Positions 1 through 64,000 of a stretch of DNA of 64,000 bases are shown piece by piece; the first letter of the stretch is position 1, and the number at the start of each line of letters is the position of its first letter. The notes below the pieces were generated by a model, which saw nothing but the letters and a program-made list of their open reading frames with translations, made no database searches and was not told the origin of the DNA. The translations under genes were made by a program, and so were the position numbers. The DNA is taken from the NCBI GenBank assembly GCA_020723305.1, contig DYJC01000002.1, positions 1 to 64,000 on the forward strand, written 5' to 3'. The DNA is from Desulfosudis oleivorans (GTDB lineage Bacteria; Desulfobacterota; Desulfobacteria; Desulfobacterales; SURF-7).

Positions 1-161
1 CAATCCAGAATACAATCCGTTGAAAACTGTAAATTAGCAATGGTCTTTTCGTGTGGATTGCCCTTCCCACATGGTTTTTCCTGATTGACAATTCAGCTTG
101 GTATGACATAGAAACATATCTTTACGGACAATCTTGGTACATTGAAAGAGGGTTTCTGAAC
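1..161. other. Upstream region of hisD, no gene seen
   Basis: No coding sequence is supported here. An open frame continues upstream of the hisD start chosen at 162, but its residues do not resemble the conserved HisD N-terminus. The purine-rich stretch around 145-151 (AAAGAGGG) is a possible ribosome binding site. No convincing promoter could be fixed. Confidence 0.4.
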
Positions 162-1463
162 ATGAAAATCTATTTATATCCGTCTGAGGCTGCTGAAAAA
201 AGGGTCGATACCATTATTGATCGCGGTCTTTCCTATTCCCGGAAAGATTATCAGGATGTTGCCCGCATGCTGGAAGATGTGAAAAAAAACGGGGACAAAG
301 CGGTTATTCAATACACCAACCGTTTTGATGCACCAACGCTTACGGCCGATCAGTTGGAAGTTACGGACAGGGAAATCAAAGCAGCCCGGAAATTGGTGGA
401 CCGGGCATTTATGAGTGCACTGGACCGGGCGGCATCTCAGATCGAAACCTTTCATCAGCATCAGGTCACCAATTCATGGATTCAGGCAGACCGGCCCGGT
501 GTGATATTGGGGCAGTTGATCAATCCTGTCGATGCAGCCGGTATCTATGTTCCCGGCGCAAAAGGCGGAGAGACCCCTCTTGTTTCATCGGTGCTGATGG
601 GCGGAATTCCGGCAAAGATTGCAGGAGTAAAAACAATCGCCATGGTCACCCCTCCCACCCGAAACGGTAGCATCAATCCGCACCTTCTTGTGGCAGCTCA
701 AAAGGCGGGTATCAATAAAATATATAAGGCCGGAAGCGCCTGGGCCATCGCAGCCTTTGCTTACGGCACGGAAACCATACCGAAAGTCAATGTGATCGTA
801 GGGCCGGGAAACATTTATGTGACCTTGGCCAAAAAAATTGTATCCGGCACAGTGGGAATCGACATGATCGCAGGGCCGAGTGAGATTCTGGTGATCGCAG
901 ATCAGTCCGCCAATCCGGAATATATTGCAGCCGATCTGCTGTCACAGGCAGAGCATGACCCCTTGGCTTCGTCCATCCTGATTACAGACCAAAAAGAGAT
1001 TGCCCAGGCAGTGAAAGCCGCTGTTGCAAAACAACTGGAAACGTTAAAGAGATCGAAAATTGCCAAGGAGTCTATTCAGAAGTATGGCGGGATCATGATT
1101 GTCCCGGATCTGACAGTCGCCATTGAACTGGCAAACCGGTTTGCGCCGGAGCACCTTGAACTCCAGGTTGAAAATCCATTTGATTTTGTCAGCCGGATTC
1201 GCAATGCCGGTGCGGTTTTTCTGGGAAGTTATACCCCTGAACCAGTAGGAGATTATATTGCCGGCCCCAATCATGTATTGCCTACCGCAGGAACGGCAAA
1301 GTTTGCATCCGCCTTGTCCGTGGATCATTTTATTAAAAAAACAAGCATGATCTACTATTCAGAGGCGGCATTCCGAAAGGATGCAAAAGACATCATGCTG
1401 CTTGCTAAAACTGAAGGCCTGGATGCCCATGCAGAATCCGTGAGGGTCAGGCTGAAAAAATAG
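162..1463 (+). CDS. hisD: Histidinol dehydrogenase
   Basis: This enzyme oxidises L-histidinol to L-histidine in two NAD-dependent steps, the last reactions of histidine synthesis in the cytoplasm. The protein is 433 aa from the chosen ATG, the usual family length. Family motifs visible include GPGNIYV, the SQAEHDP stretch with zinc and base residues, FAPEHLELQ with the catalytic Glu-His pair, and the C-terminal GPNHVLPT segment. The start at 162 is preferred over an in-frame ATG at 51 because homology begins at MKIYLYPSE and a purine-rich site precedes it. No other his genes are in the window. Its stop codon directly abuts the stop codon of the convergent PilZ gene. Confidence 0.96.
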   Translation: MKIYLYPSEAAEKRVDTIIDRGLSYSRKDYQDVARMLEDVKKNGDKAVIQYTNRFDAPTLTADQLEVTDREIKAARKLVDRAFMSALDRAASQIETFHQHQVTNSWIQADRPGVILGQLINPVDAAGIYVPGAKGGETPLVSSVLMGGIPAKIAGVKTIAMVTPPTRNGSINPHLLVAAQKAGINKIYKAGSAWAIAAFAYGTETIPKVNVIVGPGNIYVTLAKKIVSGTVGIDMIAGPSEILVIADQSANPEYIAADLLSQAEHDPLASSILITDQKEIAQAVKAAVAKQLETLKRSKIAKESIQKYGGIMIVPDLTVAIELANRFAPEHLELQVENPFDFVSRIRNAGAVFLGSYTPEPVGDYIAGPNHVLPTAGTAKFASALSVDHFIKKTSMIYYSEAAFRKDAKDIMLLAKTEGLDAHAESVRVRLKK

Positions 1464-1949
1464 TTATCGAAAATCAAAGAGCAGATAGGAACCCAGCTTG
1501 TCATAGTGTTCAAGGGAGACAAATTCTGTTCCGATTAGACGACCGTTTACACTCCTTACGATTACATCTTTGGATACTTTTGAGAACTGCTTGTCATCCA
1601 GGGTGAACTCCAGCCTCATTTTGTCGCCGACCTTGACGTTTGCCTGAAAATTGGTTTGGATCTTGAGTCCGGATCTTGACAGATCCAGAATGTCCATGGT
1701 GCCCCTGTCAACGCCATTCTCATGTAAAAATGTGCCGGCCAGGTGTGTATCCTTCCGGATGTGTTTTCTTCTCTCCAGAAGGGCGGAGTAAGTATGTCCG
1801 CAAGGGCACTTGCATTTGACACGGACCGCCTGCTGAATATTCCGGAAGCGGGAAACGTTTGTTGTTTTGACTTTATTACATTCCGGGCATTTGAAGGTAG
1901 CCATATCATTGCTACCGATGAATACTTTTTCCGTCATTTTGATCACCAT
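1464..1949 (-). CDS. Zinc-ribbon/PilZ domain protein
   Basis: Predicted c-di-GMP-responsive protein of 161 aa. The N-terminal part has two CxxC-type pairs (CPECNKVK and CKCPCG), suggesting a small metal-binding ribbon. The C-terminal half has PilZ features: the arginine-rich ERRKHIRK segment and the downstream DLSRSGLKI, matching the (D/N)xSxxG motif. The gene lies 49 nt after ubiD on the same strand and may be the last gene of that transcription unit. An alternative ATG is at 1937 (MTEKVF). The output pathway cannot be inferred from the sequence. Tail-to-tail contact with hisD leaves no room for a terminator. Confidence 0.75.
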   Translation of the reverse strand: MVIKMTEKVFIGSNDMATFKCPECNKVKTTNVSRFRNIQQAVRVKCKCPCGHTYSALLERRKHIRKDTHLAGTFLHENGVDRGTMDILDLSRSGLKIQTNFQANVKVGDKMRLEFTLDDKQFSKVSKDVIVRSVNGRLIGTEFVSLEHYDKLGSYLLFDFR

Positions 1950-1998
1950 ATGAGTTCAGGTATTGGTAGGGTTTATCCGCTTCCTACCATAAAAATTT

Positions 1999-3792
1999 TT
2001 AGAGATCAAACCTCAATTCATCCGGCCATTCTCTTTCATGACCATCCATTTTTCCTTTGCGGCATGCATCGATCACCATCCGGCGATTCTTGATCCGGAT
2101 ATCTCTATCCGGCGCAACATTGTTAAAGAGTTTCCATAACATCAATGAATGGTTTTTCATATCAATTTCCTTGTCAAACAGCACGAAAATTGTGAAACCC
2201 GGGAGAATATCCTGTTCCAGTATTTTTTCGGAGATTTCCCTGCCGCCGAGACCCGGGGTTTTTTGAACGGTGATAAAGAGAATCCGGTTGATGATTCCAT
2301 GGTGTGGAGATAAATCCAGATCCAGCACCTTGCATGCAACAGCTCCTTCGACATTGCCGAGAACAATGTCGGTAATTTCCGGATTTCCCGGGGGTTCCGG
2401 CAGATCAAAAGATTTACCCCTGGGCGGCTCATCCTGGAATCGTTTTGTAAGATCAATACCGATCTTTGAGCCAAAGTTGGGAAATGGGGAAGAGTGATCC
2501 AGCACATCCAGGATTCCTTTTGTCAGGGTGATATCCGAGGTGATATCAAAACCGGTGAGAAATTTTGAAAATACGGCTTTTGCATCCTGAGGATTCACTT
2601 CTTGGTCAACCACCACGATTGCTTTACAGAAACTCATCTGGCCGGAACCCCATAGTCCGCTCATCAGTTTCTGCGCATGTCCCTGGAACTCTTTTTCAAT
2701 GGACACGATGACAATGTTGTGGAACACACCTTCCCAGGGAAACCAGTAATCCTTGATTTCAGGCATTACAGACTGAATCATGGGAAGAAACAGACGTTCG
2801 GTTGCCTTGGCAAGGTAGCAGTCTTCCATCGGCGGCGGGCCTACCAGTGTGGCATTGTATATGGGATTTCTGCGATGGGTGATGGCAGTGACATGAAACA
2901 CCGGATACTCATCCGCCAGGGAGTAATAGCCGGTGTGATCGCCAAAGGGGCCTTCCAGGCGTCTTTCATCCGGATTGACGTATCCTTCCAGTACAAACTC
3001 AGCCTCCGCAGGCACCTCCATGTCAATGGTGATGCATTTGGTCATCTTAACCGGTTTTTTCCGGATAAATCCGGCCAGCATCATTTCGTCGATTCCGCGC
3101 GGCATGGGTGCGGTAGCAGAATAAATTGTTGCCGGATCTGCTCCAATGGCAACCGCTACCGGCATTCTTTTGCCGGCTTCCTGATATTCCTTGAAATAAT
3201 GGGAACCGTCTTTGTGGATGTGCCAGTGCATGCCGGTTGTCCGCTGGTCAAAAACCTGAAGCCGATACATGCCGGCATTTCGTTTTCCTGTTTTCAGGCT
3301 TTTGGTGAAGACAAGCGGAAGGGTGACAAACGGCCCTGCATCTCCGGGCCAGCAGTGAAGCACCGGGATTTTGGAGAGGTCAATTCGGTCTCCGGTATAT
3401 ACGATTTCCTGGCAGGGGGGATTTTTGCCCTTGAACATCCTGGGGAAAAAATTGGCGAGCTGGATGGCCATCGGGATTGCATTCAATGCCTCTTTGAAAT
3501 TCCGGGGAGGATTGAACTCAATATATTCTCTGACACGGTCGCCCAGTTGGTCCAGGTTTTTGACACCCAGCGCCATGCAGATCCTTTTATGGCTTCCAAA
3601 CAGATTGGTCGCCACCGGAAAGGATGAATTCCGGACATTTTGAAACAACAGGGCTTTCCCGCCCCCTATGCTTTTCGACTCCTGGTCTGTTATTCTGCTG
3701 ATTTCAAGAAACGGGGAAACCGTATCGCTTATTTTTTTCAGCTCACCGGCCTTGTCCAGAGCAGATATGAATTCTCTCAGGTTTTGAAACAC
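1999..3792 (-). CDS. ubiD: UbiD family prenylated-FMN decarboxylase
   Basis: Non-oxidative decarboxylase that uses prenylated FMN, probably acting on a prenylated aromatic acid in menaquinone synthesis. The 597-aa protein carries the family's cofactor-binding segment (YRLQVFDQRTTGMHWH) and the acidic active-site stretch EGPFGDHTGYY. It lies 3 nt downstream of ubiX, whose product makes the cofactor, and beside a UbiA prenyltransferase, so the three probably form one pathway unit. The late futalosine pathway uses such a trio (MqnP, MqnL, MqnM). Other UbiD homologues act on different aromatic acids, so the substrate is inferred from the neighbours only. Confidence 0.88.
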   Translation of the reverse strand: MFQNLREFISALDKAGELKKISDTVSPFLEISRITDQESKSIGGGKALLFQNVRNSSFPVATNLFGSHKRICMALGVKNLDQLGDRVREYIEFNPPRNFKEALNAIPMAIQLANFFPRMFKGKNPPCQEIVYTGDRIDLSKIPVLHCWPGDAGPFVTLPLVFTKSLKTGKRNAGMYRLQVFDQRTTGMHWHIHKDGSHYFKEYQEAGKRMPVAVAIGADPATIYSATAPMPRGIDEMMLAGFIRKKPVKMTKCITIDMEVPAEAEFVLEGYVNPDERRLEGPFGDHTGYYSLADEYPVFHVTAITHRRNPIYNATLVGPPPMEDCYLAKATERLFLPMIQSVMPEIKDYWFPWEGVFHNIVIVSIEKEFQGHAQKLMSGLWGSGQMSFCKAIVVVDQEVNPQDAKAVFSKFLTGFDITSDITLTKGILDVLDHSSPFPNFGSKIGIDLTKRFQDEPPRGKSFDLPEPPGNPEITDIVLGNVEGAVACKVLDLDLSPHHGIINRILFITVQKTPGLGGREISEKILEQDILPGFTIFVLFDKEIDMKNHSLMLWKLFNNVAPDRDIRIKNRRMVIDACRKGKMDGHEREWPDELRFDL

Positions 3793-3795
3793 GTT

Positions 3796-4401
3796 TTACT
3801 CCCCCCATTGTCTGACAATATGATGTTCGATATCGATATGATCCAGGATTCTTGCAACAATCGTATCCACAAGCTCATGAATGGTCTCCGGCTGAAAATA
3901 GAAGGATGGCGATGCCGGCAGGATGGTCGCGCCCGCTTCCGTTACCGTCAACATATTTTTCAGATGAATCAGACTCAGAGGCGCTTCACGGGGCACAAGA
4001 ATCAGGGGGCGTTTTTCTTTCAGGCAGACATCTGCAGCACGGTGGATCAGATTCCCCGCGATTCCTGCGGCAATGGTTCCCAATGTTTTCATGGAACAGG
4101 GGGCAATCACCATTCCGCTATGGCGAAAAGAGCCGCTTGCAGGCGAAGCAAAAAGGTCATCCTGTTCATATTGCTCGAGCAGGGCATCCGGATGCAGCCG
4201 GACTCCCTCTTTTTTTAAAAATTCAAGTATATCTTGAGTTTTATAATCTGTTTCGTGCTGCATCACTTTTTCACCGGAAGAGGAGATGATCAGCTTCACA
4301 TCTATCGGTTTTTCCAGAAGTGCTTTGAGAAGCCGGATGCCATAAATACTTCCGGAGGCGCCACAGATGGCGACAATTATTTTTTTTTTCACAAGTTTCA
4401 C
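3796..4401 (-). CDS. ubiX: UbiX family flavin prenyltransferase
   Basis: Makes the prenylated FMN cofactor needed by UbiD by joining a dimethylallyl group to FMN. The 201-aa protein has the N-terminal FMN-binding signature VAICGASGSIYGIRLL and the typical APCSMKTLG and LVPREAPL segments. Translation starts at a GTG that overlaps the ubiA stop codon as GTGA, a sign of translational coupling. The ubiD start lies 3 nt beyond its stop. The start region is lysine- and A-rich (KLVKKKIIV). Function is firmly tied to the adjacent ubiD. Confidence 0.9.
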   Translation of the reverse strand: MKLVKKKIIVAICGASGSIYGIRLLKALLEKPIDVKLIISSSGEKVMQHETDYKTQDILEFLKKEGVRLHPDALLEQYEQDDLFASPASGSFRHSGMVIAPCSMKTLGTIAAGIAGNLIHRAADVCLKEKRPLILVPREAPLSLIHLKNMLTVTEAGATILPASPSFYFQPETIHELVDTIVARILDHIDIEHHIVRQWGE

Positions 4402-5297
4402 CTTAATACCATATCGGTAAAAATGCCGACAAAAAGGGTTACGGAAATAATACTGTTCATATGAAAAAAGGCAATATTGATCTTGCTCAGATCATCCGGA
4501 TGGATCAGTTTGTGTTCAGCAAAAAACAGGGTTGCAATGATCAGAACAGTCAGAATGTATACAGAGCCAAGATGGAAGAGAGGATAGAGAAGCAATAAAA
4601 GGAAAAAAGAAACAAGATGAAATAATTTGGCAATCCAAAGAGATTTTTGAATTCCCAGGTGTGCAGGCATGGAAAAAAGACCGGCTTTCCGGTCAAAATG
4701 AACATCCTGGCATGCATACAGGATGTCAAAGCCGGCAATATATGTCATCAGTCCGAGGGAGAGAAGCACGATCCGGAATTCAATGTTCCCGGTGATTGCA
4801 ATCCATGCTCCCAATGGTGCGAGAGATATCGCAAATCCAAGGTAAAGATGGCAGAGCCAGGTAAATCGTTTTGCATAGGAATAGAAAAACAGGATGGCCA
4901 ACACCGGGAAAGAAAAATAAAAACAGATTTTTCCGAGCATGGCGGATGCAAAGACAAAAAGAAGGGAAAACAGGCAAACAAAAACAATGGCCGCGGCTGT
5001 TGTGATTTTGCCTCTTGGAATTTCCCGATCCGCTGTACGGGGATTCTCTGCATCCAGTTTTGCATCCGCAATCCGATTGAATCCCATAGCCGCAGAACGA
5101 GCCCCGATCATGGCAATGATGATCCAGAAAACAGCGGACAGGGTAACCGGTTTTGTCTGATGCGCCAGAAGAATGGCAGAAAGTGCGAAAGGAAGAGCGA
5201 ACAGGGTGTGGCTGAATTTTATCATTCTGCCGAAAACCAGGATCCGGTTTTTGATTTGGCTGTATCGGGTCGTGCTGTGGATCATGTTTTGATTCAA
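4398..5297 (-). CDS. ubiA: UbiA-like aromatic prenyltransferase (MqnP type)
   Basis: Integral membrane enzyme expected to attach a polyprenyl chain to an aromatic quinone precursor. The 299-aa protein is strongly hydrophobic with several membrane helices. The first Asp-rich site is present as NRIADAKLDAENPRT and the second as DILYACQDVHFD, which coordinate Mg-diphosphate in the family. The first motif (FNRIADxxxDAxNPRT) resembles UbiA-like proteins of futalosine-type menaquinone synthesis rather than E. coli UbiA. It sits between the radical SAM gene (2-nt gap) and ubiX (4-nt overlap). Which aromatic acid it prenylates is inferred, not shown. Confidence 0.87.
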   Translation of the reverse strand: MNQNMIHSTTRYSQIKNRILVFGRMIKFSHTLFALPFALSAILLAHQTKPVTLSAVFWIIIAMIGARSAAMGFNRIADAKLDAENPRTADREIPRGKITTAAAIVFVCLFSLLFVFASAMLGKICFYFSFPVLAILFFYSYAKRFTWLCHLYLGFAISLAPLGAWIAITGNIEFRIVLLSLGLMTYIAGFDILYACQDVHFDRKAGLFSMPAHLGIQKSLWIAKLFHLVSFFLLLLLYPLFHLGSVYILTVLIIATLFFAEHKLIHPDDLSKINIAFFHMNSIISVTLFVGIFTDMVLR

Positions 5298-5299
5298 TT

Positions 5300-6313
5300 T
5301 TACAGGTCAATCCCATCCATGAGTGTCCGGCAGAACGGGCAACGGCTGTCCGTAATCCGGTTGTCCATGATATGATAACCATGTCTTTTGATCAGGGTTT
5401 TACCGCAATGATAACATACTGTGTCTTCGCCGGATTCTCCATGGATATTTCCGGAGTAAACATAGCGCAGCCCGGCCTCCATGCCTGTTTTTCGGGCCTG
5501 CAGGATGGCATTCACAGGGGTGATGGGGCGGTTTGTCATCTTGTATGTGGGGTGAAAACGGCTGATATGCCAGGGTGTTTCTACGCCAAGTTCCTCTGCG
5601 ATAAAGGCTGCCAGTTGTTTGAGTTCATCCGGATCATCATTCAGACCGGGAATGAGAAGTGTCGTGACTTCAACCAGGATGCCCAATGTTTTCATTTGTT
5701 TCAAGGTTGCTTTTACCGGTTCCAGCTTTGCGTGACAGTAGTTCTGATAAAAGTCGTTTGAAAAAGCTTTCAGATCGACATTTGCGGCATCCAGGTATGG
5801 GGAAATCATTTCAAGCGCTTCCGGAGTCATATATCCGTTTGTGACAAAAATATTTTTAATTCCTTTTTTTTTGGCAAGCCTTGCGGTTTCATATGCGAAT
5901 TCAAAGAACACGGTTGGTTCTGTATAGGTATAGGCGATGGATTTGCATCCATTTATGATCGCATCATCCAGAATATCTTCCGGGAGGCAGTCGTGACCGA
6001 CAATCATTCCCTTTTGATCCGAGGGCATCTGGGCGATATCCGCATTCTGACAGAACCGGCATTTGAAATTGCACCCGCAGGCTGCAATGGAATAAGATAG
6101 AGAGCCGGGTGCAAGATGAAAGATCGGCTTTTTTTCAATGGGGTCAATATTCCGTGCGACCATTTTCCCAAACACAAGGGTATCCAGTCTGCCGGATCGG
6201 TTTTCCCGGACATGGCAGATACCGCGTTTGCCGGCCTGGATCATACATCTGTGGCAGCACAGATTGCATTGCACTTTTTGGTCTTCCAGTTTCTCATAAA
6301 GAAATGCTTCCAT
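5300..6313 (-). CDS. amrS: AmmeMemoRadiSam-type radical SAM protein
   Basis: Radical S-adenosylmethionine protein of 337 aa resembling the AmrS family. The radical SAM cluster motif is CGCNFKCRFC (CxxxCxxC within it). An extra N-terminal cysteine set (CNLCCHRC...GICHVR) and a C-terminal set (CYHCG...CPFC) could bind more Fe-S or zinc. TEPTVFFEFAYE and the NVDLKAFSNDFY strand are typical of this family. The usual partners (AMMECR1 and Memo proteins) are not in the window. It is closely packed with ubiA (2 nt) and the methyltransferase (19 nt), so it is co-transcribed with quinone genes. Its reaction is not established. Confidence 0.85.
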   Translation of the reverse strand: MEAFLYEKLEDQKVQCNLCCHRCMIQAGKRGICHVRENRSGRLDTLVFGKMVARNIDPIEKKPIFHLAPGSLSYSIAACGCNFKCRFCQNADIAQMPSDQKGMIVGHDCLPEDILDDAIINGCKSIAYTYTEPTVFFEFAYETARLAKKKGIKNIFVTNGYMTPEALEMISPYLDAANVDLKAFSNDFYQNYCHAKLEPVKATLKQMKTLGILVEVTTLLIPGLNDDPDELKQLAAFIAEELGVETPWHISRFHPTYKMTNRPITPVNAILQARKTGMEAGLRYVYSGNIHGESGEDTVCYHCGKTLIKRHGYHIMDNRITDSRCPFCRTLMDGIDL

Positions 6314-6332
6314 AACAAGACCTCATTTCCGG

Positions 6333-7259
6333 TCAGGCATTCAGTTTGTCATTTTTTTGTTCACGGATATGCCGTATTTCCGGTAATGGTCTGTTTCCGG
6401 AAAAGAGATGGATCATGCGCATGAAGTCCGGATCTGCTGCTTGTTGAAAATTCCGATAGAACAATCCCGGCAGGTTATCAGGAAGAGAGTCCCCGAACCG
6501 CATGCTGCCCACATATTCGGTTAATGGGTTTATCGTGGATTGTGATCGGTATTTCAGGGTCAAGGGGCGTGTCCGGAATCTGGGCACGAGGGCAACAACA
6601 ACACCGACAAAGGCACCAAAGGGAAATCGCTGGATCAGTTTTGACTTTTCCAGCCTGCCGGCAAACCTCCCGTTTCCGGAAGGAAGCTGACAGACTGTCC
6701 TCCATGATACCGGAACATCTCCGAGGGTGGATTGCACCAGTTGTTTGATATCCCAGATACTGAAAAATCTGGCTTTGTTATAAATGGTTTCCGTAAATAT
6801 ACCCTGGAGACGTCTTTTAATTCCTTTAATGGCATATCGATTCAACACACCGATAAAAATGCGGTCCTTTGCAACGCGGCAGGCTTCTTCAAGCGCTTTT
6901 TTCGGATTATCGACAAACTCCAGGCTTGTGAAAAGGCAGGCATAATTGAAGGAGTTGTCTTCAAAAGGAAGGTCTTCTGCAAACCCCCGATACAGGTTCG
7001 CACGGTTTTTTATCTTTTTATAAGCGATATCAAGCATGTAAGGGGACGGATCAATACCGGTGGCATCCAGATCCATCTCAATCAGGGGAAGAAGGCTCGC
7101 ACCGGTTCCGCAGCCGATGTCAAGGACACTTTCCCTTTTCAAAGGCCGCAGCATATCCATCATCAACTGAATCTCAATGCTTGAGGTCAGCTTATTTTTC
7201 CGGTTATTGAACCAGTGATCATATGAGGCTGCATCATGAAAATTAAATATATATCCCAT
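6333..7259 (-). CDS. Class I SAM-dependent methyltransferase
   Basis: Probable methyltransferase of 308 aa. SAM-binding motif I is VLDIGCGTGASLLPL near residue 45, followed by the acidic motif II ATGIDPSPYML and the post-motif FEDNSFNYACLFTSLEF. The C-terminal third (from about residue 195) is less conserved, with a hydrophobic stretch FGAFVGVVVALVPRF that could be buried or membrane-associated. It is transcribed with the RNB-domain gene upstream (46-nt gap) and the AmrS-like gene downstream (19 nt). Given the nearby ubiA/X/D genes a quinone-ring substrate is possible, but the sequence does not prove it. Confidence 0.75.
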   Translation of the reverse strand: MGYIFNFHDAASYDHWFNNRKNKLTSSIEIQLMMDMLRPLKRESVLDIGCGTGASLLPLIEMDLDATGIDPSPYMLDIAYKKIKNRANLYRGFAEDLPFEDNSFNYACLFTSLEFVDNPKKALEEACRVAKDRIFIGVLNRYAIKGIKRRLQGIFTETIYNKARFFSIWDIKQLVQSTLGDVPVSWRTVCQLPSGNGRFAGRLEKSKLIQRFPFGAFVGVVVALVPRFRTRPLTLKYRSQSTINPLTEYVGSMRFGDSLPDNLPGLFYRNFQQAADPDFMRMIHLFSGNRPLPEIRHIREQKNDKLNA

Positions 7260-7305
7260 ATCTGTTCATTTAGAAAAAATTGGTTATTTTATCAAGAAGA
7301 AACCG

Positions 7306-9294
7306 TCATCCCATAAAGATGGCAAGATTGTCATTGTGTGCATCTGCGTGCTGGATGACGACCTGAATCAGGTCCCCGGGTTTTAATGACAGCCCGCTGG
7401 ATTGGGCAAGTTTGCATTCTATCATATATGCCGTTAAAATGATGATATATTCATTCCTGCGTTTATCCAGAACAAGAGCCTCCTCTCTCTCTCCGATCTT
7501 TTTCTCCAGGATTTTCAGCAGCCAGAATCGGTGACGCATGAACTGAACATGTCCGGCATTGCGCAAGGGGGTCTCCAGTTCCTGAACAATCTGTTGTATC
7601 TCTTTATCTGAATAGGGGTCTTCCAGGCCAAGCGCAGCACGAATCTGGCGCTGTGTGACCAGATCAAAATACTTGCGGATCGGAGAAGTGGCTGTAACAT
7701 ATGCGGAAAGACCCAGGCCGGAATGGTGTTCCGGAACTGTGTTGATCACCAGACGGCTTAAAAATTTTCGCTGAAGACAGTTATCAAAAAGTGTAGCCTC
7801 TTCATTATTTTTCAGGAATCGGTTCTTGGGCGGCGGCTGGGATCGGAAAATAGCTGGAAGATGATGATCCGCCAGATATTGAGCCATCAGATGGTTTGCA
7901 AGAATCATCATCTCGGCAACAAGCATTCTGCTGGGTGTTTCCCGATCGGTCCGGATGAGGTCGATTTCATGGTCATCATTCATAAAAAGAGTGATTTCAG
8001 GAAGGCTGATCTGAATGGCGCCGGCTTTTAACCGTTTTTCCCGGAAATATCCGGCAAGCTGATGCAGGATTTTGATTCCTTCATCGGTTTCAGCAATCCG
8101 GTTTGCTTCGGAGTACGAAAGCTGTCTGTTTACATTGATGATGCTTGGAAAAATCTGATAGTCAATAACCTCGGCGAATCTGGTCATCTGGATCAATATG
8201 GTGATCGCCGGCCGGTTGTTTCCGGCTTTCAAACTGCAAATCTCTTCCGACAGGAGAGGGGGAAGCATGGGGATTTTTAGATCCGGCATATAGATGGATG
8301 TGCCTCTGCTCAATGCTTCGGCATCGATCACATCCGATTTTTTAACATAATATCCGACATCGATGATATGAACCCCGATCCGATAGAGGTCGCCGTTCCG
8401 TTCAATACTGAGGGCATCATCAAAATCAAGTGTGGACTGGCCATCAATCGTAAAGATAGTCAGATCGGTCAGATCTTTTCTTTTTTCGTATAGAGGTGTT
8501 GCGATCCCATTTTTGATCTGCCGTGCGGCCTCTTCTACGTTTTGAGGAAACAGAACCGGGATTTCTTTTTTTAATAATTCAATATTTTCATTCTGATCCA
8601 TTATTCCCGCCTGAACGAGAATTGAAAAAAGCCGGGCTCCGATATCCAGATCTGCCTCCAGGAGAATGCCATTCCCGATCGAATAATGCCGGCTGTCTTT
8701 TCCAAAGATGAAACAGGATTTTAAAATTTCAGCATACTCTCTGGTCTGATCGGTCATTGGGAATGATGAAGAATTCTTGAGTAAGCCATTCAGCCAACTC
8801 CCTCCTTTTTTGATGAGCTGATTCACTCTTTCCGTCTCTCTCTCCTGGGCAATTGTCTTTTCCACCTGTGTTTCGGAAAAGGGAAGAAATTGGTCATGAT
8901 TGAATTTGAAGTAGGTTCTGTTCTGGAAAAAAGCCCGGATAACCGCCGATGTATGATCCGGTGTGACAGGCGTTTGAAAACAAAACGCGGTCATGGTTTC
9001 CAGGTCAATCCATTCTTCTTCTGTGTTGAGAACCTCCCATAATTCACGGATGTTGATTTCCTTCATCAGGTTTTTTCGTTTTAAGGCGGTTTCTTTTAAC
9101 AATTCAATGAGTTTGGCCCGGTTTGCTGTCAGATTCAGCCGGTCACTGCATTTATAGCTGAGCCGAGTCGGAGAAAGGAGAACCTCACGATTGTTTTCCG
9201 TCAACAGCCGTAACCGTTGTTTTTTAATTTCCAATATCACGGCACAGATTATTTTCTGGCTGTCGATGTACTCAACGATGTTTCCTGGTTCCAT
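7306..9294 (-). CDS. RNB-domain ribonuclease (RNase II/R family)
   Basis: Probable 3'-5' exoribonuclease. The 662-aa protein has an N-terminal region of about 250 aa with no obvious cold-shock domain, then the RNB catalytic domain starting at FTIDGQSTLDFDDALS, whose aspartates bind metal, followed by MPDLKIPMLPPLLSEEICSL. A short C-terminal region ends in a probable beta-barrel S1-like fold. It is shorter than E. coli RNase R and closer to the RNase II/Dis3-like proteins found in Desulfobacterota and cyanobacteria. ATG at 9294 is chosen (MEPGNIVEY); a TTG at 9312 would add six residues. It appears to head the minus-strand operon. Confidence 0.85.
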   Translation of the reverse strand: MEPGNIVEYIDSQKIICAVILEIKKQRLRLLTENNREVLLSPTRLSYKCSDRLNLTANRAKLIELLKETALKRKNLMKEINIRELWEVLNTEEEWIDLETMTAFCFQTPVTPDHTSAVIRAFFQNRTYFKFNHDQFLPFSETQVEKTIAQERETERVNQLIKKGGSWLNGLLKNSSSFPMTDQTREYAEILKSCFIFGKDSRHYSIGNGILLEADLDIGARLFSILVQAGIMDQNENIELLKKEIPVLFPQNVEEAARQIKNGIATPLYEKRKDLTDLTIFTIDGQSTLDFDDALSIERNGDLYRIGVHIIDVGYYVKKSDVIDAEALSRGTSIYMPDLKIPMLPPLLSEEICSLKAGNNRPAITILIQMTRFAEVIDYQIFPSIINVNRQLSYSEANRIAETDEGIKILHQLAGYFREKRLKAGAIQISLPEITLFMNDDHEIDLIRTDRETPSRMLVAEMMILANHLMAQYLADHHLPAIFRSQPPPKNRFLKNNEEATLFDNCLQRKFLSRLVINTVPEHHSGLGLSAYVTATSPIRKYFDLVTQRQIRAALGLEDPYSDKEIQQIVQELETPLRNAGHVQFMRHRFWLLKILEKKIGEREEALVLDKRRNEYIIILTAYMIECKLAQSSGLSLKPGDLIQVVIQHADAHNDNLAIFMG

Positions 9295-9350
9295 GGCCAG
9301 AGACAATACCAATCGGTTTGAGGAAAGTCAACGGAAGGTAACGGTTTCTG

Positions 9351-9537
9351 CAGGGTAACCGTATTTGGAATGTCGACTCTTTCAATTCCCCCCTTGAGGG
9401 GGGCCTGGGGGGTGTTGGTCGGTTTTTCGATGAAAATATTTGTGAGAAATATCATGGTTTTGTTACACCCCCCTTCATCCCCCCTCAAGGGGGGAATAGG
9501 TTGAATAAAGATAATATTTTCAAATGAGGTTACCCTG
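9351..9537. repeat. MITE/REP-like palindromic element (repeat family C)
   Basis: A 187-bp imperfect palindrome lies between the RNB-domain and iron-sulfur genes. Its ends are exact inverted repeats, CAGGGTAACC at 9351-9360 and GGTTACCCTG at 9528-9537. Inside, each arm carries a C6TTGAG6 block followed by a G-run and GTGT. The long arms align with small gaps. No open frame is supported. Such structure fits a non-autonomous transposed element or REP-type repeat and would fold into a strong cruciform or RNA hairpin. Only one copy is in this window. Confidence 0.65.
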
Positions 9538-9612
9538 AAGGTTTTTGGTGTGTGCCCCTGCTAAAGGGGTCAGAGGCATAATATCTGTTTTGAAAAATGT
9601 GACCAAAAGGCA

Positions 9613-10701
9613 CTATTTCCCGGACATGGATAAGGGAATGAGAGATGCGCCTCTTTTCTCGGCTGTTTTCAGCATGAGATCCATTCCGCTTTCCGGAGGC
9701 AGATACTGTTTTCCTTCCGGTTTGGCAATCATGGACATGGCTTCCGTCGGACAGGATGTCACGCAAAGTCCGCATCCAATACATCGATCCCTGTTGATGG
9801 TTGAGATTTGATCCTCGTTCAAATGGATCGCCTGCATCTGGCAGCGTTCAATACAGAGTTCACAGCCGGAACAGAGGCCCGGATCAACGGATGCCCAGTA
9901 ATTATTGGTGACCTGTTCTGCTGGTTTGGAGAGTTTGTTCAGGGCTCTCAGCACCCCGCAACAATCCCCGCAGCAGTTACACATGCCGCCCGGGTTGATC
10001 ATGTTGGCCGGCTGATGAACAAGACCTGCTTTTTCGCACTGATCCAGAATGGCAAGTGCTTCCTCCTGGTCAATCAGTCTGGCCATCTTGTTTTCAAGGT
10101 AGTATTCCGCATGGGAACCAAAGACAAAACAGACCTCAAGCGGTTTGCTGCAACCCTCTTCCAGCAGATTTTTCTGGGTTCGGCAAATACAATTGGCAAT
10201 GGCTATTTGATCTTTGGATTTGATGATCTGACGTGCATCTGAATAATGGGCAACCTTTTGTGATGCATCAAGAGACTGGTTTACCGGTATGGTGCGGAGC
10301 GGCGGCAGAAATTCACCAAGATTGTGCAGGTATGCTTCATTGAAGTATTCCTCCACCATCTGAGCCAGTTCTTTATCCATTCGTTTGAGCTGGAATTCAA
10401 AGGAGCCGATCACGAAAGGGATTGCAGCATAATAGTTTGTCTCCTGTTTTCTTTTTCTGAAAACAAGTCCTTTCTGGGCCATGGCTTCTAAAAGTTCCGT
10501 TGTATTGGTTACATCACGATTTGTCCGCCCGGCTACAGAGGTTGGGGATTCCAGTTGCATGCTCAGATCCAGAAAAAGCTCTGCTTCCGGTTCAGCATAA
10601 AGTTTTTTTAAAATCTTTACATCCACACCGGATTTTGCTTCCGGAAATCCGACAGAGTATTGATCCAACTGTTTTCGCAGTTTTTGATAGATGGTTCCCA
10701 T
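9613..10701 (-). CDS. 4Fe-4S dicluster ferredoxin-domain protein
   Basis: Iron-sulfur protein of 362 aa. The N-terminal half contains a winged-helix-like segment (TTELLEAMAQKGLVFRKRK) and a region seen in Desulfobacterota proteins of this architecture. A mid-protein cysteine group (CICRTQKN...CSKPLEVC, CNCCGDCCG) is followed by two C-terminal 4Fe-4S motifs, CSGCELCIERC and CIGCGLCVTSC, each with a downstream Pro-containing loop. The start at 10701 (MGTIYQKL) is preferred because GGGGAC lies about 10 nt before it; the longer open frame upstream has no site. Its electron partner is unknown, and it stands alone on its strand. Confidence 0.75.
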   Translation of the reverse strand: MGTIYQKLRKQLDQYSVGFPEAKSGVDVKILKKLYAEPEAELFLDLSMQLESPTSVAGRTNRDVTNTTELLEAMAQKGLVFRKRKQETNYYAAIPFVIGSFEFQLKRMDKELAQMVEEYFNEAYLHNLGEFLPPLRTIPVNQSLDASQKVAHYSDARQIIKSKDQIAIANCICRTQKNLLEEGCSKPLEVCFVFGSHAEYYLENKMARLIDQEEALAILDQCEKAGLVHQPANMINPGGMCNCCGDCCGVLRALNKLSKPAEQVTNNYWASVDPGLCSGCELCIERCQMQAIHLNEDQISTINRDRCIGCGLCVTSCPTEAMSMIAKPEGKQYLPPESGMDLMLKTAEKRGASLIPLSMSGK

Positions 10702-10971
10702 GATTTGATGTCCCCTTTCACCAATAGTGAGTAGTTTGTTATGTTGTCTATTTTTTCCTGACTCATAAACAGATACTCTCAGCATGAATGATGCCAGAAG
10801 GTATTGTATAAACAAATACCAAATTATTACAAAAATTTAAAATCGAAACAGCGCCGATTGTCCATCTTATTTTAAAAGGTGAATCAAGTCAATCTGACAA
10901 ATAGTTCAGAAAAAACTGGATAATCGTTCAGTTTCATCCTATATAATGTAGAATGATTCAGTTTTGATACT

Positions 10972-11116
10972 ACAAGCCATCTCAAAAAAGTCTTTTGGCC
11001 CAAACTCTGCGTTGGATTCAGATTTCAAATCCTCAACATACTTCGAGTATGTCTGCGGTTTGAAATCGTAATCCGCCTTGATTTTGAACCAAAATCTTTT
11101 TTTTGAGATGGCTTGT
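10972..11116. repeat. Palindromic repeat family A, copy 1
   Basis: Imperfect palindrome of about 145 bp starting ACAAGCCATCTCAAAAAA and ending with its near reverse complement. The centre is CATACTTCGAGTATG. Its core (CCAACGCAG-like, AAGGCGGA-like and CCGCAGACATACTCG-like blocks, read on the minus strand) matches copy 2 at 12793-12935 in the opposite orientation. The right end falls just before the start of the sigma-54 activator gene and provides a false in-frame ATG at 11108 or earlier. Confidence 0.75.
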
Positions 11117-11138
11117 ATTCAACCCTGTGGAGATGATG

Positions 11139-12686
11139 ATGAAAGTCAAGAAAGATATATTTTTTCGGGAAGCGACGCTTCGGATTTGCGGAAATCTGGA
11201 AATCGATAAAGCGCTCAGAGAGTTCTTTCTGTTTATCCGGAAGGTAATTCCGGCGGATTATATGAGTTTTATTATTTATCATCCCCGGGAAGAAACTTTT
11301 GAATCCATTGCAAACGCTTATCCTTCAGGAAGCGATACCCTGTCCGTCACGTTTCCGGTGCCGACGCCATACCGGAAAGGAATCCGGATCGGCCATGCAA
11401 AACCCAGAATCACGATTATCGAGGAGGCCAGGCAGAATATGGTGGGCCGTCAGATCGCAGAGAGTTTCGGCTGGGAAGTGCAAGCCGGAATTTTTATTGA
11501 AATGGTCCTGGCAGAGAAACCCATTGGCGCCCTGGGGATATTTTCGAAAAAGAAAATGAAATACACCACGGAACATGCAGATCTGCTGCGGTTCCTGAAT
11601 GAACCCCTGGGGATCAGCCTGACCAACAGTCTGCGCTATCGAAGAGTGAGAGAATTAAAAAATCAACTGGTCGATGACAAGCGCTATCTCCAGGATGAGC
11701 TGCGGCAGATCACTTTTCAGAAAATTATTGGAGAGGATTATGGGCTCAAGGGTGTCATGGATTCTGTTCGTCTGGTCTCCTCATTGAATAGCCCTGTTCT
11801 CCTTCTGGGTGAGACCGGCGTCGGCAAGGAGGTTGTTGCCATGGCGATCCACAATGCTTCTGCCCGTCGAAAAGGCCCTTTTATTACGGTAAACTGCGGG
11901 GCCATTACAGAAGGTCTTATTGACAGTGAGCTGTTCGGGCATGAGAAAGGGGCGTTTACCGGTGCGATTGCCCGGAAAAGAGGGCGCTTTGAACGCGCCC
12001 AGGGAGGAACGATTTTTCTGGATGAAATCGGTGAGCTTCCACCGGATGCCCAGATCCGCCTGCTGCGTGTTTTGCAGAATCGGGAGATTGAACGGGTCGG
12101 CAGTGAGCATCATGTCAAGGTTGACAGCCGGGTGATCGCCGCTACGCATCGGGATCTGGAAAAGATGATCCAGCAGGGGTTGTTTCGGGAAGATCTCTAT
12201 TTCCGGTTAAAGGTATTTCCGATCATGATTCCTCCTCTTCGGAAACATCTTGTGGATATCCCGGCGCTTGTCCAGCATTTTATCCATAAGAAATCACGTG
12301 AAATGGCGCTTTCCAGAATTCCGACACTTGCACCCGGGGCATTGGACGATCTGATGGCCTATCACTGGCCGGGCAACATCAGGGAATTGGAGAATGCGGT
12401 TGAGCGGTCATTGATTATCTATCGTGATCAACCGCTTGCGTTTCCGGATTTGCAAAAATCCGGCATATGCCGGGATCCGGATGTTCAAAAGAACGGGTTT
12501 ACACCGCTGGATGAGGTAGTGAAGGATCATATTCTTCAGGCCTTGAGAGCCAGTCACGGGCGTGTGGAAGGAAAAGGGGGGGCAGGGGAACTGCTTGGAA
12601 TGAATTCCGGCACGTTGCGTCAACGAATGCGAAAACTGAAAATTCCTTTTGGGCGCAAGGCAAAAGCAATGTATACAGGATCGTGA
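11139..12686 (+). CDS. GAF-domain sigma-54-dependent transcriptional activator
   Basis: Predicted bacterial enhancer-binding protein of 515 aa. Residues about 15-170 form a GAF-like sensor. The AAA+ domain follows, with Walker A LLGETGVGKE, the sigma-54 contact motif GAFTGA, Walker B GGTIFLDEIGE and the sensor region WPGNIRELENAVER. The C-terminus is a Fis-type helix-turn-helix (from about residue 470). Three ATGs in tandem lie at 11133-11139; 11139 is favoured because GGAG at 11129-11132 is correctly spaced from it. The gene stands alone between two inverted copies of repeat family A. No clear -24/-12 promoter was seen nearby, so its targets are unknown. Confidence 0.88.
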   Translation: MKVKKDIFFREATLRICGNLEIDKALREFFLFIRKVIPADYMSFIIYHPREETFESIANAYPSGSDTLSVTFPVPTPYRKGIRIGHAKPRITIIEEARQNMVGRQIAESFGWEVQAGIFIEMVLAEKPIGALGIFSKKKMKYTTEHADLLRFLNEPLGISLTNSLRYRRVRELKNQLVDDKRYLQDELRQITFQKIIGEDYGLKGVMDSVRLVSSLNSPVLLLGETGVGKEVVAMAIHNASARRKGPFITVNCGAITEGLIDSELFGHEKGAFTGAIARKRGRFERAQGGTIFLDEIGELPPDAQIRLLRVLQNREIERVGSEHHVKVDSRVIAATHRDLEKMIQQGLFREDLYFRLKVFPIMIPPLRKHLVDIPALVQHFIHKKSREMALSRIPTLAPGALDDLMAYHWPGNIRELENAVERSLIIYRDQPLAFPDLQKSGICRDPDVQKNGFTPLDEVVKDHILQALRASHGRVEGKGGAGELLGMNSGTLRQRMRKLKIPFGRKAKAMYTGS

Positions 12687-12792
12687 TCGTATCCGGTCTA
12701 TGCCTCGATATCCTCAATTCCCGGCAGCATGCACTCCTGTGAAGCAGCAATAAGGCAGGCTCCAACAAAATAGGTGCAGAAAATCAATATCA

Positions 12793-12935
12793 CTCGATGT
12801 TCAAGTTTTTAGATAATTTGTTCAAATCCAAGGCGGAAAAAAATTTTGACCGCAGGCATACTGCGCGTATTCCGAGGATCAAAATTTTTTTCCAACGCAG
12901 GAGTTGGGCAAATTAGCAAAAACTTGATCATCGAG
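12793..12935. repeat. Palindromic repeat family A, copy 2
   Basis: Imperfect palindrome of about 143 bp with ends CTCGATGTTCAAGTTTTT and its near reverse complement. The core at 12821-12909 shares the blocks TTCAAATCCAAGGCGGA, ACCGCAGGCATACT and TCCAACGCAG with copy 1, in inverse orientation. The outer arms differ between copies while the core is kept. An open frame crossing it (12846-13130) is not a credible gene. The two copies bracket the sigma-54 activator. Confidence 0.75.
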
Positions 12936-13242
12936 TATCAGCACAAACAAGAGAAGTACAAAGTATCCGATCATCTTTTTTTCCAATCAATATTATTCAA
13001 TAAACTCAATTTTCCCGATCGCCAATCAAACACGGTAATGGATAAGCCGTTTTATTTGAATGATATCATTATCAATTTTTATTTGGCTTTCATTACAAAC
13101 AGGTTTGGGTTGTGTAAAAAGATTGGGTAATTCAGCACTGTTCCTTATATGAAGCGGCAGGTTTTCCCGCTTATTTATTCCAGAAGCCTTTCACCAATTC
13201 AGCCTGGGACTATCTTGATTGACACAACCCACAAACGCGATG
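12936..13242. other. Non-coding region upstream of the cas operon
   Basis: About 300 bp between repeat family A copy 2 and the cas promoter. It is AT-rich with no supported gene on either strand. Nothing specific is recognised. Confidence 0.4.
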
Positions 13243-13271
13243 TTGACACTAAAAAAACTTTCACATATGGT
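13243..13271 (+). promoter_or_regulatory. Predicted sigma-70 promoter of the cas operon
   Basis: TTGACA at 13243-13248, a 17-bp spacer and TATGGT at 13266-13271 make a near-consensus vegetative promoter about 127 bp before cas5c. The remaining 5' untranslated stretch ends in a strong Shine-Dalgarno GGGAGGTG (13383-13390), 7 nt before the cas5c ATG. Confidence 0.6.
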
Positions 13272-13397
13272 AATTCAAAAAAATCAAAATCTTATCCACA
13301 CTGCTGATCTTTGTATTGATAAATAAGAAAAGGACAAGTGATGTCCATTCTCGTCCGGTTATTATTCAATATCGCAAAAAAAGGGAGGTGATTAATC

Positions 13398-14069
13398 ATG
13401 GCATTAAACAGTTATGAAATTGAAATGGAAATTTCGGGCAATACAGCCATCTGGACCCGGCCTGATACGGGCGACTGCCCTGTCAGTTATCCGTTGCCGA
13501 CGTATTCGGCGGTAAAAGGCATTTTTGAATCCATTCTCTGGGGGCCGGCGGTGCAGATTTTTCCGACAAAGGTTGAAATCTGTACACCTGTTCAATACCA
13601 CAATTATCAGACCAATTATGGTGGACCGCTTCGAAAATCTGGTGTCATAACCGGAGGTGGTGGATTTCAACTTCTGGCAACAGTGCTTATTGATGTCTGT
13701 TACCGGCTTTATGCATCAGTGGTGCCCAACCCGGTCAAGAAACATTTACCGGGAAAGGCGCGGCAATGGGATAGCAAAACGACTTCACCGGGACATGCTT
13801 ACCAGGATATTTTTTATCGACGCCTCAAAAAGGGGCAATGTTTCACCATCCCATTTCTTGGCTGGAAGGAGTTCGGACCGGATTATTTTGGAGCATTCCG
13901 CGAATCAACAAAAGTTCAGGTTGATATCAATATGGATATCTCATCTATGCTACGCGAAGTCTTTCCGGAAGGTTATGCATCAAAATGTGCGTTTACCTAT
14001 GACCAGAATGTTAAGATAAAAGAGGGAGTGATGGCGTTTCCCAGACAAGGAGGTCAATATGTTGAATGA
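13398..14069 (+). CDS. cas5c: Type I-C Cas5 (Cas5c/Cas5d) repeat endoribonuclease
   Basis: Type I-C has no Cas6; Cas5c itself cuts the pre-crRNA repeat and stays bound to the crRNA 5' handle in Cascade. The 223-aa protein matches family length and features: the N-terminal beta strand, the YPLPTYSAVKGIFESILW helix, and the internal glycine-rich turn. The gene starts the operon behind a strong ribosome binding site and overlaps cas8c by 11 nt. No cas6 gene exists in the locus, which supports the processing role. Confidence 0.93.
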   Translation: MALNSYEIEMEISGNTAIWTRPDTGDCPVSYPLPTYSAVKGIFESILWGPAVQIFPTKVEICTPVQYHNYQTNYGGPLRKSGVITGGGGFQLLATVLIDVCYRLYASVVPNPVKKHLPGKARQWDSKTTSPGHAYQDIFYRRLKKGQCFTIPFLGWKEFGPDYFGAFRESTKVQVDINMDISSMLREVFPEGYASKCAFTYDQNVKIKEGVMAFPRQGGQYVE

Positions 14070-16113
14070 GCTTTATCAGCTTTCTTTAACCCTTGAGCGT
14101 GCAGGCATCATTCCCAGAGATTGGCATAAAGATTTAAAGCTTTTGCCAAATGTTAGTTCAAAAAAACCATGTTATCGAATTTTAATCGCTCAAGATGGCT
14201 CCATTGTAGGCATTGAAACCATAAAAAAGGAACTTGCCGTATGTCTCCGTAAGTGGGAACCCAGTAATGGCAGTTCATTTCCTGGATTCAATATTCAACC
14301 GCTTTATCGTGTTTCGGATGAAGCGAGTAAGAAAATCTTAAAAAAATGGCGGGAAGGCAAAGAACTTATTGATTTACAAAAAATCAAGGAATGGTGCGCC
14401 GATGAACAGGCGAAAAACTGGGATGCTAAATTTGGTAAGAAATTGAATAAATGTCTGGGGGTGATTCCTCATGGCCTTCTGGAACGATGTGTTGATATTC
14501 CTATAGAGTATGAACCAGTAAAAAAAATGTGTGAAAGAGTGATTCAATGGGAAAATGCCTGTTCCGAAAAATTCTTTCAGGCCCTGGAATCATACATCTT
14601 GGCGTCTCTTGAAAAAGATGAAAATGCTCAGTCTTTGATTCCTATCCTGTTTCATGAGGGTTCTTTGACAAAGAAACCAGATCAAGATCGCGGTTCAATT
14701 TCGATTTTTATGGATGTGCCGGATTGGAAAGAATTTCCGGTAGCCCATGAAAAAACCATTGAGTGCATCAACGAGCATTTTGTGAACAATTCAAACACAG
14801 ACGGAACCAAGGCTGAAAATGAAACTGATGACGCTTTTGGCAGTCTTATCGACGGTTTTGAAGAAAAACTTCCTGAAGTAAAGCTTCCGGTTATCGGCGG
14901 CGTAAAGCTCCGTGCTATGAACAGCGAATCACAATGCCAGTACCGTTATGGAACGATTGATGCGAAATCTTTTCTCATAGGGGCAGAAAGCCGCAGACGC
15001 GCTAAAGGCGCTCTTGAATGGATGAAAGGTGATGAGCGTGAAGGACAGACGTGGGGAAGGGCTGATGGTAAAGAATTGATTTTTGCATATCCCACAATTT
15101 TGCCAAAATCGCCGCTTAAACTTGTATCCTGTTTAGGAGCAAAAAAATCTGATGACTCAGAAGCGCGGTTTGCAAAATATGCTGAGGATGTCGTTGATAG
15201 CCTGAAAGGACTTGCGCCTTCGCTCAAAGATATTGAGTTGCGAGTGTTTTCACTACGCAAAATGGACAAGGCGCGCACTAAGGTAATTTTTCATCGTAAC
15301 TATTCGGCGCAGCGATTGGCGGATGCAGCAACAGAATGGCAGCAAGGCTGTGAAAATATTCCAAAAATACATATAAAGGCATGGGGTTCAGAAAAAGGAA
15401 AAACCATTCAATCTGAACCGGAAACACCTTTTCCACTTCAGATTGCAGACTGTCTTAATCGTGTTTGGAAATTAGATGGAACGACCAAATCCGAAGTCAA
15501 AGCAATCCATAAATCGGACGGCATTGAGTTGCTGCTGGATGAAACGGCAATTCAGCGCAGGATTCCGCATTTGCTCGCAGTGGCGATACAAAACAGCAAG
15601 GGACTGTTCTTTTCATTGGGACAAAGTATGCATTGCAATGATGTTGTGAAACTCGACGGATTGAATAAACACAAACAATTGATGCCTTCAATTCTGGGTC
15701 TTTTACTCTGGAAACTCGGTATCAGAAAGGAGACGTATATGCACAACGCACCATTTCTTGTTGGCAGAATGCTCAAACTCGCCGACGAAATTCACGCGCT
15801 TTACTGTGAAGAAGTGCGAGGTAATTTGCCGTCACAACTTGTCGGTAATACCTTGATGACAGCGGCGCTGGAAAGTCCAGTTCAGGCGTTGTCCCAGCTT
15901 GCTCTACGACTTAAGCCATACTATGGTTGGGCGCAAACTTTCCGTGGAAACGAGAAAAGCGGACTTGCAGGGTATTATATTTATCTTTGCGGTGAGGTAA
16001 CCTCACAATTGGCCAAATACGAACTCCCGGCTCGATTCAACGATGCAGAGCGGGCACAATTTCTTTTGGGCTATCTTGCGTCAAACCCCAAAAAAGCAGA
16101 AAAACCAAACTAA
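14059..16113 (+). CDS. cas8c: Type I-C Cas8 large subunit (Csd1)
   Basis: Large subunit of the type I-C Cascade, expected to recognise the PAM and help load target DNA. It is 684 aa, a little longer than many Csd1 proteins. The family opening MLNELYQLSLTLERAGIIP is clear. The ATG lies inside the end of cas5c (11-nt overlap), preceded by AAGGAGGTC at unusually short spacing. The last 124 codons contain an internal ribosome binding site and ATG, annotated separately as cas11c. Then 30 nt separate it from cas7. Residues 250-265 (NTDGTKAENETDDA) form a low-complexity acidic insertion that may be a flexible loop. Confidence 0.93.
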   Translation: MLNELYQLSLTLERAGIIPRDWHKDLKLLPNVSSKKPCYRILIAQDGSIVGIETIKKELAVCLRKWEPSNGSSFPGFNIQPLYRVSDEASKKILKKWREGKELIDLQKIKEWCADEQAKNWDAKFGKKLNKCLGVIPHGLLERCVDIPIEYEPVKKMCERVIQWENACSEKFFQALESYILASLEKDENAQSLIPILFHEGSLTKKPDQDRGSISIFMDVPDWKEFPVAHEKTIECINEHFVNNSNTDGTKAENETDDAFGSLIDGFEEKLPEVKLPVIGGVKLRAMNSESQCQYRYGTIDAKSFLIGAESRRRAKGALEWMKGDEREGQTWGRADGKELIFAYPTILPKSPLKLVSCLGAKKSDDSEARFAKYAEDVVDSLKGLAPSLKDIELRVFSLRKMDKARTKVIFHRNYSAQRLADAATEWQQGCENIPKIHIKAWGSEKGKTIQSEPETPFPLQIADCLNRVWKLDGTTKSEVKAIHKSDGIELLLDETAIQRRIPHLLAVAIQNSKGLFFSLGQSMHCNDVVKLDGLNKHKQLMPSILGLLLWKLGIRKETYMHNAPFLVGRMLKLADEIHALYCEEVRGNLPSQLVGNTLMTAALESPVQALSQLALRLKPYYGWAQTFRGNEKSGLAGYYIYLCGEVTSQLAKYELPARFNDAERAQFLLGYLASNPKKAEKPN
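15739..16113 (+). CDS. cas11c: Cas11c small subunit from internal start in cas8c
   Basis: In-frame internal ATG at 15739 (residue 561 of Cas8c) has a strong Shine-Dalgarno AAGGAGA at 15727-15733, 6 nt before it. Translation would give a 124-aa protein beginning MHNAPFLVGRMLKLADEI. In characterised type I-C systems the small subunit Cas11 is made this way from the 3' end of cas8c; that is established knowledge for the family, and the site here is seen directly. The product is mostly helical, as expected. Two copies per Cascade are usual for the family. That this internal start is used in this organism is inferred. Confidence 0.8.
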   Translation: MHNAPFLVGRMLKLADEIHALYCEEVRGNLPSQLVGNTLMTAALESPVQALSQLALRLKPYYGWAQTFRGNEKSGLAGYYIYLCGEVTSQLAKYELPARFNDAERAQFLLGYLASNPKKAEKPN

Positions 16114-16143
16114 AACGAAAATATATAATGAAAGGACAATGCC

Positions 16144-17031
16144 ATGCCAAACGATATTAAACGAGCTACAGGGCTTTTAATCATTGAAGCCGTGAATTCC
16201 AATCCAAATGGCGATCCCGACCGTGAAAGTGATCCGCGACAGCGCCCGAACGGACTTGGTGAAATTTCGCCGGTTTCTTTTAAACGTAAACTCCGTGATC
16301 TGGTCGAAGATACTGAAGGCTTGGTCTTCAATGATGTATGCAAAAAGCTGAAATTAAATAAGGCAGACTTTAATATTCTTGAATCAAGAGGGCGGGATAG
16401 GAAATCAATTTCTGCTGAAATGAGTGAAGATATAAAGGATTTTAATCAGGAGAAGTTTCTGAATAGCAAGTTTGTTAAAAAATATTGGGATGGCCGTATT
16501 TTTGGGAATACCTTTCTCGAAGAAGGCGGTAATAAGGGATATATCAAAACCGGTGTCGCTCAATTTGCGATGGGGCTTTCGGTTGCTCCCATTCTGATTC
16601 AGCGGCACACCAATACGAATAAGGCCGGTGTAGAGGAAGGCAAAACACAAGGAATGGCGCCCCTGGCTTACCGGGTGGTTGAGCACGGTGTTTACTGCAT
16701 GCCCTTTTATATCAACCCAAGTCATGCGCACAAGTCCGGGTGCACGCAGACAGATATTGATCTGCTTAAAGCGCTCATTCCCTATGCCTACGATCATACC
16801 CGATCAGCCATTCGCCCGGATGTCCGCATTCGCCATGCCTGGTATATGGAACATCAGAATCCGCTTGGCAGTTGCTCGGATTGGAAATTGATTGATGCTC
16901 TCACTCCTAAGCGTAAAGGAGCCGATCCAAAACAACCGTCAAATTCATTGGACGATTACGTTGTTCCCAAAGATCTTCTGGATGAATTGAAATCAAAAGT
17001 AGTTGGATTTTGCGACTTAATGGGGGACTGA
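16144..17031 (+). CDS. cas7c: Type I-C Cas7 backbone (Csd2)
   Basis: Backbone subunit that polymerises along the crRNA spacer in Cascade. The 295-aa protein has the Csd2/Csh2 opening RATGLLIIEAVNSNPNGDP and the conserved internal GRIFGNTF, and ends in a region rich in basic and aromatic residues (RIRHAWYMEHQNPLG). A good ribosome binding site (GAAAGGAC) lies upstream. Only 3 nt separate its stop from cas3, so the two are probably translationally coupled. Confidence 0.93.
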   Translation: MPNDIKRATGLLIIEAVNSNPNGDPDRESDPRQRPNGLGEISPVSFKRKLRDLVEDTEGLVFNDVCKKLKLNKADFNILESRGRDRKSISAEMSEDIKDFNQEKFLNSKFVKKYWDGRIFGNTFLEEGGNKGYIKTGVAQFAMGLSVAPILIQRHTNTNKAGVEEGKTQGMAPLAYRVVEHGVYCMPFYINPSHAHKSGCTQTDIDLLKALIPYAYDHTRSAIRPDVRIRHAWYMEHQNPLGSCSDWKLIDALTPKRKGADPKQPSNSLDDYVVPKDLLDELKSKVVGFCDLMGD

Positions 17032-17034
17032 TTC

Positions 17035-19227
17035 ATGCTGCTTGCACACAGCGCTGATACAAAAAGGGGGATTCCAGCTCAATGTTATGACTCTCATATT
17101 GACGGCGTCACCTCGCGTGCTTCAAAGGCCGCTGATGAGGCGGCCCGGTATGCGTCACCCGATGGAGAACTTTTAAGAAAGATCGTGCCCCTTGCCTCTG
17201 AATTTCACGATTTGGGGAAGCTGGATGAAGATAATCAGGCGGTTTTGTCCGGAAAATTTACGGCTCGAAAATTGCCGGTACAGCATACCGATGCCGGTAC
17301 AGCCCATTTGTTAAATAATCTGCAAACTTCACCAGGCGCTGTTCTTGTCCGGTCACATCATATCGGCCTTCCTGATTTTGTGGAAGAACAAAACCGAACA
17401 GAGGAAACAGTCCTTAGAGACGAAAATGTTCTGGAAAGGGTGAACCGAACACTTCCTGAACTGATTCAACTGCACAATGGGATAAGGCAATCAGAGAAAG
17501 CAATTGATAAAGTGAGCGTTGAAGTGAAGGGTGATGCATCCCTTTTCTTTCGTCTTGCACTTTCTTGCCTTGCGGATGGTGATCATACCGATACGGCGAT
17601 CCATTATCAGGATCATGTGGGAAAAGAACCGACTGTTGAATTGCATCCGGCGGAGCGTTTGGCGGCTCTTGATCGGTATGTCGAAGCCTTAAAAAAGGAT
17701 AGTGACCGTTCACGCTTGCGTTCAGAAGTATATACAGCTTGCCGCAACGCCGACACGAAAGCAAATATCGCATCGTGTGACAGTCCGGTCGGCACTGGCA
17801 AGACCACGGCGGTGATGGCGCATCTGCTGACACAGGCGGCGAATCGGAAACTCAGACGGATTATCGTTGTGCTGCCCTTTACCAATATCATCACTCAATC
17901 TGTTCAAGTGTATCGTGATGCGCTTGTTCTGCCGGGAGAAAACAAGGAGCACGTTGTCGCGGAACTGCATCACCGCGCTGATTTTCAGGATAAGCTAAGT
18001 CGCCAGTTCACCGCCCTGTGGAAAGCGCCGATCATTGTAACTACAGCGGTCTCTTTCTTTGAAACGCTGGCTTCCAATACACCAGCCACATTGAGACGGC
18101 TTCACAATCTGCCTGGAAGCGCTGTTTTTATTGATGAATCCCATGCAGCATTGCCAGCTAAACTGTTGCCGCTAGCGTGGCGATGGATGAAAGGGTTTGC
18201 ACATGAATGGGGGTGTTATTGGGTTCTGGCATCTGGATCACTGAACCGGTTTTGGAAAATTGATGAGTTTGACAAGGAAAAACCGGATATCCCAGAAATT
18301 ATGCCGGATCAATTGCGCGACCGTCTATCAAAGTATGAAACTGGCCGAATAACATACCCACCCGAGGTCAAATTCATGTCGGCCGAGGAACTTGTGGAAT
18401 GGACAAAGGGTCTTCCCGGACCCAGGATTGTCATATTGAATACAGTACAAAGCGCGGCTGTTGTGGCGCTTGAATATCAGAAAAAATTTTGCCGATCGTG
18501 CGTTGAGCACCTGTCAACAGCCCTGACACCGGAAGACAGGACAAATACACTTAAAACAGTAAAACGACGTTTATCAAATTTCAATGACAATGACTGGACT
18601 CTTATCGCCACATCCTGCGTTGAAGCGGGAGTTGATTTTTCTTTCAAAACTGGCGTGCGTGAAGCAGCCTCTCTGGTTTCACTGCTCCAGACGGCAGGGC
18701 GAGTCAACCGGCACGACTCTGATCATTCGGAATCTGTCTGGACGATCAGACTCAAAGAAGGCGGACTTCTTAAAAAACACCCTGGTGTGAATGATTCTGA
18801 AAAGGTTTTAATCGATCTGTTTTCGGAAGGAGTTGCAATATCTCCCAATCTTTGCACAAATGCCCTGAAACGAGAAATCCGGCTCGCTGGGTCGTTTTCA
18901 GATTTGCAATTAAATTCGGAGAAAGGTTTGAGGTTTCCACAGGTTGAAAAAGGGTTCCGGGTTATTGACTCTGACACTCGAACGGTGGTCATTGATGAAG
19001 AAATTATTACAAAGCTGGAAAATTATATTTCTGTTGATTGGCGGGAAATACAAAAATCATCGGTTCAAATATGGGGATATCGTCTTAAATACCTGAGTAT
19101 TCCTGAAGTATCTGGTCACGAGGGAATGTTCAAGTGGATTTATGATTACAATGATTTCATTGGATATATGGCAGGTATCCTTAAAATTGAGTCATTTAAA
19201 AATGGCGGCGATAGCTGCATTATTTAA
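17035..19227 (+). CDS. cas3: Cas3 HD nuclease-helicase
   Basis: Signature type I nuclease-helicase that degrades target DNA recruited by Cascade. The N-terminal HD domain shows H58-D59 in EFHDLGKLD, further histidines in HTDAGTAHLL and VRSHHIGLPD, and a later acidic LADGDHTD. The SF2 helicase follows: Walker A SPVGTGKTT (about 250-258), DESH box VFIDESHAALP (about 365), SCVEAGVDFSF and the arginine finger LLQTAGRVNRH. At 730 aa it is complete. Its place is odd: in the usual type I-C locus cas3 is first, whereas here it is fourth, between cas7 and cas4. Gaps are 3 nt to cas7 and 19 nt to cas4. Confidence 0.94.
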   Translation: MLLAHSADTKRGIPAQCYDSHIDGVTSRASKAADEAARYASPDGELLRKIVPLASEFHDLGKLDEDNQAVLSGKFTARKLPVQHTDAGTAHLLNNLQTSPGAVLVRSHHIGLPDFVEEQNRTEETVLRDENVLERVNRTLPELIQLHNGIRQSEKAIDKVSVEVKGDASLFFRLALSCLADGDHTDTAIHYQDHVGKEPTVELHPAERLAALDRYVEALKKDSDRSRLRSEVYTACRNADTKANIASCDSPVGTGKTTAVMAHLLTQAANRKLRRIIVVLPFTNIITQSVQVYRDALVLPGENKEHVVAELHHRADFQDKLSRQFTALWKAPIIVTTAVSFFETLASNTPATLRRLHNLPGSAVFIDESHAALPAKLLPLAWRWMKGFAHEWGCYWVLASGSLNRFWKIDEFDKEKPDIPEIMPDQLRDRLSKYETGRITYPPEVKFMSAEELVEWTKGLPGPRIVILNTVQSAAVVALEYQKKFCRSCVEHLSTALTPEDRTNTLKTVKRRLSNFNDNDWTLIATSCVEAGVDFSFKTGVREAASLVSLLQTAGRVNRHDSDHSESVWTIRLKEGGLLKKHPGVNDSEKVLIDLFSEGVAISPNLCTNALKREIRLAGSFSDLQLNSEKGLRFPQVEKGFRVIDSDTRTVVIDEEIITKLENYISVDWREIQKSSVQIWGYRLKYLSIPEVSGHEGMFKWIYDYNDFIGYMAGILKIESFKNGGDSCII

Positions 19228-19246
19228 GGTAGCGAGGTAAAGCATT

Positions 19247-19882
19247 TTGTCTTTTGAATTAGATGATCTTGTTTCAATCTCGGCGCTTTCACATTTTGTC
19301 TATTGCAAACGCCGCTGCGCCCTCATCCATATCGAACAAATATGGACGGAAAACCTGTTCACTGCCGAAGGCCGGGAGATGCACGAGCGGGCGCATGACG
19401 GGGGAAGCGAAATACGGGGAGATGTTCGCACGGATCGCGGCCTTGCCATCCGCAGTTTACGGCTGGGTCTATCAGGCATTGCCGATGTAGTGGAATTCCA
19501 CCGGCAGCCCGATGGTTCCTGGCAGCCGTTTCCAGTAGAATACAAACTGGGAAAACCCAAAGCCGATGACTGCGATACGGTTCAGCTTTGCGCCCAGGCC
19601 ATGTGTCTTGAGGAGATGCTCAATGTCTCCATTCCAGCCGGGGCTCTTTTTTATGGTAAAACCCGGCGAAGGCTGGATGTTTCCTTTGATACGCGTCTCC
19701 GGGATAAAACAGAAGAAACCGCCAGGAGTGTCCATGCACTTTTTGATTCAGGCAGGACACCGGAAGCGGTCTATGCAAAAAGATGCGAAAGCTGTTCACT
19801 GATTGCCCAATGCCTTCCCAAAACAATGGGAAAGCGGCGATCCGTAAAACGATATCTGGAAAAAGCATTAGAGAAGGAGTAA
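19247..19882 (+). CDS. cas4: Cas4 adaptation nuclease
   Basis: RecB-like, Fe-S-containing nuclease that trims prespacers and helps select the PAM together with Cas1-Cas2. The 211-aa protein has N-terminal Cys in YCKRRC, a RecB-type core with EYKLGKPKADD and QLCAQAMCLEEML, and the C-terminal CESCSLIAQC triad; the four cysteines would bind 4Fe-4S. It starts with TTG at 19247, with an AGCGAGGTAA stretch before it. The fic gene begins 10 nt after its stop. Confidence 0.92.
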   Translation: MSFELDDLVSISALSHFVYCKRRCALIHIEQIWTENLFTAEGREMHERAHDGGSEIRGDVRTDRGLAIRSLRLGLSGIADVVEFHRQPDGSWQPFPVEYKLGKPKADDCDTVQLCAQAMCLEEMLNVSIPAGALFYGKTRRRLDVSFDTRLRDKTEETARSVHALFDSGRTPEAVYAKRCESCSLIAQCLPKTMGKRRSVKRYLEKALEKE

Positions 19883-19892
19883 ACTATCCGGT

Positions 19893-20954
19893 ATGAGAAC
19901 ATTAAAACAGTTCCTATCAGGTATCGATACAATTCCAATCATGACATCATGGTATCTGACCGATATCAGCGAGGCAAAAGGCAAACAGGAACTTTTCAAG
20001 AGCCAGTCTCCGCAAAAACTGAAATCTCTTAAAGAACATGCCTTAATTGAAAGCGCGGTTTCATCGAACCGGATTGAAGGCATCGAGGTTGATAAAAAAC
20101 GCATCGGTACAGTCATTTTCGGCAAATCGCTGCTACATGACCGGGCAGAGGAAGAAGTCCGGGGTTATCGCGAAGCGCTGAATGTTATTCACGACCAGGG
20201 AGCAAACCTGGAAGTTTCGGAAGCTACCTGCAAATATCTGCATCAATTGACACGAGGCGGAATCGGGGATGCGGGTCAGTACAAAAAAAAAGAGATCGAT
20301 ATCATAGAAAAAAAACAAAGTGGCAGATCCAGCATCCGGTTTAAAACTGTTCCGGCGGCCCAGACTGCAGGCTGCATGAAAAATCTGATGAAGTCATGGC
20401 ATGAATGTATCCATGAAACAAAAGTTCCACCTCTCGTGGCCCTGGCTGCATTCAATCTGGATTTTCTGTGCATCCATCCATTTCGGGATGGAAACGGAAG
20501 GGTTTCCCGACTTCTAATGCTGTTGCAGTGCTATCATCTGGGAATCGAAGTCGGAAGATATGTCAGTCTCGAACGGCTGATTGAACAGCACAAGGAAAGA
20601 TATTACGAAACATTGAAACTCAGCTCAGACAGATGGCATTCAGGTGAGCATGATCCCTGGCATTATATCAATTTTGTCTGTTTTATCATCAAAACCGCTT
20701 ACCAGGAGTTTGAAGAAAGACTGGGCCACCAGCATCAGCCTCATGGCGGAAAAACGTCTATGATTCATGATGCCGTGAACGGTTTTTCCGGTAATTTCAG
20801 CGTAACCGATATATTGGGCAAATGCCCTGGCGTTGGTATTGACATGGTCAGGAAGGTTCTCAAAGATCTCCAGAAGCATGAAAAAATCGAATGTCTCGGT
20901 CGAGGCAGAAATGCACGATGGAGTAAAAAAGGGAATTGGGTAATATCGAAATAA
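19893..20954 (+). CDS. Class II Fic/DOC family protein inside the cas operon
   Basis: Fic proteins transfer AMP or another nucleotide part to hydroxyl groups on target proteins. The 353-aa protein has the full Fic active-site motif HPFRDGNGR (H195 to R203) and an N-terminal inhibitory motif SNRIEG (S58, E62, G63), which makes it class II (self-inhibited). The C-terminal 70 residues (SVTDILGKCPGVGIDMVRKVL) look like a winged helix that could bind DNA. It is in the same direction, 10 nt after cas4 and 27 nt before cas1, so it is transcribed with the adaptation genes. Its target and any role in CRISPR are unknown. Comparable stand-alone Fic genes are common in bacteria, so chance insertion is possible. 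Confidence 0.9.
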   Translation: MRTLKQFLSGIDTIPIMTSWYLTDISEAKGKQELFKSQSPQKLKSLKEHALIESAVSSNRIEGIEVDKKRIGTVIFGKSLLHDRAEEEVRGYREALNVIHDQGANLEVSEATCKYLHQLTRGGIGDAGQYKKKEIDIIEKKQSGRSSIRFKTVPAAQTAGCMKNLMKSWHECIHETKVPPLVALAAFNLDFLCIHPFRDGNGRVSRLLMLLQCYHLGIEVGRYVSLERLIEQHKERYYETLKLSSDRWHSGEHDPWHYINFVCFIIKTAYQEFEERLGHQHQPHGGKTSMIHDAVNGFSGNFSVTDILGKCPGVGIDMVRKVLKDLQKHEKIECLGRGRNARWSKKGNWVISK

Positions 20955-20981
20955 TATGGGTAATAAATTAGGTAATAGATC

Positions 20982-22013
20982 ATGAAAAAACACCTGAATA
21001 CGTTGTTCGTAACCACCCAGGGCGCATATCTATCAAAGGATGGGGAAACCGTGGCTGTGAAAGTGGAGCAGGAGGTGCGCCTCCGGATTCCCATCCACAC
21101 CATTGGCGGGATCGTCTGCTTTGGCAATGTTTCCGCCAGTCCTTTTTTAATGGGGTTCTGCGCAAAAAACAACGTCGGCATCAGTTTTCTGACGGAATAC
21201 GGGAAGTTTCTGGCCCGTGTCCAGGGGCCGGTGTCGGGAAATGTTTTGCTGCGCCGGGAGCAGTATCGGCGGGCTGACGACTTGGCATTTTCAGCGGAAA
21301 TGGCAAAGGCGGTCATCACGGGGAAAATAGCCAATTGCCGGACTACGTTGCAGCGGGCTTTGCGTGACCATGCGGACAAAATAGATACGCAGGTGGTTGA
21401 AAAGGCATCCGGTCATCTGTATCAGCATCTTGAAACCATGCAAAAGGATGTACCTCTCGATGTTCTGCGCGGTTATGAAGGGGACTCGGCCCACGCCTAT
21501 TTCAATGTTTTTAATCAACTGATTGTCACACAAAAAGAGGATTTCTTCTTTAACGAAAGGAACCGCCGTCCGCCGCTGGACAATGTCAATTGCCTTTTAT
21601 CATTTATATATACCCTGATGATGCATGATGTCCGGTCAGCCCTGGAATGTGTGGGTCTGGACCCGGCTGTTGGATTTCTGCATCGGGATCGACCTGGAAG
21701 GCCGGGACTCGCCCTTGACCTGATGGAAGAATTCCGCCCATTCATCGCTGACCGGCTTGCGCTTTCCCTGATCAATCTCCGGAAGGTTCAGGCAAAAGGA
21801 TTTCAAAAATCCGATTCCGGGGCAGTGACCATGACGGATGAAACACGAAAAACCGTTCTGGTTGCCTATCAGGAAAGAAAACAGAAAGAGATTTTTCATC
21901 CATTTATTGAGGAAAAAATAACCATCGGTATTTTATTTCATGTCCAGGCATTGCTGCTTGCCCGGTTTTTAAGGAGAGATCTGGATGGTTATCCACCGTT
22001 CTTATGGAAATAG
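20982..22013 (+). CDS. cas1: Cas1 integrase (type I-C)
   Basis: Metal-dependent integrase that, with Cas2, inserts new spacers at the leader end of the array. The 343-aa protein matches type I-C Cas1. Likely catalytic residues are E166 (RGYEGDSAHAYF), H234 (GFLHRDRPGR) and D246 or E249/E250 (LALDLMEEFRP). The start is an ATG after a weak site (AGGTAATAG). It follows fic by 27 nt and precedes cas2 by 56 nt. No reverse transcriptase or other fusion is seen. Confidence 0.95.
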   Translation: MKKHLNTLFVTTQGAYLSKDGETVAVKVEQEVRLRIPIHTIGGIVCFGNVSASPFLMGFCAKNNVGISFLTEYGKFLARVQGPVSGNVLLRREQYRRADDLAFSAEMAKAVITGKIANCRTTLQRALRDHADKIDTQVVEKASGHLYQHLETMQKDVPLDVLRGYEGDSAHAYFNVFNQLIVTQKEDFFFNERNRRPPLDNVNCLLSFIYTLMMHDVRSALECVGLDPAVGFLHRDRPGRPGLALDLMEEFRPFIADRLALSLINLRKVQAKGFQKSDSGAVTMTDETRKTVLVAYQERKQKEIFHPFIEEKITIGILFHVQALLLARFLRRDLDGYPPFLWK

Positions 22014-22069
22014 GAAGCTCCACCCTGAACTGTCGAATGAATTGAAACAAGGAAATAAGCAGGTGTAAT

Positions 22070-22360
22070 ATGATGGTACTGGTCAGTTATGATGTATCGT
22101 TGACGGATAAAGAAGGAGCAAGACGGTTGCGCCGTGTTGCAAAAGCCTGCAAGGATCATGGTCAGCGGGTGCAATATTCGGTTTTTGAATGTATTGTTGA
22201 TCCGGCGCAATGGGTGAAGTTCCGGTCCCGTCTGGTAAAAGAAATCGATGAAAAGCAGGACAGTCTGAGATTTTACTTCCTCGGCTCCAACTGGGACAGG
22301 AAAATCGAACACGTCGGTGCAAAACCCGGCTTTGATCAACAAGGGCCATTGATTGTCTGA
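22070..22360 (+). CDS. cas2: Cas2 (type I-C)
   Basis: Small ferredoxin-fold protein that scaffolds the Cas1 integrase complex. The 96-aa protein has the typical beta-alpha-beta opening MVLVSYDVS and the family's GQRVQYSVFEC and WDRKIEHVG segments. AGGTG precedes the ATG at 22070, and an adjacent ATG at 22073 is an alternative. It is the last cas gene before the leader and array. Confidence 0.95.
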   Translation: MMVLVSYDVSLTDKEGARRLRRVAKACKDHGQRVQYSVFECIVDPAQWVKFRSRLVKEIDEKQDSLRFYFLGSNWDRKIEHVGAKPGFDQQGPLIV

Positions 22361-22544
22361 TTTGGCATCCGCGAACCCCAAGCTTACAGATATTTCCAGG
22401 GAGGTTCGCATATTGTTTAACCTGATAGATTAATAGACATTTTTTTCTTGATAAAAAAACAAATGAGCTTTTTAAAGCAGAAAAAAGTATCTTCGCAAAA
22501 AGTTAGAAAGAATTGCTGGAATTCTAACAAGTTCCAGAGTGACT
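22361..22544 (+). promoter_or_regulatory. CRISPR leader
   Basis: The 184-bp region between cas2 and the first repeat is the leader, since the array's other end carries the degraded repeat. It is AT-rich after 22411. It holds two inverted repeats: GCGAACC at 22371-22377 with GGTTCGC at 22403-22409, and GTTAGAA at 22502-22508 with TTCTAAC at 22522-22528, the second ending 16 nt before the first repeat. These could bind a host factor or form hairpins that guide spacer integration; that role is inferred. A promoter for the array should lie here but I cannot fix it. Confidence 0.7.
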
Positions 22545-26063
<3,519 letters not shown>

Positions 26064-26137
26064 TCCCATACCATAGCGCAGGTCACAAAGGGTCAGCCCA
26101 TTGATGATACCGACGCGGATCAAATAGTTTTTGCCTT

Positions 26138-26159
26138 TTTGTATCCCAGATGATACAAA
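26138..26159. promoter_or_regulatory. Palindromic operator before the toxin-antitoxin pair
   Basis: TTTGTATC at 26138-26145, six bases, then GATACAAA at 26152-26159: perfect 8-bp inverted arms ending 8 bp before the toxin ATG at 26168. The position fits autoregulation by the antitoxin's helix-turn-helix protein, which is inference from how such modules usually work. Confidence 0.5.
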
Positions 26160-26167
26160 CATAACTC

Positions 26168-26460
26168 ATGATTAGTATTCAGACTACGGACATCTTCGAT
26201 GCTTGGTTTGCCCACCTGAAAGATAGGCGGGCAGTGGCGCGCATTCAAGCACGCATCGACCGGGCCGAAGATGGCAATTTCGGTGATTGCTCGCCAGTGG
26301 GTGGGGGTGTATCGGAGATGCGAATTCACTATGGGGGCCGGGCTATCGAGTGTATTTCGTACAGCGCGGCATAGAACTGGTGGTCTTACTGGCGGGTGGC
26401 AAAAAGTCTACACAGAGCAAGGATATAAAGACCGCGCTACAACTGGCGGGCAAATTGTAG
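26168..26460 (+). pseudogene. RelE/HigB-type toxin, frameshifted
   Basis: The frame starting at 26168 (MISIQTTDIFDAW) encodes the N-terminal part of an addiction-module killer protein of the phage Gp49-like family, up to SEMRIHYG. At a run of five G at 26333-26337 the frame is lost. In another frame the rest of the family signature follows: PGYRVYFVQRGIELVVLLAG and TQSKDIKTALQLAGKL, ending with TAG at 26458-26460. Removing two G or adding one restores a protein of about 96-97 aa. It is a broken gene, a sequencing error at the G-run, or programmed frameshifting; the sequence cannot decide. No strong Shine-Dalgarno precedes the start. Confidence 0.7.
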
Positions 26461-26469
26461 GAGGACGAT

Positions 26470-26820
26470 ATGACATTGAAGTTGCGCAAATGGGATAGCG
26501 CCGAATATCTCAAAACCGAAGAAGACATGTTACTCTATCTTGAAGCATGCATGGAAGAAGCCGGCGACGATGCAGCCTTCATAGCCAAAGCTCTTGGCAC
26601 CATCGCCCGCGCCCGTGGTATGAGCCAACTTGCCAAGGACACTGGGTTGGGCCGTGAGAGCCTGTACAAAGCGCTTTCCGGCGAGGGAAATCCGAGCTTT
26701 GCGACAATTTTAAAGGTGACTCACGCGCTGGGATTCAATCTGCATGTTCAAGGGCAGAGAAAAGACATGCATAAAATTACAAAAATCGCCCAAATCACTT
26801 CAGCGGACAGGAGCCGCTGA
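26470..26820 (+). CDS. HTH antitoxin of addiction module
   Basis: The 116-aa protein matches the 'putative addiction module antidote' family: opening MTLKLRKWDSAEYLKTEED, then DAAFIAKALGTIARARGM and the helix-turn-helix SQLAKDTGLGRESLYKALSGEGNPSFATILKV. It lies 9 nt after the toxin stop, with GGAGG (26460-26464) as ribosome binding site. The last 20 residues or so (from GQRKDMHK) extend past the usual end and differ in composition, so the C-terminus may have been altered. It is intact, unlike the toxin, and would repress through the palindrome upstream. Confidence 0.8.
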   Translation: MTLKLRKWDSAEYLKTEEDMLLYLEACMEEAGDDAAFIAKALGTIARARGMSQLAKDTGLGRESLYKALSGEGNPSFATILKVTHALGFNLHVQGQRKDMHKITKIAQITSADRSR

Positions 26821-26931
26821 GTTTTGACGATCGTGTCGCAGAGGATTTGAATTTCCAATATCATTACGATCTTCTCTTTAAGAATAATAAAAAAATCATG
26901 TAGTTATTATGATAATTTATTATCAACAGTC

Positions 26932-26960
26932 TTGACATTCAACCGGCTTTTCTTTATGAT
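26932..26960 (+). promoter_or_regulatory. Predicted sigma-70 promoter of the 7TM-DISM kinase
   Basis: TTGACA at 26932-26937, 17 bp, TATGAT at 26955-26960. This is a close-to-consensus promoter about 75 bp upstream of the kinase ATG at 27035. Confidence 0.6.
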
Positions 26961-27034
26961 TACATCGTTATCTTTATATCGATGATCTTCCTTTTCTCAA
27001 CGCAATCAAAAATCAAACCTGAGAAAGTGTTCAC

Positions 27035-29836
27035 ATGGAATCTCTCCCAAGGGCAAACCGGACGCTGTTTTACACCCGGGTTTTTTTATTTTTCACGTTC
27101 TGTTTTTTTTCTCTTCCGGGGTCTGTATTCGGGGCGGAAGTTTTGAACCTTGACCTTTCACGGAAAGAGATAAGGGCCTGTCTTGAATATTTTATTGATC
27201 CCGGCAATTCAATGAAGATCAATACCGTGGCCTCTTCCAATGGGGAGAAGCTGTTTTCTCCGATTGGAAATAAAAAGGGGTTCGGGTATTCACGTTCCAC
27301 TTTCTGGTTCCGTTTTTCCGCAGACAATTCATCCAGCCGGACCAGACTATGGTATCTGGAACATGCGTATCCTGTAATTGACGAGATTGATTTTTATTAT
27401 CCAACCCCGGATGGATTGAAAAAATACCAGAGTGGTGACTTCCGTCCTTTTTCCGTGAGACCTGTAAATTTCCGTACATCGGTGTTTCCGGTTCATCAGC
27501 CACCGGGTTTTCAGACATTTTACATCCGGATCAAGTCAAACGGATCCATTGCCATCCCTTTTGTAGCCTGGTCAGAGACGGATTTTGAAAGGCATATCCA
27601 TTCCGATATTGCATTTCACTGGATTTTTTACGGAGTCATGCTGGCAACGATTTTATATAATTTTTTTATTTTTTTGTCTGTCCGCGAAATCAGTTATCTT
27701 TATCTGATTCTTTTTATCACGGGGTCTTCATTTTTTACCATGGCCCACAGCGGGTTGGCTTTCCAATACTTTTGGCCGGATCATATCTGGTGGGCCAATG
27801 TCTGCCATCCGGTTTTCGGATTTATCGCACTTTTAAGCAGTATCCAGTTTACCCGGTCATTTTTAGCCAGCAGGAAGACCTATCCTGGTTTTGATAGGGT
27901 GCTGTCTGTTTTTTGTGTGTTCGGATTCTTTTTTATCCCTTCCCCTTTTGTTTTTCCTTATCATTATACAACACAATCCATGGCCATTTACGGTATGCTG
28001 GCTGCATTGACAATGATATATGGCGGTTTGGTGTTGTTTTTTCGCGGTTTGCGGCAATCCAGATTTTTTTTATTGGCCTGGACATCGTGGGTTTTAAGTG
28101 TTTTTTTGATGTTCATGAAATCCTTTGGGTTCTTGCCGAACAATCTTTTTACCGAATCCGGTTTACAGGTCGGGACAGGACTGCTGGCAGTCCTTTTTTC
28201 GTTTGGATTGGCGGATAAAATCAATACAATCCGGAAAGAAAGGGAAAAGGCACTGGAAGAAGTCCGGCAGTCTGAAAAACGGTATCGTCTGCTGGCTGAA
28301 AATGTCAATGATGTGATCTGGACGATCAATCTGGAAACAATGAAGTACAATTATATTACACCTTCAGTGGAAAGATTCCGGGGTTATACCTGTGAGGAAG
28401 CCATGAATTTATCCCTGGATGAAACCCTGACCCCGGAGTCACGGAAGTTGGTAAGAGAGGATCTGGCAAAAGAGTTGGAAAGGGAGCGATTGGGATATTC
28501 TGATCCGAACCGGTCACGGACATTTGAACTGGAATATTATCATAAAAACGGTTCAACCGTATGGGCTGAAGTGACCATCACTTTTTTCCGGGATCAACAC
28601 AAGAAACCAATCGGGATCACCGGTGTGACGCGGGATATAACAGAACGCAAAAACACGGAGAAGGAGAAAAAAAATCTGGAAAGTCAGCTTCAGCAATCCC
28701 AGAAGATGGAGGCGATCGGAACCTTGGCGGGTGGGATTGCACATGACTTTAACAACATCTTATCCGCGATCATGGGTAATATTGAAATCAGTCTGACCGG
28801 ACTGGACAGGGAGACCAAACTTGCGATACGGCTGAGGCGTGTTCTGGAAGCATGTGAACGGGCCAAAGATCTTGTGTTGCAGATTCTCATGTTCAGCCGT
28901 CAAGATGAGCAGATCCAGAAGCCGGTATACATGAATTATATTGTAAAAGAGGTATTGAAGCTTATTCGGGCGTCGTTGCCTGCTACCATAAAAATCCAAC
29001 AGAACATTACGGATGAAAAAAAAATCGTACTGTCAGATCCTACACACATTCATCAGGTTGTTATGAATCTATGTTCAAATGCTGCAGATGCGATGAAAGA
29101 GGGCGGGGGTGTTCTGGGAGTCAATCTGGACAGTGTTGAGATAAATGCTGAAACTGCAAGGAAATACCATAAGCTTATACCCGGTGAATACATCCGGTTG
29201 ACAGTTACCGATACAGGGTATGGCATGGAGCCGGATGTCATGAAAAGGATTTTCGATCCTTTCTATACGACAAAAGAGCATGGAAAAGGAACAGGGATGG
29301 GGTTGGCCTTGGTGCATGGTATTGTTTCCAAAATCGGAGGCGCAGTCCATGTAATGAGTGAACCGGCGAAAGGGTCCATATTTCAGGTTTTTTTTCCAAA
29401 GGCCCGGGAAGAACTGATTGCAGACGGTGAGAACGAGGATGATATACCGAAAGGGGATGAACATATATTATTCGTCGATGATGAAAAAAATATCGTAGAG
29501 ATGGCGCAAGAGATGTTCTCGAGTATGGGATACAAAGTGATATCAACGATGAACAGCCTGGAAGCACTATCGATATTTAAAAAACAGCCGGAACGGTTCG
29601 ACCTGATTATTTCCGACCAGACCATGCCGGATTTGACGGGGATCAACCTGGCAAAAGCGATTTTGGAAATCCGATCGGATATTCCCATTATTATATGTAC
29701 AGGCTTTTCGGATTTGATTGATCCGGAAATGGTGAAATCCATCGGAATTCGGGAATATGTTTTAAAACCCTACAGCAAAACGAGTATCGCAAGACTGATT
29801 CGAAAGGTTCTGGGGCAGTCCGGAAAGCAACCCTGA
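27035..29836 (+). CDS. 7TM-DISM hybrid histidine kinase with receiver
   Basis: Membrane sensor of 933 aa. Order: signal peptide (to about 33), an extracytoplasmic 7TMR-DISMED2-like domain (about 35-190), seven membrane helices (about 195-395), a coiled coil, a PAS domain (about 415-540), HisKA with the phospho-acceptor in GGIAHDFNNIL, a HATPase with N-box NLCSNAADAM and G-boxes GMGLALVHGIV, and a C-terminal receiver (LFVDDEKN, phospho-Asp in LIISDQTMPD). The ligand bound outside is unknown; DISM domains often bind carbohydrate-like compounds. No separate regulator gene lies beside it, so the receiver may relay to a distant partner. Confidence 0.87.
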   Translation: MESLPRANRTLFYTRVFLFFTFCFFSLPGSVFGAEVLNLDLSRKEIRACLEYFIDPGNSMKINTVASSNGEKLFSPIGNKKGFGYSRSTFWFRFSADNSSSRTRLWYLEHAYPVIDEIDFYYPTPDGLKKYQSGDFRPFSVRPVNFRTSVFPVHQPPGFQTFYIRIKSNGSIAIPFVAWSETDFERHIHSDIAFHWIFYGVMLATILYNFFIFLSVREISYLYLILFITGSSFFTMAHSGLAFQYFWPDHIWWANVCHPVFGFIALLSSIQFTRSFLASRKTYPGFDRVLSVFCVFGFFFIPSPFVFPYHYTTQSMAIYGMLAALTMIYGGLVLFFRGLRQSRFFLLAWTSWVLSVFLMFMKSFGFLPNNLFTESGLQVGTGLLAVLFSFGLADKINTIRKEREKALEEVRQSEKRYRLLAENVNDVIWTINLETMKYNYITPSVERFRGYTCEEAMNLSLDETLTPESRKLVREDLAKELERERLGYSDPNRSRTFELEYYHKNGSTVWAEVTITFFRDQHKKPIGITGVTRDITERKNTEKEKKNLESQLQQSQKMEAIGTLAGGIAHDFNNILSAIMGNIEISLTGLDRETKLAIRLRRVLEACERAKDLVLQILMFSRQDEQIQKPVYMNYIVKEVLKLIRASLPATIKIQQNITDEKKIVLSDPTHIHQVVMNLCSNAADAMKEGGGVLGVNLDSVEINAETARKYHKLIPGEYIRLTVTDTGYGMEPDVMKRIFDPFYTTKEHGKGTGMGLALVHGIVSKIGGAVHVMSEPAKGSIFQVFFPKAREELIADGENEDDIPKGDEHILFVDDEKNIVEMAQEMFSSMGYKVISTMNSLEALSIFKKQPERFDLIISDQTMPDLTGINLAKAILEIRSDIPIIICTGFSDLIDPEMVKSIGIREYVLKPYSKTSIARLIRKVLGQSGKQP

Positions 29837-29876
29837 AAAAGGCCGATATACTGTTGGGTTGCTTCCTGGATTTTTC
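29822..29876 (+). terminator. Possible rho-independent terminator
   Basis: GGAAAGCAACCC (29822-29833) can pair with GGGTTGCTTCC (29856-29866), with one bulged base and a 22-nt loop, followed by GGATTTTTC. The left arm overlaps the last kinase codons. The T-tract is short, so this is moderate support only. Confidence 0.4.
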
Positions 29877-29916
29877 ATCATGTTCGATGCTGATAATGAT
29901 TTTCCAATCGTCCGGA

Positions 29917-30840
29917 TTACTCCGGTGTGGACGGGAGCTTGTTCGAGATAAAATCCGGCCGGGCATAATCCGGATTCGGATATTTATAAAAACCCTGATT
30001 GGTTTTTAACCCAAGATTTCCCTCATCCACATATTTTTTCAGAAAAGCCGCATTGTTTTTTGCTTTTCCAGTGTTCAACTGGCAGGCCCAATAGTCGGTG
30101 ACCTTCCAGACCGTATCCAGCCCGATGCTGTCCATGATACCAAACGGTCCGATAAGCGTATGCATGATTCCCATCCAGGAACGATCAATTTCCTGTATCG
30201 GGGCAATATCATTTGCAGCCATACTTAAGGCAGAATCCATAAGTGCCATCAGCATGTTATTGAACACATACCCGTTGTTTTCTCTTTTTAGAACAATTGG
30301 GATCTGTCCGATTGCCTGGGCAAAAGATGTTACCAGTTCAGTCACCTCAGGAGCTGTGGTTGTGTGAGGCATGACATCAACGATATTGGTTATGGAGATA
30401 TCGTGAAAATGGAGTGCGCAAAGCCGGTCCGGCCTTCCTGAGGTTTTGGCGAACATGGAGGGCAGCAATGAGGATGTGTTTGTGGTGAAGATCGTTTCTT
30501 CCTTGCACCGTTTGTGGAATTCGTAAAAAATTTTGCCCTTCAGTTCAGGGTCTTCCGGGACAGATTCACTGATCAGATCGATTCCTTCCGCAGCCTCATC
30601 CAGATTGTCCGTCATGGTTATCCGGTTGAGGGCAGGCTCCTTATCCATCGCAGGAAACTGGTTGGACAGAACCCATTTATCCGCTTTTCTCCGAATCCTT
30701 TTCCGGGCATCTTCCAGGATGTTTTGCTTCAAATCATATATCACAACATCATAACCATGAAATGCGCAAAGCAGGCCAATCTGTTGACCCATTGTTCCTG
30801 CTCCCAGGATCAGTATTTTCCGTATGTCTTTGATGTCCAT
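29917..30840 (-). CDS. 3-hydroxyacyl-CoA dehydrogenase
   Basis: NAD-dependent oxidation of 3-hydroxyacyl-CoA to 3-ketoacyl-CoA, the third step of beta-oxidation, or the reverse direction in butyrate formation. The 307-aa protein has the N-terminal Rossmann motif ILGAGTMGQQIG, the conserved TNTSSLLPS, the LCALHFHD catalytic-His segment, and a C-terminal 3HCDH domain. The ATG at 30840 (MDIKDIRK) is chosen over an upstream start at 30897 because AAGGAGAAGAA precedes it directly. The gene stands alone, convergent with the kinase gene. Other beta-oxidation genes are not adjacent. Confidence 0.88.
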   Translation of the reverse strand: MDIKDIRKILILGAGTMGQQIGLLCAFHGYDVVIYDLKQNILEDARKRIRRKADKWVLSNQFPAMDKEPALNRITMTDNLDEAAEGIDLISESVPEDPELKGKIFYEFHKRCKEETIFTTNTSSLLPSMFAKTSGRPDRLCALHFHDISITNIVDVMPHTTTAPEVTELVTSFAQAIGQIPIVLKRENNGYVFNNMLMALMDSALSMAANDIAPIQEIDRSWMGIMHTLIGPFGIMDSIGLDTVWKVTDYWACQLNTGKAKNNAAFLKKYVDEGNLGLKTNQGFYKYPNPDYARPDFISNKLPSTPE

Positions 30841-30969
30841 TTCTTCTCCTTTGTCTTCCTGTTCTGAAATATAAAAATGATGAATTTTTTTACTCAATCA
30901 TACCGTGTCTTATGATTCCGGATTTTTGATTCCGATATTACATAGCAGAAGGAATGTTGTCAATAAAAA

Positions 30970-30988
30970 TAGAGCGAGCGTTCGTTTT
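30970..30988. promoter_or_regulatory. Possible TetR-type operator
   Basis: The sequence AGCGAGCGTTCGTT in the region upstream of the 3-hydroxyacyl-CoA dehydrogenase gene is a near-palindrome, similar in style to sites of TetR-family regulators of acyl-CoA metabolism. The match is imperfect and the regulator is unknown. Confidence 0.25.
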
Positions 30989-31020
30989 ATTTGATGAGGA
31001 CGACCTATTTTAATACCTGT

Positions 31021-31162
31021 GAGCCAATTTCAAAAGTCTGTTGTTGTCATTCCGGCGAAGGCCGGAATCCAGAGGAGAGAAGCGCTATCCAGTATTTTCA
31101 ATTCTTTTCTGGACACCGGCCTTCGCCGGTGTGACGGTTTTTCATCGTTTTGAAATTAGCTC
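31021..31162. repeat. Palindromic repeat family B, copy 1
   Basis: Element of about 142 bp with ends GAGCCAATTTCAAAA (31021-31035) and TTTTGAAATTAGCTC (31148-31162). Inside are inverted blocks, TTCCGGCGAAGGCCGGAA and CGGCCTTCGCCGGTGTGAC. It extends into the 3' end of the adjacent minus-strand kinase gene, whose last codons (ELISKR then TGA) lie in the terminal inverted repeat. It matches copy 2 at 43741-43876. Confidence 0.75.
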
Positions 31163-34100
31163 CTGTAACTCCTTTTTTACTGCACTTCCGAATTTATCAA
31201 TAGAGTAGGGTTTTTTGATGTATTGTTCTGCTCCGAGTTTCTGGGCTTCCCGGACACGATCGGTCTCCGAGTATCCACTGGTTATAATGGCTTTTTGTCC
31301 GGGATGGATCTCCAGAATTTTTTTCAATGTATCCAGGCCGTCAATGCCTGGTTCCATGATCATATCCAATATCAGCAGATCCGCGGAATTCTGCTTCATA
31401 TATTGGATTGCTTCTTCTCCGCTGGACACGGTTGTCACTTGATAGTTCAATTTGGTAAGGATCATGGCGGCAATTTCTCTTTGCTCTTTTATATCATCGA
31501 CCACCAGAATGGATTCTCCATTTCCCATATAATCATCAATGGATACGCTGTGACTCTCCCCGGTAACTTCTTTCCGGGTAATGGGAAAATAGAGAGTAAA
31601 AACACTGCCCTCATGTTCAATGCTATGACAATCAATATACCCATGATGATCCTTTATGGTACCCCATACAACAGCCATCCCCAAACCGGTCCCACTTCTT
31701 CCCATCTTTTTTTTGGTATAGAACGGTTCGAAAATTCTTTCCATGTCCTCAGAAGAAATACCGATCCCTGAATCTCTAATGGAAATGGTGGCATAATCTC
31801 CTTCTTCAACATGATCATATCCGCGCAAAGGCTGGTCAACATACCTGTTTTCCGTTTGAATGGAGATGGTTCCTCCATTGGGCATGGCTTCTGCCGCATT
31901 GGAAACCAGATTCATAATGGTTTTTAACAGGTGGTGAGAAGATCCGGATATGTTCAGGAGGCTGTTTTCAAGGTTTGTTTTAATATCGACCCGGGGGTGG
32001 AATGAAAGCAGTTTTTCATGTTCCGGGCTTGATAAGTATTCTTTGATGATGGTGTTTAGATTGACAACTTCTGCAACTGTTACACCTCGTCTTGCCAATG
32101 TTAATAAGTCCTGAACGATCGCTGCTGCTCTGTTTCCGGCTTCTAAAATTGTTTTGATCGATTTCCGGAAAGGGCTGTCGGCGGGCAGCTGCATTAATAA
32201 TAACTCCGGATAACTTACAATTCCGGAAAGGATATTGTTTAAATCATGGGCAACGCCTCCGGCAAGTGTGCCGATGGCTTCCATCTTTTCGGCACGATGA
32301 AGTCGATGTTCCAGCTCTTTCTTTGCTTTTTCAGAAGCCTGATGTTCCAGAATTTCTTTCTCCAGTGCTGCGGTTCGTTTTTGGATCATGGCTTCAAGGT
32401 TGTCCCTGTGAACGGCAAGCGCGTGCTCTGCTTTTTGTCGTTCCTTGATCTCCTCTATCAACAAAATATTGGTTTTTTCAGAAGTGTCTTTTTCAGAATG
32501 GATATCCATAATAGACTGTTGAATGGAGTTGGCCATGTTGTTGAATGCAAGTGACAACTTGCCCATTTCGTCATTTGATTTTTTCTCTAACCGATGATCC
32601 ATGTCTCCATTTTGAAAACGCTCGATACCTTGAATCAGATCGGTTATTCTCCGGGTCAGCGTGGAAGCCATCCAGATAGCGATAATAATGACAATCGAAA
32701 TCATGATCAGGGTATAATAGGTCAGTTCCCGAGCTGTATTTTGAAGAGAATTCTGCATGAGATTTTGATTCTGTTTGTCTTTTTTTTCAATGCTGGCGAT
32801 GTAATTTTTTTCGATTGCTTGTATATCTTTAGAGGTTTCCATGGCAGGCCTGTGAAACTCATGAACATTGGCACCAATCGTGACATATCCAAATCCTCGT
32901 GGGTGTTTTCCATATTGTCCGGTATGGTAAGGGATTGATGCGGCAGTTGTCAGCTTCCATAAACCACTCCAGAAGATTAAAAATGAACCGGATCCTCCGT
33001 TTTGAGTAATATTATGCCATCCGGAACACTGGGGCGCAAAGTTTAAAAAACGGCCATCCAGGCCAACCAGGCCGGAACGGGTAAGCTGCTCTGCCGGCTT
33101 TTTCTCCAGTGACTGATGATGGAATCGAGGTGCGGTCTCCAGAAATTGCCAGATGGGTAACCGGCTGTCCTGCCAGGATTTATAGAGTTCCTGGTCTATC
33201 CAGGGAGTAGATGGTTTCCCTGTTTCCGGATCATAGCCCACGATGAAATAGTCTCTTGGGTGAGAAATATTTCTGCCTTCATAATCCCACATAAATGCAT
33301 AATTCCCGTTGCTTGCATCTGAAATCGCCAGGTATCGTTCTTCTGTTGGGATAATATAATCGGTAAATTCCATAACATGGGTGTGGTCTAACGCCAGCGT
33401 AACAAAGCCGATAATTTTATTCTGCTGCATCACGGGAGTTGCCCAGCGGATGATCCCCTGAAATTTTTTTCCAACCGGATTCTCTTTGCCGGCATACCCG
33501 GATTTTTCCGGTTCAAATGGAACCCCTGTTTTCTGCGCATTGGCTTTGGTGTAATCTCCAATGACATATCCGTGTACATACGCTCCGATTACATCGGATA
33601 CGTAGATTTCACCTGCTTTAAGTTTTTTCAGCTTGTTGAAATAGGTTTCTGCTTTACAGAATGTGTTTTCCGGGCGGGATACATCCCGGAGGGTTCCCGG
33701 CATCATATCGGATGTTGTGACTTTGATTTTTTCTCTTCCATGGACATCGATAAAGGTCATTTCAAGGTAGATGGGCAGATCTTTTTTATCACTTTCGGGT
33801 TGTGGATGGCGGTAATGAAAATCTCTTCGGTTGTCATTATTGTCAGCTGTAATTTCAGTCTGTTTTGTGTCAAATGAGGTTGCCGGAACCCATTTATCCT
33901 GGAGAGGGTCAAATATCCAGGGCTGAGGATGGGTAACGGAACGAAAGCGGCTTGTGATAAAACGTTGATAATCGGATGTCACGGGTTGAATAGAGGCAGC
34001 ATATTGTATATCCCTGTCCCGATCATATAGAAATGAGGCTACTGCTTTTGCAGTATCGGTTGTCAGGCGCTCAATACTCTCTCTGGATTTACTGTCCAGA

Positions 34101-34312
34101 GCCCGGATAGAATCTTTTGAAGCCAGGCTCCCTACCAATCCGACAACATCCCGGCTTTCCTGAGTCATTTCGGTAATCTGTTGTCGTACGGAGCCGGCGA
34201 GTTCAAAGACCTGGTTCCAGGCAAACCAGGCCAGAACAATGAGAGGTAATACTTTGATCAGAATAAATATTCCGATCAGTTTATCCCGAATTCCTAAGCT
34301 GAACTTTGCCAT
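31142..34312 (-). CDS. Cache/HAMP hybrid histidine kinase with receiver
   Basis: Membrane sensor kinase of 1056 aa. An N-terminal membrane helix (about 10-35) is followed by a large periplasmic sensor of roughly 450 aa resembling a double Cache domain, a second membrane helix (about 535-555), HAMP (RRITDLIQGIERFQNGDMDHRL), a coiled coil, HisKA with GGVAHDLNNIL, HATPase (NLVSNAAEAM, GTGLGMAVVWG) and a receiver (ILVVDDIKE, LLILDMIMEPGIDG). The last residues come from palindromic repeat family B. The gene stands alone, divergent from the TetR-acyl-CoA dehydrogenase unit; its signal is unknown. Confidence 0.87.
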   Translation of the reverse strand: MAKFSLGIRDKLIGIFILIKVLPLIVLAWFAWNQVFELAGSVRQQITEMTQESRDVVGLVGSLASKDSIRALDSKSRESIERLTTDTAKAVASFLYDRDRDIQYAASIQPVTSDYQRFITSRFRSVTHPQPWIFDPLQDKWVPATSFDTKQTEITADNNDNRRDFHYRHPQPESDKKDLPIYLEMTFIDVHGREKIKVTTSDMMPGTLRDVSRPENTFCKAETYFNKLKKLKAGEIYVSDVIGAYVHGYVIGDYTKANAQKTGVPFEPEKSGYAGKENPVGKKFQGIIRWATPVMQQNKIIGFVTLALDHTHVMEFTDYIIPTEERYLAISDASNGNYAFMWDYEGRNISHPRDYFIVGYDPETGKPSTPWIDQELYKSWQDSRLPIWQFLETAPRFHHQSLEKKPAEQLTRSGLVGLDGRFLNFAPQCSGWHNITQNGGSGSFLIFWSGLWKLTTAASIPYHTGQYGKHPRGFGYVTIGANVHEFHRPAMETSKDIQAIEKNYIASIEKKDKQNQNLMQNSLQNTARELTYYTLIMISIVIIIAIWMASTLTRRITDLIQGIERFQNGDMDHRLEKKSNDEMGKLSLAFNNMANSIQQSIMDIHSEKDTSEKTNILLIEEIKERQKAEHALAVHRDNLEAMIQKRTAALEKEILEHQASEKAKKELEHRLHRAEKMEAIGTLAGGVAHDLNNILSGIVSYPELLLMQLPADSPFRKSIKTILEAGNRAAAIVQDLLTLARRGVTVAEVVNLNTIIKEYLSSPEHEKLLSFHPRVDIKTNLENSLLNISGSSHHLLKTIMNLVSNAAEAMPNGGTISIQTENRYVDQPLRGYDHVEEGDYATISIRDSGIGISSEDMERIFEPFYTKKKMGRSGTGLGMAVVWGTIKDHHGYIDCHSIEHEGSVFTLYFPITRKEVTGESHSVSIDDYMGNGESILVVDDIKEQREIAAMILTKLNYQVTTVSSGEEAIQYMKQNSADLLILDMIMEPGIDGLDTLKKILEIHPGQKAIITSGYSETDRVREAQKLGAEQYIKKPYSIDKFGSAVKKELQELISKR

Positions 34313-34710
34313 TCTGATTCCTTTGGTGAGATTTAGATATTATTTCTCCGGTGTTGGGATATCGATCTAAGGATTTATGGAAAAATATCGATAACTTCAA
34401 GTAAATATGAATCTGTAGAATAAGGATTAACAAACTGTTTTTATTATGACTTAGTATGGATTATTGGTTTGTATATGTCAATAGAGGAGAAGAGCCATGA
34501 AGGTTTTTTTTAATAGGGGGAACAGGCAGGATAATGTTTTACAAAAAAACTCCAATCGTTATTTTTTTACGACCGGCTATACAGTATATTGAATCTTTGC
34601 TCATTTTAATTATGTACTTGAAAGATACATTCGATATTATTTCTTCTGAAAAAATTTTATGGAATCATCATAATAATTGATAGCTTGCGTCGATATTTGG
34701 GAAAAAAAAC
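34313..34710. other. Non-coding region between kinase and tetR genes
   Basis: About 400 bp of AT-rich DNA between divergent genes. It must contain the kinase promoter on the minus strand, but no convincing hexamers were fixed. No gene is supported. Confidence 0.4.
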
Positions 34711-34756
34711 TTGACTTGATAACCTGGATTCTGGTAAATGAATGAGTATTCATTGA
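34711..34756 (+). promoter_or_regulatory. TetR (FadR-like) promoter and operator
   Basis: TTGACT at 34711-34716 and TAAATG at 34735-34740 form a plausible promoter with an 18-bp spacer. TGAATGAGTATTCATTGA at 34739-34756 is a near-perfect palindrome resembling the site of FadR-type TetR repressors of fatty acid degradation, which read roughly TGAATGAnTAnTCATTCA. It overlaps the -10 area, 17 bp before the tetR ATG, so autorepression is likely. That acyl-CoA releases the repressor is inferred from related systems. Confidence 0.5.
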
Positions 34757-34772
34757 AAAAAAGGTTGTCAAA

Positions 34773-35396
34773 ATGGCTTTGGATACAAACGGGAAGGAAA
34801 AAACAGATAAACACCACAAAATTCTGGAAGCTGCGATAAAGGTTTTTGCAGAACAGGGATTTTTTCGCTCGACCATATCTCAGATCGCGAAAGAGGCTGG
34901 TGTAGCCGACGGTACGATTTATCTCTATTTTAAAAATAAAGATGATATCTTGCTTCAATTTTACAGTTATAAAACCAGAAAAATTTTTAATAAATTCAGG
35001 GAGGCTGTAGATAAAGCCGAGAATTCCGGAGAGAAATTTCGAAATTTAATCAGATGTCATCTACGGGAGTTCCAACGGGATCGGAATATGGCTGTTGTTT
35101 ATATCGCAGAAGCCCGGAAAGGACAGCATCTGGATCCACTCCTTGATGAATTGACCAAGATGTATCTGGATGTTTTGGGGGAAGTTGTTGAGCAGGGTCA
35201 GGCTGAGGGCTTATTCCGGAAAGATTTATATATCAGCCTGGTGAAACGATATATTTTAGGCGGTGTTGAGGCCATCATTAGCACATGGGTATATGCAGGG
35301 GGAAAATATGATCTGGAATCCATGGCGGATCCTCTGGTGGACCTTTTTCTGCGGGGTATTGGTAGCAATGATGTTGTCGCTGGAGAAACGCCATGA
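34773..35396 (+). CDS. TetR family regulator (FadR-like)
   Basis: DNA-binding repressor of 207 aa. The N-terminal helix-turn-helix ISQIAKEAGVADGTIYLYFKNKDDIL is typical of TetR, and the C-terminal ligand domain resembles acyl-CoA-responsive FadR-like proteins. The gene lies 47 nt before the acyl-CoA dehydrogenase and just after a palindromic operator. It probably controls this unit in response to long-chain acyl-CoA; the ligand is inferred. Confidence 0.8.
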   Translation: MALDTNGKEKTDKHHKILEAAIKVFAEQGFFRSTISQIAKEAGVADGTIYLYFKNKDDILLQFYSYKTRKIFNKFREAVDKAENSGEKFRNLIRCHLREFQRDRNMAVVYIAEARKGQHLDPLLDELTKMYLDVLGEVVEQGQAEGLFRKDLYISLVKRYILGGVEAIISTWVYAGGKYDLESMADPLVDLFLRGIGSNDVVAGETP

Positions 35397-35443
35397 CGCG
35401 GTCTGAAGATATGGCATAAAAAGGCATAAAGAGGAGGAGAAAA

Positions 35444-37252
35444 ATGGCACAGGTTATAGCGGACAGAAGAGATGTGGACTTTGTTCTGCACGAACAGTTC
35501 AAGGTCAGTGAACTCAGCAAGAATGAGAGGTTCGCAGAGTTCAATAAAAAAACGGTTGATTTGATTGTAGGTGAAGCCCGGAATCTGGCTGTAAAAGAGA
35601 TTCTGCCGACACAAAAAATCGGAGATCATGTTGGCGCGAAGTTCGAGGGTGGGAAGGTTACGGTACCGGAAGAGTTCCATAAAGCATGGGACTTATTTAA
35701 AGAAGGCGGATGGCTGGCGATGCCGGAAGATCAGGAATATGGCGGTCAGGGAATGCCGAGATTGCTATCCATGGCAGCAAGCGATTACCTTGTAGGGGCC
35801 AATTATGCTTTTATGATGTACCCAGGTTTGACGCATGGTGCGGGAAAACTGGTTGAGGAGTTCGGAACGGAAGAACAAAAAAAGACTTTTCTCAAAAAAA
35901 TGTACACGGGTGAGTGGACTGGTACCATGCTTCTGACTGAACCGGATGCCGGTTCGGATGTCGGTGCCTTGACCACAAGTGCTAAAAAGAACAGCGACGG
36001 AACTTATTCCATTACAGGTTCAAAAATTTTCATCTCAGGAGGAGAGCACGACCTTTCTGAGAATATTATCCATCCGGTACTTGCCAGAATTGAAGGTGCG
36101 CCTGCAGGAACCAAGGGGATTTCGCTCTTTCTGGTACCCAAATTCCGTGTGAATGCCGATGGAAGCCTGGGTGAGTTCAATGATGTGGTTTGTACCGGCA
36201 TTGAGGAGAAGATGGGGATTCATGGAAACAGCACCTGTTCATTGACGCTTGGCGGCAAGGGGAACTGCATCGGTACGCTTCTTGGCGAGGAGAACAAGGG
36301 GATGCGGGCCATGTTCCTGATGATGAATGAGGCCCGCCTGCTGGTCGGACTTCAAGGATTTTCATGCGCAACCTCTGCCTATTTACACGCATTGAATTAT
36401 GCACGGGAAAGGGTTCAGGGAAAAAATCTTCTGCAGATGATGGACCCCAATGCCGCAGGTGTTCCGATCATTCAACACCCGGATGTGAGACGTCAATTGA
36501 TCACCATGAAAGCATATATTGAAGGTATGCGAAGCCTTCTTTATTATGTGGCATATCTGGAAGATTGTGCAGTAGTCTCCGATAATGATGACATCAAGGA
36601 AAAACTGCATGGATTGATTGATATTTTGATACCGGTTGCAAAAGGCTATGTCACAGACAAATCATTTGAAATGTGCAGTCATGGCATGCAGGTTTTCGGC
36701 GGGTATGGATATATTAAAGAATATCCCATGGAGCAGCTTATGAGGGATTGCCGTATTACCATGATATATGAGGGAACCAATGGTATTCAGGCAATGGATC
36801 TCTTGGGACGCAAGCTGGGTATGAAAAAAGGCAAGCTTGTCATGGATCTTTTTGGTGAAATCCAGAAAACAATCATGAAAGCCAAGGAAATGGATGGATT
36901 AAAAGAGTATTCCGTCAAGGTTGAAGCAGCTCTCAATAAGTTGGGTGCGGTTGCCATGCATTTGGGTAAGACAGCAATGTCTGAAAAAGTTCTGAACGCC
37001 TTTGCTTTTGCCCATCCTTTTCTGGAAGTAACGGGAGATGTTATTCTTGCATGGATGCTTCTCTGGAGGGCCTCCATTGCGGCTCCATTGATTGAAAATC
37101 AGAAAAAAGATGCGGCCTTCTATAAAGGACAGGTTAAGTCGGTTGAATTTTTTACAAATTCTGTTTTGCCGGCAACGCTTGGAAAGATGGAGGCGATTCT
37201 TGCTACAAACGGAGCTGCGGTTGATATCGATGATGCTTCTTTTGGGGGATAA
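35444..37252 (+). CDS. Acyl-CoA dehydrogenase, long form
   Basis: FAD enzyme that makes the first double bond in acyl-CoA and passes electrons to EtfBA. The 602-aa protein is of the long type with an N-terminal extension and a C-terminal extra domain, as in DmdC-like or AcdA-like proteins. Key segments: LTEPDAGSDVGA, GIEEKMGIHGNSTCSL, the QVFGGYGYIKEYPMEQLMRD helix and the catalytic Glu in MIYEGTNGIQAMDL. A strong site, GAGGAGGAG, precedes the ATG. Chain-length preference cannot be told from the sequence. A strong terminator follows. Confidence 0.9.
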   Translation: MAQVIADRRDVDFVLHEQFKVSELSKNERFAEFNKKTVDLIVGEARNLAVKEILPTQKIGDHVGAKFEGGKVTVPEEFHKAWDLFKEGGWLAMPEDQEYGGQGMPRLLSMAASDYLVGANYAFMMYPGLTHGAGKLVEEFGTEEQKKTFLKKMYTGEWTGTMLLTEPDAGSDVGALTTSAKKNSDGTYSITGSKIFISGGEHDLSENIIHPVLARIEGAPAGTKGISLFLVPKFRVNADGSLGEFNDVVCTGIEEKMGIHGNSTCSLTLGGKGNCIGTLLGEENKGMRAMFLMMNEARLLVGLQGFSCATSAYLHALNYARERVQGKNLLQMMDPNAAGVPIIQHPDVRRQLITMKAYIEGMRSLLYYVAYLEDCAVVSDNDDIKEKLHGLIDILIPVAKGYVTDKSFEMCSHGMQVFGGYGYIKEYPMEQLMRDCRITMIYEGTNGIQAMDLLGRKLGMKKGKLVMDLFGEIQKTIMKAKEMDGLKEYSVKVEAALNKLGAVAMHLGKTAMSEKVLNAFAFAHPFLEVTGDVILAWMLLWRASIAAPLIENQKKDAAFYKGQVKSVEFFTNSVLPATLGKMEAILATNGAAVDIDDASFGG

Positions 37253-37286
37253 TTTCTACCTGAACCCGATAGGATAGCTGGATTGA

Positions 37287-37326
37287 AATCGGAGTTCCGC
37301 TTTGCTTGCGGACTCCGATTTTTTTT
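37287..37326 (+). terminator. Rho-independent terminator after acyl-CoA dehydrogenase
   Basis: AATCGGAGTTCCGC (37287-37300), loop TTTGCTT, then GCGGACTCCGATT (37308-37320) and a run of T to 37326. The stem has 13 pairs with one bulge. It separates the acyl-CoA dehydrogenase from the Fe-S oxidoreductase/etf genes, which have their own promoter. Confidence 0.85.
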
Positions 37327-37371
37327 ACTGTAACCACATCTCGTTGCGGTGAGTTCCTTTCTATTTTTTTC

Positions 37372-37400
37372 TTGACCGGGCTTTATTTTTTCATTAAATT
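37372..37400 (+). promoter_or_regulatory. Predicted sigma-70 promoter of the Fe-S oxidoreductase-etf operon
   Basis: TTGACC at 37372-37377, 17 bp, TAAATT at 37395-37400. It lies about 100 bp upstream of the ATG at 37499 and downstream of the terminator, so the operon is independently transcribed. Confidence 0.5.
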
Positions 37401-37498
37401 GAACCCTTGTTCAGTCCGGTATGCAGGATGGATCAGATGTTTTTTTTAAAATCGCTTGAACCATAATTTTATATCATGAGGTGAGAAGGAAAATACAA

Positions 37499-39568
37499 AT
37501 GGAATCAGTTTTAATCGCCCCTTCAAGTTTTACTTTTCTGGGTATTCCCACAATTTTATTTTCGTTGGTGATTCCCATTGTCGGTGTCGGATTGTTTGCC
37601 TATATCATGGCAAAACGACTCGCGCCGCTCGTATTGGCAGCTCCGGATGAACGTTTTGATAATATTCCGGTTCGAGTAATCAATGTGGTAAAGATCTGGC
37701 TCGCTCAGTGGCGCCAGCCGAGATATATGACCGCAGGTGTGCTGCACATCCTGATTTTTTTCGGTTTTTTGGCGTTAGGTATTCGATCAACGTCTCTGGT
37801 GATTATCGGCCTGAAGGAAGGTTTTGTCCTTCCGGGAATGGATGGCGTAATTGGACATATCTATAACATCCTTAAAGATTATGCTGCAACATGGGTATTG
37901 ATCGCCTGTATCATTGCAGCGGTTCGACGGGGAGTCTTCAGACCGGAACGGTATGATGTTCCCGAAAAATACGGACATGATCACACCGGAGAGGCTGTTT
38001 TTGTATTGGGTGTCATTTCTACACTGATGATTACGGAAAGCCTTTTTGAAGCCAGTTTTGTTGCTGCGCAGTTTCAGCAGCACGGTGTCCAGGAGTTTCT
38101 GGCTCCCGGAACCCTTGTATGGCTTTTAAAAAATATTTTGCTGGATACACCAAAAGAGACACTTCAGACACTTCACATTGTCAGCTATTATATTCATGAT
38201 ATCACCTTTTTCTTCTTTTTATGCTTCTTACCGATGGGTAAGCATTTCCATGTAATCACATCCTTGTTTAATGTTTTTTTTATGCGTACCAAACGGGGAA
38301 ACGTAAAACCGGTCAAGTATGGTATTACAGATGAACAACTGGATGAAGTTGAATCCTTTGGTGTGAAAAAATTGGAAGATTTTACCTGGAAACACATTCT
38401 GGATTTTTATACCTGCGCAGATTGCGGAAGATGTTCGGACCAATGTCCGGCCAATGCAGTTGGAAGGCCACTTTCACCGCGCTTCATATCAATCAAAGGA
38501 CGGGATAAGGTTTTTAAAAACTACCCGTTGCGGGGAGATTTTTTGAAGAGCGAGCCATTGATCGGCGATATTTATGAAGAAGATGAAATCTGGTCATGTA
38601 CAACATGCGGCGCATGTGAGCAGGAATGTCCCATCGGCATCGAGTATATTGATAAGATTGTTGACCTTCGTCGGGGTATGGTAGATGAGGGAATGGTGCC
38701 TCAGTCCCTTCAGAAACCGTTAAAAGCAATCGAAAAACGCGGAAATCCATGGGGCAAAATGGAAAAGAAGCGTTCGGAGTGGACCACACTGAATAACTTT
38801 TCCGAAACTTGTACTGTCAAGGTTCTGGAAGAAGGCGTAACTGCAGACGTTTTGTATTTTGTCGATTCGATCAGTTCTTTTGATGACAGAATGCAGGCGA
38901 TTGCCCAGGCAACTGCAAGGGTTTTGACCGCAGCAGATATTGATTTTGGTATCCTTGGCAAGGATGAGAAGGATTCCGGACATGAAGTCAGGCGTTTTGG
39001 AGAGGAGATGCTTTTTCAGAATCTCAAGAGTCATAATACAGAGATGATCGTCAGTTCCGGAGTTCGAAAGATTGTCACGGCAGATCCACATGCTTTCAAT
39101 TCGTTGACAAATGACTATTCGGGTCTGCCTCCGGTTGAGCATATCAGTCAGGTTGTTTCAAAGGCCATAAAGTCGGGAAAACTGCTTCTCAAAAAGATTG
39201 AAGATGCATCCAAGGTATACACCTATCATGACCCTTGCTATCTGGGACGTCATAATTCAGTATACGAAGACCCACGGGAAGCACTGGATGCTCTTGAGGG
39301 AATCCGCCGTGTGGAGATGTTGAAGAGCCGGGATCGGTCATTCTGCTGCGGAGGCGGCGGTTTGATGCTTTTCTATGAACCTGAGGAAGAAGAGAGAATG
39401 GCGGTTCTCCGCGTGAAAATGGCTGCCAATGCCGGTGCAAATGTCATTGTTACGGCATGTCCGTTCTGTCTGGTCAATATGGAAGATGCCATAAAAGTTG
39501 CCGGTATGGAAGGCAAAATGGAGGCCATTGATTTTGTGGAACTGATTGATCGGCATATCATTCGATAA
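37499..39568 (+). CDS. Membrane Fe-S oxidoreductase, EtfAB:menaquinone oxidoreductase type
   Basis: Probable link between reduced EtfBA and menaquinone. The 689-aa protein has a membrane part of about six helices (residues 5-260) resembling heme b-binding NarI-like cytochromes, then two 4Fe-4S motifs (CADCGRCSDQCP and CTTCGACEQECP), and two CCG-type modules with YHDPCYLGRHN and SFCCGGGG near the C-terminus. Such genes next to etfBA are known in Syntrophomonas, Geobacter and related fatty-acid oxidisers (EMO/DUF224 type). The ATG at 37499 (MESVLIAP) is preferred to a GTG at 37481 because AGAAGGA lies upstream. Direct electron transfer from the adjacent EtfBA is inferred. Confidence 0.85.
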   Translation: MESVLIAPSSFTFLGIPTILFSLVIPIVGVGLFAYIMAKRLAPLVLAAPDERFDNIPVRVINVVKIWLAQWRQPRYMTAGVLHILIFFGFLALGIRSTSLVIIGLKEGFVLPGMDGVIGHIYNILKDYAATWVLIACIIAAVRRGVFRPERYDVPEKYGHDHTGEAVFVLGVISTLMITESLFEASFVAAQFQQHGVQEFLAPGTLVWLLKNILLDTPKETLQTLHIVSYYIHDITFFFFLCFLPMGKHFHVITSLFNVFFMRTKRGNVKPVKYGITDEQLDEVESFGVKKLEDFTWKHILDFYTCADCGRCSDQCPANAVGRPLSPRFISIKGRDKVFKNYPLRGDFLKSEPLIGDIYEEDEIWSCTTCGACEQECPIGIEYIDKIVDLRRGMVDEGMVPQSLQKPLKAIEKRGNPWGKMEKKRSEWTTLNNFSETCTVKVLEEGVTADVLYFVDSISSFDDRMQAIAQATARVLTAADIDFGILGKDEKDSGHEVRRFGEEMLFQNLKSHNTEMIVSSGVRKIVTADPHAFNSLTNDYSGLPPVEHISQVVSKAIKSGKLLLKKIEDASKVYTYHDPCYLGRHNSVYEDPREALDALEGIRRVEMLKSRDRSFCCGGGGLMLFYEPEEEERMAVLRVKMAANAGANVIVTACPFCLVNMEDAIKVAGMEGKMEAIDFVELIDRHIIR

Positions 39569-39654
39569 AGGAGATATTGTTTTGGCAGGCGATCATGTTT
39601 GATGGTATAAACCTGGAGAATGGTTATTAAAATAAATAACTTGGGAGGATGAAT

Positions 39655-40446
39655 ATGGAAATTTTGGTATGTGTCAAGAGGGTTCCGGACACCTCGGAAA
39701 ATGAGATCGGAGTCAATAGCGCCGGCACGGATATTGATCGTGACGATCTGGTTTACTCTGTAAATGAATGGGATAATTATGCAGTTGAAGAAGCCATTCA
39801 AATCGTTGACAGGGTCGGTGGGAAAGTAACCGTTGTCGCAGTTGGTGATAATGAATCGGAAGAAGTTCTCCGAAGAGAGATGGCAATGGGCGCCAATGAT
39901 GGACTTCTCCTGTCCGATGATGCATTTGTGGGGTCAGATGGAAAAGGGATCGCTACCATCCTGAAGGCAGCAGTAAAAAAAGGCAATTATGATCTGGTAC
40001 TGACAGGTGCACAGGCGGATGCCGGTGCCGGTCAGGTTGGCGGAATGCTTGCCGCTATGCTGGATCAACCCTATGCATCTCTTGTCAATTCTATCGAAAT
40101 CATCAATGATAAGACCTTGAAAGTAGGGCGTGAAATCGAAGGCGGTAATCAGGAAATGAATGAGATTCAGATGCCCTGTGTTTTGTCCATCCAGACAGGT
40201 ATCAATGAACCCCGTTATGTGGGGATTCGTGGAATCAGAAAGGTAGCATCGGTTGAAATTCCTGTTCTGGGCGCTTCGGATCTTGGAATCTCCTCCGGGT
40301 CAACAGGCAGTGCCGGCGCCAAAGTGAAAGTTCAGGATTATTTCGTACCTCAACTGGGTAAGGGCGCTGAAATGCTTGAAGGCAGCACAGAGGAAATCAT
40401 TGATAAGCTGATTGAACTTTTGAAGGCCAAAGGAGGGCTGAAATAA
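39655..40446 (+). CDS. etfB: Electron transfer flavoprotein beta subunit
   Basis: Subunit of the heterodimeric ETF that takes electrons from acyl-CoA dehydrogenases. The 263-aa protein shows the conserved LVCVKRVPDT opening, DLVLTGAQADAGAGQVGGMLA, and the long C-terminal arm DYFVPQLGKGAEM. GGGAGG lies just upstream; of two nearby ATGs, 39655 has better spacing than 39649. Its stop codon overlaps the etfA ATG (TAATG), a coupled arrangement. Whether this ETF is bifurcating cannot be settled by eye. Confidence 0.92.
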   Translation: MEILVCVKRVPDTSENEIGVNSAGTDIDRDDLVYSVNEWDNYAVEEAIQIVDRVGGKVTVVAVGDNESEEVLRREMAMGANDGLLLSDDAFVGSDGKGIATILKAAVKKGNYDLVLTGAQADAGAGQVGGMLAAMLDQPYASLVNSIEIINDKTLKVGREIEGGNQEMNEIQMPCVLSIQTGINEPRYVGIRGIRKVASVEIPVLGASDLGISSGSTGSAGAKVKVQDYFVPQLGKGAEMLEGSTEEIIDKLIELLKAKGGLK

Positions 40447-41414
40447 TGGCTCAGATTTTTGCATATATCACACACAAGGGCGGGGCTGCTGATGATACAG
40501 CTTTTGAGCTTGCAGCCGCTGCAAAAAAGATTGATGCTGGAGCAGCATTGACGGCAATCGTTACCGGAACAGGCGCAGACCTGAATACGGTATGTAATGC
40601 TGTAACTGCCGCTTATAATGAAGTATGGAAAATTGACAATCCGGCATTGGCGTATCCGAATGCCGAAGTCGTCCGAAAGGCACTGTTGAGCATTCTTCCG
40701 GCTGGTTCTATCATACTTTTGCCCCATGATACCTTTGGTATGGATCTGGGCCCGGGCCTTTCCATAAAAACGGATTCTGCATTTGTTGCGGATGTGGTTG
40801 GCATTGAAGGCGTTGATGGGAAAACCCTGAAACTGGTTCGCCAGGAATTCTCCGGTCAGGTAAGTACCCATGTTACCTGTGATGCATCTGCCGGCGCAGT
40901 GTTAAATATCCGGCCTGGTGTTTGCCAGCCAGGTGAAATCAAGTCTGTGGGTGGTCAAGTTGTTGACAAATCAGGGAGTGTAGGAGATTTAACTGTTGGT
41001 CGCAAGTTCCTTGAAGTTGTGAAAGCCGAAGTCGGTGATATTGATATCACCAAATCAGAGGTTCTTGTTTCCATTGGACGCGGTATTGAAGATCAGGAAA
41101 ATATCGAAATTGCGACTCAACTGGCAGAGGCGATGGGAGCTGATTTATCCTGTTCCCGGCCTATTGTAGATGCAAAATGGATGGAAAAAGCCCGTCAGGT
41201 AGGAACATCCGGTCAGACCGTCAAACCCAAGGTGTATCTTGCAATGGGCATCAGCGGATCTTTCCAGCATCTGGGAGGAATCAAGGGTTCTCCCTTCATG
41301 GTTGCTGTGAATAAGAATCCAAAGGCTCCGATTTTCCAGGTTGCTGATGTAGGAATTGTAGCCAATATTCTTGAATTCATGCCTGAACTTACTGAAAAGA
41401 TCAATGGTCTCTAA
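40446..41414 (+). CDS. etfA: Electron transfer flavoprotein alpha subunit
   Basis: FAD-binding partner of EtfB. The 322-aa protein has the C-terminal FAD domain with SIGRGIEDQENIE, GADLSCSRPIVD, GTSGQTVKPKVYLAMGISG and the helix FQHLGGIKGS, plus VAVNKNPKAPIFQVADVGIV. Most of these are near-invariant in the family. It overlaps etfB by one base. The terminator at 41446-41480 follows, and the convergent chemosensory operon begins beyond it. Confidence 0.93.
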   Translation: MAQIFAYITHKGGAADDTAFELAAAAKKIDAGAALTAIVTGTGADLNTVCNAVTAAYNEVWKIDNPALAYPNAEVVRKALLSILPAGSIILLPHDTFGMDLGPGLSIKTDSAFVADVVGIEGVDGKTLKLVRQEFSGQVSTHVTCDASAGAVLNIRPGVCQPGEIKSVGGQVVDKSGSVGDLTVGRKFLEVVKAEVGDIDITKSEVLVSIGRGIEDQENIEIATQLAEAMGADLSCSRPIVDAKWMEKARQVGTSGQTVKPKVYLAMGISGSFQHLGGIKGSPFMVAVNKNPKAPIFQVADVGIVANILEFMPELTEKINGL

Positions 41415-41445
41415 AATTCATCGTTGATAAAACATTATACTGAAT

Positions 41446-41480
41446 AACCGGCGGGTTTGAAAAGGCTCGCCGGTTTTTTT
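41446..41480 (+). terminator. Rho-independent terminator after etfA
   Basis: AACCGGCGG (41446-41454) pairs with CTCGCCGGTT (41466-41475), followed by TTTTTTT. It stops the etf operon just before the convergent cheX-like gene; the reverse strand has no T-run after the stem, so it serves mainly the plus strand. Confidence 0.8.
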
Positions 41481-42012
41481 ATTCTTCCGGGAGAAGATTT
41501 CCATCTATTATGAAAAAAAATTTGAAATTATCTATGGTCATGAAACTATATACCTCGCCTTTTTCAAAGGATAAAGCGTTCATGATCTTCAAATTCGGCA
41601 GGCCAAGCGTAAAAGTGATTTGATTATGAATAAGTATCGTCATCAATTTGCCCGTCACTGTGTTGATAATCTCTGCAAGGGAGTCCTGAATCAGATGTTC
41701 CGGAGGATCATTTTCCTCCATCCACCCATATAAATTTTTTGTGATGCTGATAGCCAAATCCGTCGGAAAGATCATTGAAAATGAAGCGCTTCTTGGCTCT
41801 ATCAGGTTAATTTCAGACTGATAAAATATCGGTTGATCAAATTCCGATTCACTGAGATCGGAATCAGGGGTTTCTGTATTTGCTTCTATTGGTTCAGATG
41901 AAGTTGGACCGATATCAGGCAGGTCAGATGGAATAATTTGTGTAAAGATCATCGCTTCAAATGTCTGTGAGACAGCAGTAAAAACTGCCTGCTTGATTTC
42001 ATGGGTATGCAT
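41479..42012 (-). CDS. CheX-like chemotaxis phosphatase-type protein
   Basis: The 177-aa protein ends the chemosensory operon. Its core (residues about 80-170: SMIFPTDLAISITKNLYGW, IQDSLAEIINTVTGKLM) resembles the CheX/CheC fold, where an ExxN motif (here EIIN) is needed for dephosphorylating CheY-P. The region at 30-60 is acidic and probably unstructured. It starts 2 nt after the stop of the CheY gene. It probably acts on one of the two CheY proteins of the operon. Confidence 0.65.
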   Translation of the reverse strand: MHTHEIKQAVFTAVSQTFEAMIFTQIIPSDLPDIGPTSSEPIEANTETPDSDLSESEFDQPIFYQSEINLIEPRSASFSMIFPTDLAISITKNLYGWMEENDPPEHLIQDSLAEIINTVTGKLMTILIHNQITFTLGLPNLKIMNALSFEKGEVYSFMTIDNFKFFFIIDGNLLPEE

Positions 42013-42014
42013 TG

Positions 42015-42398
42015 CTATTTCTCCGAATTTTTAAGAAGAGGTTTTATCGCTTTGGAAACACTGGCTGGAGATACGGGTTTGCTTAAAACATCCAAAGCCA
42101 GTAGCTCTTTCAATTCCTCAACTTTTTTTGGATTTGCTGCACTGGATATAATAATTACTGGTATCTCATGAAAACGAGGGGATGATTTTATTCTTTTCAA
42201 AAGCTCTGTTCCATCCATTTCCGGCATGTGAAGATCTGAAACAACAAGGTCGACCAATGTTTTTTTTAATTGTTCCAGAACTTCAAGACCATTTTTTGCC
42301 TCAAAGAACTCAACATCCTGACATCCGGAAATTTCAAAACAGCGTTTGATGAACATCCTTGCTGTGCCGGAGTCATCGGCAATTATGATGCGTTTCAT
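42015..42398 (-). CDS. CheY-type single-domain response regulator 1
   Basis: Single receiver domain of 127 aa. Acidic pocket: DDSGTARMF near the N-terminus, phospho-Asp in LVVSDLHMPEMDG, conserved Lys in LSKPVSPASVSKA. The ATG overlaps the HDOD stop codon by 4 nt. No output domain. With CheA present, it could be a phosphoacceptor from CheA. Confidence 0.87.
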   Translation of the reverse strand: MKRIIIADDSGTARMFIKRCFEISGCQDVEFFEAKNGLEVLEQLKKTLVDLVVSDLHMPEMDGTELLKRIKSSPRFHEIPVIIISSAANPKKVEELKELLALDVLSKPVSPASVSKAIKPLLKNSEK

Positions 42399-43270
42399 CC
42401 CTCGCTCTCCTTTTCAGAACCGAATAAGGCTTCTTTTGTTTTTTCAAATTCAATCAATACGGTTAATAATAAATCATCGATACCTTGTTGGTCGATATCA
42501 ATATAATCTGTATATCGATTATCCAGTTTATAGGCGAGATTGTCCGTTCCGGTCCCACTTCCTCCCATCATGGCAATCATATCCGCAAGGTGAATCACAT
42601 AAACCAGGTTCTTAAACCTTTCATCGGATTCGGCAGGTTTGTGATGAAATGATATTGTTTGTAGTAATTCTATCGGAAGCTTCCAGTGTTCGGCCAGTTC
42701 TTTTCCGATTTCACAATGATTCACTCCGGTTTTTTTCTCCTCCGCTTCCAAAAAATCATGTATTTCACCATTATCTATACTTTTAATCATTTCCGGAGAG
42801 CACCCGGTGAGAAATTTGGAAAGAACTGATTTGCCGATATCATGTAGGATGCCTGCTGTGTATGCGACTCCAGCCTGAACCTCTTTGCGGGATTTTTTGG
42901 ATAAAGCGCTAGCCGCGATTGCTGTACGGAGTCCATGTGCCCAAAGCTCTCCGCGTTGGCTTTCATACCCCAGCAAAGGCCTGTTAAAAACCTGGGGTGC
43001 GGATTGATTTACGGACAGACTGATAATCAGCTTTTCACCAATGTAGGGCACGGCTGCGGAAACGCTTGATATGGGTTGCCGCAGACCAAATGCAGCGGAA
43101 TTAACGATTTCCAATATTCTGGCAGTTAACGCTGCATCCGTCTTGATGATTTTGATGACATCATCCAGTCCATGATTTTCATCGCCCAACAAGGCAAGAA
43201 GGCGTGTTGACGCACTGGAGAGAAGCGGCATTTGACGCGCTTTTGCCAGGATTTCATCTACATTTGACAT
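42395..43270 (-). CDS. HDOD domain protein
   Basis: The 291-aa protein carries an HDOD domain (HD-related, usually without catalysis): DEILAKARQMPLLSSASTRL, IIKTDAALTARILEIVNSA and YTAGILHDIGKSVLSK with an intact-looking HD pair, and HCEIGKELAEHWKLP. HDOD proteins often act downstream of signalling systems and are common next to che genes in delta-proteobacteria. It is packed with the two CheY genes. Because the HD residues are present, hydrolase activity cannot be ruled out. Confidence 0.8.
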   Translation of the reverse strand: MSNVDEILAKARQMPLLSSASTRLLALLGDENHGLDDVIKIIKTDAALTARILEIVNSAAFGLRQPISSVSAAVPYIGEKLIISLSVNQSAPQVFNRPLLGYESQRGELWAHGLRTAIAASALSKKSRKEVQAGVAYTAGILHDIGKSVLSKFLTGCSPEMIKSIDNGEIHDFLEAEEKKTGVNHCEIGKELAEHWKLPIELLQTISFHHKPAESDERFKNLVYVIHLADMIAMMGGSGTGTDNLAYKLDNRYTDYIDIDQQGIDDLLLTVLIEFEKTKEALFGSEKESEG

Positions 43271-43319
43271 TTTACGGTTCCTCTTTCCCCATTAAACAAT
43301 AAAGATGGACACATTACGA

Positions 43320-43685
43320 TCAGTTCAGGTATCTGTTCACTGTTTCTATGAACTCCTTTTCATTCAATGGCTTTGCCTGAAAAGCAGTTGCTCCTTTTGC
43401 AAGAAGATCTGAAATTTCTTTCACTGTGATATATGCAGACATAAGAATAATCGGCAGCTTTTGATATTTCAATTCATTGCGAACGGCGATTACCAATTCC
43501 CGGCCATCCATTTCCGGCATAACATAATCGGTAATCAGCATTTTGAAATCCATATTTGCCTTCAGGGTTTCAAATGCATGCCTGCCGTTTGGACTGATGA
43601 AGACGGTATGCCCTGATTTTTCGACTATTTTTTTGGCCATTTTTTGAGAAACAGTATCGTCTTCAGCGATTAAAATTTTTGCCAT
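43320..43685 (-). CDS. CheY-type single-domain response regulator 2
   Basis: Receiver of 121 aa beginning MAKILIAEDDTVSQKMAKK, with phospho-Asp in MLITDYVMPEMDG and Lys in FQAKPLNEKEF. An ATG at 43685 is chosen because AGGAGG lies about 9 nt upstream. It lies between HDOD and cheD, separated from cheD by palindromic repeat family B copy 2. A second CheY in the operon suggests branched outputs. Confidence 0.85.
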   Translation of the reverse strand: MAKILIAEDDTVSQKMAKKIVEKSGHTVFISPNGRHAFETLKANMDFKMLITDYVMPEMDGRELVIAVRNELKYQKLPIILMSAYITVKEISDLLAKGATAFQAKPLNEKEFIETVNRYLN

Positions 43686-43740
43686 TTCAGTTTGCCTCCT
43701 CATATCGGTTATGGAATAGAGTACCTTTTTTTAAATAAAG

Positions 43741-43876
43741 AATCATAAGCCAATTTCAAAAGTCTCTTGTTGTAGTTCCGGCGAAAACAAAAATCCAGTA
43801 TTTTCGGCTCTTTTCTGAGAACTGACTTTCGCCGGTGTGACGCTTTATAATAGTTTTGAAATTGGCTCTCATGATT
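43741..43876. repeat. Palindromic repeat family B, copy 2
   Basis: About 136 bp with ends AATCATAAGCCAATTTC and its near reverse complement. Inverted inner blocks TTCCGGCGAAAAC and CTTTCGCCGGTGTGACG match copy 1 at 31021-31162. The right end reaches the stop codon of cheD (43875-43877), so the repeat again sits directly behind a minus-strand gene. It could fold in the transcript between cheD and cheY. Confidence 0.75.
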
Positions 43877-44363
43877 AAATTTCCCAGTTGCCTCTGCCTG
43901 GTGATGAAATAACAATTTTTCCGGTATCAACAAATACTTCTACCGTTCGACTGATTTGACCTCCCGTATCCTCTGCCACAGGACCCATTCCATATTTCCA
44001 GAGGTTTTTTTTAATCGCGAGGACGTTCCGGTCACCGATATTAAAAAGATTATTCGGATCCATAACCTTTGCCCCGCCTGTAAGTTTTATGATATATCCT
44101 TTGTTGGTAGGATTTTTGGCTATATCGGCCATTTTCTTTAATAGAGCTGGAATACCGGTATCTGAAAAATATCCAGGGCGCTCTTTGGCGCGATCCGGGT
44201 TAGTAGTCGATTCCGGCAGGGCTATATGGACCATTCCAACTGTTCTCGTGGGTGGATGAAGAATCACGACAGCGACACATGACCCCAGGGCCATTGTTTT
44301 TACGGATTCTCCGGTTGTATTACTCCCTCCGTAATCCCCAACTCCAATCATAAGTTTTTTCAT
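43875..44363 (-). CDS. cheD: CheD receptor deamidase
   Basis: Predicted chemoreceptor glutamine deamidase of 162 aa. The catalytic Cys-His pair is present: LGSCVAVVILHPPTRTVGMVHIALP. The TGGAKVM and IGDRNVLAIKKNL segments are conserved. It lies 5 nt after cheB. Its receptor substrate is not in the window. The stop codon touches palindromic repeat B. Confidence 0.88.
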   Translation of the reverse strand: MKKLMIGVGDYGGSNTTGESVKTMALGSCVAVVILHPPTRTVGMVHIALPESTTNPDRAKERPGYFSDTGIPALLKKMADIAKNPTNKGYIIKLTGGAKVMDPNNLFNIGDRNVLAIKKNLWKYGMGPVAEDTGGQISRTVEVFVDTGKIVISSPGRGNWEI

Positions 44364-44368
44364 TTAGT

Positions 44369-45418
44369 TCATCCCGAAAGTAGGTCAATTACTTTTTCTG
44401 CAATTTTATTAAGAGGAACAAGTTGTTCGGCACCGCCTATATTATAGGCTTCTTTCGGCATCCCGAATACGACGCATGACGCTTCATCCTGGGCAATTGT
44501 CCGTGCACCGGCATTTCGCATTGCCAGCATTCCGTTCGCGCCATCCCTGCCCATGCCGGTCAACATAACCCCAACCGCATTCGATCCAACATGTTCTGCA
44601 ACGGAATTCATCATAACTTCAACAGAGGGACAGTGCCCGCAAACCAGGTCGCCTGACTTGACGATGACTTCATATATACCTCCAGAACGTTTCACACTCA
44701 TCTGCTTTGCTCCAGGAGCGATCAGGATTCTGCCCGGCATAATCCTGTCTTTATCTTCAGCTTCTTTGACATCCATAATACATTGACTGTTCATTCTTTC
44801 AGCGAACATTTTTGTAAATCCAGGAGGCATATGCTGGACAATGACGATTCCTGGAGTAGTGATCGGAAATCGGGTAATAATTTCCCGTATGGCCTCAGTT
44901 CCGCCTGTAGATGCCCCGATGGCAATCACTTTATCGGTGGATTCAGCCAGGGCTCTGACTGGTTTCTGTATTCTGGCTTCATCGGCATAGCGTTTCTTCT
45001 TCCAGTGGGAGACATTTGCTGTGGATGCAATTTTAATCTTGGTCCGGAGTTCCATGATCATGGATTCCAACCCCCTTGCAACGTCTGCCTTTGGCTTTGT
45101 CACAAAATCAATCGCACCAAAGGAAAGGGCATCAAGGGTGACTTGCTTGCCTCTTTCCGTCAGGGCACTGACCATGATAACCGGTAAAGGATATTGAGGC
45201 ATTAGTTTTCGGAGAAACTCCACACCATCCATCCTCGGCATTTCAACGTCAAGGGTCAGCACGTCAGGATTGAGTTTTACAATCCTATCCCTTGCAATAT
45301 ATGGATCAGAGGCACTGCCGATTACTGTAATTCCAGGATCCATATTGAGGCCTTTTGTCAGAACATCACGGACAAGGGCGGAATCGTCAATAACCAGGAC
45401 GCGGATCGGTTTTGTCAT
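44369..45418 (-). CDS. cheB: CheB protein-glutamate methylesterase
   Basis: Removes methyl groups from chemoreceptors in adaptation. The N-terminal receiver (VLVIDDSALVRDVL, LTLDVEMPRMDG) is joined to the C-terminal esterase with the catalytic triad Ser in IGASTGGTEAI, His in VQHMPPGFT and Asp in TGMGRDGANGM. The 349-aa length is typical. Start and cheR stop overlap as TAATG. Phosphorylation by CheA would activate it. Confidence 0.93.
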   Translation of the reverse strand: MTKPIRVLVIDDSALVRDVLTKGLNMDPGITVIGSASDPYIARDRIVKLNPDVLTLDVEMPRMDGVEFLRKLMPQYPLPVIMVSALTERGKQVTLDALSFGAIDFVTKPKADVARGLESMIMELRTKIKIASTANVSHWKKKRYADEARIQKPVRALAESTDKVIAIGASTGGTEAIREIITRFPITTPGIVIVQHMPPGFTKMFAERMNSQCIMDVKEAEDKDRIMPGRILIAPGAKQMSVKRSGGIYEVIVKSGDLVCGHCPSVEVMMNSVAEHVGSNAVGVMLTGMGRDGANGMLAMRNAGARTIAQDEASCVVFGMPKEAYNIGGAEQLVPLNKIAEKVIDLLSG

Positions 45419-46308
45419 TAAACATCTCCCTTTCTGTATATCGCTGGTTTGACATATTCATAGGGACAGGAATCTGATCGCAGCGTCTCTGAATGACCGA
45501 TAAAAAGATATCCACCGGGAGTGGTGTGTTGATAGAATCTATTGACCAGGGCATCCCGGGTAGGCTGGTCAAAATAGATCATCACGTTTCTGCATGAAAT
45601 AATATCAAATTGTTTTTTGAATGGAAAAGATTGATTCATTAGATTTAGTCTTCGGAAAGTGATTTCATTTTTTAATCTGTCGGATACAGCCCATTCATCA
45701 TCCCCAATTTTTTTGAAATATTTATTTTTCAAATCAGGTGGCACAAGTCGAATTCTTTCGCTAGAATAAATACCTTTTTTTGCAGCGGAAAGAGCTGGTT
45801 CTGAAATGTCTGTGGCCAGAAGGCCGGCATCCCACAAATTGTATTTGGCCTTAAAGTATTCCAGCATGACGATAACATAAGTATAGGGTTCATCTCCGTA
45901 TGAACAGCCTGCGCACCAGATTCTTAAATCGTTTGAGTTGTTTTTTTTTGGATGGGATTCAATCCCGGGAAGAACGACTTTATTTAAGAAATCAAAATGT
46001 TCTTTTTCACGGAAAAAAAAAGTATGATTTGTCGATATATGATTGATCAGCTCTCCCATTGCCTGACCGGAGGTGTCTGATTTTATGTAGTTAAAATATT
46101 CCTGAAAGGATTGGAGACCATAGGATTTAAGCAACTTGAATAATCGGCCTACAATAAGGGAACGTTTTTGTTCTGTCAGGTTGATACCAAAATTATCATA
46201 AACAAGTTTTCGTATATTATTAAATTCATCGTTTGATAATTGTACCATTCCCTCTGATTGGTTGGGTAAAGTCGCGGTTTGAGTTTTATATAAAATGTCG
46301 GAGGCCAT
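45418..46308 (-). CDS. cheR: CheR protein-glutamate methyltransferase
   Basis: SAM-dependent methylation of receptor glutamates. The 296-aa protein has an N-terminal helical domain followed by the SAM domain: NHTFFFREKEHF, RIWCAGCSYGDEPYT, FDIISCRNVMIYFD and GGYLFIGHSETL. Overlaps cheB by one base. The N-terminal 25 residues are not conserved. Confidence 0.93.
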   Translation of the reverse strand: MASDILYKTQTATLPNQSEGMVQLSNDEFNNIRKLVYDNFGINLTEQKRSLIVGRLFKLLKSYGLQSFQEYFNYIKSDTSGQAMGELINHISTNHTFFFREKEHFDFLNKVVLPGIESHPKKNNSNDLRIWCAGCSYGDEPYTYVIVMLEYFKAKYNLWDAGLLATDISEPALSAAKKGIYSSERIRLVPPDLKNKYFKKIGDDEWAVSDRLKNEITFRRLNLMNQSFPFKKQFDIISCRNVMIYFDQPTRDALVNRFYQHTTPGGYLFIGHSETLRSDSCPYEYVKPAIYRKGDV

Positions 46309-46356
46309 AGTTTTTATTTCGTTCAGAAAAATGGTATTCCGGTAAGGGATTGCATA

Positions 46357-46866
46357 CTATTCCGTTATGGAAGATACCTGTTCCAATTCTTCATCGTAAA
46401 GCAATTTTTGTACATCCAGAAGTATTTTAACCTGGTTGTCGATTTTACCCAGTCCTTTGATGAAGCGGCTCCCGGGTTTGCGGCTAATCTTGGGAGGCGG
46501 ATCTACATCGGTTTCCGGGATATCAATGACATCACTTACCATATCAACCAACAAACCGATGGCACTATCTTTTATCGTGACAACAACGATACAGGTTCGC
46601 TCATCATATTGACGCTCTTCCATTCCAAACCTGGAACGTACATCCATTACCGGGATAACCTGACCCCGTAAATTGATTACGCCTTTAACAAATACCGGCA
46701 TATCCGGAACCTCGGTTATTTTTTGAATCCCTATAACTTCAATGACATACATAATTTCAATTCCATACTCTTCCTTTCCTACATGAAAGGTAAAATACCG
46801 ATCCTTCATGGTATCTTCGCCATCATCATAAAGGTCTTCATTTAAGATTTCTATTTCTTCACTCAT
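46357..46866 (-). CDS. cheW: CheW coupling protein
   Basis: Links CheA to receptors. The 169-aa protein is a single SH3-like CheW domain with the core YFTFHVGKEEYGIEI, VKGVINLRGQVIPVMDVRSRFGM and IGLLVDMVSDVIDI. An acidic N-terminal tail of about 20 residues and a short C-terminal tail flank it. Gaps are 27 nt to cheA and 48 nt to cheR. This supports a receptor array, but no MCP gene is nearby. Confidence 0.9.
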   Translation of the reverse strand: MSEEIEILNEDLYDDGEDTMKDRYFTFHVGKEEYGIEIMYVIEVIGIQKITEVPDMPVFVKGVINLRGQVIPVMDVRSRFGMEERQYDERTCIVVVTIKDSAIGLLVDMVSDVIDIPETDVDPPPKISRKPGSRFIKGLGKIDNQVKILLDVQKLLYDEELEQVSSITE

Positions 46867-46893
46867 ATCATTCCTCCTTGAGTTGTTCTGCTT

Positions 46894-49182
46894 TCAAGCT
46901 GCTACTCTGCTCTGCGCTTTTTTTATCAGTCCCCCTGTATCCAGTATCAGGCTGATTTCACCATCGCCCATAATCGTGCAGCCCGAAATCCCTTTGATGT
47001 TTCCGACGTAATTGGAAAGCCCCTTGATTACTGCTTGCTGCTCTCCAATGATTTCATCAATCAGAATGCCGGCGGATTCGTCTCTGTATTCCACGATAAC
47101 AAGAAGGCCTTCGTGAAGATTTTTACTATCGGGCACAATATTATGCAGTTCATACAGACGAACAACAGGTATGAGTTCATTTCTGACCTGAACCAATTCT
47201 TGACCATCCATGGTTGTGGTTATTTTATCCTCTTCTACTTGTATGGATTCTCTTATGGAAAGTAAGGGGATTGTGTATTGAGCCTTGCCGACACGAACCA
47301 GCATTCCATCGATAATAGCCAGTGTCAGCGGGATACGAAGAATCATTTTTGATCCCTGACCTGGTTTACTATGGATATCAATATGACCTTTGATCTTTTC
47401 GATATTCTTTTTAACAACATCCATTCCAACGCCTCTTCCGGAAACATCGGTAATTTTATCTGCAGTCGAAAAACCGGGCTGAAAGATCAGTTCAAATACT
47501 TCCTGGTCGCTCATATTCATACCCTCTTCTGGAATCAGTCCTTTTTCGAAACCTTTTTGTAGTATTTTTTCCCTGTTCAGCCCTCGGCCATCATCGCTGA
47601 TAACAATCCAGATCTCTCCACCTTCATGTTTTGCCTCAAGCAGGAGTTCTCCCGTCGCTTTTTTCCCAATGGCTGTTCTTTCCTGAGGAGGTTCAATACC
47701 GTGATCAATCGCGTTTCGAACAAGATGTACAAGAGGATCGGCAATCAGCTCTGATACTGTTTTATCAATTTCCGTATCTTCTCCCAATAACTTGAGTTCT
47801 ATTTTTTTCCCTGCCTTGGTAGAGAGATCGTGAACGAGACGGATCATTTTGCGAAAGATTCCTGCAACCGGAATCATTCTGACGGATAAAGTCATATCTT
47901 GGAGATCCCGGACAATTTTATTTAAATGGGTACTGGAACGTTCAAAATTTTCAAATTCATATCCTTTTAAATCCGGATTCCGGGTAACCATGGCTTCTGC
48001 AATTACAAGCTCCCCCACCAGATTGATAAGACTATCCAGTTTGGTCAAATCGACACGAATATCCTGTCGAACAATGGATCTGCTTTTTGCCTGTTCAGGC
48101 GGTTTGGTTTTTTGTAACTCTTTTTCAGATTTGGTTTCAAATGCACTTTTTTCAACTAAAGGGGGAGGTTGGCTTTTTCGGAGGAGGTAAAGGGCCTCTT
48201 CCTGTTCGACTTTTGGTTTTTCAACTTTGGGTTGATTCAGAACGGCTGGGTCGGTATTTTTGGTAGCGGCGATTATATCATCCAGGAAATCTTCAAGAAG
48301 AGGCATATTATCAATCTCTTCCTTACCATTATGCGATATGCCGGCTATGGCTTGACGAAAGACATCGACCATGTGAAGCAGGGATTGTATGGTTTCCGGT
48401 TCCGCTTTCGCCTTTCCACTTTTGATAGCATCCAGAATGGTTTCCGTCTTATGACTCAATTTTTCAAGTTTTGAAAATCCGGTAAACCCACAATTTCCTT
48501 TAAAGCTATGCAAACCCCTGAATGCTTCCAAAATTAATTCATTATCTTCAGGGTCATTTTCCAAATCCAACAGGGCGGATTCGACTTGTTGGAGCTGTTC
48601 ATCACTCTCCTCTGTGAATCTTTGCATCATCTCAGGGCTGATCAGCATTTTGAGGTCGAACTCTTCCTGTCCCTGTTCCGCTGAATCATTTTCTTTCTGA
48701 ATATCATCTGTTTTGGTCTGTACTGTATTGGTTTTTTGATTAATTGGTTCAGATGGAGCAGTATCCGGGATCTGTCCTTTGCCCACTAAAATTCTATGTT
48801 CTAGTTCTTTAATAATGGATTCTGCTTCTGTCTCTAAACCAGCATCAGATTCTGTAGCCTCTATTTGATTCAGTAATAAACCGACAAGATCACATGTTCT
48901 GCATAGTAAATCGGTATTGGTATGATCCATTTTGGCCTGCTCATTTCTAACAAGATCGAGCAGTGTTTCTGCTTCATGGGTAACTTTAACGACAACATTG
49001 AATCCAAGGAATCCAGCAGTACCTTTTACAGAATGGAAAAGGCGGAAGATCAGGTTTGTCGTTTCCGGATTAACTTCTCCACTTTCTATTGAAGATTGTC
49101 CTAATTCGATGAGGTATGGTTCCACTTCATCAATCATTTCACGACTTTCAGAGATAAAGGAAAGGGCGTTTTCATCAATCAT
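46894..49182 (-). CDS. cheA: CheA histidine kinase with two HPt domains
   Basis: Central kinase of the chemosensory system, 762 aa. Two HPt domains with conserved histidines are seen: H50 in FRLFHSVKGTAGFLG and H225 in FRGLHSFKGNCGFTG. Then come a linker (QEEALYLLRKSQPPPL), dimerisation, the HATPase domain (LVHLVRNAIDHGIEPP, ISDDGRGLNREKI) and the CheW-like regulatory domain (DGMLVRVGKAQYTIPLL). Many CheA proteins have one HPt, so two suggests phosphotransfer to more than one partner, in keeping with two CheY genes. It is the first gene of the operon; the promoter must lie in 49183-49300. Confidence 0.93.
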   Translation of the reverse strand: MIDENALSFISESREMIDEVEPYLIELGQSSIESGEVNPETTNLIFRLFHSVKGTAGFLGFNVVVKVTHEAETLLDLVRNEQAKMDHTNTDLLCRTCDLVGLLLNQIEATESDAGLETEAESIIKELEHRILVGKGQIPDTAPSEPINQKTNTVQTKTDDIQKENDSAEQGQEEFDLKMLISPEMMQRFTEESDEQLQQVESALLDLENDPEDNELILEAFRGLHSFKGNCGFTGFSKLEKLSHKTETILDAIKSGKAKAEPETIQSLLHMVDVFRQAIAGISHNGKEEIDNMPLLEDFLDDIIAATKNTDPAVLNQPKVEKPKVEQEEALYLLRKSQPPPLVEKSAFETKSEKELQKTKPPEQAKSRSIVRQDIRVDLTKLDSLINLVGELVIAEAMVTRNPDLKGYEFENFERSSTHLNKIVRDLQDMTLSVRMIPVAGIFRKMIRLVHDLSTKAGKKIELKLLGEDTEIDKTVSELIADPLVHLVRNAIDHGIEPPQERTAIGKKATGELLLEAKHEGGEIWIVISDDGRGLNREKILQKGFEKGLIPEEGMNMSDQEVFELIFQPGFSTADKITDVSGRGVGMDVVKKNIEKIKGHIDIHSKPGQGSKMILRIPLTLAIIDGMLVRVGKAQYTIPLLSIRESIQVEEDKITTTMDGQELVQVRNELIPVVRLYELHNIVPDSKNLHEGLLVIVEYRDESAGILIDEIIGEQQAVIKGLSNYVGNIKGISGCTIMGDGEISLILDTGGLIKKAQSRVAA

Positions 49183-49849
49183 GGTGTCTGCCTCCGGTAC
49201 AGCAACGAAACGTGCTGGGAAAGAATAGACTATCTTACTGTTCTAATTACGATGAGAAAAGCAATCGATCGATTTGAATTGTTTCGCAATAATTAATTTT
49301 TTGATTGTTTGGCACCCAAATCCTTTAGGGCCACCTTGGCGAGATTGTATATTCGATACAAGATAAACTTTGTTAACCATAATTAGCATATTAATTTTAA
49401 ATGATAAAGTTTTTTTTTTATTTTTTTATAAATAATAGATTGTTTGGAATTGTATTTTCCTGAATTTTTCATACATCCATTTCATAGATTTCATCTTGGA
49501 GATTTTTTTTGTGGACTGACTATCTTGCCTAGGATTAAAATTTTTGTCAGGGGTGTGAACGATGTTTGTAACCATAACGAATTACGTTGTTTTCTTTGAA
49601 GTGCTTATGAATAGCAAAACGAAGGTGTATGATGATTATCATTAATTCTAAAAAAATAAGACAGATGTGAAACTTGTTTCAAGTGAAAAATCAGGTGGGA
49701 TCAGGCAAAATTTTGCTTGCAAGATTAGATTGTCATGATATAGAAGGTCGAAGATAGTATTCTATAGTAAAGTTGGATAAATATATGTAAAAATAATATT
49801 TTTTATCCAATAAACCACTTCAAAAAAGAATGGATCACAGGGGAACTAT
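49183..49849. other. Large AT-rich non-coding region between cheA and HD-GYP genes
   Basis: 667 bp with no supported gene on either strand. It must hold the divergent promoters of the che operon and the HD-GYP gene, but no convincing hexamers were fixed. AGGGGAACT just before 49850 is the ribosome binding site of the next gene. No repeat family member was recognised. Confidence 0.45.
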
Positions 49850-51796
49850 ATGTCGGATGATAGACCTCTTTACAATAGCCGGATCATTGGTACATATATC
49901 AAATTAATCAGTAACAAATACAGCTACATCAATGTTACGGAGTTGTTGGAGTATTCCGGTATGACCCCTTACGAAGTAGCTGATCCGGGGCATTGGTTTA
50001 CGCAAAATCAGGCTGATTTATTTTATGAGCGCCTGGTAAAGCTGACGGGTAATTCGAATATTGCTCGGGAGGCTGGATTATATGCAGCCTCACCTGATGC
50101 AATCGGAAGTATCCGGCAGCATGTACTGGGTATGATCGGCCCTCACAGGGTATGTGAAATGATTGGAAAGGCTACTGCGAACCTTACAAGATCTTCACGA
50201 TATGAATCCAGAAAAATTTCCAGCAATAAAATCGAGATCACTGTAACACCGAGAAATGGAATCGAAGAAAAACCATTTCAGTGTGAAAACAGAAAAGGCT
50301 TTTTTGAAGCCATTTTTAAGGTATTTGATAGCAAACTTCCTAAGATTGAACACACAGAATGCATGTTTAAGGGCGGAGATGTTTGCCGGTACATCATATC
50401 TTGGGATAATCAGTTTTCAACAATCTGGAGACGGGCATGTAACTATATTGCAGCATTTACATTTATTTTTTTTATCGTGTGCTGCTTTCTTTTCCCGGTT
50501 GAGCAGTTGCTGAAGGTTTCACCGTTTGCAACACTGATTGTTTTGGTTATATCCTTGTTGACAATGGTGGGAGAAAGACTTGAAAAACAAGAAATGAAAG
50601 ATAGTCTGAATAATCTTAATGATTCAACAGATCAGTTACTTGAGCAAATTGAAATCAATTATAATAATGCACGGTTGATCAATGAGATCGGTCAGGCCAT
50701 CAGTATGCATACTGAGTTGGAAGATATTTTAGCAAAAGTGATACAAATCACAGAGAAACGTCTTGATTTTGACAGAGGGCTGATCCTGCTTGCGAATAAG
50801 GAGAAGACGATATTGGAATTTCGGGCAGGATTTGGATATCGGGATGATAAGTTGATGTTTTTAAAGAATGCCAGTTTTCATTTAAACCGATCTGAATCAA
50901 AAGGAATCTTTGTTGTCTCCTTCCGGGAGCAGAAGCCATACCTGATTAATGATATTGATACAATAGGCAATACACTGTCATTGAGAAGCCTTCAGTTTGC
51001 TAAAAAATTGGGGTCACAATCTTTTATTTGCTGTCCAATTGTCTGTGATGGAGAGCCATTGGGGATACTTGCGGTGGACAATATAAAGACCAAAAGGCCA
51101 TTATTGCAGAGCGATATGAATCTATTGATGGGTATTGCACCCGTAATCGGAGTAAGCATACGCAATGCAGAACTCCTGAAAGCTCGTACCGAACAGATGA
51201 ACTCTATTCTGGAAGTAATGGCTGCCAGCATCGATGCTCGAGATCCTATGACTGCCGGCCATTCGAAAAAAGTTAAAGAATATGCACTCGGCATCTGTGA
51301 AGAACTGGGGCTTTCAAATGACTATAGCGAGGTCGTCGGAGTCGCTGCATCCCTTCATGATTATGGCAAGATCGGTGTTCCTGATTCACTTTTAAAAAAA
51401 GAGGGAACATTAACAGGCGAGGAGTATGAAATTATTAAAACCCATGCGGAAAAGACCCAAAGGATTTTATCCCAGATGAAATTTGAAGGTATGTTGCGCC
51501 AGGTTCCTGAGATTGCGGGTGCTCACCATGAAAAATTGGATGGCAGCGGCTACCCTATGGGGTTAAAAGGAGATGAAATCCCGCTTGGGGCTCAGATCAT
51601 TGCGGTTGCAGATTTTTTCGAGGCAATCACGGCAAACCGACACTATCGAAACCCCATGCCTGTTGATAAAGCTTTTCGACTTCTCAGGGATGAGGCCAAG
51701 ATTCATTTTCGCGAAAAAATAATCGAGGCATTTACTCGTTACTATACAAAAAAATATAACATGGGAAAAAATTTAAAACTGGTTTCTTCTATGTAG
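49850..51796 (+). CDS. HD-GYP domain protein with GAF and N-terminal sensor
   Basis: Probable c-di-GMP phosphodiesterase, 648 aa. The N-terminal 190 residues resemble a 4-vinyl-reductase-like sensor, ending in ECMFKGGDVCRYI. A double membrane segment follows (FTFIFFIVCCFLFP and ATLIVLVISLLTMVG). Then a coiled coil, a GAF domain (about 285-445) and HD-GYP: HD in ASLHDYGKIG, and the GYP stretch HHEKLDGSGYPMGLKGDEIP. The active-site histidines are intact, so it is probably active. Its stop overlaps tail-to-tail with the methyltransferase gene. Confidence 0.83.
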   Translation: MSDDRPLYNSRIIGTYIKLISNKYSYINVTELLEYSGMTPYEVADPGHWFTQNQADLFYERLVKLTGNSNIAREAGLYAASPDAIGSIRQHVLGMIGPHRVCEMIGKATANLTRSSRYESRKISSNKIEITVTPRNGIEEKPFQCENRKGFFEAIFKVFDSKLPKIEHTECMFKGGDVCRYIISWDNQFSTIWRRACNYIAAFTFIFFIVCCFLFPVEQLLKVSPFATLIVLVISLLTMVGERLEKQEMKDSLNNLNDSTDQLLEQIEINYNNARLINEIGQAISMHTELEDILAKVIQITEKRLDFDRGLILLANKEKTILEFRAGFGYRDDKLMFLKNASFHLNRSESKGIFVVSFREQKPYLINDIDTIGNTLSLRSLQFAKKLGSQSFICCPIVCDGEPLGILAVDNIKTKRPLLQSDMNLLMGIAPVIGVSIRNAELLKARTEQMNSILEVMAASIDARDPMTAGHSKKVKEYALGICEELGLSNDYSEVVGVAASLHDYGKIGVPDSLLKKEGTLTGEEYEIIKTHAEKTQRILSQMKFEGMLRQVPEIAGAHHEKLDGSGYPMGLKGDEIPLGAQIIAVADFFEAITANRHYRNPMPVDKAFRLLRDEAKIHFREKIIEAFTRYYTKKYNMGKNLKLVSSM

Positions 51797-52610
51797 CATC
51801 AGCCCCGGAACGTTTTATGCCTCTACAGGAGATGATCGGTGTATACGTGAATCGCCTCGGGTCGGAGAAGAAATTTTTAAACTCCTCAAAAAATTCTTCA
51901 TATCCTCCCTCATATTCTTCAAATTTGTACCCTGAATTTTTTCCAGCGATCTCTATTTTTTTAATCCAGTTAAAGGCATCTACCGGGGTGAGTTCACCAT
52001 AAATGAGATGATGTGGTGCTAAGCTCACTTCAATGTCTGAATAGTTGAGATCGTAAAGAAATGAGTATAATTTTATTCCTGCATATGGATCAAAGTCAGC
52101 ATGTTTTTCAAGTAAGGACATGATTTTCAGCATGGACTGTTTTAATCTGTCGGAAAGACCAAAATGATTAAGGCAGTTATAGTCGAGATCAATGAGGCAG
52201 ATAATCCCGCCCGTCTTTAGAATGTCTGTAAGGCTTTTCACAATTTCAAAACTTTTTGAACGATGATACTCCAGAAAAAAGCGTACCCATATAAAATCGA
52301 ATAAACCAAGATCGGATAAGGGTTGGGTTATGTTTCTCTGCACAAATTTAGTTTTGAGGCCGCCATAGTTGTTTTTGGCATATTCTATTCTTTCCTTAGA
52401 CATATCAATGCCTACGGTTTCTCCTTCGTCTCCTACAAGCTTGTGGAGAAAAGATGTAGTGACTCCTGCCCCACACCCAATGTCTGCGACCCGCATGCCT
52501 TTTTTAATTCCTGCCCAGGTCGCCTGCTGTATGACCGTTTTTTCGTCGGTTTTGAGTATAAGACGAGTGATCTCATCATCGTTTTCCATCAGGTATTTTT
52601 GATCGAGCAT
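51789..52610 (-). CDS. SAM-dependent methyltransferase
   Basis: The 273-aa protein has motif I VADIGCGAGVTTSFL, motif II ETVGIDMS and a downstream FIWVRFFLEY. The remaining C-terminal part is helical. Substrate unknown. The last 8 nt overlap the HD-GYP gene at the tail. It starts at ATG 52610. Confidence 0.72.
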   Translation of the reverse strand: MLDQKYLMENDDEITRLILKTDEKTVIQQATWAGIKKGMRVADIGCGAGVTTSFLHKLVGDEGETVGIDMSKERIEYAKNNYGGLKTKFVQRNITQPLSDLGLFDFIWVRFFLEYHRSKSFEIVKSLTDILKTGGIICLIDLDYNCLNHFGLSDRLKQSMLKIMSLLEKHADFDPYAGIKLYSFLYDLNYSDIEVSLAPHHLIYGELTPVDAFNWIKKIEIAGKNSGYKFEEYEGGYEEFFEEFKNFFSDPRRFTYTPIISCRGIKRSGADAT

Positions 52611-52945
52611 TGAATCGTATCCTTATGAACTATGCCTTTCAGATTACCAGCATCATGTGAGATGCCCATATAACATGGTACTTTGATTTAGTCAATCTAC
52701 AGGTGTTCAGAATTATACGTATTATTTATTTTTTATGTTGTCTTTTATGGGCTTCAGCTAATGATAAACAAATCTTGACGGCAATATGCCAGGATGGTAT
52801 AAAGAAAGACAATTTTTCTTTGCATCTACTGTTTTTTCTCTTCCTTATCTCTCATAGCTCTGAAGGCCTGAAACAGGACAGGATGCCTGAACGGATAATG
52901 ATTTGTTTTGCGTGTTCTGTCTATCCCTATTTTTTGAGGTGGTTA

Positions 52946-53359
52946 ATGAATCCTTTTGATTCAAATAGTCTGTCTGAATCCCGTAAAGAAGATGAGAATT
53001 TTTTTTTGGCAAGACTTCAACTGATTGTCGTGATGTCAAAAGCCTGCTTAGAAGGGTTTCCCATTGGCAAGTATCGGAAGCAAGCAATTATAGAGAATGC
53101 AAATTCTCTTTTTTATTTGTCTCTATTTGCGGAGCATTCAGAGGCTGGATTTGATCATCCGGTAGTCAAAGACTCAATAAAAACCAAACAGTTTTATGAG
53201 AAAGTAAGGTTATTGTCTGTGATGGTAAAAGCTTTTGCTGAAGGGCGACTTATTGGAGAACAAAAGAGAAGAGAACTCCAAGAAAATATCGATTATGTCT
53301 GTGAAACAATTATGTTCAATAGCAAGATCAACAATATTGATTTTTTACATGTTGCATAG
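52946..53359 (+). CDS. Small hypothetical protein
   Basis: The frame is open from 52703 but a start at 52946 (MNPFDSNSLSESRKEDENFFL) is favoured because GAGGTGG lies just upstream and the preceding residues are hydrophobic and cysteine-rich without homology I can see. This gives 137 aa, rich in Lys and Glu, mostly helical, with two similar segments (LIVVMSKACLEGFPIGKYRKQAIIE and LLSVMVKAFAEG..IGEQKRRELQE), which suggests an internal duplication. Function is unknown. Confidence 0.5.
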   Translation: MNPFDSNSLSESRKEDENFFLARLQLIVVMSKACLEGFPIGKYRKQAIIENANSLFYLSLFAEHSEAGFDHPVVKDSIKTKQFYEKVRLLSVMVKAFAEGRLIGEQKRRELQENIDYVCETIMFNSKINNIDFLHVA

Positions 53360-53498
53360 ATTTATGCTGAATATCCCTGCTTCCTCTCTTGAGCAGATAA
53401 CCATTTATTGAATATTATCTGGGTTTCATCCTGAACATTCCTGAACATTTTTATAACATTAAAGATTCCTGATAATCAAAGTTGACATTCAGTGAATA

Positions 53499-55589
53499 TT
53501 AGCTCTTGTTGAATTTTAACACTCCATCAAGACTTTTAAAATATTCGTCCGAATACTGGGGATCTAAAATCCAGAGGTTATAACATTTTTCAAAGGGGAT
53601 CTTTTCTTTTTCCGCAAAGGATAGAGGGTAAATTAAAAATGGGAGTTTTTTTTGTGAAAAATAGTTTGATAAAATAATTATCGACTGTTTAACGATCTCT
53701 CTGTTCAAATCTTTCTGATCAAGGACAATCATTTTGATGCAATTTGTAAGGTCGGACATATTTAATGCAGTATCCGTGATGTTTACCAGAAGGATCGCTT
53801 TGAGGATAGCTGCTTTTTTCAGAACAAAAAGTCGTCTCTCCCTCCGGAATCCCAACCGGGCATATTCTTCTGCAAGGGTATGACGATTCACGACATCCGG
53901 TTCAAGGTCTAATGCCTGCAACATGAGCCCACCAGAATATTTTTCATAAAAACTTTTCAGTTCAAGCAGGTTTTCCCTTGTTGGCTTTGAAATACTCCAA
54001 GGTTCAGGAAGATTGTTCTTGCCGTTGGATTGTTTTCGGAAATGTGAATATGAGAATGTATCAAGAGAACAAATTTTGGGATTTTGAATGGCCCTTGCCG
54101 CTCCACCAAAAATATGATTTGGAAATTTATTTTCCGGTCGGAAATAACAGATTAGGTAATTCATGTGATTGGAGTGAAGTCTGCAGCAGTCACATATATA
54201 TTTGCCGATTTGATCTAACACTACCAGCCCTGCTTTTAACTGGGCGGATTTGATAGCAGCGTGATGATGAATCAGCCATGTTTTATCATAAAATCTCAGC
54301 ATGGACATATGGCCCTTGATGGTACCATTTTCCTGATAAATAAAATGGGTAGCAATCGTTGGGTTTTCCGTATAGAGTTTCTTATAGGTTTCTTTTATCG
54401 TTTCTTTATTTTCACTGATAAAATTATATTTTCCAGGGTAGATAAATCCGGTTTTAAAGAAAAATTCCCAGAGTTCGTCCATATCCACTTTGTTGCTGAC
54501 ATAAGCATTCTGATTTGCTTTCTGATGAAGAAGTGCAAGGAGCGTTTTATGTTCTTGTATATCAATATCAAGAAATGCCAAGCCGCATTTGAGAAAAATA
54601 TTATTTTTGTCATCTTTGACTTTCTTTCGATACACAACCTGTGCTCTGCAATGAATTCTAAAATTTCCCGCAAAACTGATTTCAAGGGATGGGATGATCA
54701 TTCCAGCCAAAAGGCAAGATTGATTTTGATTGTCTTCAACAGAAAACCCTGAGCCTGATATATCGACGACTCTGAGGTTAAATCGTTTTTGTGTCAATGG
54801 ATGAGTAAAGATCATATCCGGTGATGGATTTAATTGTAAACGATGGCTGCGATACTCTTTTGGTTTGAATCGTTGAGCCACATGGTTCAATGGTTCCAGG
54901 ACATACTCTATTGCTTCTTGGCTGGGCCTCTGTTTCAGTATCCTGCATTCACCTGAATACAGATTTTCTTGAGAATTGGAAAAGATAATATTTACTTTTG
55001 ATTTGGAATTGATCCATTGAAAGGTCTGTGGAGGTTCTGCCTGTAATCCAATTCGAAAAGATTCCGCGTTGAAGTCCAGAAGATTCCCTGAGAAAAAGAC
55101 ACTGTTTTGTATCAATTGTGTTTTCAGGTTTGTACAAGCAAGACGACCTGCTTGTCTTGCTTGTGTTTCAATAGATGTTTCGGGAAGTGTAAGGCAGATT
55201 CCTTTTGAATTGATTTTCCGAAGGGAGGCATGAACGGAAATGAGTTTCCGCCCATTGGAAATCGTAAGATTATGAAATCGAAAGGCATCTGAAATTTTTT
55301 CAATCTGGTTAGCCTCCTGCCAAAGACAAACAAGGTATTGACTCATGCAGGGTTGTGGTGTTGCCTGAATTGTGAGTATTTGATCATATGTCTGATGCTT
55401 GAAATTGATATAAACGGATTTGCTCTGGAAGTTCAGGTAGTTTAATTGATTGATCAGATCTTTTTGTTTGATCTCATTTTCAATATAGGACACTGCATGG
55501 TTGCTAATTACGTCTTTCTTCTCAATTGGCTGTGGAGGATCAGGGGCTTTGGATGTAATGCTTTTTTTGGTTCTTTCAAGATAGTCCAT
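53499..55589 (-). CDS. PilZ domain protein with large C-terminal region
   Basis: 696 aa. A PilZ-like core lies at about 240-360: YRSHRLQLNP (basic motif), VVDISGSGFSVED (DxSxxG motif) and a beta strand IHCRAQVVYR. An earlier region, about 85-200, may be a YcgR-N-like beta domain. The C-terminal 320 residues resemble a GNAT-type acyltransferase fold in parts (LKAGLVVLDQIGKYI, EYARLGFRRERRLFVLKKA) but the match is weak. It may be an enzyme controlled by c-di-GMP; the substrate is unknown. Stands alone on the minus strand. Confidence 0.65.
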   Translation of the reverse strand: MDYLERTKKSITSKAPDPPQPIEKKDVISNHAVSYIENEIKQKDLINQLNYLNFQSKSVYINFKHQTYDQILTIQATPQPCMSQYLVCLWQEANQIEKISDAFRFHNLTISNGRKLISVHASLRKINSKGICLTLPETSIETQARQAGRLACTNLKTQLIQNSVFFSGNLLDFNAESFRIGLQAEPPQTFQWINSKSKVNIIFSNSQENLYSGECRILKQRPSQEAIEYVLEPLNHVAQRFKPKEYRSHRLQLNPSPDMIFTHPLTQKRFNLRVVDISGSGFSVEDNQNQSCLLAGMIIPSLEISFAGNFRIHCRAQVVYRKKVKDDKNNIFLKCGLAFLDIDIQEHKTLLALLHQKANQNAYVSNKVDMDELWEFFFKTGFIYPGKYNFISENKETIKETYKKLYTENPTIATHFIYQENGTIKGHMSMLRFYDKTWLIHHHAAIKSAQLKAGLVVLDQIGKYICDCCRLHSNHMNYLICYFRPENKFPNHIFGGAARAIQNPKICSLDTFSYSHFRKQSNGKNNLPEPWSISKPTRENLLELKSFYEKYSGGLMLQALDLEPDVVNRHTLAEEYARLGFRRERRLFVLKKAAILKAILLVNITDTALNMSDLTNCIKMIVLDQKDLNREIVKQSIIILSNYFSQKKLPFLIYPLSFAEKEKIPFEKCYNLWILDPQYSDEYFKSLDGVLKFNKS

Positions 55590-55964
55590 TTACATCCTCA
55601 CAGGGCATTGTTCTGGATTGACGTTGGGACCACCTGGTTCACAAAATGGCTTTTGCGGAGCCATAAAACTATTCTCTTTGTCAAGTTTTTCAAAATCACA
55701 TTCATCATGGGCTCAATCTAACAAAATTGTGTCTCATAAGGAGAGATACCACAATATCTTGTTGTTAATATGGAATTGTTCACATGTCAACAAGAAAGAA
55801 AAATTATTTGTATCTATCGGTATGCAATTATTATACACAGCTTTGATATAGATAATTTTTTATATAATTACGGAATGTTATATAATTTTATGACAATCAG
55901 AATTCAGAAAAATGTGAAAAAATAGAAATAATCACGGGTATTATTTTTCATGATTTAAACCAGA
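55590..55964. other. AT-rich non-coding region
   Basis: 375 bp between two minus-strand genes. No gene is supported; short open frames have no recognisable features. It probably contains the promoter of the PilZ gene. Confidence 0.45.
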
Positions 55965-57647
55965 TTACCGAATAATGATTGTTTTCTGTTGAATTTTCCG
56001 GGTCTGATTTTTTTCAACGAAAATTTTTTCTTTCGTAAACGGATCTACCTGAGTGTAATACATAAGTGTGGAATACGTGGATGGCGTAGGAGTAAAAATT
56101 TGGATTTGTTCAGGGCGGACTTGTAACTTCTGAGAAGCATATTCTCGAAGTGAATGCATATCTTTTTTATGGCACCCGGGATGCGCCGCAATCAGATAAT
56201 AGGTTAGATATTGGTTTTTACCTGTCAATTTGGATAATCGGAAAAAAAGATTTTTAAATTTTAAAAGAGACTGGTGGTTCGGTTTCCCCATGAGTTTTAA
56301 AACATGATTTTCAATATGCTCCGGAGCAATTTTCAGTTGTCCGGATACATGAAATTTGACGATTTCTTCAAGATATTTGTTTCCCCACTTCTGATCGGAA
56401 AGTACGAGATCATATCGGAGGCCGGAGGAAATAAAGACTTTTTTCACTCCTTTTATCTTTTTTAGTTTTCTGAGCAGATGGATCTGCCTGTTGTGATCCG
56501 GTTTAAGGCTAGGACAGATGACAGGGAATATACATCTTTTATCGGTACAGGCACCTTTGATGATTTTTTTTTTACATTCAAAACCATACATGTTGGCAGT
56601 CGGTCCCCCGGCATCCAGTATATTGCCATGAAAATCATTGTACTGGGTAAGCTGAGTTGCCTCTCTTACAATGGATTCCTCACTCCGCCATCTTATTGTT
56701 CGACCCTGATGAACTGTAACTGAGCAGAAATTACATTCACCATAGCAGCCACGATGAGTTGTTAAAGAGAATTTGATTGTTTCCAACGCTTTTACCGGGC
56801 CGGCTTTTTTATGAATCGGGTGAAGATCCCTTTGAAAATCTAAATTATAAACAGCATCCAGTTCACTCTGGGAAAGATAGGTGTTCGGAGGATTTTGAAT
56901 CAGATATCGATCTCCATACTGCTGGTATAATCCCTTTCCGGTTAAAGGGTCGCAGTTGTTGTAAAAAAGGGTGAACATCTCAGAGAAAGCAGTTTGATCC
57001 TTTGCTACCGTAGGAAAGTCAGGAAGTTTCAGATAATCCGGATGGATCGTTTTGGAAAGATAGGAAAGACCTTTAATATCCTGATGGTTTTTCTTCCGTT
57101 TTAGCCGGTCTGCCAGTTCTAAAACGGTTTTTTCTCCCATGCCATAGACCAGGATATCTGCCTTGGCATCAAGCAGGATGGATTTTCGAATTTGATTTGA
57201 CCAGAAATCATAGTGCGCAATACGCCTCAGGCTGGCTTCAATGCCACCGATCACAATGGGTTTTGTTTTTTTGAAAAAGCGTCTAACCAGGTTGGAATAT
57301 ACAATTACTGCACGATTCGGTCGTCTGGTATTGAGACCGCCTGGGGTAAAATCATCCTGTTTTCGCTTTTTTTTTGAGGCTGTATAATTTGCAACCAGAG
57401 AGTCAATATTACCGCCGGTTATACCCCAGAAAAGTTCAGGTTCCCCAAACCGCTTGATGTCCAAACCAGTATGGATGTCCGGCTGGGCAATGATACCCAC
57501 CCGATACCCTGCATTCATGAGTACCTTTCCAATGACGGCAACCCCGACAAAAGAGCTGTCGATGTAAGCATCGCCGGTTATCAATATGATATCCAGTTTG
57601 TCCCAGCCCAGATTGGCTGCTTCATGAGGTGTTGCGGGGATAAACAT
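55965..57647 (-). CDS. ygiQ: YgiQ family radical SAM protein
   Basis: Radical SAM protein of 560 aa in the YgiQ family. N-terminal B12-like region (LITGDAYIDSSFVGVAVIGKVL, IGGIEASLRRIAHYD) precedes the cluster motif CYGECNFC and later AHPGCHKKDM and TPTPSTYSTLMYYT. ATG at 57647 (MFIPATPHEA) matches the family N-terminus and lies one base after the stop of the upstream GIN-domain gene; a longer frame begins at 57674 inside that gene. Its reaction is not known. Confidence 0.85.
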   Translation of the reverse strand: MFIPATPHEAANLGWDKLDIILITGDAYIDSSFVGVAVIGKVLMNAGYRVGIIAQPDIHTGLDIKRFGEPELFWGITGGNIDSLVANYTASKKKRKQDDFTPGGLNTRRPNRAVIVYSNLVRRFFKKTKPIVIGGIEASLRRIAHYDFWSNQIRKSILLDAKADILVYGMGEKTVLELADRLKRKKNHQDIKGLSYLSKTIHPDYLKLPDFPTVAKDQTAFSEMFTLFYNNCDPLTGKGLYQQYGDRYLIQNPPNTYLSQSELDAVYNLDFQRDLHPIHKKAGPVKALETIKFSLTTHRGCYGECNFCSVTVHQGRTIRWRSEESIVREATQLTQYNDFHGNILDAGGPTANMYGFECKKKIIKGACTDKRCIFPVICPSLKPDHNRQIHLLRKLKKIKGVKKVFISSGLRYDLVLSDQKWGNKYLEEIVKFHVSGQLKIAPEHIENHVLKLMGKPNHQSLLKFKNLFFRLSKLTGKNQYLTYYLIAAHPGCHKKDMHSLREYASQKLQVRPEQIQIFTPTPSTYSTLMYYTQVDPFTKEKIFVEKNQTRKIQQKTIIIR

Positions 57648-57648
57648 T

Positions 57649-58311
57649 TTATTCGCGTACCAATTCACCGGCATCGGAAATTTTTTGAGTCACGACTTTT
57701 GGATTGCCATGATAGGTAACGGTTCCAGCCCCCGTGATCATCGCATTTAGTTTTTCGGAGGCATAAACAGTTGCATCTCCAGCTCCGCTGGACTGAATAT
57801 TCACTTCCTCAGCACGGAGATTTTCCGCTTCCATATCAACGGCATCGGATAAGCGTGCAATCAAGGTTTTGGCTTTGCCGGATAATTGTATGTCGCCTGC
57901 ATCATCCATTACGATTTCCAGCATATTGGCTTGGATATTTGAATACGAGATGTCATTTGCTCCGGATGATTGGATTTTTTTAATATCTTTGCCTGTAATA
58001 TGGATGGCAAGTGTCAATTTGGTGCAGATGGAACGATCTGCATATATGTAGAGAGTTCCTTTTTGAACCTTCGTGATAATATATGGCAATAAATTTGTAT
58101 CTGTGGTAACTGTCAGAGCTTGCTCCTGTAGGTTTTGAATATTAACAGTAAAGGCGCCTTTGATATTAACAGCATGAAATGAATCTACCTTCCTTTTTTC
58201 TGAAGTCTGATTATTGTTACCATGGATACATTCTCCTGGGTAGACATGCCTGGTTAGAGAAAAAAACAGAAAAAAGGTGATGAAAATGATTTGGTAACGG
58301 ATTGGGAACAT
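57649..58311 (-). CDS. GIN-domain (DUF2807) periplasmic protein
   Basis: 220 aa. An N-terminal signal peptide (YQIIFITFFLFFSLTRHVYPG) is followed by a GIN domain of repeated beta strands, with the repeated S(S/D)AGD pattern (QSSGANDIS, MDDAGDIQLSGKAKT, QSSGAGDATVYASEKL, GAGTVTYHGNPKVV). Such proteins are secreted or envelope-located; the role is not known. It is directly upstream of the ygiQ gene. Confidence 0.8.
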   Translation of the reverse strand: MFPIRYQIIFITFFLFFSLTRHVYPGECIHGNNNQTSEKRKVDSFHAVNIKGAFTVNIQNLQEQALTVTTDTNLLPYIITKVQKGTLYIYADRSICTKLTLAIHITGKDIKKIQSSGANDISYSNIQANMLEIVMDDAGDIQLSGKAKTLIARLSDAVDMEAENLRAEEVNIQSSGAGDATVYASEKLNAMITGAGTVTYHGNPKVVTQKISDAGELVRE

Positions 58312-58417
58312 ATGCAGCTCCGGCTTTCTGTTATTGGGATGTTCGTATCGTATCAGAAGCGTTTATTACACTTTTGAATCCAAGAAGACAAGATAAAAGG
58401 TAACGGTTCGAAACGAT

Positions 58418-58446
58418 TTGACAATTTATCTCATTTTCTCTATGAT
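58418..58446 (+). promoter_or_regulatory. Predicted sigma-70 promoter of the hybrid kinase
   Basis: TTGACA at 58418-58423, 17 bp, TATGAT at 58441-58446, consensus-like, about 60 bp before the gene at 58506. The spacing and hexamers equal those of the promoter at 26932. Confidence 0.65.
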
Positions 58447-58505
58447 TCCATGCCATTGATATCCGACAGCAAAGAGAAGACAAAATTCATTATCAGGAGT
58501 TACCT

Positions 58506-60623
58506 GTGAAGCCGGTTTGCAGATTTTTTCCCGTTGTTAATTCTCATCATCAGGAAGAAGATCAACCTGAAGATTATATTGAGAAGTCAGTCACTCCTGA
58601 TTCCTGGAAACTGCTTATCGTCGATGATGATGATGATGTCCACGCATTGACCAGGATGGCACTTCGTGACTTCATTTTTGAAGGAAAGGGTGTAACCTGT
58701 ATCAGTGCAAAATCGGGCAGTGAAGCCAGACAATTGATTGGCGAGCATCCGGAAACAGCTCTGATTCTGCTGGATGTGGTAATGGAAACCGATGATGCCG
58801 GCTTAAAACTGGTTCGGTTCATCAGGGAAGATTTGAGGAATGGGATCGTCCAGATTGTTTTGCGTACCGGTCAATCTGGGTTGGTCCCGCAAAGAGAAGT
58901 GGTCGATAAATACGATATCAACGGATATTCGTCCAAGGTTGAGTTGACTGCTGAAAAGATGTTTTCAATTGTAACAGCTTCTTTCCGGGCGTATTGGATG
59001 GCATATTCATTGAACCAGCTCAATAATCAGTTGAAGAAGGAACTCATTGAACGAAAGCGTGCGGAAGAAGAGGTTCGCCGTTTGACTCGGTTTCAGGAGA
59101 TTGTGATTGATAATGCGGACATCTGGCTGGATGTAAGAGATTTGAATGAAGATACCGTAATATGGAACAAAACCGCAGAAAGAATAAGCGGGTATGATCG
59201 AGATGAAGTGATTGGGACTCGTAACATTATGAATTGGCTGTATCCTGATGCATCTGATTTGAAGAATATGCAGCAGAAGCGAGTCAGCATTTTGAAAGAT
59301 CACTCATCCTTAAATTCTTTTGAAAATACCATTCGATGCAAAGATGGACAGCGCCGTGTGATTTCTTGGAACTTACATGGATTGCAGGATGATACCGGAA
59401 ATCAGATCGGAATTGTTTCATTGGGAAGGGATGTTACGGAACAGCGTATTCTAGAGGAACAAATCGGTCAGATGAGAAAAATGCAGGTTGTTGGAAGGAT
59501 GGCAAGTGGTTTTGCAGAGGATTTTACAAGCCTGCTGACGGTGATTAGGGGGTACTGTGATCTTGCGACTTCCAGATTAGGCCCCACGGAAAAGATCTAT
59601 GGGCATATCCGTCAGATTGACAAAGCTGCCGAGCGGGCAGAAGTTTTAACAAAAAAGATTTTGTCTTTTGGTAAAAATCATCGCTTGTCCTTGCAGCCTG
59701 TATCATTAAATCTGTTAATCAAAGATGCAGAAAAAATGTTGGAACGTTTTGTAGGAAAGAAAATCGAACTCATTCTCCAGTGCGATTCGCTGATCAAAAA
59801 CATCGAAGCAAATCCCGTAAAGATTGAACAGATGCTCATTAATCTTGTAATGAATTCAATAGAAGCAATGCCTCAAGGGGGCTTGCTGACAATTGCTACA
59901 AGGGAAGTGAATATCAATGAATCCAGTCAGATCAAGGGTGTTGCCGGGATGAAATCCGGCGGCTATGTTGAGTTTAGAATCACGGATACCGGAATCGGGA
60001 TGACACAAGAAATAAAAGAACAGATGTTTGATCCTTTTTTTTCAACAAAAGAACAGGGAAAGGGTGAGGGTTTAAGCCTATCGACAGTATATGGGATTGT
60101 AGCCCAGTGCAAAGGTTATATCATTGTCGAAAGTGAGCCTGGAAAAGGGACATCCATTATCATTTATTTTCCATGTTTTGACCAAAAAAACAGTATAACG
60201 GATTCATCTTCTCTGATTCCGGAACAGCTTTCCGGTACTGAGACGATTCTTGTTATTGAAGATCATCCGGGCGTACTTGAATCAACATCGGAAACGCTCT
60301 GCATGTATGGATATCATGTTCTCAAAGCTTCTACTGCAGGGGATGCGGTAAAAATTTGTAAAGAGAGCAGGAACAAGATCAATCTTCTGATCGTAGATGT
60401 AATGATGCCGAAGATGAGCGGCCTGCAGATTGTTAACAAGCTACACAAGATCCGCCCGGACACAAAAGTACTATATATGTCCGGGTATAGTAATCAGATT
60501 ATCAGCGAACGGGGAATATTGGAGCCAGGCTATGATTTTATTCAAAAACCGTTTACCGCAATCCGGCTTTTACGGATGGTAAGGCACACACTTGATCATT
60601 CCGCCTTCAATACGACTCATTAA
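58506..60623 (+). CDS. Hybrid kinase-like protein lacking the phospho-acceptor histidine
   Basis: 705 aa, cytosolic. Order: receiver (LLIVDDDDD, phospho-Asp in LLDVVMETDDAG), coiled coil, PAS (about 195-320), a HisKA-like region, HATPase (NLVMNSIEAMP, DTGIGMTQEI), and a second receiver (LVIEDHPG, LLIVDVMMPKMSG, IQKPF). The H-box is degraded: where relatives have GxAHDFNNLL this one has GFAEDFTSLL, so the histidine is glutamate. The G2 box is also changed (GKGEGLSLS, where GTGLGLS is usual). The N-box is normal. It may be a pseudokinase that acts through its receivers or by heterodimerisation. The codon usage is unremarkable. Confidence 0.82.
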   Translation: MKPVCRFFPVVNSHHQEEDQPEDYIEKSVTPDSWKLLIVDDDDDVHALTRMALRDFIFEGKGVTCISAKSGSEARQLIGEHPETALILLDVVMETDDAGLKLVRFIREDLRNGIVQIVLRTGQSGLVPQREVVDKYDINGYSSKVELTAEKMFSIVTASFRAYWMAYSLNQLNNQLKKELIERKRAEEEVRRLTRFQEIVIDNADIWLDVRDLNEDTVIWNKTAERISGYDRDEVIGTRNIMNWLYPDASDLKNMQQKRVSILKDHSSLNSFENTIRCKDGQRRVISWNLHGLQDDTGNQIGIVSLGRDVTEQRILEEQIGQMRKMQVVGRMASGFAEDFTSLLTVIRGYCDLATSRLGPTEKIYGHIRQIDKAAERAEVLTKKILSFGKNHRLSLQPVSLNLLIKDAEKMLERFVGKKIELILQCDSLIKNIEANPVKIEQMLINLVMNSIEAMPQGGLLTIATREVNINESSQIKGVAGMKSGGYVEFRITDTGIGMTQEIKEQMFDPFFSTKEQGKGEGLSLSTVYGIVAQCKGYIIVESEPGKGTSIIIYFPCFDQKNSITDSSSLIPEQLSGTETILVIEDHPGVLESTSETLCMYGYHVLKASTAGDAVKICKESRNKINLLIVDVMMPKMSGLQIVNKLHKIRPDTKVLYMSGYSNQIISERGILEPGYDFIQKPFTAIRLLRMVRHTLDHSAFNTTH

Positions 60624-61219
60624 AAATGGAGTTTGCACCCAACATAAATTGCGTTATCGATAACTTTTTTCTCATTTATATTTTCTCCAAAACGGAAATT
60701 CAGATGCCGGTAGCCGGCCAGTACTGATGCGTTTTTAATGATGTGGCCATAAACCGTAAAGGAAAAGTCAAAGAACCTGTCCGTATCCATAAGGCATAAG
60801 GGGTCAGGCGCACCGGAAAGCATTGCTACAAGACTGATAGGCACGGTTGTAAAATCTTTTCTGAAATCATATTCTCCGACCAGAAGGAAACCCAGTGCTC
60901 CTGCATCATAGTCTCCGTTGTCGTCGGGTTTTTCAGCAGTCCCGAATACCCCCTTGAATCCAAGACCCAGGGACAGTGCCGGCATAAAAACCTGGTTACG
61001 GACGGAAAGATTTGCATTTGAGATCAAATAGCGATCATCACTATATATAACACCAGCGCCCGGCATAATATTCATTTCATAGTGAGGAAGAATAAATTCA
61101 AATTTCCCCTCCACATCCGATGTATTTACATTCAGCTCAAGGCCGGCCATCTCACAAAAAGCGTGATTTGTAAAAAAGAAAAACAACATACACGCGAATA
61201 TAATTTTTTTGATCAGCAC
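60620..61219 (-). CDS. YfaZ-like envelope protein
   Basis: 199 aa. An N-terminal signal peptide (KKIIFACMLFFFFTNHAFC) is followed by beta-strand-rich sequence with alternating hydrophobics, ending in YVGCKLHF with a C-terminal aromatic residue, as in outer-membrane beta barrels. Resemblance to YfaZ-family outer membrane proteins is weak and from memory. A 4-nt tail overlap exists with the hybrid kinase gene. The role is unknown. Confidence 0.5.
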   Translation of the reverse strand: MLIKKIIFACMLFFFFTNHAFCEMAGLELNVNTSDVEGKFEFILPHYEMNIMPGAGVIYSDDRYLISNANLSVRNQVFMPALSLGLGFKGVFGTAEKPDDNGDYDAGALGFLLVGEYDFRKDFTTVPISLVAMLSGAPDPLCLMDTDRFFDFSFTVYGHIIKNASVLAGYRHLNFRFGENINEKKVIDNAIYVGCKLHF

Positions 61220-61367
61220 CTTATTTTCTCCTTAATAATTGAATACGATATGAAGCAGCAGCGTACATCGATCTCGTGAATAAAAAAATTGTTCCAACCC
61301 TTGGGCTGTATGAATTAGCAGTTTCATGGAGGGAAGTAAACATTTTTTTTCGGGTTACTAAAACCAG

Positions 61368-61853
61368 CTAAAAGAGGGTGTGTTCATGGACAGTGCTCGC
61401 TTCATCGATGATAAGCAGAACGCCTCTTCGAAAAACACCGTAATTCGCGATATCATCAGGGTCGGGTGTTCCCTGGTAGTGGTATATGTATGCAACAAAT
61501 TTTCCCATCGTATCTTCATCGCCGGGGCTGATGTTATCTGTTCCATCAAATTTAATGCGCACTCCGGGTGAGAAAGTGAAAACCGGTGGGATGGAATTTC
61601 CATCCACATCTTCAACACCGATCCCGGATCCGTCCGGGGTGCTTGTCTGGTAGTTCACGCTTCTTTTATCCAGAAAATGGTTGTTCACAACAGTGATCAG
61701 ACTGATGGCATCGCTGATAGCCGCTGAATCACGACCTCGGGCATAAAGATCGTTAAAATATGTAAATGCAATGGCTGAAAGAACGGATATGATGGCCATT
61801 ACGATGCTCAGTTCAATAAAGGTAAACCCATGTTGGTTTTTATTCAGGGCCAT
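61368..61853 (-). CDS. Type IV pilin-like (prepilin) protein
   Basis: 161 aa. The N-terminus is a prepilin: short basic leader ending in G, then FTFIELSIVMAIISVLSAIAF with Glu at position 5 of the mature protein. A globular part of about 115 aa follows. Cleavage would be after G9 (HG|FTFIE). Other pilus genes are not nearby, so whether it is a major pilin, minor pilin or type II secretion pseudopilin is open. Confidence 0.85.
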   Translation of the reverse strand: MALNKNQHGFTFIELSIVMAIISVLSAIAFTYFNDLYARGRDSAAISDAISLITVVNNHFLDKRSVNYQTSTPDGSGIGVEDVDGNSIPPVFTFSPGVRIKFDGTDNISPGDEDTMGKFVAYIYHYQGTPDPDDIANYGVFRRGVLLIIDEASTVHEHTLF

Positions 61854-61883
61854 TTTACTTTCTCCTTGAAAAAAATCAATAAT

Positions 61884-62804
61884 TTAGTTGACAACTTTTT
61901 GCCAGTTCCCGTTAACACAAATAAAGGCAATCTTGTCGATTGGCGGGTATTGAACATTGCCATACCCGATATTCCCTTTTTTATCCTTCCAGACAAGGTA
62001 TTTTTTGCTATAGTCTGTTGCAATGACTTCGGATCCTTTTTGCGGTTTGGGAGGAGGAGTTACAGAGGGATCTATCTGGGATCCTTGGGTTTCAGGTTTT
62101 TTGATATTGATCCAGTTTCCATCTTTATATATGGTCAGACTCCGGGTATTGGGATAGATCACATTCCCAAATCCAAGCACTCCGTTTTTATCCTTCCATA
62201 CCAGAAGTTTCCGGCTTATCTCAGAGGGGATGCCATGCCCGATTTCACCCTCAACCATCGAGACAACTTCCGGTTGCTCTATAATTGATTCCGGTTCCGG
62301 TTCAACCGTGGTCAATGGATCGATGGGCTGGATGGTTTCGATGGGTTTTAATGCCAAAATCGGGGTTGTTTTTTCTTTTTTTACGGATTTGGAAACAGAG
62401 GCTACTTCAGTTCCTGTTCCGATCTGAGGCGTCATGTTTTTATCAATTGAGGCTACCACTTGTTTATCTCTCTGGGTAATGGTCTTGGTCAGAAAAAAAT
62501 TCTCTTCTCTTGGTTCATAGTACCATTCAATTTCTTCAATGAATTTCTGGTAGGGTATAAATTCAGGATACAGTTCTTCCAGTTTTGCTGGATATTTTTG
62601 ATTCTTCTTGTGATATCTTTCAATGGCTCCTGCCATCTGTGTTAATCCTGTCTGCGGAACCTTTTTTGCGAGTTCAGTCAGTTTGATAAAAGCCTCAGAG
62701 CGTATTTTCTGTGTTTCTTCTGAGGTTTTTCGATCCCGGAAATAAAAGAAGATTCCAGCTACAACGATTACAGCCAAGAATACAAAAATATAATTTTTAT
62801 TCAT
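61884..62804 (-). CDS. Membrane-anchored protein with repeated LVWKDK motif
   Basis: 306 aa from the ATG at 62804 (MNKNYIFVF), preceded by CAGGGA. One N-terminal membrane helix (FVFLAVIVVAGIFFYF) anchors a coiled and then extended region rich in Pro, Glu and Thr. Two similar 38-residue segments end it: LLVWKDKNGVLGFGNVIYP...NWINIKK and YLVWKDKKGNIGYGNVQYP...NWQKVVN. It lies 30 nt upstream of the pilin-like gene and may be part of the same operon and envelope machine. The function is unknown. Confidence 0.65.
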   Translation of the reverse strand: MNKNYIFVFLAVIVVAGIFFYFRDRKTSEETQKIRSEAFIKLTELAKKVPQTGLTQMAGAIERYHKKNQKYPAKLEELYPEFIPYQKFIEEIEWYYEPREENFFLTKTITQRDKQVVASIDKNMTPQIGTGTEVASVSKSVKKEKTTPILALKPIETIQPIDPLTTVEPEPESIIEQPEVVSMVEGEIGHGIPSEISRKLLVWKDKNGVLGFGNVIYPNTRSLTIYKDGNWINIKKPETQGSQIDPSVTPPPKPQKGSEVIATDYSKKYLVWKDKKGNIGYGNVQYPPIDKIAFICVNGNWQKVVN

Positions 62805-62993
62805 AGAGTCCCTGCATTGTTGATGGATAGAGATCAGCTGTATGCTGATAATCAAAAAAAACAGTTTGATATTGCGGCCATGAGAAGAGCTTCATGGCAT
62901 AACAATTATATTTTTTTCCTTGGATATAGCCCCTTTATCAGATTATTGTCAAGGATAAATGTCTTCACTTTGTCATATCGGCAGGGAACGGAG

Positions 62994-64000
62994 TCATGAA
63001 ATCAATGGGCCGCGCATAATGGCCTCAATTGATTTCCCGGATGTTTCCGAAACTCCTGGAGAAACTTCAAAAAGGTTGCGAAAATGCCTTAGATTGTCCG
63101 AGGTTCTCAGGATCAGTCGGGCAAGATCACCTTCAGCCAGTCCGGATGTTTTCAAGACACGTTCCCATGAATCCCCCATTGCCCAGTCATAAATTGTTTT
63201 TGCAGGCCGCATGTAGAGTGGCTTGGATGGGAATCCTTTGGAAAGCAGATTCTGGTTAAAGGATCGGAGAGATTTTTTAATGATCAGGAAATTTTGGAGC
63301 AGTTGCTTGGGGATTTGATCCATTCGCAAGTGATCATCCACGTTTTCCCGCTCATTCACAAAGGAGGCGGTTAGTGCGGCAAGCATGGCCGGGTTTGATT
63401 CCGGGAAAATACCCAGACGAAATGCCTCTGCGATCATCAGTGGATGATCGATCCGAAGCTTTGAGGCCCATTCTCCATCTTTTGTTAATTCATTTTTTGG
63501 ACTGACATAGTTATTTTCTTTTAAGAACTCAAGATGTTGTTGAAAACTGTCCCACAGATATGCACCGGCCTCTTTTAAATGTGGTTTACGATTGGTTTTG
63601 GATGAGTGAATCAATTGATAGGCTGCAAAAGATTTTTCGAGAAGCTCCCGGATCTGATGGGTCGTGTGGGAGAGCAACAGATTGAGTACCATGGAAAAAT
63701 TAATTCGAATCCGGCTGAAAATGGGAGAGGGCGGGGCATTGATTAATCGCGATAATAAATGGAGATCCATGAATTTCCCTGGAAGCGCCAAGGCAAATCC
63801 GATATTATCCTTACCCCGCCTGCCGGCCCGTCCTGTCATTTGATGGAATTGCGTTGAAGAAAGCGATTGAAATTCAACCCCATTGAATCTGTCTGAGTTG
63901 AGGATGACAACTGTTCTCGCTGGGAAATTTACTCCCGCAGCTACCGTGGAAGTGGCGAATATCGCATCCAGCAGACCCTCTGCCATCAATGTTTCGATCA
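62994..64000 (-). CDS. Ski2-like DEAD/DEAH-box helicase, 3' part
   Basis: The window end cuts this gene; only the C-terminal part, about 335 residues, is seen. Helicase domain 2 is recognised from ATSTVAAGVNFPARTVVI and the Q-GRAGRRG motif (TQFHQMTGRAGRRGKD). The region beyond (GVEFQSL ... LRTSDNLRHFRNLFEVSPG) resembles the accessory C-terminus of Ski2/Mtr4-like or related RNA/DNA helicases. The ATG seen in the frame near 63989 is internal; reading continues upstream as IETLMAEGLL past the window edge. Confidence 0.8.
   Translation of the reverse strand, partial: IETLMAEGLLDAIFATSTVAAGVNFPARTVVILNSDRFNGVEFQSLSSTQFHQMTGRAGRRGKDNIGFALALPGKFMDLHLLSRLINAPPSPIFSRIRINFSMVLNLLLSHTTHQIRELLEKSFAAYQLIHSSKTNRKPHLKEAGAYLWDSFQQHLEFLKENNYVSPKNELTKDGEWASKLRIDHPLMIAEAFRLGIFPESNPAMLAALTASFVNERENVDDHLRMDQIPKQLLQNFLIIKKSLRSFNQNLLSKGFPSKPLYMRPAKTIYDWAMGDSWERVLKTSGLAEGDLARLILRTSDNLRHFRNLFEVSPGVSETSGKSIEAIMRGPLIS

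Follow-up and report, generated by a model that had tools for sequence, protein, structure and literature searches.

Gene organization of the locus

The window, a 64,000-nucleotide stretch of Desulfosudis oleivorans DNA (contig DYJC01000002.1), carries a type I CRISPR-Cas operon with a fic gene between cas4 and cas1. All genes lie on the plus strand in the order cas5-cas8c-cas7-cas3-cas4-fic-cas1-cas2, followed by a CRISPR array:

13398..14069, plus strand: cas5 (type I-C-like); Pfam Cas_Cas5d 39.4 bits; TIGR01876 71.8 bits, below the cut-off of 85
14059..16113, plus strand: cas8c-like gene (divergent Csd1); Pfam Cas_Csd1 29.4 bits (cut-off 27); TIGR01863 22.5 bits, far below the cut-off of 218.65
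16144..17031, plus strand: cas7; Pfam Cas_Cas7 180.8 bits
17035..19227, plus strand: cas3, downstream of cas7; Pfam Cas3-like_C_2 and DEAD; TIGR01587 75.8 bits
19247..19882, plus strand: cas4; Pfam Cas_Cas4 77 bits; TIGR00372 140.2 bits (cut-off 65)
19893..20954, plus strand: fic (type 'FicA'), the guest gene, encoding a class II Fic protein of 353 aa; Pfam Fic; PADLOC SoFic and PDC-S04; nearest PDB chain 8uqu
20064..20081, plus strand: inhibitory-motif codons S58-N-R-I-E-G63; S58, N59, E62 and G63 invariant in a 30-sequence alignment
20475..20501, plus strand: active-site codons H195-P-F-R-D-G-N-G-R203; H195, P196, F197 and D199-R203 invariant in the same alignment
20748..20927, plus strand: predicted C-terminal winged-helix-like part, residues 286-345; from AlphaFold2 helices and strands
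20955..20981, plus strand: GGGTAAT/AGGTAAT repeat tail, 3' of the fic stop; from flank comparison
20982..22013, plus strand: cas1 (type I-C); TIGR03640 522 bits (cut-off 385)
22070..22360, plus strand: cas2; TIGR01573 68.1 bits (cut-off 24.5)
22545..26017, plus strand: CRISPR array with 53 identical 32-nt repeats and 52 spacers; from a pattern count

The model scores point to a divergent type I-C operon, because Cas1 passes the I-C model but Cas8c, Cas5 and Cas7 miss the NCBIfam I-C cut-offs (Cas7/Csd2 119.6 against 182.25 bits). The order in which cas3 follows cas7 (cas5-cas8c-cas7-cas3-cas4) is also found in loci L230, L235, L244, L259 and L273 and may mark a sub-lineage of type I-C. Another arrangement was seen in L241, where a tandem pair of cas5-cas8-cas7 sets precedes a single cas4-cas1-cas2. 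The identity of all 53 repeats suggests that the array was recently active. One of its spacers is present more than once.

The fic gene is separated from cas4 by 10 nt and from cas1 by 27 nt. A small antitoxin gene adjoining fic was considered and ruled out, since these gaps leave no room for one. Among the flanks listed, tails like GGGTAAT/AGGTAAT also stand behind many FicA genes from other genomic surroundings, and behind the fic gene of genome G215. A promoter immediately upstream of fic or cas1 was rejected too, but weakly: a scan gave no plus-strand promoter-like site at 19.2-21.0 kb, and over its full length it gave fewer sites than shuffled sequence (11 against 15.7).

Properties of the Fic protein

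The open reading frame is intact, starts with ATG and matches Pfam Fic with 58.9 bits (cut-off 24). The Fic core motif HPFx(D/E)GNGRxxR is present as HPFRDGNGRVSR from residue 195. The class II inhibitory motif (S/T)xxxEG occurs as SNRIEG at residues 58-63, N-terminal to the core and at the end of a helix (residues 40-61) in an AlphaFold2 model with a mean pLDDT of 87.8 and a pTM of 0.75. The model also supports a winged-helix-like C-terminus. The first-pass annotation, which had placed an intact Fic gene of class II, with these gaps, between the cas4 and cas1 genes and had described HPFRDGNGR at 195, SNRIEG at 58 and a C-terminal winged helix, is confirmed for the gene and its motifs and supported by the predicted structure for the winged helix.

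Among solved structures the closest is 8uqu, a Fic protein from Bordetella bronchiseptica that resembles the window Fic both in sequence (266 bits over residues 22-346) and in fold (35-36% identity and, normalised to target length, a TM of 0.93-0.94). PADLOC models, for which no cut-off is stated, match the window protein as SoFic (112.8 bits over residues 45-278) and as PDC-S04 (61.9 bits, compared to 101.8 bits for the shorter FicB proteins introduced below). The NCBIfam SoFic equivalog cut-off is missed widely, with 49.4 against 550 bits. The window genome (G000) holds eight Fic genes in 5.4 Mb. A grouping of the window Fic with the other seven was rejected, since these are at most 36% identical to it or give no tblastn match, and by the Fic tree.

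Nearest relatives of the window Fic

Relatives with 67-80% identity to the window Fic all lie in CRISPR loci, except L029 (74%). Genome G215, from another family of the same order, has cas7, an IVP-like ORF, cas4 and fic on one contig and the fic tail, cas1 and cas2 on a second. This is the cas4-fic-cas1-cas2 order of the window beside a different effector set: Cas3 and Cas5 are 29% and 25% identical to those of the window, and Cas4, Fic, Cas1 and Cas2 are 69-80% identical. Three named MAG contigs (L030, L031 and L032) have the order effector-fic-cas4-cas1-cas2, and when they are taken together with G215 the identities to the window are only 25-29% for Cas3 and Cas5 and 63-80% for Cas4, Fic, Cas1 and Cas2. 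In G083 the order is fic-cas1-cas2, with a frame-broken fic. G300 and G047 have Bro-N, fic, a truncated cas4 and a scrap of cas2, in this order; the stretch is nearly identical in both (Fic branch lengths 0) and may come from one source. The window Fic lineage mostly lives beside I-C adaptation genes, and its clade keeps the company of cas4-cas1-cas2 while the effector genes change.

In a quick Fic tree of the FicA set (118 rows, the two short rows L018 and L019 left out), seven I-C-linked rows including the window and the unlinked L029 form a clade with an SH-aLRT support of 99, within which G215 is the sister of the window (support 96). Two outcomes that the first-pass annotation had set against a CRISPR link are thus not what was found: the arrangement recurs outside this genome, in G215, and the window Fic is placed with cas-linked Fic proteins rather than with unlinked chromosomal ones. 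The I-E-linked rows L337, L338, L341, L343 and L344, which carried no CRISPR label in this tree, and L210 (I-G) are distant from the window clade, so CRISPR linkage arose more than once. A motif scan of the FicA set found the core pattern absent in L034 and L090 and the inhibitory pattern absent in L022. On the Cas1 tree, loci that bear FicA do not form a single clade (four changes). The shared history of Fic and Cas1, which the first-pass annotation had proposed to look for in the two trees, is therefore seen only in part.

Occupancy of the slot in type I-C loci

A search with I-C Cas1 covered 389 genomes of one order, probably Desulfobacterales, sampled evenly out of a larger set, and gave 68 places in 67 genomes, all of which were annotated by tblastn; the counts come from this one-order sample. 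The slot, defined as the space between the effector genes and cas1, holds FicA in 3 of the 68 loci, FicB (a shorter Fic of 270-280 aa) in 19 and a RhuM-Fic protein in 10. A Fic-domain guest or its remnant is thus found in 32 of 68 loci, and Bro-N and/or IVP-like guests alone in nine further ones. Some recognised guest (Fic, RhuM-Fic, Bro-N or IVP-like) is present in 41/68, and 27/68 are without one (the contig of L263 begins just before cas4). The odd gene of the window is one case of a pattern that repeats: type I CRISPR operons have a definite place for guests where their two halves meet. About half of the I-C loci of this sample have it filled by Fic-domain genes or remnants, and a few other families known from embedded defence also occur there. 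A Bro-N protein occupies the cas4-cas1 gap itself, the site of fic in the window, in L221 (4092-4940) and L222 (6835-7686).

Seven of the 32 Fic-domain guests are broken or truncated (L203, L248, L256, L262, L331, L220 and L232), and a few more are cut by contig ends. Cas1 is full length and stop-free in six I-C loci where Fic or RhuM-Fic is broken, namely L203, L248, L256, L262, L220 and L232. The FicB gene overlaps the start of cas4 by 1-4 nt in 8 of the 13 loci measured. All seven RhuM-Fic guests that were read have a Doc-like HPF[TS]DGNKR motif, and their activity is possibly phosphate transfer. The matching PADLOC models, again without a stated cut-off, were PDC-S23 for RhuM-Fic (418 bits) and PDC-S13 for Bro-N (375 bits). 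A Pfam check of ten representative guests gave no match for the Bro-N-like fragment of L226 and 28.6 bits for the IVP-like guest, which is under the cut-off of 33.8.

Other subtypes, plasmids and viruses

The I-E Cas1 model was searched against 321 genomes of the order and matched at 42 places, spread over 41 genomes; 30 of these places were viewed with flanks of at most 1.5 kb. Counted by eye, Fic lies directly upstream of cas1e in 6 of the 42 (four intact, L379 of G226 with an in-frame stop, and a 75-aa remnant in L355). By the same count, some guest (Fic, Bro-N, YhcG/DUF1016-like or IVP-like) directly precedes cas1e in 18 places, and 24 lack a recognised guest. An NCBIfam check gave Cas5e-Cas6e-FicB-ORF-Cas1e for G219 and Cas5e-Cas6e-FicB, followed by the contig end, for G048. 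The YhcG/DUF1016-like ORFs, named by eye, directly precede cas1e in L361, L362, L372, L394 and L395; in L306 one lies between FicB and the remains of cas1e. For type I-G there is one locus, in G119, where Fic lies upstream of a Cas4-Cas1 fusion followed by cas2. Two places were not counted as linked: L211 (9084-9500, G033), where an I-G-like cas1 remnant about 270 nt after a FicA-family gene indicates a decayed linkage, and L353 (7979-8797, G325), where FicB and an I-E cas1 are about 3 kb apart and FicB adjoins repeat-like sequence, as judged by eye.

Ten of 20 plasmid I-C Cas1 records, all from other orders, were inspected; cas7-cas4-cas1-cas2 are contiguous in these ten loci and none has a guest. 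Plasmid relatives of FicB (four records) and FicA (10 records) are all less than 60% identical, and a plasmid origin was rejected; no cas genes were found near plasmid FicB in the three regions examined (H1, H2 and H4). A phage origin was rejected as well, with 49 relatives on viral contigs that are at most 40% identical and of which none has cas matches to the I-C, I-E and I-G queries.

Genomic settings of Fic genes

Viewed from the Fic side, and again in the order sample, 24 of 41 FicB places belong to cas operons or to what is left of them, 20 of type I-C and four of type I-E, two of the latter (G034 and G141) with cas1e remains only; the other 17 are unlinked to cas. For FicA the count is 11 of 45 places, two of which are halves of one split gene, and the linked genomes are G000, G300, G047, G215 and G083 (I-C), G119 (I-G) and G204, G226, G218, G250 and G315 (I-E). 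Among the 80 FicA relatives kept of 579 from named genomes, only L030-L032 are cas-linked. The two order-sample counts place Fic in cas operons beyond chance, even with eight Fic genes in a 5.4 Mb genome.

In the FicB tree, from which L364, L318 and L315 were left out (short matches were left out of the FicB set), the 19 I-C rows fall in one clade of 25 rows that also includes six unlinked rows. The sister clade of six consists of L305 and L317 (I-E) plus L280, L306, L307 and L308, with L280 and L306 entered as unlinked though they adjoin cas1e remains. With the labels used, linkage needs nine changes on this tree, at least eight of them forced, so FicB genes enter and leave cas operons. Of the 44 members of the FicB set, L283, L287 and L318 lack the core pattern and L315, L318 and L364 the inhibitory pattern (L315 and L364 are partial).

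Outside CRISPR, a restriction, methylase or helicase gene is found no more than three ORFs away in 28 of the 85 FicA-family loci that lack I-C cas genes. The neighbours are HsdR/helicase-like (13), N6-methylase (10), HsdS (8), DUF1156 (7), PLD-helicase (5) and Eco57I/DUF7008 (4), counted by hand from single-linkage clusters of the three ORFs on each side, with nine representatives scanned with Pfam. In four loci fic overlaps the upstream HsdS-cluster gene by 4 nt. This adjacency to restriction-modification genes is the known habit of an 'embedded defence gene'. Other unlinked copies lie among ordinary genes, named by eye (L029 with an adjoining alanine-racemase-like ORF, L316 and L324), so the guest habit is not confined to defence operons.

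Recombination, decay and selection

In L032, L231, L227 and L323 a cas4 stub lies upstream of the guest, with 81-94% DNA identity to the downstream cas4. The stubs suggest that guest and adaptation module may have been brought in together by recombination within cas4. A possible stub in L031 was discarded because its '29% cas4' match is too weak to use. The order is cas4-fic-cas1 in the window and G215 and fic-cas4 in the clade members L030, L031, L032 and G300/G047; a cas4-fic-cas4 intermediate like L032 would account for both. Slot content also differs between close Cas1 relatives: the cas4-cas1 gap holds Fic in G215 and Bro-N in its sister G093 (SH-aLRT 95). The slot can serve as a marker for the movement of adaptation modules between effector sets.

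Fic and cas genes decay independently. In L321, which has the order cas4-FicB-cas1, cas4 is interrupted by stops and cas1 is a fragment, with an intact Fic between them. Fic is likewise intact in L204 and L327, where cas4 is truncated and the contig has no cas1, and beside the cas1e remains of L280 and L306. The pN/pS of fic between the window and G215 is 0.17, the sole one of 15 FicA pairs that could be computed, the others running into a stop. For FicB it is 0.15-0.30 (median 0.26, 36 pairs), which is close to the 0.14-0.31 of cas4 from the same loci and higher than the 0.06-0.22 of cas1. These ratios indicate that the fic genes are under purifying selection and kept as working proteins. Such selection only shows that the protein works; it does not tell for whom.

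Relation to known systems

Embedding of single defence genes in other immune operons is known, and a 2024 preprint by Payne et al., cited in PMC12988326 and PMC12255303, is said to treat embedded single-gene defence candidates under the term 'guilt-by-embedding'. The 'PDC' genes are tied to this approach in PMC12988326. The guests described here are likewise single genes nested co-directionally in another immune operon and match PDC-S04, PDC-S23 and PDC-S13; nesting is repeated within one immune system, in 32/68 I-C and 6/42 I-E loci. What differs is the host, which is CRISPR-Cas, and the site, where effector genes meet adaptation genes, in three subtypes of type I. PADLOC names the nested Fics as putative defence enzymes by their model matches.

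SoFic is described in passages of PMC12249575 as an abortive-infection defence that acts by AMPylation. The window protein shares with it the class II type, the inhibitory N-terminal helix and a C-terminal domain; its PADLOC SoFic score of 112.8 bits has no stated cut-off to be set against. In the fold search it reaches 17-18% identity with SoFic structures from Shewanella; it lies far under the NCBI cut-off and is nested in cas genes. A toxin-antitoxin module embedded in restriction-modification genes also sits between the genes of another immune operon, but belongs to another enzyme family, has an antitoxin gene and has a restriction-modification host instead of CRISPR. PrrC is an anticodon nuclease kept inactive by the restriction complex that it guards. 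The window protein is a Fic enzyme and not an anticodon nuclease, and the likeness to PrrC is in position and proposed logic only. CreTA, according to parts of PMC10097628 and PMC9458426, is a toxin-antitoxin guard of type I CRISPR-Cas; it resembles the guests in that a toxin module accompanies a CRISPR locus of type I, but its toxin is an RNA held by a CRISPR-like RNA, whereas the guest is a protein gene.

No report of Fic genes inside cas operons was found in the titles and abstract openings searched. Passages of PMC11150851, PMC13335696, PMC10910872 and PMC12737573 contain no link between Fic and cas operons, and in the first of these, a type I-C paper, a passage of the discussion names a host-acting streptococcal Fic.

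Possible roles of the nested Fic

Fic and a few other families make recurrent use of the joint between effector and adaptation genes, and several roles can be considered for the enzyme found there. With moderate confidence we regard Fic as a self-inhibited guest of the abortive-infection type that travels with the adaptation module and is not required for spacer acquisition. To judge from the gene spacing, fic would share a single transcript with cas4 and cas1 by read-through. The N-terminal inhibitory helix would keep the protein inactive until phage infection, or failure of a host immune complex, sets it free. The freed enzyme would then AMPylate an essential host protein and growth would stop, as passages of PMC12249575 propose for SoFic. 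The slot is an observation, the abortive-infection function an inference. Because class II Fics are also able to remove AMP, according to parts of PMC13327609, a two-way switch (AMP on and off) is possible for the nested Fic by analogy.

The first-pass annotation had read position and spacing as a sign of co-expression with spacer acquisition. The position does suggest co-expression, but a specific tie to acquisition does not follow, given the unrelated guests, the 27 of 68 loci with no recognised guest and the independent decay. A direct role in acquisition is unlikely because other families fill the slot, because the RhuM-Fic guests have a GNKR motif and because full-length Cas1 occurs beside broken Fic. 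A required role is disfavoured by the unrelated guests, by the broken Fic in loci with full-length cas1 and by the intact Fic in decayed loci. Most likely the guests are defence genes that ride along as passengers and do not belong to the memory machinery.

We regard a guard role as possible, though rather unlikely. Here an intact Cas complex or normal cas expression would quiet Fic, and a phage that disables CRISPR would cause cell death. The position inside the operon, the recurrence in types I-C, I-E and I-G, the class II self-inhibition motif, the relatives near type I restriction genes and the precedent of CreTA (in the passages of PMC10097628 and PMC9458426) are in agreement with such coupling. 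However, Fic is intact in the ruined loci L321, L204, L327, L280 and L306, where its release should be costly, which speaks against strict coupling, and 27/68 I-C loci lack a recognised guest.

It is about as doubtful that Fic is no more than a passenger, a mobile gene that inserts into closely packed genes of one direction and does nothing for CRISPR or defence. Where modules are swapped, their joint would be prone to recombination, as the cas4 stubs indicate; unrelated families share the slot, unlinked copies occur among ordinary genes, and FicB linkage needs at least eight changes with the labels used. An idle passenger is difficult to reconcile with purifying selection, with the conserved active site and inhibitory motif, and with the lack of guests in all ten plasmid I-C loci of other orders.

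A speculative extension, slightly less probable again, is that Fic or the Doc-like RhuM-Fic acts as a 'second fuse' that is quieted by a running CRISPR system and freed on phage block, an abortive-infection backup in types I-C, I-E and I-G. Adaptive immunity has been proposed to be coupled to programmed dormancy. If the Fics in these operons give protection from phage, or react when CRISPR fails, this coupling becomes testable beyond RNA-based guards. The guests already provide a concrete and testable link of CRISPR-Cas to toxin-like enzymes, comparable to the guards nested in restriction operons.

Improbable is a regulatory role in which Fic AMPylates Cas1, Cas2 or Cas4 and so tunes adaptation. 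The genes cas4 and cas1 are direct neighbours of fic, FicB start and stop codons overlap with cas4, and the window Fic clade tracks the adaptation genes. Yet the slot also takes guests that lack a Fic domain, as well as RhuM-Fic with its Doc-like motif, the six loci with broken Fic or RhuM-Fic keep a full-length, stop-free Cas1, and the distant I-E and I-C Cas1 proteins both gain Fic guests.

A chance insertion of one stand-alone Fic gene, the simplest alternative for the first-pass annotation and conceivable in a genome with eight Fic genes, can be dismissed as a one-off event by the same arrangement in G215, by fic-cas4-cas1-cas2 in L030-L032 and fic-cas1-cas2 in G083, and by the Fic-domain guests in 32 of 68 I-C loci. 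A likely course is that the gene was inserted and then spread along with the adaptation module.
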